A stretch of DNA of 40,312 nucleotides from NCBI GenBank assembly GCA_018266475.1, contig JAFEAI010000046.1, positions 1-40,312 of the forward strand. Direction: 5' to 3'. Positions 1-40,312 of the stretch are shown here, in pieces; the first letter of the stretch is position 1; each line of letters begins with the position of its first letter. The stretch is from Bacteroidota bacterium (lineage in GTDB: Bacteria > Bacteroidota > Bacteroidia > Flavobacteriales_F > PHOS-HE28). Below the pieces are notes generated by a model. The model saw only the letters and a list, made by a program, of their open reading frames with translations, searched no databases and was not told the DNA's origin. The position numbers and the translations under genes were made by a program.

Positions 1-2
1 CC

Positions 3-3000
3 ACCGGCGGCACGGGCAGCTTCACCTACCAGTGGACGCCGGTGCCGCCCAATGGGCAGGGCCATGCGCAGGCCACGGGCCTCTGCGCGGGCAGCTACAG
101 CGTGCAGGTGTCCAGCGGCGGCTGCGATACCACGTTCCACTTCACTTTGGCCCCGCCTCTGCCCTTCACTGTCAGCTTGGCCTCCACACCCACCAACTGC
201 ACCGGCGGGTGCATCGGTACGGCCACGCTGAGCGGCCCCTTGGCCGGCCTCACCATGCTGTGGACGCCCGCCCCCGGCGCGGGGCAGGGCACCGCCAATG
301 CAACAGGCTTGTGCGCGGGCAATTATTCGGTCACGGTTTCCAATGCCGCAGGTTGCGACACGGTGATCGCCTTCACCATCGCTGCACCGCCGCCGATCAC
401 GGCCAACCTGACGGTGACGCCTGAATCCTGCACCGCCACCTGCACGGGCACCGCCACCGTGGCCCCTACCGGGGGAAGCGGCGCCTTCACATTCGCCTGG
501 ACGCCGGCCCCGGGCGGGGGACAGGGAACCAGCACCGCCACCGGACTGTGCGCGGGCGTCAACTATACCGTGGGCATAGCGGATGCGGCAGGCTGCGTGG
601 CGTCCACACCCTTCACCGTGCCGCCGCACGCGCCGATGCTGCTTGCCGTGGCGGCCACCCCCGTGAGCTGCGCCGATGCCTGTGACGGCACCGCCACGGT
701 GACCGTGACCGGAGGCGCCGTACCGCCCTACACCTATCAATGGACGCCACAGCCCCCCAACGGCCAAGGCACCAGCCATGTTACCGGCCTGTGCCACGGA
801 TACTACCAAGTGACCGTTACCGATGCGTTCGGGTGCGATACCATGCAAGTGCTGGTGATCAGCGCACCGCCGCCGATCAATGCACACGCCACGGTAACCA
901 ATGTGGCTTGCGGCGGCCAGTGTACGGGTGCGGTGGACCTGGCCCCTACGGGCGGCACCGCGCCCTTTGCCTACACCTGGAGCCCGCAGCCACCTGCGGG
1001 CCAAGGCACGGCGCACATCGGTCAGCTGTGCGCGGGGGATTGGACCGTGACGATCACGGATGCGCACGGCTGCACGGCCACCAGCACCTACCAGGTGACC
1101 GAGCCGGCTCCCCTGGTCTCCTTGGCGGAAGTGACCAAGAGCCATTGCGGATTGTGCGACGGCATCGCCCTGCTGCACACTTCGGGCGGGAACGCACCCT
1201 ATCTGTTCCAATGGGGGCCGCCGGTGAACATTGCCACAACAGACAGCTTGGTGAGCGGATTGTGTGCAGGGCTGCATCCCGTTACCATTACCGATGCCGG
1301 CGGGTGCGCCCTGCAGATCGTGGTGCCCGTGGCCGACCAGGATGGCGAGCACATTACCACCGTGGACGGGATCACAAGCTGCCCGGCCATGTGCGACGGC
1401 ACGGCCGCCGTGTCCTACAACTGCGATAATCCGCCATGCACCGTACACTGGACCAACATGGCAGGCACCGTACTGGCAACGGGGACCGACCAGCTGACGG
1501 GCTTGTGCGCAGGCAGCTACCTGGCGGTGCTTACAAACGGAAACGGATGTCTTTCCACGGATACCGTCCGTGTAACCGAACCCGCACCCTTGATCGGCAA
1601 CTTGAGCAGCACGCCCGTGAGCTGCCCCGGCCTGTGCGACGGCACGGCCACCATCGGCATCAGCGGCGGCACCGGGCCCTTCACCTTCACCTGGAGCCCG
1701 GCCCCGGGCGGCGGCCAAGGCACGCCCCATGCCACCGGCCTGTGCGCTGGCAGCTACCAGGTGCTGGTGCATGACCAAGGCGGGTGCGACGCCTCCTTCA
1801 GCGTATTGATCACCGCTCCGGCGCCACTGGTAGTGGATGCAGTGACGGACGATGTGAGCTGCCATGGCCTTTGCGACGGCAGCATTGCGCTGAACGTGCA
1901 AGGGGGCAGCGGTACGCCCCAATACCAATGGTCACCCGCGCCGCCTACCGGGCAAGGCACTTCCACCATCGGTGGATTGTGCGCAGGCGCCTGGTCCGTG
2001 GCCATTTCCGACGCGAACGGATGCAGCACCATCCGCAACTTCACCTTGACCGATCCGCCCGCGATCACCTTGGCGGCCACAGCTACGCAAAGCCATTGCG
2101 CGGTATGCGATGGAACGGTGGCGGCCACGGCCTCCGGCGGCTCGGGCGCCATGGCGATCACCTGGGCCAATGCGGGCGGCCCGGTGGGCTCAGGCACCGC
2201 ACTTTCGGGCCTTTGCGCGGGCGTGTACACGGCCTCCGCCACCGATGCGCACGGCTGCAGCACCACGCAAACCGTGGCCGTGCCGGATGCCAACGGGGAG
2301 CACATCACGGCGGTGGACGGCCATACGTTGTGCGGCAATTCCTGCGATGGCACGGCAAGCGTGAACTACACCTGCACACAGCCGCCATGCACGGTGGCCT
2401 GGTTCAACGCAGGCGGCACACCCGTGGGCAACCAGCCCTCCATGAGCGGCTTGTGCAGCGGCACCTACCTGGTGCAGGTGCTCAATGGCAGCGGTTGCCT
2501 CAGCATCGATACCGCCCAGGTGCTGCCTTCCCACCAGATCCTGCCCAACTTGAGCACCACGCCCGTGAGCTGCGGCAACAGCTGCGACGGCACCGCCACG
2601 GTGGGCCCGGCAGGCGGCGTGGCACCGTACACCTACTCATGGTTGCCTGCGCCGCCCGGCGGGCAAGGCACACCGCACGCCACAGGGCTTTGCCCGGGCA
2701 CCTATCAGGTGGTGATCGCGGACAACTCCGGATGCGATACCACCGTGAGCGTGCTGATCACCGCCCCGCCTGCGATCGATCCGCATGCGCAGCTCCACCA
2801 AATGGCCTGCGCCGGAACCTGTGACGGGTCCATCATGCTGGCACCCACCGGCGGAACAGGGCCCTACACCTACTCCTGGTCGCCCATCCCCCCGAACGGG
2901 CAGGGAAACAGCACCGCGCTAAACCTCTGCGCCGGAAGCTGGACGGTGACCGTGGCCGACAGCCACGGATGCGACACCACCATCACCTGGGCGATCACCG

Positions 3001-5669
3001 CGCCCGCACCGCTTTCAGCGATTCCTTCGGCCACGCAAAGCACCTGCGGGGCATGCAACGGCACGGCCACGGTGGCACCTGCCGGAGGTACGGCCCCGTA
3101 CATCGTCACATGGAGGCGCAACGGCGCGATCATCGGCACCAACAACACCATCAACGGCCTGTGCGCAGGCCTGTACACGGTGCTGGTGGAAGATGCGCAC
3201 GGATGCAGCATCACCGTGCCCGTGATGATCAGTGATGCGGGAGGGGAGACGCTCGCCACCACGGATTTCATGCTCACCTGCCCGGACCATTGCGACGGCG
3301 TGGTGGGCGTGAACTTCACGTGCAGCGCACCCACCTGCTCCATCGCCTGGTTCAATGCCGCCGGCACGGACCTGAACGAACCCGGAAACACGTTGGGGAA
3401 CTTGTGCGCAGGCATCTATTTCGTGCAGGTGACCAACGCCCTGGGCTGCATCAGCATGGACACCGCCGTGGTGCATGCGCCCGCGCCCATCAGCGCCAAC
3501 CTGGGCACCACGCCCGCCAGTTGCCATGGCAGCTGTGACGGCACGGCCACGGTGGCCCCCACCGGCGGGGCCGGAGGCTACACCTATGCGTGGCACCTCG
3601 GCACGGGACCCGTGGTCACCACGCCGCAGGTCTCCGGGCTGTGCGCAGGCAACTATTCCGTGGACATCACCGATGCCAACGGTTGCACCATCACCCAGGG
3701 CGTGCTGGTGCTGGAACCCCAGCGCATCACCGCAGCGGCCGTGGTGGGGCCCGTGGTGTGCCACGATGCGTGCGACGGCAGCATCCATGTGAACGCCACG
3801 GGGGGAACCGGAACGCTGAGCTATCTGTGGGCACCGGTGCCGCCCGGCGGCCAAGGCACCAGTACCGCCACGGGATTGTGCGCGGGAAGCTGGTCCGTCA
3901 CCATCACCGATGCGCATGCCTGTGACACCACCTTCACCCTCGTGCTCACCGATCCGCCCGCCCTTGCGGTGGCCGCCACGCATACGGACAACCTTTGCTA
4001 CAACGACTGCGCGGCCACGGCCCACGTGGACATCGCCGGAGGCGTGCTTCCGTATACCATCACCTGGCTGAACGGCGCCGGCACCGTGATCGCCACAGGT
4101 GTTACGGACCTGACGGGCTTGTGCAGGGGCAACTACCACGTGGTGGTGGCCGATGCGCACGGCTGCGCCATTACCACGGACGTGCCCATTGCATCCGGCG
4201 ACCCCATGGAGGCGAACCTTGTCTTCCTGGGCGAAAGCTGCCACGGGCCCTGCGACGGCAGCGCCTCGGTGGCGCCCACAGGGGGCAGCGGTGCAGGCTA
4301 CACCATCCTCTGGCAGCCCGGCAACCCCGCCGGCCAAGGCACCGGCCATGTCACCAACCTCTGCCCCGGCAATTGGTCCGTAACCATCACCGATGACATG
4401 GGTTGCGACACCACCATCGCATTTGTCATCGCGCCCTTCCAGCCCATCGCGGCCACGGCCACCGTACAGCAGTCGGATTGCCACGGCAACTGCAACGGCA
4501 CCATCAACCTGGCCGCCACCGGCGGGGTGGGCGTGCTGGGCTTCCAATGGGCGCCGGAACCCGGCACCGGCCAAGGCACCGCTACCATTGGTGGCCTCTG
4601 CGCGGGCGATTGGACGGTGACCATCACCGATGCCGCCGGCTGCGACACCGTGATCACCTACGCCATTACGGAACCGCCCGCATTGGCCATTGTGGTTGAT
4701 GCCGTACAGGATGCCAGTTGCAATAACGCAAGCGACGGCGCCATCTCCATTTCCATCACCGGGGGAACGCCCGGCTACGGCGTGGCATGGTCCGGCCCGG
4801 GCGGCTACCATTCCACCAGCGAGGACATCAGCGGCCTAGCCCCGGGCACATACGTGGTGGTGGTCACCGATGCCCACCAATGCCAAACGACCACCGCCGT
4901 TACTGTGGCGGCGCTCAGCACCGTGGTGGCCCATGCAGGCCCGGACCGCGTGGAATGCTCCGGCGTGGCCATCGCCCTGGACGGCAGTGCCAGCCAGGGT
5001 GCCGCCACCTACCAATGGGCCGACGGGCAGGGCCATGCGATCGGCAATGCACCCACCATCCAGCTGGGCGCCCTGCCCGACGGCGTGCATACCTTCACCC
5101 TCACCGTGGTCAACGGCCCGTGCAGCGATACGGACACCCTGTCCATCACGGTGATGCCGTTGCCGATCGCCGATGCGGGCGAGGACCGCGGCATCTACAT
5201 CCAGGGAACCACCGTATTGGGCGGAAGCCCCGCCGGGCCGCCCGGCAGCACGTTCATTTGGCAGCCGGACAGCCTGCTGGACCACGGGAACGTGGCCAAC
5301 CCCACGGCCAATGTCCATGCCACCACGTGGTTCTTCCTCACCGTGATCGGCCCCAACGGCTGCATCAGCCTGGATTCCGTGCTGGTGACCGTGGTGCCCC
5401 AAGTGAAGGTGCCCAGCGGCTTCACGCCCAACGGTGACGGGCACAACGACACCTGGATCCTGGACTTCGCATCCATCTTCCCCGACATCGAGGTGCTCGT
5501 CTTCAGCCGGTGGGGTGAACCCCTGTTCCGCAGCGTGGGCTACCACACCCCGTGGGACGGCAAGTACGATGGCAAGCCCGTGCCCATGGGCACCTATTAC
5601 TATGTGGTGGACCTGCACGACGATCGGTTCCCTGAAGCAATCACCGGCCCGCTCACCATCATCCGATAA
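3..5669 (+). CDS. SprB-type repeat surface protein with T9SS type-B sorting domain (5' truncated)
   Basis: The reading frame is already open at the first complete codon, so the true start and signal peptide lie upstream of the window. About 1,889 residues are visible. They consist of some 20 modules of 70-80 residues, each with a CxxxCDGTATV-like opening, a GLCAGSYxVTVTDAxGC core and a proline-rich linker. These resemble SprB repeats, the last being the most canonical. PKD-like beta-sandwich segments follow (roughly nt 4920-5400). The C-terminus has the CHU_C / gliding-motility signature FTPNGDGHNDTW, FSRWGEPLF, WDGKYDGKPVPMGTYYY, which marks export by the type IX secretion system with a type-B sorting domain. 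Each module carries several cysteines, probably paired in disulfides. The PorP/SprF gene starts 3 bp after the stop, as expected for a cargo/partner pair. A role as surface adhesin or gliding filament is inferred. Confidence 0.93.
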   Translation, partial: TGGTGSFTYQWTPVPPNGQGHAQATGLCAGSYSVQVSSGGCDTTFHFTLAPPLPFTVSLASTPTNCTGGCIGTATLSGPLAGLTMLWTPAPGAGQGTANATGLCAGNYSVTVSNAAGCDTVIAFTIAAPPPITANLTVTPESCTATCTGTATVAPTGGSGAFTFAWTPAPGGGQGTSTATGLCAGVNYTVGIADAAGCVASTPFTVPPHAPMLLAVAATPVSCADACDGTATVTVTGGAVPPYTYQWTPQPPNGQGTSHVTGLCHGYYQVTVTDAFGCDTMQVLVISAPPPINAHATVTNVACGGQCTGAVDLAPTGGTAPFAYTWSPQPPAGQGTAHIGQLCAGDWTVTITDAHGCTATSTYQVTEPAPLVSLAEVTKSHCGLCDGIALLHTSGGNAPYLFQWGPPVNIATTDSLVSGLCAGLHPVTITDAGGCALQIVVPVADQDGEHITTVDGITSCPAMCDGTAAVSYNCDNPPCTVHWTNMAGTVLATGTDQLTGLCAGSYLAVLTNGNGCLSTDTVRVTEPAPLIGNLSSTPVSCPGLCDGTATIGISGGTGPFTFTWSPAPGGGQGTPHATGLCAGSYQVLVHDQGGCDASFSVLITAPAPLVVDAVTDDVSCHGLCDGSIALNVQGGSGTPQYQWSPAPPTGQGTSTIGGLCAGAWSVAISDANGCSTIRNFTLTDPPAITLAATATQSHCAVCDGTVAATASGGSGAMAITWANAGGPVGSGTALSGLCAGVYTASATDAHGCSTTQTVAVPDANGEHITAVDGHTLCGNSCDGTASVNYTCTQPPCTVAWFNAGGTPVGNQPSMSGLCSGTYLVQVLNGSGCLSIDTAQVLPSHQILPNLSTTPVSCGNSCDGTATVGPAGGVAPYTYSWLPAPPGGQGTPHATGLCPGTYQVVIADNSGCDTTVSVLITAPPAIDPHAQLHQMACAGTCDGSIMLAPTGGTGPYTYSWSPIPPNGQGNSTALNLCAGSWTVTVADSHGCDTTITWAITAPAPLSAIPSATQSTCGACNGTATVAPAGGTAPYIVTWRRNGAIIGTNNTINGLCAGLYTVLVEDAHGCSITVPVMISDAGGETLATTDFMLTCPDHCDGVVGVNFTCSAPTCSIAWFNAAGTDLNEPGNTLGNLCAGIYFVQVTNALGCISMDTAVVHAPAPISANLGTTPASCHGSCDGTATVAPTGGAGGYTYAWHLGTGPVVTTPQVSGLCAGNYSVDITDANGCTITQGVLVLEPQRITAAAVVGPVVCHDACDGSIHVNATGGTGTLSYLWAPVPPGGQGTSTATGLCAGSWSVTITDAHACDTTFTLVLTDPPALAVAATHTDNLCYNDCAATAHVDIAGGVLPYTITWLNGAGTVIATGVTDLTGLCRGNYHVVVADAHGCAITTDVPIASGDPMEANLVFLGESCHGPCDGSASVAPTGGSGAGYTILWQPGNPAGQGTGHVTNLCPGNWSVTITDDMGCDTTIAFVIAPFQPIAATATVQQSDCHGNCNGTINLAATGGVGVLGFQWAPEPGTGQGTATIGGLCAGDWTVTITDAAGCDTVITYAITEPPALAIVVDAVQDASCNNASDGAISISITGGTPGYGVAWSGPGGYHSTSEDISGLAPGTYVVVVTDAHQCQTTTAVTVAALSTVVAHAGPDRVECSGVAIALDGSASQGAATYQWADGQGHAIGNAPTIQLGALPDGVHTFTLTVVNGPCSDTDTLSITVMPLPIADAGEDRGIYIQGTTVLGGSPAGPPGSTFIWQPDSLLDHGNVANPTANVHATTWFFLTVIGPNGCISLDSVLVTVVPQVKVPSGFTPNGDGHNDTWILDFASIFPDIEVLVFSRWGEPLFRSVGYHTPWDGKYDGKPVPMGTYYYVVDLHDDRFPEAITGPLTIIR
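664..4920 (+). repeat. Protein-coding tandem repeats with a four-module super-period
   Basis: Within the truncated surface protein, modules of about 237 bp are arranged in a repeating order of four types. Type A has CDGTATV and HATGLCAGSYQV, type B has CDGSI and GGLCAGxWSV, type C has a short QSHCxxCDG opening, and type D has a GEHIT.VDG linker and an extra cysteine pair. Equivalent type-A openings lie near nt 664, 1618, 2567, 3520 and 4235. The spacings are about 954, 949, 953 and 715 bp; the last block has lost one module, with its C and D modules merged. This indicates growth by duplication of a roughly 950-bp block, with later divergence. Confidence 0.8.
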
Positions 5670-5672
5670 CCC

Positions 5673-6587
5673 ATGGCCGCCATGCGACGCATCCTTCCCC
5701 TTCTGATCGCCGGGTCATGCATCCAGGCCCTGCACGCACAACAGCTGCCCCAGTTCAGCCAGTACAACAGCTTCGATTACCTGTACGACCCCGCCGTGGC
5801 CGGCAGCAGGCCCTGGTTCGAGGTGCGCAGCGGCCACCGCAACCAATGGACCGGCATCAAGGACGCCCCGCGCACCTTCGTGCTCAGCACCACCACGCCC
5901 TTGGGCCGGAACATGGGCATAGGCGGATACATCTTCACCGACAACGTGGGCCCTTCCCGCCGCACCGGCATGCAGCTCACCTACGCCTACCACCTGCGGA
6001 TCACCGATGACATCAAGCTGGGCATGGGACTCTCCTTCGGCATGCTGCAATTCCTGATCGACGGCTCGAAGATCCAAATGCATGACCCGGACGACCCCCT
6101 GATGGACGACCAGCTCAGGGGGGCGCTGATGCCGGACGCCACCTTCGGGGTGTACCTCTACCACCCGAAATGGTGGTTCGGTGCAGCCGCGCCGCAGCTG
6201 ATGCGCAACAGGGTGCGCTTCTTTGATGTACACGACCCCACCAACAGCGTGCTTGCGCCCCACTACTATGCCATGGGCGGATACCGCTTGGCCATAGGGG
6301 ATGACTTCAAGATAGAACCCTCGTTCCTGGTGAAGTACGTGGACCCCGTGCCGCCAAAGGTGGACCTCACCGCCACACTGCGCTATCGCGACATGGTTTG
6401 GCTGGGCGCCACCTACCGGACGGAGGACGCGCTCAGCTTCATGGTGGGGTATTGGCTGAAGAAAACCTTCCAGTTCGGATACAGCTACGACCTCACTACC
6501 ACGGCCTTGCGGAATTACACTTCCGGAACGCACGAGGTGATGCTGGGCATCACCTTCGGAAAGGCCCCGCGTGAAGAACAGAAATAG
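5673..6587 (+). CDS. PorP/SprF family type IX secretion-associated outer-membrane protein
   Basis: This 304-residue protein belongs to the PorP/SprF family of 14-stranded-type outer-membrane beta-barrels that partner type-B T9SS cargo. The N-terminus is a signal peptide with likely cleavage after ALHA. It is followed by the family's characteristic opening: QFSQYNSFDYLYDPAVAG, then the GHRNQWTGIKDAPRTF segment matching the usual RxQWxGFxGAPxT motif. Alternating hydrophobic beta-strand pattern runs to the end (for example FQFGYSYDLTT and GTHEVMLGITF). The ATG at 5673 is 3 bp after the stop of the large repeat protein; an ATG at 5682 would also leave an intact signal peptide. Co-transcription with that cargo gene is nearly certain. 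By analogy with SprF and SprB, it probably helps export or retain the upstream protein at the cell surface. Confidence 0.92.
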   Translation: MAAMRRILPLLIAGSCIQALHAQQLPQFSQYNSFDYLYDPAVAGSRPWFEVRSGHRNQWTGIKDAPRTFVLSTTTPLGRNMGIGGYIFTDNVGPSRRTGMQLTYAYHLRITDDIKLGMGLSFGMLQFLIDGSKIQMHDPDDPLMDDQLRGALMPDATFGVYLYHPKWWFGAAAPQLMRNRVRFFDVHDPTNSVLAPHYYAMGGYRLAIGDDFKIEPSFLVKYVDPVPPKVDLTATLRYRDMVWLGATYRTEDALSFMVGYWLKKTFQFGYSYDLTTTALRNYTSGTHEVMLGITFGKAPREEQK

Positions 6588-6778
6588 CATGTGGCTGCAT
6601 GGGCCGTGGGGGCCATCCGGTGGATTTTTCATCCGGACGATCCAGCACTTCGTCGAAAATATCATGCTGCTTGTGCGGCGCGCCAAGCTGCTGGCCCGTT
6701 CGGAATGGCGCGGCAGCGGCGGGCGCTTGTATCTTGCGCCCTTGCTTTTGATCTTCCACCGAGGGAATTGTACATTAC

Positions 6779-9700
6779 ATGGTTGGGGCGAGGACGTTGG
6801 TTACAGTTGCAACCCTGTTGGTGCTTCCTGCATGGGCAGCGGCAAGTGGGCACGGGTATGGAAAGCTTCTCCCGGAAAGGCCCTCACGCAAGGTGCAATC
6901 GGCCGCCAATGCGGGCAGTGACGGGGCTGCCACGCTGTGCAAGAACGGGGCGGCGGTCCAATTGATCAACTACCTGGGCGGATCCCCCGACCCGGGCGGC
7001 ACTTGGAGCGGGCCGGTGGCACACCCCGGCACCTTTGACCCCGCCACGGACGCACCGGGTGCGTATACCTATACGGTGGCCGGTCCGCCGATCGCCAGCG
7101 CCACGGTGACCGTGGTGGTGAACAACCCGCCCAGCGCGGGCACCAGTGCCACCTTCACCACGTGCAGCAACGGCCCTGCCGTGGACCTCTTCACCAAGCT
7201 CACCGGCACGCCGGATGCAGGCGGCACTTGGACCTTCGGCGCCAACCCGGCCACCGGCCAATTCATTCCCGGCACTTCCCCGGCAGGGGTGTACACCTAT
7301 ATGGTGAGCGGCGCAGCACCTTGCCCCAACGCATCCGCCACCGTGACCGTTACCGTGGTGCCCGCCCCCAATGCAGGCGGCGACAGGAGCATCGTCATTT
7401 GCAGCAATGATGCGCCCTTCAGCAAGCGTGCCCAGCTCGCCGGAACACCGGACCCCGGAGGCACCTGGGCCCCGGCAGGGGGGGATATCTTCACCCCGGG
7501 CACATCGCCCGCCGGCGTGTACACTTACACCGTGGCCGGCTCCACGCCTTGCGCCAATGCCTCGGCACAACTGACGATCACGGTACGTGACGCACCAATG
7601 GCCGGCACCAACCGGTCCATTGTGGTCTGTAGCGATGCCGCCGTGTTCAACCTGCTGGATTCCCTGGGAGGCACGCCGGATGCCGGAGGTACCTGGAACG
7701 GCCCGGGCGGCGCCCATTCAGGCCACTTCCAGCCGGGCACGGACCCCTCGGGAGCGTACGTGTACATGGTGGCCGGGCAGGCACCGTGCAGCCCCGCATC
7801 CGCCACGGTGACCGTTACCGTGCGCACCGCGCCACGGGCCGGCACCAGCACCAACGTGGTGAAATGCTCAAACAATCCCTCCTTCACCCTCTTCTCCCAA
7901 TTGGGCGGCACGCCCGACGCAGGAGGAACGTGGACCGGACCGGGGAACGTGCCTTTTCCTTCCGGAACATTCGTGCCGGGCACCACGCCTCCGGGCCTTT
8001 ACACCTACACGGTGACGGGGCAATCACCCTGCACGCCCGCCTCGGCCACGGTGAACATCGCGGTGAACACCGCCCCCAATGCGGGGTTGAACGGGGCACA
8101 AACCGTGTGCAGCAGCGATGGCGCCTTTTCCCTCTTCAGCAAGTTGGGCGGCACACCGAATGTAGGTGGCACATGGACCGGCCCGGGCGGGCCCGTGCCC
8201 TCGGGCAACTTCATTCCGGGCACCAGCCAGCCGGGGGTGTACACCTACCGCGTGGCGGGCACCGCACCCTGCGCGGATGCCACGGCCACCGTTACCGTCT
8301 CCGTGGTGACCGCCGCCAATGCGGGCAGCAACGGGGCGGTCACGTTGTGCAGCACCAGCCCGAATGAAAACTTGTTCACCCGCTTGGGCGGAAACCCGGA
8401 TGCAGGGGGCGTGTGGACCATACCGCCCCCGGGCAGCGGCATCTTGGCCGGAGGGATCTTCCAGCCGGCCAATGCGGCGCATCCTTCAGGCCCGTACACC
8501 TACACGGTTACCGGAACCGCACCCTGCCCCAACGTGTCGGCGATCGTGCAAGTGGTGAAAAACCAGGCGCCGAACGCCGGTGTGGATGCGATCACCACGC
8601 AGTGCAGCACCAACCCGCCGTTCAGCATGCGCAGCATCCTGGGCGGTGCGCCGGATGCAGGGGGAACATGGCTGAACAGCACCAATGCCCCGGTGCCCTC
8701 GCAATTCACCCCCGGCACCACCGCACCGGGCGTATACCGGTACGTCCTAACGGGGATCGCGCCATGCGCGAACGACACCTCGCAGGTGACGGTGAACGTG
8801 AACACCGCACCGAATGCCGGCACCAACGGCGCCATTACCGTGTGCAGCAACGCCGCCGCCGTGGACCTCTTTGCCCAGCTGGGCGGCAGCCCCAACAGCG
8901 GCGGCACCTGGAAGGACCCCACCAACGCCACCAACAATGGCGCATTTGTTCCCGGCCCCGGCGCGCTGCAGGGCGGCTATACCTATCGCGTGGCGGGCCT
9001 AAGCCCCTGTGCCGATGCCACCGCCGTGGTGACCGTGACGCAATACCGCAAACCCGTGGCAGGAAACAGTGCCAGCGTGGCCTTGTGCAGCACCGACCCT
9101 TCGGTGAACCTCTTCACCCGCTTGGGCGGAACCCCGGATGCCGGGGGCACGTGGACCGGCCCCGGCGGCACGCTTAGCAACGGCGTGTTCATACCCGGGG
9201 CCGCCGGCACATTCGCCTATAAGTACAAGGTGACCGGCACCGCACCTTGCACGCCGGACAGCGCCACGGTGACCGTGACCGTGACCAAGGCCCCTGATGC
9301 GGGCACCAACGGCACGTTGACCATCTGCTCGGGCCAGGCCACCGTGGACCTCTTCACCGGCCTGGGCGGTACGCCGGACCTCAACGGCACCTGGAGCGAG
9401 ATCACGGTGACGGGCCGCCTCAGCAGCCATTTCTTCAACCCGGGCGTGCCCACGCAGCTGCCTCCCGGCAATTATGATTTCCGCTATGTGGTGCCGGCCA
9501 GCGGAAGTTGTGCCGCCGATACGGCCAAGGTGAGGGTCACCATTGTGCCCATGCTCAACGCGGGAAACAACGGGTCCAAGACCGTGTGCAGCACCGAAAC
9601 TCAGGTGAACCTCTTCACCGCCCTTGGCGGCAATCCGCAGCAAGGCGGCCTTTGGCTGGACCTGGATGCCACCGGGCAGGTGACCGGCCAGTACTTCAAC

Positions 9701-12700
9701 GCGCAGGGAGCGGGCGCAGGCACCTTCCATTTCCGGTACAGGCTCACCGGCGTGCTGGGCTGTACGTCGGATTCCGCGGTGGCCACCATCAATGTGGTGC
9801 AAGGGCCCAACGCGGGCCATGAAGGATGGGCCACGTTCTGCTCCGACGGGCCGCCCGTGGCACTGCTCCCCTATATCAGCCCGGCCAATGGCGGCGGGGT
9901 GTGGCGGAAACCCGCACCCGGCAACCAGGTCTTCAGCGGCACCTACAACCCGCAAACCTTCGACCCCGGCGACTATACCTACACGGTAAGCGGAACGGCA
10001 CCATGCGCCAATGCCGTGGCCGTGCTGCACATCAGCGAGACCACGGGCCCCAATTCGGGCCTGTCAGCCGTGGTCACCAAGTGCGCCAACGACGCGGCAT
10101 TCGACATGACCGCGGCCTTGGGGGGAAGCCCTGCCACCAACGGCACCTGGAAGGGGTCCGATGGCCTGCCCCATACCAGCACATTCGTGCCGGGCCAGGA
10201 TGCGCCCGGCGTGTACCTCTATACAGTGGCCGGGGTGTTCCCGTGCGTGGACAAGACGAGCTCCCTCACGGTGAACGTGAATCCCGTGCCCCAGGCGGGC
10301 GGGGCCAGCTCCAAAACCGTGTGCAGCACGGCTTCGGCCTTCCTGCTGATCAATGAGCTCCCCGGGGCCCAGCTCGGGGGATCCTGGTTTGCACCGCCGA
10401 ACATGGCGCCGTTCCCCAGCGGCATCTACATCCCCGGCACCAGTACCCCGGGAACCTATACGTACCGGGTTGCGGGCATAACCCCCTGCGCCATGGCCGA
10501 AGGCACGGTCACCGTGTTTGAAACCCCGGCACCGCGGGCGGGGAGGGACACCAGCGTGGCGTTCTGTGCCGGCACGGCGGCAGTGCAATTGGTGAACCTG
10601 CTGGGAGGCCCGCACGACATGACCGGCACCTGGACCGGGCCCGCACCGTCAACGGCCTATTTCGGCGGCAGCTTCCAGCCGGGGATAAATACGCCGGGCG
10701 TGTACACCTACCATGTTGCGGGGATCCCGCCTTGCGCATCGGCCACCAGCACCGTTACCGCCACCGTGGCCCAGCCCCCTTCGGCGGGGCTCAGCCGGAG
10801 CATCAACATCTGCTCCTCGGCAGGGCTCTTTGCCATGACGGACAGCCTGGGCGGCACGCCCGACCTCAACGGAACCTGGTACCGGCTGCCTTCGGGCCCG
10901 GCCAGCAACGGCATCTTCAGCCCCACGGCTCCCGGTACGTTCAGCTACCGCTACACCGTGCAACCCGCGGGAGGTTCGCCCTGCGCGTCCGCACAGGCCA
11001 TCCTCACGATCAATGTGACCGCAGCACCCAATGCAGGCGGGGACGGCAACCTGGCCCTGTGCTCCACCAGCGGGATCACCGCCTTGTTCCCGAAGCTGAC
11101 CGGAACACCCCAGGGCGGAGGCACCTGGAGCTACAACGGAGCAGGGCACGGAAGCAGTTTCAACCCGGCCATAGACATCCCGGGCATCTATGCCTACTCG
11201 GTGCAGGGAACCGGAGGATGCAAGAACGATACCGCCGTGGTAACCGTGGTGCTGAACCAGGCGCCCAGGGCGGGCAGCAACGGGGTGCTCACCATCTGCG
11301 ACGACACGCTGGCCGCCATTGTACTGCGCAATGTGCTCAACGGAAGCCCCGACCAGGGCGGCCTTTGGACAAATACCGAGACCCATTTGCCCGCCAATGA
11401 CATCTACCTGCCGGGCAACTTCACCGCAGGCGTACACACCTTCACCTACACGGTGCAGGGTACGGCACCATGCCCGGCGGCCACCGCCCAGGCCACCATC
11501 ATCCAGAACGCACATGCCGTGGCCGGCAACAATGCCGCCATCACCGTGTGTACCAATGACGGCAACGTGAACATGTTCGCCCTGCTGGGGCCGTCGGCAA
11601 ATCCGGTGGGCGGATGGATCAATGCCGGGGGCACCTATGCCTCGGCCACCTTCAGCCCCGGCAGCCAGGCGCCCGGCAACTACCAGTACCGCTACATTGT
11701 GGCCGGTGCAGCGCCTTGCGTGAATGACACCGCGCGGGTGTCCATCACGCTGAACCGCAAGCCGGATGCGGGGGTAAGTACCGCACCGCAGCTCTGCGCG
11801 GGCGGCAACATGGTGTCGCTGATGAGCTTGTTGGGCGGCACCCCGGACAGCAACGGAAGCTGGGCCTTCCACCCTGTAACAGGGCCGCCGGTGCCGCATG
11901 ATGCCACCTTCAACCCCGCCACCGACCCGCAGGGCAAGTATGTGTACACGGTGGCCGGCACGGCGCCATGCCCGAACAGCCAAGCCACCGTGCAGATCAC
12001 CGTGGTGCCCGGCCCCAACGCAGGAAGCTTCGGTACCACAAGTGCCTGTGTGAGCGACCATGCGGTGAACCTCTTGGCCAGCCTGCAAGGCACACCGCAA
12101 AGTGGCGGTACCTGGGCGGACCTTGATGCCACCGGGCATTTGGCCAACGGCGTGTTCAATGCCACGGGCATGGCGCCGGGTGCATACCGTTTCCGCTACA
12201 CGGTTGCGGGCACCGGCCCTTGCCCCAGTGATACCGCCTCCGTGGTGGTTACCGTGGTGCCCGAGCTCAATGCCGGGGAGGATGCAAGCGCCACCTTCTG
12301 CCTGAGCGAAGTGGTGCTGCTCTCCCTCCACCTCGGTGGAACGCCGCAATCCGGAGGAACATGGACCGGGCTGGAGAGCCAGGCCGGCCTGCTCAATGGC
12401 GTGCTCAACTGCGCTGCGGCGGGCGTGGGCGTCCACCACTACCGCTACAAGCTGGTCGGATCCTCCAGTTGCGCACCGGACAGCGCCACGCTCACCGTGA
12501 CCATCCTGGCCGGGCCGCAGGCCGGCAGCGGCGTGCCCGCACCCGTCTGCTCCAGCACCGCCGCCCTGGACCTGTTCACCCACCTGAGCCCGCCCTACGA
12601 CAACAACGGCCAATGGCATTATCCCGGTACCGGCGCCGTGATGCCGTCCTCGGTGATCAATCCCGCCACGGACCCCGAGGGTACCTATGTATACACGGTG

Positions 12701-14773
12701 CCCGCCATCGGAAACTGCCCGGCCAGCACGGCCTCCGTGCAGGTTACCATCACGCAGGCGGCCAATGCCGGAGTGAACGGATCGCTCAACTTCTGCTCCA
12801 ACGGCGCCTCGGCGCTGCTGATCACCGGCCTGGGCGGCACGCCCGCGCCCAATGGGTCTTGGACCTTCGGATCCCCGCCCATACCGCACGGCCCGGTCTT
12901 CAATCCCCTGCAGGACCAGGGCGGCATCTACTATTATACCGTGGCCGGCCAAGGGCCATGCCCAAGCGTGACCACCACCGTGCTGGTGACCAAAACGCCC
13001 GCACCCTTTGCAGGCGGCGACAACAGCTACGCCCTTTGCTCCAATGAAGGCCCGTTCAACATGTTCGACAAGCTCGCGCAGAGCCCGCAAAGCGGCGGCG
13101 TGTGGCGCAGGGACGGAAATCCGCCCACCGTGCATGGCGCCATCTACAATCCGGCGGTGGACAGCAGCGGCACATTCCTCTACATCCGCATGGGCACGGG
13201 GCCCTGTGAAAATGATACCGCCGCCCTGACGGTGACCGAGACGCGCGCACCGCAGGCCGGCGCCAATGCCAGCCTGAACGTGTGCCCTTCCGATGCCGCC
13301 GTGAACCTGTACGCCGCGCTGGGCCCCAACACGGATCCCGGCGGTACTTGGACGGACAGCGGCAATATCCAACTGCCCGACAGCCTGTTCAATGCCACGC
13401 AGGTGACGGTGGGCACCTACGTGTTCACCTACACCGTGCCGGGGGTTTTACCTTGTGCAAACGCCTCCTCCACCGTAACGGTGAACGTGGGTGCGGGCCT
13501 CAATCCCGGCATCGGCGGCAACGACACCATCTGCGGAGCGTTGCATGCCTATGACCTCTTCAATTCCCTGGGCGGTACGCCTGACCCGGGCGGGGTGTGG
13601 AGCGAACAGATGGGCACCGGGGCCATCACAGGCCATTTCCTCAATGCCGCGCTGTTGCCTCCCGGCTCTTCCTATCCCATGGCGTACACCCTGGCGGATC
13701 CCTTCTGCGGGCAAGTGCAGACCGTGGTGCATCTTTTCATTTCACCCTACCCGAACCCGGGACCTGATACCACCATCGCGCTTTGTGCAAACGGGGCGGC
13801 CATCAACCTGGAAAGCCTGCTCAGGGGCGCAGAGCCCGGAGGCACTTGGCTTGCGCCCAACGGGCTGCCGGCATCCGATCCGTTCGATCCCGCGGTGGGG
13901 CCGGCCGGCACCTACCGCTATTTCCTGCCGGGAACCACGTTCTGCGCGGACACCTCGGCACGCATCACCATCCTGGTGAACCCACCGGCACACGCCGGCA
14001 CCAACGGCACGCAGCAAGTGTGCAATGAAGGAACCGTGCAATTGTTCCCGCTGCTGGGCGGAGCACCCCAGGCGGGCGGAAACTGGACCGCCCTGACAGG
14101 ACCCGCCGGGGCATTGGCCAACGGCGCGGTGGATGCCGCCCAGCTGGTTCCGGGCAACTTCCGCTACCGCTACCGCGTGCAGGTGGCAGGCTGCCCTGCC
14201 GACAGTGCGGAGGTGATGCTTACGGTGGTGGACGGCGTGGCCGTGGGCAACGTGGTCCGCACGTGCAATGAACAGGACCGCACGTACGTGGTCTCGTTCA
14301 CCATCACCGGCGGTTCACCTTCCTCCTATGCGGTGGGCGGCGGGCCGGGCACCATCAGCGCCCATGCGCCCTACGTGTTCACCAGTGCGCCCATCTTCAC
14401 CGGCCAACCCTTCTCCTTCCTGGTGGATGATGCCAACCACTGCACGCCGGTGGCCGTGGAGGGCACCACGCCCTGCGCCTTTGCCGACGCCGTGTTCGTG
14501 CCCGAATCCTTCTCGCCCAACGGGGACCACATCAACGACCAGTTCACCATCCCCGGCATCGAGGGCTTCCCCAACAACAAGATCGTGATCTTCAACCGCT
14601 GGGGCGGCGAGGTGTACAAGGCTTCCGGCTATGACAACGTGCACACCGTGTGGGACGGAAGCTCCCCGCATGCACTGATCCCCGGCGAAGCCTCCTCGGG
14701 CACCTACTACTATGTGCTGGAACTGGGCAATGGCTCCGAACCGATCAAGGGATTTGTCTACCTGAACCGATGA
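6779..14773 (+). CDS. Giant 30-repeat surface protein with T9SS type-B sorting domain
   Basis: This 2,664-residue protein starts with a signal peptide (hydrophobic LVTVATLLVLPAWAAA). About 30 modules of roughly 81 residues follow. Each opens with NAGxNGxxTVCS, continues with a VNLFxxLGGTPDAGGTW motif and FxPGTxxPGVYTYTVAGTAPC, and closes with SATVTVTV. Each module has two near-invariant cysteines, one early and one late, which suggests one disulfide per module. The C-terminus (about nt 14490-14770) is a CHU_C type-B sorting domain, with FSPNGDHINDQF, FNRWGGEVY, WDG and SGTYYYVLEL. The stop overlaps the start of the next PorP/SprF gene by 4 bp (ATGA). The ATG at 6779 is chosen because it gives the signal peptide. 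A rigid, filament-like adhesin or gliding/biofilm protein is inferred. The repeat type resembles Ig/PKD-like gliding-associated repeats, but I cannot assign a named family. Confidence 0.93.
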   Translation: MVGARTLVTVATLLVLPAWAAASGHGYGKLLPERPSRKVQSAANAGSDGAATLCKNGAAVQLINYLGGSPDPGGTWSGPVAHPGTFDPATDAPGAYTYTVAGPPIASATVTVVVNNPPSAGTSATFTTCSNGPAVDLFTKLTGTPDAGGTWTFGANPATGQFIPGTSPAGVYTYMVSGAAPCPNASATVTVTVVPAPNAGGDRSIVICSNDAPFSKRAQLAGTPDPGGTWAPAGGDIFTPGTSPAGVYTYTVAGSTPCANASAQLTITVRDAPMAGTNRSIVVCSDAAVFNLLDSLGGTPDAGGTWNGPGGAHSGHFQPGTDPSGAYVYMVAGQAPCSPASATVTVTVRTAPRAGTSTNVVKCSNNPSFTLFSQLGGTPDAGGTWTGPGNVPFPSGTFVPGTTPPGLYTYTVTGQSPCTPASATVNIAVNTAPNAGLNGAQTVCSSDGAFSLFSKLGGTPNVGGTWTGPGGPVPSGNFIPGTSQPGVYTYRVAGTAPCADATATVTVSVVTAANAGSNGAVTLCSTSPNENLFTRLGGNPDAGGVWTIPPPGSGILAGGIFQPANAAHPSGPYTYTVTGTAPCPNVSAIVQVVKNQAPNAGVDAITTQCSTNPPFSMRSILGGAPDAGGTWLNSTNAPVPSQFTPGTTAPGVYRYVLTGIAPCANDTSQVTVNVNTAPNAGTNGAITVCSNAAAVDLFAQLGGSPNSGGTWKDPTNATNNGAFVPGPGALQGGYTYRVAGLSPCADATAVVTVTQYRKPVAGNSASVALCSTDPSVNLFTRLGGTPDAGGTWTGPGGTLSNGVFIPGAAGTFAYKYKVTGTAPCTPDSATVTVTVTKAPDAGTNGTLTICSGQATVDLFTGLGGTPDLNGTWSEITVTGRLSSHFFNPGVPTQLPPGNYDFRYVVPASGSCAADTAKVRVTIVPMLNAGNNGSKTVCSTETQVNLFTALGGNPQQGGLWLDLDATGQVTGQYFNAQGAGAGTFHFRYRLTGVLGCTSDSAVATINVVQGPNAGHEGWATFCSDGPPVALLPYISPANGGGVWRKPAPGNQVFSGTYNPQTFDPGDYTYTVSGTAPCANAVAVLHISETTGPNSGLSAVVTKCANDAAFDMTAALGGSPATNGTWKGSDGLPHTSTFVPGQDAPGVYLYTVAGVFPCVDKTSSLTVNVNPVPQAGGASSKTVCSTASAFLLINELPGAQLGGSWFAPPNMAPFPSGIYIPGTSTPGTYTYRVAGITPCAMAEGTVTVFETPAPRAGRDTSVAFCAGTAAVQLVNLLGGPHDMTGTWTGPAPSTAYFGGSFQPGINTPGVYTYHVAGIPPCASATSTVTATVAQPPSAGLSRSINICSSAGLFAMTDSLGGTPDLNGTWYRLPSGPASNGIFSPTAPGTFSYRYTVQPAGGSPCASAQAILTINVTAAPNAGGDGNLALCSTSGITALFPKLTGTPQGGGTWSYNGAGHGSSFNPAIDIPGIYAYSVQGTGGCKNDTAVVTVVLNQAPRAGSNGVLTICDDTLAAIVLRNVLNGSPDQGGLWTNTETHLPANDIYLPGNFTAGVHTFTYTVQGTAPCPAATAQATIIQNAHAVAGNNAAITVCTNDGNVNMFALLGPSANPVGGWINAGGTYASATFSPGSQAPGNYQYRYIVAGAAPCVNDTARVSITLNRKPDAGVSTAPQLCAGGNMVSLMSLLGGTPDSNGSWAFHPVTGPPVPHDATFNPATDPQGKYVYTVAGTAPCPNSQATVQITVVPGPNAGSFGTTSACVSDHAVNLLASLQGTPQSGGTWADLDATGHLANGVFNATGMAPGAYRFRYTVAGTGPCPSDTASVVVTVVPELNAGEDASATFCLSEVVLLSLHLGGTPQSGGTWTGLESQAGLLNGVLNCAAAGVGVHHYRYKLVGSSSCAPDSATLTVTILAGPQAGSGVPAPVCSSTAALDLFTHLSPPYDNNGQWHYPGTGAVMPSSVINPATDPEGTYVYTVPAIGNCPASTASVQVTITQAANAGVNGSLNFCSNGASALLITGLGGTPAPNGSWTFGSPPIPHGPVFNPLQDQGGIYYYTVAGQGPCPSVTTTVLVTKTPAPFAGGDNSYALCSNEGPFNMFDKLAQSPQSGGVWRRDGNPPTVHGAIYNPAVDSSGTFLYIRMGTGPCENDTAALTVTETRAPQAGANASLNVCPSDAAVNLYAALGPNTDPGGTWTDSGNIQLPDSLFNATQVTVGTYVFTYTVPGVLPCANASSTVTVNVGAGLNPGIGGNDTICGALHAYDLFNSLGGTPDPGGVWSEQMGTGAITGHFLNAALLPPGSSYPMAYTLADPFCGQVQTVVHLFISPYPNPGPDTTIALCANGAAINLESLLRGAEPGGTWLAPNGLPASDPFDPAVGPAGTYRYFLPGTTFCADTSARITILVNPPAHAGTNGTQQVCNEGTVQLFPLLGGAPQAGGNWTALTGPAGALANGAVDAAQLVPGNFRYRYRVQVAGCPADSAEVMLTVVDGVAVGNVVRTCNEQDRTYVVSFTITGGSPSSYAVGGGPGTISAHAPYVFTSAPIFTGQPFSFLVDDANHCTPVAVEGTTPCAFADAVFVPESFSPNGDHINDQFTIPGIEGFPNNKIVIFNRWGGEVYKASGYDNVHTVWDGSSPHALIPGEASSGTYYYVLELGNGSEPIKGFVYLNR
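6899..14230 (+). repeat. About 30 tandem ~244-bp protein-coding repeats
   Basis: Counting the AG-x(7)-C motif followed by the GGTPxxGGTW motif gives 30 successive units, for example near nt 6910, 7135, 7370, 7600, 7840 and 8080, with the last near 13990. Unit length varies by a few codons and neighbouring units are clearly diverged at DNA level. The array therefore appears old and held by selection, not freshly amplified. Confidence 0.85.
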
Positions 14774-15693
14774 ACCGGCACCCCGCATACATCCTGCTGG
14801 CGATGCCCCTGCTGCTGGCCTCCGCGCCCAAGGTGCAGGCCCAGCAGGACCCCATGTACAGCCAGTACATGTTCAATACACTGGCCTTCAATCCGGCCTA
14901 TGCCGGCAGCGCGGATGCGTTCACCGCCATGCTGCTCAGCCGCCACCAGTGGCTGGGCTTCCCCGGCGCGCCCTCCACCCAAACCCTTTCCGTGCATTCC
15001 CCCCTGCCCGGCAACAAGCTGGCCCTGGGCGGAAACCTGATCCATGATGTGGCCGGGCCGGCCCGCCAGAACAGCGCGTTCATTGATGTGGCCTATCGCA
15101 TCCGCACCGGGGAGAACACACGGCTCGCTTTCGGCCTCAGCGGCGGGGTGAACTTCTTTCAGGCGGACCTGGCCTCGCTGAAGACCGTGGAGGTGGATCC
15201 GCAGAACGCCAACATCAAGGGCAAGGCACTGCCCAATTTCGGGTTCGGCCTGTTCTGGCACGCCCAGCGATACTACCTGGGCCTTAGCGCACCAAAGCTG
15301 CTGGAGAACAAGATCGGGGCCGACGGCACGGTGGTCACCAACCAGGAATTCCGCCATTACTTCCTCATGGGCGGCTATGTGATGGACCTTACCCAGGACC
15401 TGAAGTTCAAGCCCTCCTTCATGCTGCGCGCGGTGGAAGGGGCGCCCCTCTCCCTGGACCTGAACGCCAACTTCCTGCTGCGCGACCGCGTGTGGTTCGG
15501 TGCCTTGTACCGCCTGGGGAACGCCTTCGGCCTGATGGCCCAGTTCCGGGTGAACGAACAGCTGCGCTTAGGCTATGCCTTCGACATGACCACCACACGC
15601 CTGGGCGCCTACAACGCGGGCACCCATGAGCTGATGCTCAGCTACGACTTCAAGTACACCAAGGGCCGCACCATCTCGCCGCGCTATTTCTGA
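14770..15693 (+). CDS. PorP/SprF family type IX secretion-associated outer-membrane protein
   Basis: This 307-residue protein is the second PorP/SprF homologue in the window and the closer match to the family consensus. It has a signal peptide cleaved near KVQA-QQ, then QDPMYSQYMFNTLAFNPAYAG and LSRHQWLGFPGAPSTQTLSVHSP, the textbook PorP/SprF N-terminal motifs. A beta-barrel follows, ending in YDFKYT. The ATG at 14770 overlaps the TGA of the giant repeat gene (ATGA); a longer in-frame extension upstream lies inside that gene and is rejected. The stop TGA shares its last base with the ATG of the next gene. This tight coupling makes the giant repeat protein, this barrel and the OmpA-like protein one operon. 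Its likely role is export or surface retention of the upstream cargo. Confidence 0.94.
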   Translation: MNRHPAYILLAMPLLLASAPKVQAQQDPMYSQYMFNTLAFNPAYAGSADAFTAMLLSRHQWLGFPGAPSTQTLSVHSPLPGNKLALGGNLIHDVAGPARQNSAFIDVAYRIRTGENTRLAFGLSGGVNFFQADLASLKTVEVDPQNANIKGKALPNFGFGLFWHAQRYYLGLSAPKLLENKIGADGTVVTNQEFRHYFLMGGYVMDLTQDLKFKPSFMLRAVEGAPLSLDLNANFLLRDRVWFGALYRLGNAFGLMAQFRVNEQLRLGYAFDMTTTRLGAYNAGTHELMLSYDFKYTKGRTISPRYF

Positions 15694-17891
15694 TGAGCAA
15701 GCTCCTGTGCCCCTTCATCCTCCTGTTCGCCCTGCTGCTGCATGCCGCGCCGGCGCAAGCACAAGGCAGCGCCGAGGCGCACACGCGCATCGCGGACCGC
15801 TACTTCCAGCGCATGGCCTACGCACAGGCCATGGCCGAGTACCAAAAGGCCGCCAACCTCGGCGCCGTGAACGAGCATGTGGTGAAGCGCCTCGCGGAAT
15901 GCGCCATGAAGCTCGGCGATACCAAGGATGGCGAGATCTGGTACGCCCAGGTGGTGAAGTTCCTCAACCGCGAGCCCATGGACCTGTACATGTACGCTCA
16001 GGCCCTCAAGGGAAACGGCAAGTATGCCGAGGCCGAGGAATGGATGGACCGCTACCTGGCCATGGTGCCCGCCGACGGCACTTCGCGCAAAAGCAACATC
16101 GCGGACCTGGCCCGCAAGTTCACTTCCAACCTGGACCGCTTCACCGTGAAGCGCGTGCTGGCGAACACCGGCAAGGATGACATGGCCGCCACCTGGGACG
16201 GACCGGACCGCGTGATCTTTGCCTCCGCACGGGACACCACCGTGGGCATGCAATGGCGTTCAGCTTGGAACGACCAGCCTTTCCTGGACCTGTACCTGGC
16301 CAAGCGCCAGCCGGACGGCGACCTGTCCGATGCGGTGAGGCTGCCCGGCAACGTGAACTCCAAATTCCATGAAGGGCCCTGCGTGGTGGCGCCCGACGGC
16401 TCGCTTTGGTACACCCGCACCAATCCGGTAAAGAGCAAGACCGGCGTACACCGCCTGAGCATCCTGCACGCCCAGCGCGCCGGCGAAGGATGGAGCGGCC
16501 AGGACCCGTTCCTGTACAACAACCCCGAATGCTCCGTGGGCCATCCCGCGATCTCCGCCGACGGCCGCTGGTTCTTCTTTATAAGCGACATGCCGGGAGG
16601 CTATGGCGGCACCGACCTCTACGTGTGCGAGAACAGGGGCGGGCAGTGGGGCGAACCCCACAACCTGGGGCCCGGGGTGAACACCTCGCGCAATGAACTT
16701 TTTCCCTTCATGGCCGCCGATGGCACCCTCTACTTCGCCACCGAAGGCCTGCCCGGCCTGGGCGGGCTGGACGTGTTCGCCGCCAAGCGCGGCACCAGCG
16801 GGGATTTTGATTTTGCCGTGAACGTGGGCGCCCCCGTGAACGGGCCACAGGACGATTTTGCGTTCGTGATCGACAAGGCGAACACCGCCGGCTACTTCAC
16901 CAGCAACAGGCCCGGCGGCGAGGGAGGGGATGACATCTACGCCTTCACCATGCACTATCCCCTGGAGCAGCGCTTCCTGTGTACGGGCACGGTGATCGAT
17001 GATGACAATGCACAGCCGGTGGCCGACGTGGAAGTGGAATTGCTCAATGCGGACGGCACGGTGGCCGAAAACGCCCGCAGCGATGCCAACGGGCGCTACT
17101 CCTTCCCGGTGAAGGAGAACATGGAATATGCCGTGCGCGCGCGCATGCCCGGCCATTACGACGGCATTGTCCACCTCAGCACGGAAACCATCGGGCAGCA
17201 GCAGATCGTGGCCCGCGACGTGCATGTGATCCCCGATGCGGGCATCTGGCTGCGCGGCGTGGTGAAGTACAGGGACCAGATCGGCTTTGTGGAAGGCGCC
17301 AAGGTGAGCGTGGTGAACCTCACCAGCTTCTTCAGCGACGTGCATACCACGGACCCGGGCGGCGATTTCCTGTTCCGCCTGCAGCCCAACGAGCAGTTTG
17401 AGGTGATGGTGGAAAAACCCGGCTTCTTCAGCATGAGCATGGCCGTGAACACCGCAGGCATGAAGCGGGGCGTGATCGAGCTTGGTGATGCAAAGGGCGT
17501 GGAGCTGGAGCCGGTGCAGGTGGGCCGGGCGCTGCCGATGAAGTATGTGAAATGGGCCGGCAAGGAGACGGTGCTATCACCGGCGGCGAAGGCCGAGCTG
17601 GACCAATTGGCGGACCGCGTGCAGGTGAACCCGGGCATGAAGTTCGAGGTGGGCGTGCATGCCGATACGCGCTCCGCCGCCGATGCGGCCAGCAAGCAGA
17701 CGCAGGCGCGCGCCAAGGCGATAGAGGATTACCTGCGCGCAAAGGGTGTGCGCAAGGACCAGTTGACGGTGAAGGCCTACGGCACGGCCAAGCCGCTGAA
17801 CCCCTGTGGGCCCGGCGTGGAGTGTACCCCCGCCCAGCATGCGCAGAATGAGCGTGTGGAGTACGCCGTTACCGCCGTCAGCGGCTCGTAG
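15693..17891 (+). CDS. OmpA-family protein with TPR, beta-propeller and regulatory domains (PorE-like)
   Basis: The 732-residue protein has a signal peptide (cleavage near PAQA-QG) and no lipobox cysteine. In order it shows TPR-like helices (about residues 25-125), a WD40/PD40-type beta-propeller (about 150-430, with repeated S-x-DGRWFFFISDMPGG-like blades and YFTSNRPGG), two carboxypeptidase-regulatory-like beta-sandwiches (about 435-600), and a C-terminal OmpA peptidoglycan-binding domain (about 610-732; LSPAAKAELDQLAD, VGVHADTR, RAKAIEDYL, YGTAKP, NERVEY). This is the architecture of PorE, which links the T9SS to peptidoglycan, although PorE itself is a lipoprotein. Its position directly after a cargo/PorP pair suggests it anchors that surface complex to the cell wall. 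Its last 14 bp overlap the convergent deacetylase gene. Confidence 0.9.
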   Translation: MSKLLCPFILLFALLLHAAPAQAQGSAEAHTRIADRYFQRMAYAQAMAEYQKAANLGAVNEHVVKRLAECAMKLGDTKDGEIWYAQVVKFLNREPMDLYMYAQALKGNGKYAEAEEWMDRYLAMVPADGTSRKSNIADLARKFTSNLDRFTVKRVLANTGKDDMAATWDGPDRVIFASARDTTVGMQWRSAWNDQPFLDLYLAKRQPDGDLSDAVRLPGNVNSKFHEGPCVVAPDGSLWYTRTNPVKSKTGVHRLSILHAQRAGEGWSGQDPFLYNNPECSVGHPAISADGRWFFFISDMPGGYGGTDLYVCENRGGQWGEPHNLGPGVNTSRNELFPFMAADGTLYFATEGLPGLGGLDVFAAKRGTSGDFDFAVNVGAPVNGPQDDFAFVIDKANTAGYFTSNRPGGEGGDDIYAFTMHYPLEQRFLCTGTVIDDDNAQPVADVEVELLNADGTVAENARSDANGRYSFPVKENMEYAVRARMPGHYDGIVHLSTETIGQQQIVARDVHVIPDAGIWLRGVVKYRDQIGFVEGAKVSVVNLTSFFSDVHTTDPGGDFLFRLQPNEQFEVMVEKPGFFSMSMAVNTAGMKRGVIELGDAKGVELEPVQVGRALPMKYVKWAGKETVLSPAAKAELDQLADRVQVNPGMKFEVGVHADTRSAADAASKQTQARAKAIEDYLRAKGVRKDQLTVKAYGTAKPLNPCGPGVECTPAQHAQNERVEYAVTAVSGS

Positions 17892-18507
17892 CGGGGGAGG
17901 GCAGCGCCGCACAGGCCAACCCCTTGCGTGAAAGGCCCTCCAGGATGGGGACCAGGGCCTGCCGCAGGCATGGTGCGCTCTTCGGGTTTTCGTGCAGCAC
18001 GATGATGCTGCCGGGGCGGGCCGACCGGAGCACGTGCCGCGCACAGGCGGATCCGCTCCTTCCGGGCGTGAAGTCATAGGCCATCACATCCCACATCACC
18101 ACCTGGAAACGCTTGCCGAGCAAGGCGGCCATGCGCGGCGGAAGATGGCCGTACGGCGGGCGGAAGAGCGGCCCCCCGATGAGGGTGGAGGCCAGCAGCA
18201 CGCTGCGCAGCCAAGCCCTGGGCTTGGTGCGCCAGCCGTCGGCATGGTCCCAGGTGTGGTGGCCTGCGGTGTGGCCCTCGGCCCGGATCCGCTGCAGCAA
18301 TGCCGGGTGGCTTGCAGCCTGCGTGCCCGTGCAGAAGAAAGTGGCCTTGGCCTGGTACGCGGCCAAGGTGTCCAGCACCCATGGGGTTACCGCCGGGCAG
18401 GGCCCGTCATCAAAGGTGAGAAACACCCGGCTGCCCGCTTCCGGCACCCGCCAAAGCACCCCCGGGTACAGGCGGGCCAGCGTGGTGAGGGCCGGCCCGC
18501 GCAGCAT
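17878..18507 (-). CDS. Polysaccharide deacetylase (NodB homology domain)
   Basis: This compact 209-residue carbohydrate esterase (family 4 type) shows the NodB motifs in order. Motif 1 is TFDDGP (residues 31-36, with D33 as likely base and D34 as metal ligand). Motif 2 is HHTWDH (H84 and H88, metal ligands). Motif 3 is RPPYG (116-120), followed by WDV (139-141) and LHE with the catalytic His at 172. It would remove acetyl groups from N-acetylated glycans; whether the target is peptidoglycan, chitin-like or exported polysaccharide cannot be told. There is no clear signal peptide, though the first 25 residues are hydrophobic and might act as an anchor. The ATG at 18507 shares its A with the TGA of the upstream DUF2723 gene, so translation is probably coupled. 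The 3' end overlaps the convergent OmpA-like gene by 14 bp. Confidence 0.9.
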   Translation of the reverse strand: MLRGPALTTLARLYPGVLWRVPEAGSRVFLTFDDGPCPAVTPWVLDTLAAYQAKATFFCTGTQAASHPALLQRIRAEGHTAGHHTWDHADGWRTKPRAWLRSVLLASTLIGGPLFRPPYGHLPPRMAALLGKRFQVVMWDVMAYDFTPGRSGSACARHVLRSARPGSIIVLHENPKSAPCLRQALVPILEGLSRKGLACAALPSPATSR

Positions 18508-21500
18508 CAAAAGCGCGCCTTGATGGTTTTCCTGCTTTGGGTGGCCATGTCCTCCAGCTTCATCTGGTACAGCGTGTCCACCTCGGCGGACCGTGCGATG
18601 AGCTTGGCGGCGAATTCCTTCTGGCCGAACATCTGCGCGGAGCGGCCCAGGCGGTCCATCACCAGCTTGGCCAGGTTCATGTCATCGGCCACCTGCTCGG
18701 CGAAATTCGGTTCCAGGCTCAGGTACCAGGCCATGTTCTCGTCCATGATGGTGAACAGCCGTTCGCTCAGGCGGTTGCCCGAGGCCGTGTCGCCCGCCTG
18801 GTAGTACGCCTCGATGATCGGCAGCATGATGCGGTCGTAAGGCACGTTGTTCTCCGGCATCTTTTCCACGGCCAGGTCCAGCACCTGCTTGGCCTCGGCC
18901 TTGCGCCCTTCGGCAGCCAGCTCGCTGGCCAGCGTGGCTATCTGCAGGCGCAGGTTGGTGGTCATGCGCAGCACGTTCTCGTCCAGGTACAGGCCCGGCT
19001 GGTAGTCCATGCCGCCCCACTTGAACTTGTTCACCACGTTGTTGTACATGAGGTCCGTGGCCACGCTGCCGTAGGTGTTCGGCGAGGAGGCCTTGGCCGC
19101 CACGGGCACCAAGCGGTAGGTGAGGCCCTCCAGGCGGAAGTAGTTCTGCAGGTTCAGGTAGCTGTCCGGCCCGGTGGTGACGGCGAAGTACACGGGCCGC
19201 TTCCAGTCGTTGTTGGCCAGCATGTCCATCATCACGAAGTGGTTCTTCAGCACGTACTGCTTGTTGATGGTCCAGCGCACGTCCCCGGTGAAGAGGGCCG
19301 TGTCCTTGGCCGTGAGCATGCCCTGCGGGCCGAAGACGAACGCGCTGTCCGCAGGGATGCGGAATTTCTGCGCGGGGATGTAGGCGTCCTTGTTGCCCAA
19401 TTGGAAGATCTGCTGCAGGTTGCGGTCGTCGGTGGCGAACGCGATGGCCCGCTTCAGGTCCAGGTAGCCGGTGACCTTGTCATTGGGGATCAGGGCCACC
19501 ACGTCGCGCGTGCCCTGGCGGTACTTGGAGTAGTCCATCTTGATGGGCACCGGCTCGCTGTCGTAGGCCTTGCGGCGCATCTGGTCGATGTACCAGTCGG
19601 TGTTCAGCAGGCTCAGGTTCACCACGCGCACGTCGGTGCGGATGCCTTCCACTTCCTGGGCGTACCAAAGCGGGAAGGTGTCGTTGTCGCCATTGGTGAA
19701 GAGGATGGCGTTGGGCGCGCAGCTCTCCAGGTAGTCGGCCGCCAGGTCGCGCGCCGGGAAGCGGTGGCTGCGGTCATGGTCGTCCCATTCGGCGCGCACC
19801 ATCACCACGGGCACCACCAGGCCCAGCAGGGTGGCCACCAGGGCGGCGGCGCGGTCATCCCGCATGTTGCGCATCAGGTGCATCAGCCCCATGGCCAGCC
19901 CGCCGATGATGCCGATGAGGAAGAAGCAGTAGGAGATGGCATGGTCCCCGCCGGACATGGCCTCCACCAGGTATTTCAGCACGCCGATGCCCAGGGTGGC
20001 GCCCACGGCCACCAGCAGTTCACGCCCGGTGATGGCGCGGGCCGCATCAAACAGGGCATACACCCCAAGGCCGATCCAGAAGGCAAAGGCGTAGAAGGAG
20101 CCCACGTAGGCGTAATCCCGCTCGCGCGGCTGGAAGGGGTACTGGTTCAGGTAGATCACGATGGCCATGCCGGTGAAGAAGAACAGCAGCATCACCACGC
20201 TCCAGTTGCGGATGTCGCGCGTCAGCTGGTACACCAGGCCGATCAGCCCCAGGATCAGCGGCAGCAAGTACAGCTTGTTCATGCCCTTGTTGTTGGTCAT
20301 GCTCGGCGGCAGGTTGTCCTGGTTGCCCAGGCGCTGCGCATCAATGGCCTTTATGCCGGTGTACCAGTTGCCGTCGGTGATGCTGCCGTGGCCCTGGATG
20401 TCGTTCTGCCGCCCGGCGAAGTTCCACAGGAAGTAGCGCCAGTACATCCAGTTCACCTGGTAGTTGACGAAAAAGCGCAGGTTTTCGCCCTGCGTGGGCT
20501 TCTGCACCACAGAGGGCTTTCCTTCACGGTCGGTGGTGCGCACGGGGTAGCCGTTGAAGTCGCTCCACTGCTTGTAGGCCTCAATGTGGTTGGATTGCGA
20601 ACTGTACATGCGCGGGAAGAGCATGGTGGTGGCCGGCTCATACACCGGCTCGGTGCCGATGCGCGCATCGGTGACCACGTATTCCTCCTTCACCTTCAGC
20701 TTGCCCTTGTCCTTGTTCTGCTCCACGTAGTGCGCGGCCATCCAGCCATCGTAGAACAGCTTTTCCGTCCGGTTGCCGTTCATCACCCGCCAGGTGGCGG
20801 TGTACACGGGATTGCCGTTTTCCCGCTGGTTGGTGAGCACGCTCCCCCAGAACTGCCCGGTCACCAGCGGCCGGTCGCCGTACTGCTCGCGGTTCAGGTA
20901 GCTCAGCAGGTTGAACACGTTCTCCGGGTTGTTCTCGTCGATCGGCGGATTGGCCGTGCTGCGCACCACCACCATGGCGAAGGTGCTGTAGCCGATCAGG
21001 ATCACCGTTACGCCCAGGATCACCGTGTTGAACACCACCTTGCCATGGCGCTGCGTCCATACCAGGCCCCACGTGATCAGGCCGATGATGAGGGCCGCAT
21101 ACACCAGGTTGCCGCTGTTGAAGGGCAGCCCGAGGTCGTTCACGAAGAGCAGCTCGAACTTGCCCGCCACCTTGATGATGCCCGGGATGATCACCGCCTG
21201 GATGGCCCCCAGGATCAGCGCCGAGATCAGGAAGGTGTAGATGATGCCCTTGCGCGTCACCTTGAATTTCTTGAAGTAGTACACGAAGGCGATGGCCGGG
21301 ATGCACAGCAGGTTCAGCAGGTGGATGCCGATGCTCAGGCCCATCAGGTAGGCGATCAAGATCAGCCACCGGATGTTGTGCGGCTTGTCCGCCTCGCGCT
21401 CCCACTTCAGAATGGCCCAGAACACGATGGCGGTGAAGAAGCTGGACAAGGCGTACACCTCGCCCTCCACGGCGCTGAACCAGAACGAATCGCTCCAGGT

Positions 21501-21890
21501 GTAGGCCAGTGCGCCCACCACGCCGCTGCCCAGCACGGCGATCATCTTGCCGCGGGTGAACTCCTCATCCTGCTTGCGCACGGCCAGGTAGTAGGCCATG
21601 TGGGTGATGCTCCAGAACAGGAACAGGATGGTGAAGGCGCTGGCCAGTGCGCTTAGGACGTTCACCGTTACCGGCACGTGCTCCGGCGATACAAAGGCGC
21701 TCACCAACCGCGCCAGCAGCATGAACAGGGGAGCACCGGGCGGGTGGCCCACCTCCAGCCGGTAGGCCGTGGCGATGAACTCCCCGCAATCCCAAAAGCT
21801 GGCCGTGGGCTCAATGGTGGAGATGTACGTGTAGGCCGCCACCAGGAAAATGATCCAGCCGGTGAGGTTGTTCAGCTTCTTGAAATCCAT
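18507..21890 (-). CDS. DUF2723 family membrane protein (TMEM260-like, putative GT-C glycosyltransferase)
   Basis: The 1,127-residue protein has the normal length for Bacteroidota DUF2723 members. The N-terminus carries the family hallmark: a first membrane helix, then FWDCGEF (D34-x2-E37) and EVGHPPGAPLF (H49 onward), the acidic loop position expected of GT-C glycosyltransferases. Roughly a dozen membrane helices occupy the first 700 residues, with a periplasmic, helix-rich, partly TPR-like C-terminal domain after them that includes TNGDNDTFPLWY. The eukaryotic homologue TMEM260 is an O-mannosyltransferase; a protein O-glycosylation role in Bacteroidota is inference. It lies beside large secreted proteins and is coupled to a deacetylase. 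A possible promoter element TAGTTTCG (21916-21923, minus strand, one mismatch from TAnnTTTG) lies about 25 bp before the ATG. Confidence 0.88.
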   Translation of the reverse strand: MDFKKLNNLTGWIIFLVAAYTYISTIEPTASFWDCGEFIATAYRLEVGHPPGAPLFMLLARLVSAFVSPEHVPVTVNVLSALASAFTILFLFWSITHMAYYLAVRKQDEEFTRGKMIAVLGSGVVGALAYTWSDSFWFSAVEGEVYALSSFFTAIVFWAILKWEREADKPHNIRWLILIAYLMGLSIGIHLLNLLCIPAIAFVYYFKKFKVTRKGIIYTFLISALILGAIQAVIIPGIIKVAGKFELLFVNDLGLPFNSGNLVYAALIIGLITWGLVWTQRHGKVVFNTVILGVTVILIGYSTFAMVVVRSTANPPIDENNPENVFNLLSYLNREQYGDRPLVTGQFWGSVLTNQRENGNPVYTATWRVMNGNRTEKLFYDGWMAAHYVEQNKDKGKLKVKEEYVVTDARIGTEPVYEPATTMLFPRMYSSQSNHIEAYKQWSDFNGYPVRTTDREGKPSVVQKPTQGENLRFFVNYQVNWMYWRYFLWNFAGRQNDIQGHGSITDGNWYTGIKAIDAQRLGNQDNLPPSMTNNKGMNKLYLLPLILGLIGLVYQLTRDIRNWSVVMLLFFFTGMAIVIYLNQYPFQPRERDYAYVGSFYAFAFWIGLGVYALFDAARAITGRELLVAVGATLGIGVLKYLVEAMSGGDHAISYCFFLIGIIGGLAMGLMHLMRNMRDDRAAALVATLLGLVVPVVMVRAEWDDHDRSHRFPARDLAADYLESCAPNAILFTNGDNDTFPLWYAQEVEGIRTDVRVVNLSLLNTDWYIDQMRRKAYDSEPVPIKMDYSKYRQGTRDVVALIPNDKVTGYLDLKRAIAFATDDRNLQQIFQLGNKDAYIPAQKFRIPADSAFVFGPQGMLTAKDTALFTGDVRWTINKQYVLKNHFVMMDMLANNDWKRPVYFAVTTGPDSYLNLQNYFRLEGLTYRLVPVAAKASSPNTYGSVATDLMYNNVVNKFKWGGMDYQPGLYLDENVLRMTTNLRLQIATLASELAAEGRKAEAKQVLDLAVEKMPENNVPYDRIMLPIIEAYYQAGDTASGNRLSERLFTIMDENMAWYLSLEPNFAEQVADDMNLAKLVMDRLGRSAQMFGQKEFAAKLIARSAEVDTLYQMKLEDMATQSRKTIKARF

Positions 21891-21975
21891 GGGGTTGAAT
21901 GCGTGCGATAGGCGGCGAAACTACCCAAGATCGGTGCTCCCCGCGCATGCCATGCGGTGGTATTGCGGAACTTTC

Positions 21976-21983
21976 TACATTTG
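21976..21983 (+). promoter_or_regulatory. Candidate Bacteroidota -7 element upstream of tRNA-Gln
   Basis: TACATTTG is an exact match to the Bacteroidota -7 consensus TAnnTTTG and lies 43 bp before the tRNA. I see no TTTG/TTG at the usual 19-bp spacing, so the -33 half is weak. The assignment rests on the -7 match and position only. Confidence 0.45.
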
Positions 21984-22026
21984 CCGCGCTTTCACGGTGG
22001 CCCCACGGCCCGCGCGGAGGCGGTAC

Positions 22027-22099
22027 TGACCGATGGTGTAACTGGCAACACGTCTGATTTTGGTTCAGAAGAGTCTAGGTTCGAGCCCTAGTCGGTCAA
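22027..22099 (+). tRNA. tRNA-Gln (anticodon TTG)
   Basis: A complete 73-nt cloverleaf can be drawn. The acceptor stem is TGACCGA/TCGGTCA, the D stem GTGT/ACAC, and the anticodon stem TCTGA/TCAGA with loop TTTTGGT, giving anticodon TTG (glutamine, CAA/CAG). The variable loop is AGAGT and the T stem CTAGG/CCTAG with loop TTCGAGC. The discriminator base is A. CCA is not encoded (ACAGG follows), as is common in this phylum. Confidence 0.97.
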
Positions 22100-22103
22100 C
22101 AGG

Positions 22104-22129
22104 AAAACCCCGCGAAAGCGGGGTTTTTT
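22104..22129 (+). terminator. Rho-independent terminator of tRNA-Gln
   Basis: The stem CCCCGC/GCGGGG with a GAAA tetraloop is preceded by AAAA and followed by TTTTTT. It lies 5 bp after the tRNA and is a textbook intrinsic terminator. Confidence 0.93.
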
Positions 22130-22292
22130 GTTGGGCGGCTGCGCCCCCCTTCCCAGCGCTCGGCTGTGCATGGATGCCAAAGATCCGCCGAGTGCCCGGG
22201 CAGGCCATGGAACTGGTTGTGAAGCCTGGCACCGGCGTGGATATATTGCGCACAAAGGCCCTGCCCATGGAAAACCACAACCGCACCCAGGC

Positions 22293-23477
22293 ATGAACTC
22301 CTACACCTACAACGATGTGAGCTGGCATGTGTACGGCGAGATCAACCGGGGCACCGTAGCGGTAACGCACATGAAGGCGAAGGAGGCCCACCGGGATGCA
22401 CTCACCAATTTCCTGCTGCATGCCGTGGGCATCATGAACTGGACCAACAAGCCCGGGCCGATCACCTACACCATTACCGAGACGGAACAAGGCTACACGT
22501 TCCACATGGACTGGGAAACCACCAAGGTGAAGGCACAGGCCATACAGGACACCATTGAACTGATGAAAGTGCAGGAGCGGCCCGCCACCGGCAAAACCCA
22601 GTGGAGGCATGCACTCGTGTACGATGTCGAAAACGTGCTCGGCTATTGCAGCGAGCTGGAATATGCCCATTTGCCCATTGAAGGCAATGACCTGGCACGC
22701 GCACACTTGGAAGCCATGGTCCGCTTCACCAGTTTGGTGGATGCCCCGCACATACCGCGCTTATATGTGGATGGGCCCCAACGCCAGGTGAGCATCTTCG
22801 ACCTGTTCAAGTTTCAATGGTTGAACCGCAACCAATTGAACATGGAGTTCCTGGTCGGGGAGGACGATGCGCTTTCCGCTCAGATCAGCATACCTGGCAA
22901 GCAGGCGGAACTCACTCTTGGCGACCGCACCCGTGCCCACGCCAACCTGGTGCGCTTCCTGCAGGCCATCCGCAACATCATCCATTCCGTGGAAGAGCGG
23001 TTTCCCGTGGTGAACGTGGCCACCATGCGCACCAGCAGGTATTACGACGAGGAGTGGGACGAGCAGTTCGTGCTTGATGTGGATGATAGGGACGACCCGT
23101 GCCCGATCAAGGCTGAAGTGCTGCACACGCGCTACGTCCACTTCAGGGAGGACCGGACCCATTGTTCCATGGATATCCACAACCGCCAAGGCTACACAAG
23201 TACCTTTAACGTGTTGATCCGCGAGGGTGCGGACCTGATACGGGAAGATAATTGGTTCTACCGGAGCAGCGGGCGATATGTACACGGCGAAGGGTTTGAA
23301 CAACCCACACGGGCACAACTGGAATCAACCGTGCGCCTCGCGTTCACCTGCGATAATTACGACCTGCGCACGGCCGTTTCCGGAGCCATGCGCCAGTTCC
23401 TGCATGATCTGGGGCCGGGCCGCTATAAAGAGATCTACAACGCGGAATTTCCCCAAGAACTGGCACGGGAGATCTGA
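22293..23477 (+). CDS. Hypothetical protein, 394 residues, unrecognised family
   Basis: I do not recognise this protein. It is soluble-looking, acidic, with no signal peptide or membrane helix. The N-terminal 100 residues alternate strand and helix (MNSYTYNDVSWHVYGEI...). The centre has a DLFKFQWLNRNQLNMEF segment, and the C-terminus is rich in charged and aromatic residues (RYVHFREDRTHCSMDIHNR) and ends in helices. The ATG at 22293 is chosen because the frame upstream runs through the tRNA terminator region and has non-coding composition. A weak promoter-like TATATTGC sits at 22242-22249. The gene stands alone, between the tRNA-Gln terminator and the convergent SIR2-like gene. Codon use looks like the host's GC-rich genes, so it is probably resident and not recently acquired. 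Confidence 0.8.
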   Translation: MNSYTYNDVSWHVYGEINRGTVAVTHMKAKEAHRDALTNFLLHAVGIMNWTNKPGPITYTITETEQGYTFHMDWETTKVKAQAIQDTIELMKVQERPATGKTQWRHALVYDVENVLGYCSELEYAHLPIEGNDLARAHLEAMVRFTSLVDAPHIPRLYVDGPQRQVSIFDLFKFQWLNRNQLNMEFLVGEDDALSAQISIPGKQAELTLGDRTRAHANLVRFLQAIRNIIHSVEERFPVVNVATMRTSRYYDEEWDEQFVLDVDDRDDPCPIKAEVLHTRYVHFREDRTHCSMDIHNRQGYTSTFNVLIREGADLIREDNWFYRSSGRYVHGEGFEQPTRAQLESTVRLAFTCDNYDLRTAVSGAMRQFLHDLGPGRYKEIYNAEFPQELAREI

Positions 23478-23538
23478 TCCGGGGACCCATGCGGCCAGCA
23501 TACATCGCGTCCTTCGCCGCTCAACGCGAACGGGAGTT

Positions 23539-23588
23539 CTTCGATCGTGCCTTCATCCACTGACGGATGTATAAGGCACAAGCGTGGA
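23539..23588 (-). repeat. 50-bp hairpin repeat, copy A, downstream of the SIR2-like gene
   Basis: On the minus strand this lies 20 bp after the SIR2-like stop codon. It folds as GTGCCTT/AAGGCAC plus CATCC/GGATG, with a 3-nt bulge and a 6-nt loop (23547-23579). It aligns without gaps to copy B (24715-24764) at 39 of 50 positions, and both contain CACGCTTGTGC or AACGCTTGTGC at the same end. No T-run follows, so it is not a standard terminator. Confidence 0.75.
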
Positions 23589-23608
23589 CGGTCGTGCCTG
23601 TTTTGCAC

Positions 23609-24646
23609 TCAAAGTTCCGGAGGCAACATGAATTTATCCACTGAGTCATACAAGACGATGTCCACGTTGTTTTGGAGTGGAATGGCCTTGAATGCATTGG
23701 CCACGGCCTTAATGCCGTGTTCGGTGGATTGGAGATAGACCTTCTTCAATTTTGGCATACCTCCGATCACGGCCCTATCGATCACACGATTGAAAAATGG
23801 AAAGGAGTACCCAATGGCAACAAGCACCTCGCATTCATCCATAATCCCTGCCAGTCGTAATAGGCACTGGCGGATTCGTGCCTCGTCTTCCCAAGCAAAC
23901 CGCACCATTGTCAAGCGACCATTTCCTGACAACCCATCTCGATTTCTGACGAAAAGATCAAGCACTCGTAAAACTTGTTCAGCACGGCTAATGCCATCAG
24001 GTATCACTGGCATCAAGCCTCTGTAGCTCCCTGCTACAACCCCATTCAGATGAATTACCTTGGGAATAGTCTCAACATTCAAGAGTGATTCTAGGGTTGT
24101 CAGCCGTAACCCTTCCATCGCCATTTCAAGGCGTGCGTCATACCAGTACCGCTTGAACATCAAGGGAAGTTGTAGGTCATAATTCCAAGTAAGCAAGAGC
24201 ACATCATCTGATATGCTGGCCAAACTCTTTTCATCAATGCCCATGATCGATGCAAAGAACCCATCATAGCGAGAGTCCACTTTCCCGCTTGTCATTTGGT
24301 TATACGAGAAATACGTTGTCAGTAGAATCTTAAGCTGTTCAAGTGCCTTCCGCTTACCTCCTATGTACAACTTCTTCGCGTAGGTATCAATACTCTCATG
24401 AGCTTGTGCGTGTCGGGCCAGTTCGTTCATGGCCTCAACATATTCATCTATTGTTTGCTCATAATCCGCATTGACTGAGAGCCGGATAGGGCATTCGGTG
24501 ATGTCAAGCCCTTTACATTCACGTATCTGATTCGCGTGGGCGATCATTTGGCCAGGCAGATCGCTTACCATGGGAAGTGCCCCGCTACTTGCACCTGCAC
24601 CAAAAAGATAGACTACGCGTGGTTTGTTACGATCATTCATGTTCAA
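23609..24646 (-). CDS. SIR2-like domain protein, putative defence NADase
   Basis: This 345-residue protein opens with a Rossmann strand and the GAGAS loop (residues 16-20) of the SIR2/NAD-binding fold. LLTWNYD follows (151-157; the N-Y-D matches the conserved TxNYD motif), then IHLNG (198-202; H199 is the position of the catalytic histidine), and AIGYSFPFFNRVID (278-290), the usual late SIR2 motif. Zinc-binding cysteine pairs of deacetylase sirtuins are absent. This pattern is typical of SIR2-like proteins in bacterial antiphage systems, which degrade NAD+ on infection. The assignment to defence is inferred from fold and from the neighbouring restriction genes. Base composition is much more AT-rich than the flanking core genes, indicating transfer. 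Start ATG 24646 or 24640 are equally possible. Confidence 0.78.
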   Translation of the reverse strand: MNMNDRNKPRVVYLFGAGASSGALPMVSDLPGQMIAHANQIRECKGLDITECPIRLSVNADYEQTIDEYVEAMNELARHAQAHESIDTYAKKLYIGGKRKALEQLKILLTTYFSYNQMTSGKVDSRYDGFFASIMGIDEKSLASISDDVLLLTWNYDLQLPLMFKRYWYDARLEMAMEGLRLTTLESLLNVETIPKVIHLNGVVAGSYRGLMPVIPDGISRAEQVLRVLDLFVRNRDGLSGNGRLTMVRFAWEDEARIRQCLLRLAGIMDECEVLVAIGYSFPFFNRVIDRAVIGGMPKLKKVYLQSTEHGIKAVANAFKAIPLQNNVDIVLYDSVDKFMLPPEL

Positions 24647-24714
24647 GCTTCATTGTAATTTTTCCTAAGCCCTCAACATACCAATACATCACCCCTCCAA
24701 CTCGCATGAACGCC

Positions 24715-24764
24715 CTTCGCTTGTGCGTTCACACACGGACGAATGTTTAGAGCACAAGCGTTGA
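24715..24764 (-). repeat. 50-bp hairpin repeat, copy B, downstream of the HNH gene
   Basis: On the minus strand it begins 28 bp after the HNH-protein stop codon. The arms CGCTTGTGC (24718-24726) and GCACAAGCG (24752-24760) are perfect 9-bp inverted repeats, with a smaller inner stem GTTC/GAAT. It is homologous to copy A at 23539-23588. Together the two copies bracket the SIR2-like gene. Confidence 0.75.
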
Positions 24765-24791
24765 TACCCGCGCCAGGGGTGGAATCGCGTT

Positions 24792-25823
24792 TCATTTCGC
24801 AGCCCTATGAACCGTTATGGCGCTGATGCTCATGTGGCACGGCCCGCCATTGCCAGAAGCCACCAGGCCAAAACGAGAGGTGAATGACTGCGGAATCTTC
24901 TTTGTCAGGACACGTTTACCATTGATAGAAAGCAGCGCGACATGGAGTTTGTTCGATTGAATAGGAAGAACCTTCAGTTCCACTTCGAACCGGGGTCTTG
25001 GATTCTGCGGAAGTGACCGCTCGTACCACTCATCACCTTCCAAGAAACCTAATACAATGCCGTCAGATTCCGTGTCGTTCCGAATAGTAACTGATACCTC
25101 GCCGAAGACTTTGTGTGCACCCAACGTACCTTCCATGTTCATCAGCTTCATCGTGAATTTGAAGCGATTTCCATTCGGGGACACCAGTGCTTCAAATGAT
25201 CTGAATGGAGACCTCAGCCCGAATTCCTTTGAATACGAGGGGTGTCCGATCTGTAGCTCTTGCTTCGGTCCACTGGTGGAAGGTTGCCAAGACTCGCCTT
25301 GAGCCACAACATGGCGTAACCTGTTGTCAGAGATCTCACGTTCATCCAGCGGATCGTCTGACAATAGTTTGGGCACTGGCCATTTGACTTGGGGTTCTTT
25401 TTTGGCCAACGGTGGCGCTCCGACTTCTCCAGGCAAATGGTTCCTCGTCTCAATGGCGGCATGCATGTCGTGCATCGCTGCAGAAGAATCCTGAAAGACA
25501 GACCCTTCTGCTGAACTGGGTGTGCCTTGTGGTTGGGAGCTTCGGCGCTCCCGCACAATGGTTTCCCAGTCTGTCTTGTACTTGCGAACCAAGGGCTCAT
25601 TGAACTTCCTTCCAAAGCCGCCTCTCAACATTGTGTCGTCATGACATATCGTGCATAGCACTGCGATGTTTGACTCCACATTGTTGCTTGGGTCTTCATC
25701 AATGTGGTGCGTCTGAACCGGCAGCCTTGGCAGACGACATCGGCAACAAGTCATATCCGACTTGAACAACACCTCCGTTGCTATATCCTCCGGCACTACT
25801 ACTCGCACTTTCTTTTCGGCCAT
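24792..25823 (-). CDS. HNH-type zinc-finger nuclease-like protein
   Basis: The 343-residue protein has an N-terminal HNH-like module. C26-x2-C29 is followed by THHIDEDPSNN (H39, H40), N52, and LCTICH (C57-x2-C60-H61), giving a Cys4 zinc site around a beta-beta-alpha-metal fold. This is the arrangement of HNH endonucleases. Residues 95-170 look low in structure. The C-terminal half (about 175-343) is beta-rich with no motif I can name and could be a binding or sensor domain. The gene starts 11 bp after the hsdS stop on the same strand, so it probably belongs to the hsdM-hsdS transcript. The coding sequence is AT-richer than core genes. It could be an accessory nuclease or effector of the restriction locus, but that is inference. 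Confidence 0.72.
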   Translation of the reverse strand: MAEKKVRVVVPEDIATEVLFKSDMTCCRCRLPRLPVQTHHIDEDPSNNVESNIAVLCTICHDDTMLRGGFGRKFNEPLVRKYKTDWETIVRERRSSQPQGTPSSAEGSVFQDSSAAMHDMHAAIETRNHLPGEVGAPPLAKKEPQVKWPVPKLLSDDPLDEREISDNRLRHVVAQGESWQPSTSGPKQELQIGHPSYSKEFGLRSPFRSFEALVSPNGNRFKFTMKLMNMEGTLGAHKVFGEVSVTIRNDTESDGIVLGFLEGDEWYERSLPQNPRPRFEVELKVLPIQSNKLHVALLSINGKRVLTKKIPQSFTSRFGLVASGNGGPCHMSISAITVHRAAK

Positions 25824-25834
25824 TGTGCCATCTG

Positions 25835-27229
25835 TTAGTTTCTCCCCATCACCATCCCTTCCACCTCTTCCTTCGTCTCCCTCCGTTTCGCCTCCGCCTG
25901 CTCCTTCATCCGTGCCGCCTGCGCACGGCCTTCGGTCAACGCGCGCACAAGCTCATGTTGCTCCTTCAACTTGGGCACCGGTATGCGCAGCCCCAGCAAT
26001 GCCGTTTTCGTGATGTTCTGCATGGTGGGTGAACTGCCCGTGATGGCCGCTTCGATCTGCTGGCGCAGCGGCGGCGTCTTCATCACTTCGGCGAAGTAGG
26101 TACCGTCCAGCGGACTATCGGGCTTGAAGACCACCCGGAAGATCTTGTCGCACAGCAGGAGCTTGGGCCGTGTGGCATGCACCACGGCGCAGGCACCCAC
26201 GTAGCGCGGCACGTTGGCGCGGCTGATGAGCACATCGCCGGATCTGATCTCGTAGGCCGGTATGGGCTTCAGTGTGGAGGGTAGCGCCTTGTTCTCGTCC
26301 TCGTCGTACGCGCCGAAGCTGACGGCGCCGAGTTTCAGCACGCCCCATTCATCGGCCTTTGCGGGGTGGCTGTGGCATTGCGGGCTCCAGCCATTCTCCA
26401 GGTCGGCCACCACATCGCTTACGCGGCGAACCGGGAACCGGCTGCGACTGAATGCATCACCTTGAATAGCTTGCTTCAGAAATCCCACTGACCAGCGTTC
26501 CAATTGATCGCTCGTCAACGCGAAAGCCCGTGGCACATTCATGGCCTTGTTCGTACCGATCCCCAACGCCTCCACAAACCCCGCCTGCGCCTCCTCCACC
26601 AGCTTCTTGGCCTTGGTCTCCAGCGCGGCGGCTTGTTGCATGCCCGACTGCCAGTGCGCTACGATGGAACGTTGGGTGGCGAGCGATGGGAGCGGTATCT
26701 CCAATGTTTCGATCATCGAAGGCTCCACGCGCTTTCTACCGCTGGCACCACTGATCAGGCCATTGACCATTCTTTGGAATGCGAAAGAGCGGATGACCAA
26801 CTTCAAGTAAAGGGCATCCGCAATTGAGGCGTCCACCTTATAAATCGGATACTCGGTTGTCCAAGCCGAAGCACCAATGTCGTCAGGAACGATGCCAATG
26901 GAACCATTGCGCACATCAATCTTAGAGTAGACAAGATCGCCAGCCTCTGCCCGGAACAACTTGCCTTTCACTTCATCCTTACCTCGCTTGGACCGCAGTT
27001 CCATTTCGCCAGTGAAGCGCAACGTGACCATCGGTACTGGACATTTTGTAGCGGCACCGTTCAATGGAACCAGGCTGCGGGTCATTGCAGCGGACAATGG
27101 CTTGATCGTATCGGTAGGCCAATTCCATGAAAGTTGCCTGAACGCGGACACGCTCCATCGCTCAATGTCCTTGAACTCCACCGCAAACGCCCGGCTCACC
27201 TTCACGCTATGTTCCACGGTGCTGCTCAT
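25835..27229 (-). CDS. hsdS: Type I-like restriction-modification specificity subunit (HsdS)
   Basis: This 464-residue DNA-recognition subunit has two target-recognition half-subunits that are internally repeated. VSRAF...IERWSV begins near residue 11 and VPRAF...LERWSV near residue 232. Each target-recognition domain ends in the typical strand IPLPSLATQ (178-186) or IPVPKLKEQ, followed by a long coiled-coil helix (LETKAKKLVEEAQ; RMKEQAEAKRRETKEE) that spaces the two domains. The two domains would read the two halves of a bipartite site. The ATG at 27229 overlaps the TGA of the methyltransferase gene by 4 bp (ATGA); the frame continues upstream inside that gene but is not a credible start. 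The partner methyltransferase also carries a nuclease domain, and no HsdR gene is nearby. Confidence 0.9.
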   Translation of the reverse strand: MSSTVEHSVKVSRAFAVEFKDIERWSVSAFRQLSWNWPTDTIKPLSAAMTRSLVPLNGAATKCPVPMVTLRFTGEMELRSKRGKDEVKGKLFRAEAGDLVYSKIDVRNGSIGIVPDDIGASAWTTEYPIYKVDASIADALYLKLVIRSFAFQRMVNGLISGASGRKRVEPSMIETLEIPLPSLATQRSIVAHWQSGMQQAAALETKAKKLVEEAQAGFVEALGIGTNKAMNVPRAFALTSDQLERWSVGFLKQAIQGDAFSRSRFPVRRVSDVVADLENGWSPQCHSHPAKADEWGVLKLGAVSFGAYDEDENKALPSTLKPIPAYEIRSGDVLISRANVPRYVGACAVVHATRPKLLLCDKIFRVVFKPDSPLDGTYFAEVMKTPPLRQQIEAAITGSSPTMQNITKTALLGLRIPVPKLKEQHELVRALTEGRAQAARMKEQAEAKRRETKEEVEGMVMGRN

Positions 27230-29484
27230 GCGGCGGTGTGCAGCAGGAAGGGCTTGGGGTCCTTGCGGAAAGCCTGGTACTGTTCCAAGCAGGTACGTTC
27301 CAAGCCGGGCGGCACCTTGGGGTTGGGGTAGAGTTCGTTCCAGGTGTCGGTATCGCCGGTGGCGGTAATGCCCACGTGTTCGGCCTCGTAGAAGAAGACG
27401 GGGTAGTTCCAGGCCTGCTTCAGCAAGGTGCGCGCTTCCTGTGCAAGGCGCACCTCGCATTCGGCCACCAAGGCTTTGTGATCGCGCTGCAGGGCTTTTA
27501 ACTTGGCCGCTTGGCGTGCGGCCTTCGCCTGTTGCATGCCCGCCTCCAGGTCCGTGAGCCGGGGCTGGTAGTGGGCAAGCACCGCCTTGCGGGCCTTGCT
27601 ACCTGCTTCGGTCCGTGCCGTGCCAAAACGGTCCTGCTCCTGCGCGGTGTATTTCTGCAGGAAGAGGATGCTGGTCTTCACGCTGGCCTTGCTGCTCTTG
27701 AAAGTATCGTCGGGCAGGCTCACCACGGCGCGGAGCCAGGCGCGGTCCTCCACGAAATCGCGCACGTACTTCAGGCTGGGGTTGTTGAAGATGCCCTCGG
27801 GCAGCACCACGCCCAGCCTGCCGCCGGGTTTCAGCAGGTCGAGGCAGCGCTCCATGAAGAGGATCTCGGTCTTCACCTTGCCCAGCTTGGGGCTGTTCAC
27901 GTAGGGCAGCTGGAAGAGGCTGGCGATGGGCTTTTCCTTTTCCGCCGCATCGAACAGCGTCTGCTGGGCCTCCACATACGCTTTGCCATAAGCGCGCTTG
28001 TACTTGGTGGCGGCTTCGGCCACCACGCTCACCTGGTCGGGAAGCACCAAGTCGGTGGGCTCCACGTTGGCACCGAAGGGCGGGTTGGTGAGGATGATGT
28101 CGAAGCGGCCGGGGAAGATGCCGTTGACGTTGAGGAAGCCGTTGTGGTGGTGGATGCCGCCGTGGCCATCGCCGTGCATGATCATGTTCATCTTGCTGGT
28201 GCGGGCCATGCGGTCGTTGGCATCGGTGCCGTAGATGCAGCGGTTGGCTAAGCGCCAAAGGCGGGTGCCGCCCTCGCCTTGCTCGTCGCCGATGGACTGG
28301 TCGAGTTCCTGTTGCAGTTCCGCCCACCTGGCCAGCAGGAGTTCGGCGCGTTTGGCCTCGCTCAACTTCTTCTTCGCCAGCTCGTCTTCGTAGGCTTTAT
28401 ACTGCGCATCGATGTCGTGCGCGATCTGTTCGCGCACCAGCTCGAAAAAGCGGATGAGGAAGCCGCCGCTGCCGCTGGCTGGGTCGCAGATCAGCTCGCC
28501 TTCCTGCGGCTCCACCATGCGGATCATGAACTCCACGATAGGGCGCGGAGTGAAGAACTGGCCGATCTCGCCCCGGAAGGTGCGGCCCAGGAAGCGTTCG
28601 AAGGCGATGCCCTTCACGTCCTCGCCGGTGTCGCTCAGGTTGTAGGCCTCCAGCTTCTCCACGATGGCCTCGGTGGTCTGGGGCTTCAGGCGGATGGCAT
28701 CGTCCTCGGCAAAGAGCTTGTCCGTCTTGTAGTGGCGCTTGGTCTTGGCGAAGAGGTCGTTGATGGGGTCGTCGCCAAGCTGGTCTTTCAGGAATTCCCT
28801 GGTGAAGAGGTTGCGCTTCTTCTTGGCGCGCAATTCGCGTTCGGTGAAGGTCTTCACGAAGAGGATCTTGGCGATCTCGTCAAACGCTGCGGCGGGGTCC
28901 AGGTGTTCGCGGTTGCGGATGATGTTGTGGCACTGGTGCAGCAGGTTGGCGAACTCGTCCTCCTTGAAGGTCTTCAGTTCGTTCAGGATCTTGTCAATCT
29001 CCTTCTGGCTGTCGCCGGCCTTGGGGATGTCCTTGATCTCGCTCCAGTTGGGATAGAGCTTGCTTTGGTCCACCTTGAAGAACTTGCTCTGCCGGTTGTT
29101 GTGCGCCACGAAGAAGGGCGCCTTGGTGTAGTTGGCGTAGGCTCCGCCCTGCTTGTAGGTGCCTTGGTCCACCGTGATGTTGGCGGCCTTGCATTCCACC
29201 ACCACCAGCGGGATGTTCTTCTCGCGCTTGTCGGCCTCGCTGCGCCACACCACGATGTCGGCCCGGGCGTCGCTGTGGCCGCGCTCGCCGTCAATGCGCA
29301 TCTCTTCGGCCATCAGCTCCAGCGCGTAGCCATACTCGTTCACGAGGGTACATACGTACTGCTGGCGCACGGTCTCTTCGGGCGTTTCCACCAGCCACGT
29401 TTTGCGAATGTGGCTGCGGATCTTGCCCTTTCCGTCCCGCTGCACTTCGAGGACCTCGGGCGTTGTGATGTTCTTCTTTGCCAT
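27226..29484 (-). CDS. Fused PD-(D/E)XK nuclease and N6-adenine DNA methyltransferase (HsdM-like)
   Basis: The 752-residue protein has an N-terminal HsdR_N-type nuclease domain (about residues 20-135) with D76 in ADIVV and E97-x-K99 in VVVECKA, giving the D...ExK catalytic set. A helical linker with the HsdM N-terminal fold follows, then the N6-methylase core: GQFFTPR (308-314), DPASGSGG (334-341, S-adenosylmethionine loop, motif I), TNPPF (466-470, catalytic motif IV). The last 200 residues are a helical tail that includes the extra segment after VVLPEGIF. With the coupled HsdS it should cut and methylate as one R-M-S assembly, as in BcgI-like type IIB/IIG enzymes. ATG 29484 is preferred; 29514 is an alternative. 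A TATGTTTA element (29508-29515, minus) may be the promoter -7 box. Confidence 0.88.
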   Translation of the reverse strand: MAKKNITTPEVLEVQRDGKGKIRSHIRKTWLVETPEETVRQQYVCTLVNEYGYALELMAEEMRIDGERGHSDARADIVVWRSEADKREKNIPLVVVECKAANITVDQGTYKQGGAYANYTKAPFFVAHNNRQSKFFKVDQSKLYPNWSEIKDIPKAGDSQKEIDKILNELKTFKEDEFANLLHQCHNIIRNREHLDPAAAFDEIAKILFVKTFTERELRAKKKRNLFTREFLKDQLGDDPINDLFAKTKRHYKTDKLFAEDDAIRLKPQTTEAIVEKLEAYNLSDTGEDVKGIAFERFLGRTFRGEIGQFFTPRPIVEFMIRMVEPQEGELICDPASGSGGFLIRFFELVREQIAHDIDAQYKAYEDELAKKKLSEAKRAELLLARWAELQQELDQSIGDEQGEGGTRLWRLANRCIYGTDANDRMARTSKMNMIMHGDGHGGIHHHNGFLNVNGIFPGRFDIILTNPPFGANVEPTDLVLPDQVSVVAEAATKYKRAYGKAYVEAQQTLFDAAEKEKPIASLFQLPYVNSPKLGKVKTEILFMERCLDLLKPGGRLGVVLPEGIFNNPSLKYVRDFVEDRAWLRAVVSLPDDTFKSSKASVKTSILFLQKYTAQEQDRFGTARTEAGSKARKAVLAHYQPRLTDLEAGMQQAKAARQAAKLKALQRDHKALVAECEVRLAQEARTLLKQAWNYPVFFYEAEHVGITATGDTDTWNELYPNPKVPPGLERTCLEQYQAFRKDPKPFLLHTAA

Positions 29485-29718
29485 GGAATTCGTCAATGTG
29501 TGGTGGATAAACATAGTGCTTGCACCGGTTCGGTGGTGATCGCTATCCGGCAATAGGTAAACTGTCCAATGAACCAGGCCAAGACATTCCGGGGGACTCT
29601 ACTTCGTTCCCAACTCGCGTATGCACCTTCACCATGCGTTTGTGCATCACGGCCGCTTGCATGAGGCAATGGCATGTGATGCTCGTGGCAACGATGGATC
29701 AACATACATTGCGGACAA

Positions 29719-30042
29719 ATGAAATCACCCGTGGTAATGCGCTCAACTTGGCCTGATGAACTTTTCCTGAACACGCCGGAGCGATGGGGATTACGAGGTG
29801 ACCCGGGGTTGTGGCAAGAGCTCAGCGAAGTCCTCGCTATGGAACCGAAACCAGCATCCAAGGATGAGTTTCGAACGCTGCTGGTCCATACTATCCAACG
29901 ACTGATCGGCACTGCTTTGGACCACAATACAAGGCAACAGGTGAACCGCTATGATCACGGCGGTCTTTCAGGAGGGCAGGTTTATGGCCCTTGGTGGATG
30001 GACACCGGTATTCCGCTATTGGTGTCCCGCTTCCACCCGTAA
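29719..30042 (+). CDS. Small hypothetical protein, 107 residues
   Basis: I cannot name the family. The sequence looks like a folded small protein: a W/L-rich N-terminus (LFLNTPERWGLRGDPGLWQEL), a central amphipathic helix, and a glycine-rich C-terminus (YDHGGLSGGQVYGPWW) ending in IPLLVSRF. The start could be 29719 or the in-frame ATG at 29737. It is divergent from the hsdM-like gene across 234 bp and convergent with the CpXC gene. Composition is close to 50% GC, like the accessory genes around it. No signal peptide or membrane helix is visible. It could be an immunity or inhibitor-type protein, but nothing in the sequence proves a role. Confidence 0.65.
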   Translation: MKSPVVMRSTWPDELFLNTPERWGLRGDPGLWQELSEVLAMEPKPASKDEFRTLLVHTIQRLIGTALDHNTRQQVNRYDHGGLSGGQVYGPWWMDTGIPLLVSRFHP

Positions 30043-30135
30043 GAATTGACCATACACCGGAGCCGTGCAGGGGGACTTCCACCTTTGCGTAAATTTTCTC
30101 CGTTCGTGCGATTGTGCTCCAACAGGGCACCCCAG

Positions 30136-30558
30136 CTAATCCTGCCCCCAAATGCCGCACAAATCCCTGAAGGAAAGGTACAGCACCAGCTCGCCGAGCG
30201 AGAAAACATAATGGGGTGTCCGGAAGTGCTCACCCCCGGTCTTGTCCATGATCGTTGAACTTATGGGGTCCAAGATCATTGTTCCCTGCTTGGTGATGTT
30301 CCTGTAGAACTTTGGGTTCTTCATGGACTCTTGGCTCACATACTGGATCAAGAACTTCCGTTCCATATCATGGTACAGAAGGTCTGCTTCCATGAAAGCC
30401 TCCTTTCCGCAGGCTTCACATTGGAATCGATTGATGAGCATGGCGCGTAGTAGCTTCATCGCCTTCTCATCCCGACTGTTCACCGAAGACCACACAGTTG
30501 TTTGCTGTTCATGGCTGCAGAATGGGCACGGTATCGTTTGAAGGTGGAAATCGGACAT
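30136..30558 (-). CDS. CpXC domain-containing protein
   Basis: This 140-residue protein matches the CpXC family pattern: CPFC near the N-terminus, a VWSSVNSRDE strand-turn, a helix ending in LINRFQCEACGK, then the LLYHDMERKFLIQYV strand pair. The two CxxC pairs should bind one zinc ion. The molecular function of the family is unknown. The start is placed at ATG 30558, just ahead of the first zinc pair; an in-frame ATG at 30591 would add 11 residues. The gene lies 15-48 bp downstream of the 101-residue gene on the same strand and the two are probably co-transcribed. Confidence 0.8.
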   Translation of the reverse strand: MSDFHLQTIPCPFCSHEQQTTVWSSVNSRDEKAMKLLRAMLINRFQCEACGKEAFMEADLLYHDMERKFLIQYVSQESMKNPKFYRNITKQGTMILDPISSTIMDKTGGEHFRTPHYVFSLGELVLYLSFRDLCGIWGQD

Positions 30559-30605
30559 CGAGCTTTTGGGTTTTGGGCAATTTATTGACATAGAGCCGAA
30601 TCACG

Positions 30606-30911
30606 TCAACGTGCGTATGCCGGCGGCGCTTTTTCCAAAGCCCGCAGCAATGCCATGCCCTTTCCGGGCCGCAACAGTATCGCCTCGAATTCGGGATGAT
30701 TGACGAAATAGCGCTTGCCTTTCGCAGTGGGTCGGTACTCGCAATTCGTAGCGGTATCGATTGGCCCGTATGTGATGAGACCCGCTTCCATCAACCGAAT
30801 GTGCTCAAGGCCCATGGCCTTGAGCAAACTGCCCAGTTCCACCGCACCAAATGAGGCTTGCAACCGTATAAATTGGTCACGACCTTCAATGCGCCGGTAG
30901 CCGTGGCTCAT
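30606..30911 (-). CDS. Small hypothetical protein, winged-helix-like, 101 residues
   Basis: The family is not recognised. The visible pattern is helix-helix-helix, then LMEAGLITYGP and EYRPTAKGKRYFVN, which resembles the wing and recognition part of small winged-helix transcription factors (a 'leaG-Lit...y.lT.kGr.yl' layout). It could regulate itself and the CpXC gene immediately downstream. The ATG at 30911 is the only good start. The pair sits between the restriction locus and the aspS duplication, in DNA of mixed GC. The DNA-binding role is inferred from pattern only. Confidence 0.6.
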   Translation of the reverse strand: MSHGYRRIEGRDQFIRLQASFGAVELGSLLKAMGLEHIRLMEAGLITYGPIDTATNCEYRPTAKGKRYFVNHPEFEAILLRPGKGMALLRALEKAPPAYAR

Positions 30912-31091
30912 GGTACATGTTTATCATGCTTATGGTACTGTGCTGGTGGCCACAAGGTACAGCGCTGTTCATGAAAGTCACGCGTGCATTCCTGGGCTAT
31001 CGGAACTTTCTCCTTCCGCAGAGGTCTTCGCATCCCGCAAATGCCACTTGCCCCATGCCGGGTGAGACCCTATGGCAGCGGATCCCCCGAC

Positions 31092-31322
31092 TCACCCGAC
31101 CCTCAACCCCAATTCCTTCAGCTGCTCCGCATCGATCGGACTTGGCGCATCGATCATTACGTCCTTGCCCGCGTTGTTCTTGGGGAAGGCGATGAACTCG
31201 CGGATGTCGCTACGGCCGCCGAAGAGGCTTACCCAGCGGTGGAAGCCGAAGGCCGCGCCGCCGTGCGGGGGTGCGCCGTACTCGAAGGCCTCCATGAGGA
31301 AGCCGAACTTGGCGCGGGCGTG
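31092..31322 (-). pseudogene. Duplicated 3' fragment of aspS
   Basis: The 218 bp at 31104-31321 repeat the 3' end of intact aspS (32751-32968) with only five mismatches (about 98% identity). The frame still reads [13 protein letters not shown] through to KELGLRVG and a stop at 31092, with a changed last few residues compared with KELGLAVKH in the intact gene. It lacks all upstream domains. The motif-3 aspartate (GFDRW in the intact gene) is replaced by histidine. The fragment cannot encode a synthetase. The open frame extends a little further upstream (to 31379), but that part has no similarity to aspS. Confidence 0.9.
31104..31321. repeat. 218-bp direct repeat, copy 1 (aspS 3' end)
   Basis: It pairs with 32751-32968 at an offset of 1,647 bp, with five substitutions and no gaps. 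Homology stops sharply at 31321, exactly where the first copy of a 14-bp direct repeat begins. Confidence 0.93.
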
Positions 31323-31334
31323 TTGGCCGGGCTT
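31321..31334. repeat. 14-bp direct repeat, copy 1
   Basis: TGTTGGCCGGGCTT is found here and again at 32666-32679. The two copies bracket the RhuM gene (1,331 bp between them). Copy 1 begins at the breakpoint of the aspS duplication. Confidence 0.8.
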
Positions 31335-31467
31335 TGGGCGGGCTGCCCTTGCCGACAGGCGTTCGGATGGATCGGACAAGATGGATTACCCGCCCGAGGC
31401 GGCTATTGTAAATTCTGCCACAACGGATGTGCGATCCTATCTCGGGACAGCCGGGACCCTGCCGGAT

Positions 31468-32529
31468 TCAATCGGTTTGCCCACGCTGGGGTTGATGGGC
31501 CTTGTTCTCCCAGGCCAAAAAACGGTCGAAGTCGCTTTCATAAAGCCGATCCTGCACGATCCGATATTTCTCAAACTCTGTTTCGGCGTGCAGCTTGGCC
31601 TCTTCATGGCTGATCTTTCCCGGCCCGGAAAGGATCTCGCTACCGTTGAATTCAAGGAAGCCATCCAGGCGGTTGGCCCAGTCCTCCATGCTCATGGGCA
31701 CCTTGCGGGTTGCTTGTAACTCGGCAAAATCCAGATAGAGGGATACGATCCGCTCCAGATAGTCCATCTCCTCCGTGTTGAGGTAGTTCTTCGCAAAGCT
31801 CACATCGGCCTTGATGATCTTGCCGTCCGGTGCAGCTTCCCAACGGGTAAGCCCCATGTTCTTCACATCCGCGTTTGCCCGGCTGGCAATAAGTTCTGCT
31901 GCCGTATGACGGTGCGTGGCCCAATGCAGTTTGTTCTGCACCAATGAAAAGAAATTACGGGTGGCCTTGGCCTTGCTCTCATAGTCGAATGCGGTGGCGT
32001 ACAGGTCGGTCACCTTCTGGTAGAATTTCCGTTCCGAAAGCCGGATCTCCCGGATCTTCTGCAATTGGCGGTCGAAGTAGGCATCCGTGAACATGTGGCC
32101 CTTCTTCAGCCGGTCCACATCCATCGCCCAACCTTGTATGGTGTAGTCCTTCACGATGTGCCCCGCCCATTTCCGGAAGTGCGCGGCCCGGGGGTTGTTC
32201 ACCTTGAACCCCACTGCAATGATGGCCTGCAGGTTGTAGTGCTTGGCCCGGTATTCCTTTCCGTCAACGGCAGTTATTAAGTATTGCTTAATCACTGAAT
32301 CGGCGATCAGTTCACCATCTGTGAAGATCCGTTTCAGATGCTGGTTGATCGCGGGTATGCTGATGCCGTACAGCGTGGCCATCATCTTCTGCGTGAGCCA
32401 GATGTTCTCATTCTGGTAGCGCATTTCCATGCCTTGCCCCCCACCGCCGGTGGCAGCCACGTAGCTCAGGTATTCCGCGGCGGAAGACCGGATATTCGCC
32501 GAGCCAGGTGGTGTGTTCGTCTTGCGCAT
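31468..32529 (-). CDS. RhuM family protein
   Basis: The 353-residue protein has the RhuM (virulence_RhuM) signature: IWLTQKMMATLYGIS, a helix-turn-helix-like segment, INQHLKRIFTDGEL, then YNLQAIIAVGFKVNNPRAAHFRKWA. An alpha-helical C-terminal half follows (SERKFYQKVTDLYATAFDY, FFSLVQNKLHWA, YLERIVSLYLDFAE). It is full length for the family. RhuM proteins occur mainly in genomic islands, often beside restriction-modification genes, and their biochemical role is not settled. Here it lies between intact aspS and a copy of the aspS 3' end, and between two 14-bp direct repeats, which fits arrival as a discrete insertion. Start ATG 32529. Confidence 0.92.
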   Translation of the reverse strand: MRKTNTPPGSANIRSSAAEYLSYVAATGGGGQGMEMRYQNENIWLTQKMMATLYGISIPAINQHLKRIFTDGELIADSVIKQYLITAVDGKEYRAKHYNLQAIIAVGFKVNNPRAAHFRKWAGHIVKDYTIQGWAMDVDRLKKGHMFTDAYFDRQLQKIREIRLSERKFYQKVTDLYATAFDYESKAKATRNFFSLVQNKLHWATHRHTAAELIASRANADVKNMGLTRWEAAPDGKIIKADVSFAKNYLNTEEMDYLERIVSLYLDFAELQATRKVPMSMEDWANRLDGFLEFNGSEILSGPGKISHEEAKLHAETEFEKYRIVQDRLYESDFDRFLAWENKAHQPQRGQTD

Positions 32530-32665
32530 TGCGGTTGGCCTTCATGCTCGGCCATGGCGGCATCCTTGGTGGCCATGGGGTGAAATTACGGAAGGAGCGG
32601 AATGCCAATTGGTCAAGGTGCCAACAGGTCAATGGTTGGCTCTGGGGGATGCGGAGTGCTGGAGT

Positions 32666-32679
32666 TGTTGGCCGGGCTT
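32666..32679. repeat. 14-bp direct repeat, copy 2
   Basis: This copy of TGTTGGCCGGGCTT overlaps the left arm of the hairpin downstream of aspS. Its partner is at 31321-31334. Confidence 0.8.
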
Positions 32680-32723
32680 CGAGGGGCTGAACCTGCCTAT
32701 CCCACGGTAGGGTTCTCGAAGCC
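32675..32723 (-). terminator. Hairpin downstream of aspS, possible terminator
   Basis: GGCTTCGAG (32675-32683) and CTCGAAGCC (32715-32723) form a perfect 9-bp stem. An inner stem of AACC/GGTT and CTA/TAG extends it, with small bulges. It begins 13 bp after the aspS stop. No T-run follows on the minus strand, so termination or 3'-end protection is possible but not certain. Confidence 0.5.
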
Positions 32724-32735
32724 GGGACTCAAGGC

Positions 32736-34721
<1,986 letters not shown>

Positions 34722-34777
34722 CGGTGCTGCAATATGGACCGGTGAAGGCCGCCGCGAAAGTACCGCTGGCGCACCAC

Positions 34778-35179
34778 CTACTGCGTGGTGAACGTGAGGC
34801 TGCGCTTGGTCAGGTCGCCGTTGCCCTCCACGGCGCTGAAGGTCCACTGCTCTGTGCCGGGCTGGTGGCGCAGGGCGTACAGGGTGTCGTACCGGAACGG
34901 CATGGTGTGGATCGGCAGGCTGTCCATGCGCTGGGCCGGGCCGCCATTGTAGCTGCGGTGTACCAGGAAGGTGCGCAGTTGCTTCGATCCCTCCTGCACG
35001 GTAACCCCGATGCGGATGGTGTCACCGGCGGGGAAGGTGTCGTTCCGGTAAGTGTAGCCGCTGTCCGTGGCGAAGGTGATCTTCGCCGCGCGGTACCCCG
35101 CGTCATCCTGGTCCTTGGTGCAGCCGTTGCCCAGCAACAGGCACGCGGCGGCTGCCAGCATGAGTAGTAAGGTGCGCAT
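34778..35179 (-). CDS. Small predicted lipoprotein, 133 residues
   Basis: The N-terminus [20 protein letters not shown] is a lipoprotein signal with lipobox LGNGC (cysteine at residue 20). A mature beta-rich domain of about 113 residues follows, with [29 protein letters not shown], then [12 protein letters not shown]-like strands, ending in SLTFTTQ. This resembles a single Ig-like or transthyretin-like sandwich, but I cannot assign a family. It would be anchored to a membrane, probably the outer one. The ATG at 35179 is chosen to give a good signal peptide; an upstream in-frame ATG at 35200 would add seven residues before it. It ends 57 bp before aspS on the same strand and may share a transcript. 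Confidence 0.8.
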
Positions 35180-35598
35180 GGTGCGAAGGTAGTTCGGCAA
35201 AGCGCTGCCTGGTACGCCCGGGTGATGCAGTAGTGAACGTGGCGAGGCACGGAAACGCAGTGTCGCATGTTATTTTCGTTGTGTAAGGAAGGAACATGTT
35301 TCCGGGGAGGAAGGAGAGTGACGATCAGGTCTGGCCAAAGGACGATTCGGAGCATCCGTAGGGGCAGGTGCCAAACATGCAAGCAAAGGGAGGGAGGGGG
35401 TGATGCCAATAGACCGCCCGGCATGGCCCAGCAGGGTCGCCGTAGGTGCAGGGTGGCACATCTCGTAGCGGTGCGAAACCACGACCGGACAACTGTGGTT
35501 GCTCCGGCGGTACGGGGCGGCTATCGGACCCTTTTGCGTGCTGCAACGGCATGGGGCGGGCAACCGATTCCGCCAGGGAAGCATTACTTTGGTGCCTC
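35180..35598. other. 419-bp intergenic region between divergent lipoprotein and formate dehydrogenase genes
   Basis: I find no gene, tRNA, strong hairpin or clear repeat here. Short open frames lack coding character. A TACTTTG sequence (35585-35591), 8 bp before the formate dehydrogenase ATG, is similar to the TAnnTTTG element but one base short. AT-rich GTTATTTTCGTTGTG (35269-35283) could hold a promoter. Nothing resembling a known riboswitch is recognisable. Confidence 0.5.
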
Positions 35599-37299
35599 AT
35601 GTCCAAGAACATCACCTCCCTCTCCGGCCGCGACGGCAAGGAACTGGACGACTCCCTGTGGGGCCGTCTACAGCACGCTGCCGAGCAAGAAGGTGGCTCG
35701 CCATCCGACGCCACCCTGACCGCCATTTCCAAGGATTTCCTGATCGGCGAGGCCATGACCTACGGCGCCGCCTCGTTCTACGATTTCCTGAACAAGGAGA
35801 ACCAGGGCAAGAAGGCCTACGTGTGCAACGGCAGCGCCTGCTTGGTGGCCGGCACGCAGCAGCACGTACACCACGAACTGCGCAAGCACTACAAGGAGGA
35901 AGAGATCGGCCACATGTGCTGCATGGGGCGCTGCCACGAGAACGGCAGCTTCAACGTGGGCGGGCTGAACTACAGCGGTAAAGCCATTGAAAAGGTAGGG
36001 GAACTGGTGAAGGAGGTGGAGGCGAAGAAGAAAGTAAGCGTGGATGCCGGAGGGCACCACCACGTGGGCACCAGCATGGAGCAGCCCATCCTTACGGCGG
36101 CCATGCCTTCGCTCCCCGCGTTCTATGCCCTGTGGGAGAAGGTGCTGAAGAGCGACAGCGCCGATGTGCTCAATGAGATCAAGCTGGCCACCATTCGCGG
36201 CCGCGGCGGGGCCGGCTTCCCCATGGGCTTCAAGCTGGAGGCCTGCCGCAACGCGGAGGACACCACCGGCAACGGCACCCCGCGCAAGTACATCGTGTGC
36301 AACGCCGACGAGGGCGATCCCGCCGCCTTCAGCGACCGCTACCTGCTGGAGCAACGCCCGCACTTGGTGCTGTTAGGCATGATGATCGCCGGGTATTGCG
36401 TAGGCGCCGACACAGGCGTGCTGTACATCCGCGCCGAATATCCCGAGGCGCGCACCATTGTATTGAAAGCCATCGATGATTTGGCTGCCAACGGCTGGAT
36501 CGGCAAGGACATCAAGGGCAGCGGGTTCAACTGGCGCTTCCGCGTGATCAAAGCCGCCGGAGCTTACATCTGCGGCGAGGAAACCGCGCTGCTCAACAGC
36601 ATCGAGGGCAAGCGCGGGGAAGTGCGCACGCGCCCGCCGTACCCCGCACAGCAAGGCCTCTTCAACCGGCCCACCGTGGTGAACAACGTGGAGACGCTGG
36701 CCTGCGTACCCTGGGTGGTGCAACATGGCGGCGCGGCCTTCGCCAAGCAGGGCAGCGAAAAGAGCAATGGCAGCAAACTGGTGTGCTTGGACAGCGGTTT
36801 CAAGCGGCCCGGCCTGTACGAAGTGGAGTGCGGCACCCCGCTGGCCCGCGTGATCGATGAGCTGGGCCAAGGCTTTGCCCGCCCCACGAAAGCCCTGCAC
36901 ATCGGCGGCCCGCTCGGCGGCATCGTGCCCCTGCACAAGGTCAACACGCTCTCCATCGATTTCGAGAGCTTCCAGCGGGAAGGTTTTCTGCTGGGCCATG
37001 CCAGCATCCTTTCCATCCCGGAGAACTTTCCCATGGTGGAGTACCTCAAGCACCTCTTCGAGTTCGCTTCCGTGGAAAGTTGCGGTAAATGCTTCCCCTG
37101 CCGCATCGGCTCAGTGCGCGGCAAGGAGCTGATCGAAGGCGCCACCGAAGGCCGCCTGATGGACCGGCAGCTTCTCGACGATCTGCTGGAGACCATGGAG
37201 ATCGGCAGCCTCTGCGCCTTGGGCGGCGGTCTGCCGCTGGGCGTGAAGAACGCCTTGGCGTATTTCGCCGATGAACTTCAACCTGTATTCAAGAAGTAG
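35599..37299 (+). CDS. NAD-dependent formate dehydrogenase, fused NuoE/NuoF-like (diaphorase) subunit
   Basis: The 566-residue protein is a fusion. Residues 1-150 are a thioredoxin-fold [2Fe-2S] domain (NuoE/FdsG-like; C76, C81, C107/C108, C112). Residues 165-566 are the FMN/NADH module (NuoF/FdsB-like). The NADH/FMN motif GRGGAGFPMG is at 201-210, CNADEGDP at 234-241 and GAYICGEETALL at 321-332; the [4Fe-4S] ligands are CGKCFPC (C495, C498, C501) and C539. It would pass electrons from the catalytic subunit to NAD+, or in reverse. The ATG at 35599 begins MSKNIT; the frame upstream is non-coding in character. The large formate dehydrogenase gene starts 30 bp downstream, giving a two-gene operon. 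A complex I subunit is excluded by that neighbour. Confidence 0.92.
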   Translation: MSKNITSLSGRDGKELDDSLWGRLQHAAEQEGGSPSDATLTAISKDFLIGEAMTYGAASFYDFLNKENQGKKAYVCNGSACLVAGTQQHVHHELRKHYKEEEIGHMCCMGRCHENGSFNVGGLNYSGKAIEKVGELVKEVEAKKKVSVDAGGHHHVGTSMEQPILTAAMPSLPAFYALWEKVLKSDSADVLNEIKLATIRGRGGAGFPMGFKLEACRNAEDTTGNGTPRKYIVCNADEGDPAAFSDRYLLEQRPHLVLLGMMIAGYCVGADTGVLYIRAEYPEARTIVLKAIDDLAANGWIGKDIKGSGFNWRFRVIKAAGAYICGEETALLNSIEGKRGEVRTRPPYPAQQGLFNRPTVVNNVETLACVPWVVQHGGAAFAKQGSEKSNGSKLVCLDSGFKRPGLYEVECGTPLARVIDELGQGFARPTKALHIGGPLGGIVPLHKVNTLSIDFESFQREGFLLGHASILSIPENFPMVEYLKHLFEFASVESCGKCFPCRIGSVRGKELIEGATEGRLMDRQLLDDLLETMEIGSLCALGGGLPLGVKNALAYFADELQPVFKK

Positions 37300-37329
37300 G
37301 TCCGCCATGAGCCTTCAACCGAACACGCC

Positions 37330-40191
37330 ATGAACACGCCGCAAGCCAAGCACGGATCGCCCAGCACGCCTGCAGGGCGCACCGCCAGCGCACCCTCCAG
37401 CGCCAACAAGCCCGCCACCGATGCGGGCACTGCCTTCATCGACGGCAAGGCCTTCCCGATCATCCAGGGCGAGACCATGCTCGCCTTCATGCGCCGCCAC
37501 AAAGGCCCCGATCCCGTGCCCACGCTCTGCGACGCACCCAACCTGGAGCCCTTCGGCAGCTGCCGCGTGTGCTCGGTGGAAGTGGCTTTGAAAGAAGATG
37601 GCCCCACCAAGGTGATGGCCAGCTGTCACAGCCCCATCGGCAACGGCATGTACATCACCACCAACAGCCCCCGCATGGAGCGGCTGCGGAGGAACATTGT
37701 GGAACTGGTGCTCACCGACTACGACACCGAACGCCTGAAGGCCGAGGACCACGGCAAGAACGAGCTGTACAATGTTGTGCAACGCCTTGGCGTGGATGTG
37801 GATGCGGTGCGCTACCCCAAGGGCTGGAACCACCTGGCCACGCCCATGGACACCAGCCACCCGTACATGGTGAGCGACCTTAGCGCGTGCATCGGCTGCT
37901 ACCGCTGCGTGCGTGCCTGCGACGAAGTGCAGGGTGAAATGGTGCTCACCATGGCCGGACGCGGGTTTGCCAACCACATCGTGAAAGGCACCGATGAAAG
38001 TTTCTTCGACAGCGACTGCGTGAGCTGTGGCGCCTGTGCGCAAGCCTGCCCCACCAGCGCCATCACGGATGTCTTCCGCGCCAAGGAGACCGTGGCTGAT
38101 GAGGTGGTGCGCACCACATGCACCTACTGCGGCGTGGGCTGCAACCTCGATGTGAAAGTGAAGGATGGCAAGGTGGCTGCCATCACCGCGCCTTATGATG
38201 CCGAGGCCAACCAGGGCCACACTTGCCTGAAGGGCCGCTATGCCTTCAAGTTCTACGAGCACCCCGACCGCCTGCGGACGCCGCTGATCCGCAAGAACGG
38301 TGAACTGGTGCCTGCCTCCTGGGACGAAGCTTACGACTTCATGCTGGACCGGATGATCGCCATCCGCGACGCGCACGGCCCCGATGCCATCGCCGGCATC
38401 AGCAGCGCCCGCTGCCCCAACGAGGAGAACTACCTCATGCAGAAGTTCATGCGGGCACTGGTGGGCACCAACAACATCGACTGCTGCGCACGCGTATGCC
38501 ACAGCCCCACCGCTCTCGGCATGCAGGAGACCTTCGGCACCGGCGCGGCCACCAACAGCATCGACGACCTGAACGACACGCACACCATCATGGTGATCGG
38601 TGCCAACCCCAGCGACGCCCACCCGGTTACCGGCGCCAAGATCAAGCAGCACGTGATGAAGGGCAAGACGCTGATCGTGATCGATCCGCGCCGCACCGAA
38701 CTGGCCCGCTACGCCCATTATCACTTGCAGCTGAAACCCGGCACCAACGTGGCCCTGCTGAACATGATGATGTACTACATCATCAGCGAAGGGCTGGTGA
38801 AGCAGGCGTTCATCGAGCAGCGCACCGAAGGCTGGAATGATTTCCGCAAGGAGATCATGGCCGTGGACATCGCCGCCATGGAGCGCGAAACCGGCGTGGA
38901 CCGGAAGCTGGTGCGCAAGGCCGCCATCGCGTACGCCAAGGCCCCTGCGGCGATGAGCTTCCACGGCTTGGGCGTCACCGAGCATTACCAGGGCAGCTTC
39001 ACCGTGATGCAGATCGCCGACCTGGCCATGATGACCGGGAACATCGGCCGGCGCGGAGTGGGCGTGAACCCGCTGCGCGGACAGAACAACGTGCAGGGCG
39101 CCGCCGACATGGGCGCGCAGCCGCACCAGGGCGCCGGCTACCTGGACCTCACCAGCAGCGCCGTGAACAAGCAGTATGAGCAGCACTACGGCGTGCCCAT
39201 GCCCACGCGCATCGGCTGGAAGATCCCCGAAATGTTCAACGCCGCCATTGGCGGCCAGCTCAAGGCCCTGTGGCTGATGGGCGAGGACGTGGTGCAGACC
39301 GACCCCAACACGCAGAAGGTCATCAAGGCCATGGAAAACCTGGACCTGCTGGTGGTGCAGGAGATCTTCATGACGGAGACCGCCCGCTATGCGGACGTGA
39401 TCCTGCCCGCCGCCAGCTTCCTGGAGAAGAGCGGCACCTTCACCAATGGCGAGCGCCGCATCCAGCGCGTGAACCAGGTGGTGCCGCCACTGGAGGGCGC
39501 CAAGGCCGACGGCCAGATCATTTGCGACGTGATGGAGCGCTACGCCAAGCGCACCGGCACGCGCAGCGGCAACGCCAGCACCACGTACCACCCGGGCTGG
39601 GTGCTGGAGGAGATCAGCCGCATCGTGCCCTTCTTCGCCGGCGTGAAATGGGACGAGCTGGGCGAAAACGGCAAGCAGTGGCCCGTGAAGCCGGATGGCA
39701 CCGACACCAAGATCCTGCACACCGAGACATTCAAGCGCGGCTTGGGCCGCTTCATCTTCAAGCCCTGGGTGGAAAGCCCCGAGGTGCGTAACCACGGCAA
39801 GGACTACCCGTACATCATCACCACCAACCGCGAGCTGGAGCACTACAACAGCGGCACCATGACGCGCCGCACCGGCAACGGCGAGATCCTCACCGAGGAC
39901 CTGCTGCTGATCAACCCCGCCGATGCACAGCAGAACGGCATCGCCGATGGTGACATGGTGTGCGTGGAAAGCCCGCGCGGCAAGGTGGACATCAAGGCGC
40001 GCATCACCGACGAGGTGAAGCCCGGCATACTCAGCAGTACCTTCCACTTTCCGGAGGTGATGCTCAACCTGATCACCAGCGATGTGCATTGCAGCGAGGC
40101 GTTGTGCCCCGAGTACAAGGTGGTGAGCTGCCGGATCCGCAAGGCCCGTAAGGTCGGCATGCGGAAGGCGGGAGAAATGATGGAAAAATAG
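37330..40191 (+). CDS. Formate dehydrogenase catalytic (alpha) subunit, molybdopterin, Cys-type
   Basis: The 953-residue protein oxidises formate to CO2 (or reduces CO2). A proline/serine-rich leader (1-32) precedes a [2Fe-2S] ferredoxin domain (C67, C78, C81, C99). A two-cluster ferredoxin domain follows (C187, C190, C193, C197; C230, C233, C236, C240). The molybdopterin part starts with its [4Fe-4S] motif (C264, C267, C271, C299) followed by K301 in CLKGR. The catalytic site is RVCH (C390-H391), the position of selenocysteine in E. coli FdhF, so this is a cysteine enzyme. Guanine-dinucleotide-binding motifs follow, including MGAQPHQGAGY and NGERRIQRV. The C-terminal MopB domain has NRELEHYNSGTMTRR. 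The His-Cys3 cluster normally found after the [2Fe-2S] domain in FdsA/NuoG is missing. Cytoplasmic; no Tat signal. Confidence 0.95.
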   Translation: MNTPQAKHGSPSTPAGRTASAPSSANKPATDAGTAFIDGKAFPIIQGETMLAFMRRHKGPDPVPTLCDAPNLEPFGSCRVCSVEVALKEDGPTKVMASCHSPIGNGMYITTNSPRMERLRRNIVELVLTDYDTERLKAEDHGKNELYNVVQRLGVDVDAVRYPKGWNHLATPMDTSHPYMVSDLSACIGCYRCVRACDEVQGEMVLTMAGRGFANHIVKGTDESFFDSDCVSCGACAQACPTSAITDVFRAKETVADEVVRTTCTYCGVGCNLDVKVKDGKVAAITAPYDAEANQGHTCLKGRYAFKFYEHPDRLRTPLIRKNGELVPASWDEAYDFMLDRMIAIRDAHGPDAIAGISSARCPNEENYLMQKFMRALVGTNNIDCCARVCHSPTALGMQETFGTGAATNSIDDLNDTHTIMVIGANPSDAHPVTGAKIKQHVMKGKTLIVIDPRRTELARYAHYHLQLKPGTNVALLNMMMYYIISEGLVKQAFIEQRTEGWNDFRKEIMAVDIAAMERETGVDRKLVRKAAIAYAKAPAAMSFHGLGVTEHYQGSFTVMQIADLAMMTGNIGRRGVGVNPLRGQNNVQGAADMGAQPHQGAGYLDLTSSAVNKQYEQHYGVPMPTRIGWKIPEMFNAAIGGQLKALWLMGEDVVQTDPNTQKVIKAMENLDLLVVQEIFMTETARYADVILPAASFLEKSGTFTNGERRIQRVNQVVPPLEGAKADGQIICDVMERYAKRTGTRSGNASTTYHPGWVLEEISRIVPFFAGVKWDELGENGKQWPVKPDGTDTKILHTETFKRGLGRFIFKPWVESPEVRNHGKDYPYIITTNRELEHYNSGTMTRRTGNGEILTEDLLLINPADAQQNGIADGDMVCVESPRGKVDIKARITDEVKPGILSSTFHFPEVMLNLITSDVHCSEALCPEYKVVSCRIRKARKVGMRKAGEMMEK

Positions 40192-40312
40192 TAGCGTCCG
40201 GTAAAAACACGGGGTAAGGCGATGGAGACGTTGGCGGTCGCGGCTTGTAGCGCATTTCAGGGTGGTTTCGATTTGAACGTGGTCGTGGCATCCTTGCGGT
40301 CCAATCCAGACC

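Follow-up and report, generated by a model that had tools for sequence, protein, structure and literature searches.

Hairpin repeats behind SIR2-like and HNH genes are very probably worn REPINs of a RAYT-linked family in a Flavobacteriales genus

Two related hairpin elements, E1 and E2, which lie behind a SIR2-like and an HNH-endonuclease-like accessory gene, can with little room for doubt be taken as worn copies of a RAYT-linked REPIN family of a Flavobacteriales genus. Both belong to a family that is dispersed over genomes, is biased towards intergenic sites and has REPs identical to its own flanking a RAYT. The DNA analysed (hereafter the window, 40,312 nucleotides) is contig C224 of a draft genome of 3.57 Mb and 97.9% completeness, and it was compared across 45 species genomes of one genus, the window's own genome (G000) included. 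The REPIN, a mobile unit in which REP doublets form hairpins and which is associated with a RAYT, was described by Bertels and Rainey in 2011 (PMC3116915). It is a known kind of element; the present family is newly described for the genus, within the literature searched. For a REPIN family of Bacteroidota, the analysis supplies a consensus together with copy numbers and the transposase that is likely to be cognate, and it removes a tempting but wrong reading of the elements as parts of defence-gene cassettes.

A preliminary description of this DNA had aligned 50-nt portions of E1 (23588-23539, minus strand) and E2 (24764-24715, minus strand) without gaps on the same strand. This alignment was reproduced, with identity at 39 of 50 bases and a best ungapped local score of 29, a value that 500 shuffles (13 or less) did not approach. 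Without gaps the match can be followed over 71 nt, with a common GTTG box at its end, and the full elements delimited with a refined covariance model (R2, see below) are longer than the 50 bp first noted (Table 1). Placement just 3' of two stop codons was also confirmed: the 50-nt portions of E1 and E2 lie 20 nt past the stop codon of the SIR2-like gene and 27 nt past that of the HNH gene, respectively. As single-stranded DNA, E1 folded better than its shuffles (z -2.7), and E2 folded no better than its own (z -0.2). The proposed compensatory changes between the two were not seen, none of the 17 stem pairs being altered on both sides; three pairs are kept in E1 but broken in E2, and one is kept in E2 but broken in E1.

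Table 1. Coordinates in the window of the elements, their REP halves and the neighbouring genes
Feature	Position	Strand	Basis
E1, very probable worn REPIN (two inverted REPs and spacer)	23510..23603	-	R2 70.6 bits, E 5.7e-20; R1 self-match
E1 REP half 1, GGCACGACCGTCCACGCTTGTGCC	23575..23598	-	REP pattern with three mismatches
E1 REP half 2, inverted, degenerate, GGCACGATCGAAGAACTCCCGTTCG	23527..23551	-	alignment A3 columns 38-62 against family alignment A4
E2, very probable worn REPIN	24686..24779	-	R2 73.0 bits, E 1.1e-20
E2 REP half 1, GGCGCGGGTATCAACGCTTGTGCT	24751..24774	-	A4 alignment
E2 REP half 2, inverted, degenerate	24703..24727	-	A3 and A4 alignments
Possible very degraded third copy (weaker hairpin 29644-29682)	29599..29679	-	R2 14.0 bits, E 0.005 (search over 13 kb, filters off)
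394-aa gene, long-term neighbour of E1, without Pfam match	22293..23477	+	orthologs in G033 (94%), G024 (90%), G030 (76%)
SIR2-like accessory gene	23609..24646	-	PADLOC SIR2 E 9.3e-5; not at this site in G033, G030
HNH-endonuclease-like accessory gene	24792..25823	-	PADLOC ZorE HNH E 1e-5
Swapped segment (SIR2-like gene, E2, HNH gene)	23599..25842	.	blastn of window against L052 (G033) and annotation

A covariance model of the two copies had been proposed as a check, and such a model (R1), run on the 45 genomes, returned further copies in the window's own genome and in relatives, with best E values of 8e-13 in G033, 2.5e-10 in G030 and 5.8e-9 in the own genome. These matches are not circular, because R1 was built from E1 and E2 alone. 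The own-genome copies lie on contigs C236, C233, C178 and C79, and those of relatives in G033, G030, G019, G042, G028, G009 and G041. R2, refined from 21 aligned copies, gave matches in 33 of the 45 genomes, and its rows, counted over both strands, number 46 for the own genome and 63 for G033. A pattern for the single REP matched 25 times in the own genome versus 0 times for the reversed control, and among its matches was a subfamily, GCGTGCG...CGCACG, in which a stem A-T is exchanged for T-A. No match to the family consensus was found in a plasmid collection.

The family consensus drawn from aligned copies reads CTCTGGCGCGAGCGTCCACGCTCGTGCC, a spacer of about 20 nt, and then GCACGAGCGTGGACGCTCGCGCGAGTTGAGGG. 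Each half, of about 24 nt, folds into a hairpin whose loop has 4 nt, and the second is an inverted version of the first; an inverted pair of REP hairpins with a spacer is therefore the anatomy of the family, which is that of a REPIN. The two arms can also pair with each other in a helix of 22 pairs, in which 88.5% of cells are paired among the 21 copies and 14 cells show changes on both sides, versus 8.5 +/- 2.6 in shuffles. Most of this covariation excess comes from the loops, which are variable between copies and match within one copy, and covariation in the hairpin of each half alone was not beyond shuffles. At the hairpin foot the tetranucleotide GTAG or GTGG is absent, the foot of the family being CTCTGG or CACTGG.

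Within the family, the closest relatives of E1 are copies in G030 (72%) and G033 (71%), versus only 62% between E1 and E2, and the closest relative of E2 is a G033 copy (67%). An origin of E2 as a local duplicate of E1 was considered and rejected, each being closer to copies elsewhere than to the other. The weaker related hairpin that the preliminary description had noted upstream of the hsdM-like gene, near 29.64 kb, scores low with R2 (Table 1) and has GCGAGTTGG in common with E2; it is at most a very worn copy of the family.

The preliminary description had named a REP-like repeat family among several possibilities and a TnpA-REP transposase as something to look for, and on both counts it was borne out: copies are dispersed in the genome and its relatives, and a clade of REP-associated tyrosine transposases (RAYTs) lies between identical hairpins in four sister species. 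Most genomes of the genus encode Y1 transposases. Proteins of the RAYT clade in question (MSERYKFVEG...) share 87-100% identity. G033 encodes two of them, the clade also occurs in G042, G032 and G019, and every fetched copy of it adjoins or sits between family REPs, at loci L105 and L107 (G033), L104 (G032), L111 and L113 (G019) and L063 (G042), none of which played a part in building R2. At L105, REPs of the form CTCTGGCGCGAGCGTCC... stand before the RAYT gene, an inverted REP stands after it and a complete REPIN follows 90 nt beyond. The L105 protein scored 79.3 bits against the NCBIfam model for REP-associated tyrosine transposases (NF047646, cut-off 80), and four other RAYT proteins scored 82-101 bits. 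Copy number tracks the enzyme. The four genomes with the clade RAYT hold 31-63 R2 rows, which places them in the top six; the own genome (46 rows) and G030 (36 rows) have only remnants of this RAYT, and all other genomes have 21 rows or fewer.

An intact cognate RAYT was not found in the own assembly (97.9% complete). What was found is a C-terminal remnant of 62 codons at C178:12506-12664, which ends beside a REP. The own genome does encode two intact RAYTs, on C79 and C30, and both were rejected as the cognate enzyme. That on C79 is flanked by a different REP, TGGCGCGGATCTGCGATCCGTGCC (L101 5500-6220), which has only the hairpin base TGGCGCG...CGTGCC in common with the family and another stem core. 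A different REP is what one expects where every RAYT is paired with a REP of its own. The C30 gene has no family copies adjoining it.

Short fragments of RAYT genes were also observed away from the complete gene. One internal fragment lies between two REPs at L105 (8764-8815), and C-terminal pieces of about 40-55 codons occur in five genomes (G030:C15:67143, G019:C340, G032:C12:64289 and 64451, G017:C38, and G000:C178:12506). These scattered pieces suggest REP-bounded partial copying of the transposase gene. As a further observation, clade RAYT genes are tandem-duplicated or present twice per genome on G032:C12 (L104 4857-6297), G042:C203 (L063 16864-18020) and G033:C1, an unusual arrangement in that RAYTs are described as usually a single full-length copy per REP type.

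The placement of copies relative to genes was surveyed for 79 elements in the fetched regions with a simple gene caller of our own, which is rough. Both neighbours are known for 77 elements. Of these, 61 fall outside called genes, versus about 15% of random positions, and the 16 counted in genes are probably overcounted owing to the rough caller. Gaps between convergent genes are over-represented (18 of 61 elements versus 17% of random gap positions). With respect to the closest gene end, orientation shows no bias in these regions, with 25 elements in the same and 26 in the opposite direction, and an orientation rule for elements behind genes was rejected on this count.

These distributions bear on the idea that E1 and E2 do no more than terminate transcription of the two genes or stabilise the ends of their mRNAs, and are held by selection. 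Their position directly behind stop codons fits such a role, and effects of REPs on termination and on the stability of mRNAs are known (PMC6006769). However, no terminator-like structure is present on the strand of the genes and there is no excess over shuffles, the same element occurs in many other gaps in both orientations and beside RAYTs, and the gene next to E1 has diverged far more slowly than E1 itself. The dispersed family refutes termination as the sole explanation, and we hold this alternative to be highly improbable.

In the window, a tRNA-Gln gene and the 394-aa gene border a defence-gene site (22027-31083). Its contents are a type I restriction-modification system with the SIR2-like and HNH genes here, a type I system with PDC-S39 in G033, and a type III system with a Fic gene in G030. 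The names SIR2-like and HNH rest on weak PADLOC matches only, with no Pfam family, and SIR2-like homologs in other genomes of the genus are 29-34% identical (44% over one short piece). A REPIN orthologous to E1 lies about 30 nt behind the orthologs of the 394-aa gene in both G033 and G030. Because these orthologous copies follow the 394-aa orthologs, E1 belongs to the side of that gene and not to the SIR2-like gene. In G024 the 394-aa gene is present with no recognisable REPIN.

A blastn comparison with locus L052 of G033 matched 22283-23598 at 93.6% identity and then gave no match until 25843, where homology resumes in hsdS. Homology therefore ends, at 23598, on the exact outer edge of the E1 hairpin. 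In place of the swapped segment, G033 carries a gene of 235 aa and one of 618 aa (PADLOC PDC-S39, a candidate defence family). The flanks are shared: G033 has the 394-aa gene and the E1-orthologous REPIN on one side and, at 95% identity, the type I restriction-modification block (27155-31083) on the other. The order in G030 is REPIN, small gene, REPIN, small gene, followed by a second copy of the 394-aa gene 3' end with its REPIN, about 0.9 kb away, beyond which lie the type III restriction system and the Fic gene. Farther along the window, the 3' end of aspS (32745-32985; intact aspS at 32736-34847, minus strand) is matched by a fragment at 31092-31332. A RhuM-family gene (31468-32529) stands between the two, which looks like an insertion of this gene at the aspS end that duplicated the end of aspS. 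The aspS reading frame itself contains a 42-bp tandem repeat in frame (33545-33874).

The arrangement at this site invites the reading put forward in the preliminary description, in which E1 and E2 would serve as attC-like sites in an integron or some other cassette system, and every gene would move along with the hairpin at its 3' end. Both elements lie within 30 nt behind accessory genes of the same strand, in G030 the same site has two small genes each followed by a co-oriented copy, and the accessory genes at the site differ between species. By eye against the attC boxes RYYYAAC and GTTRRRY, the GTTG box is conserved and the spacing is asymmetric. The cassette reading nevertheless fails on several grounds. 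No integron integrase (TIGR02249) scored over the curated cut-off in the genome (assembly 97.9% complete); in this search for an IntI-type recombinase the best family score was 95 bits against a cut-off of 265, and the family also matches in all 14 control genomes. E1 stands on the side of the 394-aa gene in three species, and its orthologs adjoin other accessory genes in two of them. Neither E1 nor E2 is the other's closest relative, the near-even split of orientations leaves no rule with respect to gene ends, and identical hairpins flank RAYTs. The SIR2-like homologs of G021, G010 and G043, moreover, come from genomes in which R2 has no match at E <= 0.05. We therefore give a cassette system next to no credence. 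A retron-like origin, also mentioned earlier, is not supported either: no retron reverse transcriptase family was found among the annotated genes next to the elements, and an Rfam search over 22-33 kb gave only the tRNA and sub-threshold RsmY matches, with none at E1 or E2.

The broader claim that the repeats account for the assembly of defence genes is not shown; only the match between the edge of E1 and exchange breakpoints may still speak for it. REPINs sit at gene-exchange breakpoints at this one site, as their possible cause, through short homology or a RAYT, or as the mere border of a gap. As an addition to the REPIN reading, it is conceivable, though in our judgement doubtful, that RAYT-delivered REPINs now act as short homology seams for defence-gene exchange, through RecA crossover or residual RAYT cutting. 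Modules would then end exactly at the REPIN, and crossover or cutting would exchange the module and leave the REPIN and the core gene in place, an outline that we also consider unlikely overall. It is consistent with the end of G033 homology at the outer edge of E1 and its resumption only in hsdS, with the same REPIN abutting different genes in the own genome, G033 and G030, and with the duplicated 394-aa gene 3' end and REPIN in G030. Against it, the evidence comes from three species at one site only, and the exchange may simply have occurred in the adjacent gap. Since the REPIN is about 70% identical between species versus 95% for the neighbouring gene, a long stretch of perfect homology is lacking at the REPIN. 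If REPIN edges were true preferred breakpoints, otherwise inert repeats would acquire a part in shaping defence islands.

For the REPIN family itself, the ancestral unit would have been a non-autonomous, inverted pair of REP hairpins of about 24 nt with a spacer of about 20 nt. The folded REP, in single-stranded form, was most likely recognised by a RAYT (TnpA-REP), a single-strand transposase of the HUH type whose gene lies elsewhere. This enzyme would have cut next to the foot of the REP and joined copies to new places, mainly between genes, a chemistry taken over from the RAYT literature. Cleavage by TnpA-REP between C and T beside the hairpin has been shown for groups 2 and 3 (PMC8266576). 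The place of E1 and E2 behind the SIR2-like and HNH genes would accordingly reflect insertion into gaps at gene ends, with no cassette system involved. Copies in the window's genome have probably ceased to move, because the likely cognate RAYT survives there only as a C-terminal remnant. Some caveats attach to the REPIN reading: movement was not observed and no clean pair of filled and empty sites was found, the flanks in a search with L054 matching different relatives; in addition, the GTAG foot is absent, which takes away one diagnostic, the nearest RAYT, that of L105, falls just under the NCBIfam cut-off, the own assembly has no intact cognate RAYT, and E2 is too worn to fold well by itself.

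Among known systems, integron attC sites resemble E1 and E2 as imperfect hairpins behind a gene stop codon, but they differ in that the present elements have no IntI, follow no orientation rule and form a dispersed family with a RAYT. The REPINs of PMC3116915 are closer. Shared with them are the inverted REP pair with a spacer, the location in gaps, the identical REPs beside a RAYT and the occurrence of singlets and worn copies, whereas the foot here is not GTAG, copies were found in tens and not hundreds, and the own RAYT is only a remnant. A GTAG foot is not a defining feature of RAYT subclass 2.6 (group 5), for which its absence is published (PMC6006769), and the CTCTGG or CACTGG foot of the present family fits that description. 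That subclass, mostly from Bacteroidetes, has atypical flanking hairpins without GT[AG]G and with copies elsewhere in the genome; its motifs are NH[LIV]H, WQ and YIH[QN]NP, with a short insertion between alphaC and beta4, and its REPs were found by manual inspection and called atypical (PMC6006769). Read by eye, the L105 protein has NHLH, WQ and a Y-L-R-E-N-P variant, and the C79 protein has NHVH, WQ and YIHMNP. The likeness to subclass 2.6 lies in the phylum, in the NH[LIV]H and WQ motifs, in hairpins without GT[AG]G beside the gene and in copies elsewhere, membership being judged here from these motifs by eye and not from the published profile. In contrast to the REPs published for subclass 2.6, those described here form a defined doublet family with a consensus and copy numbers in several species.
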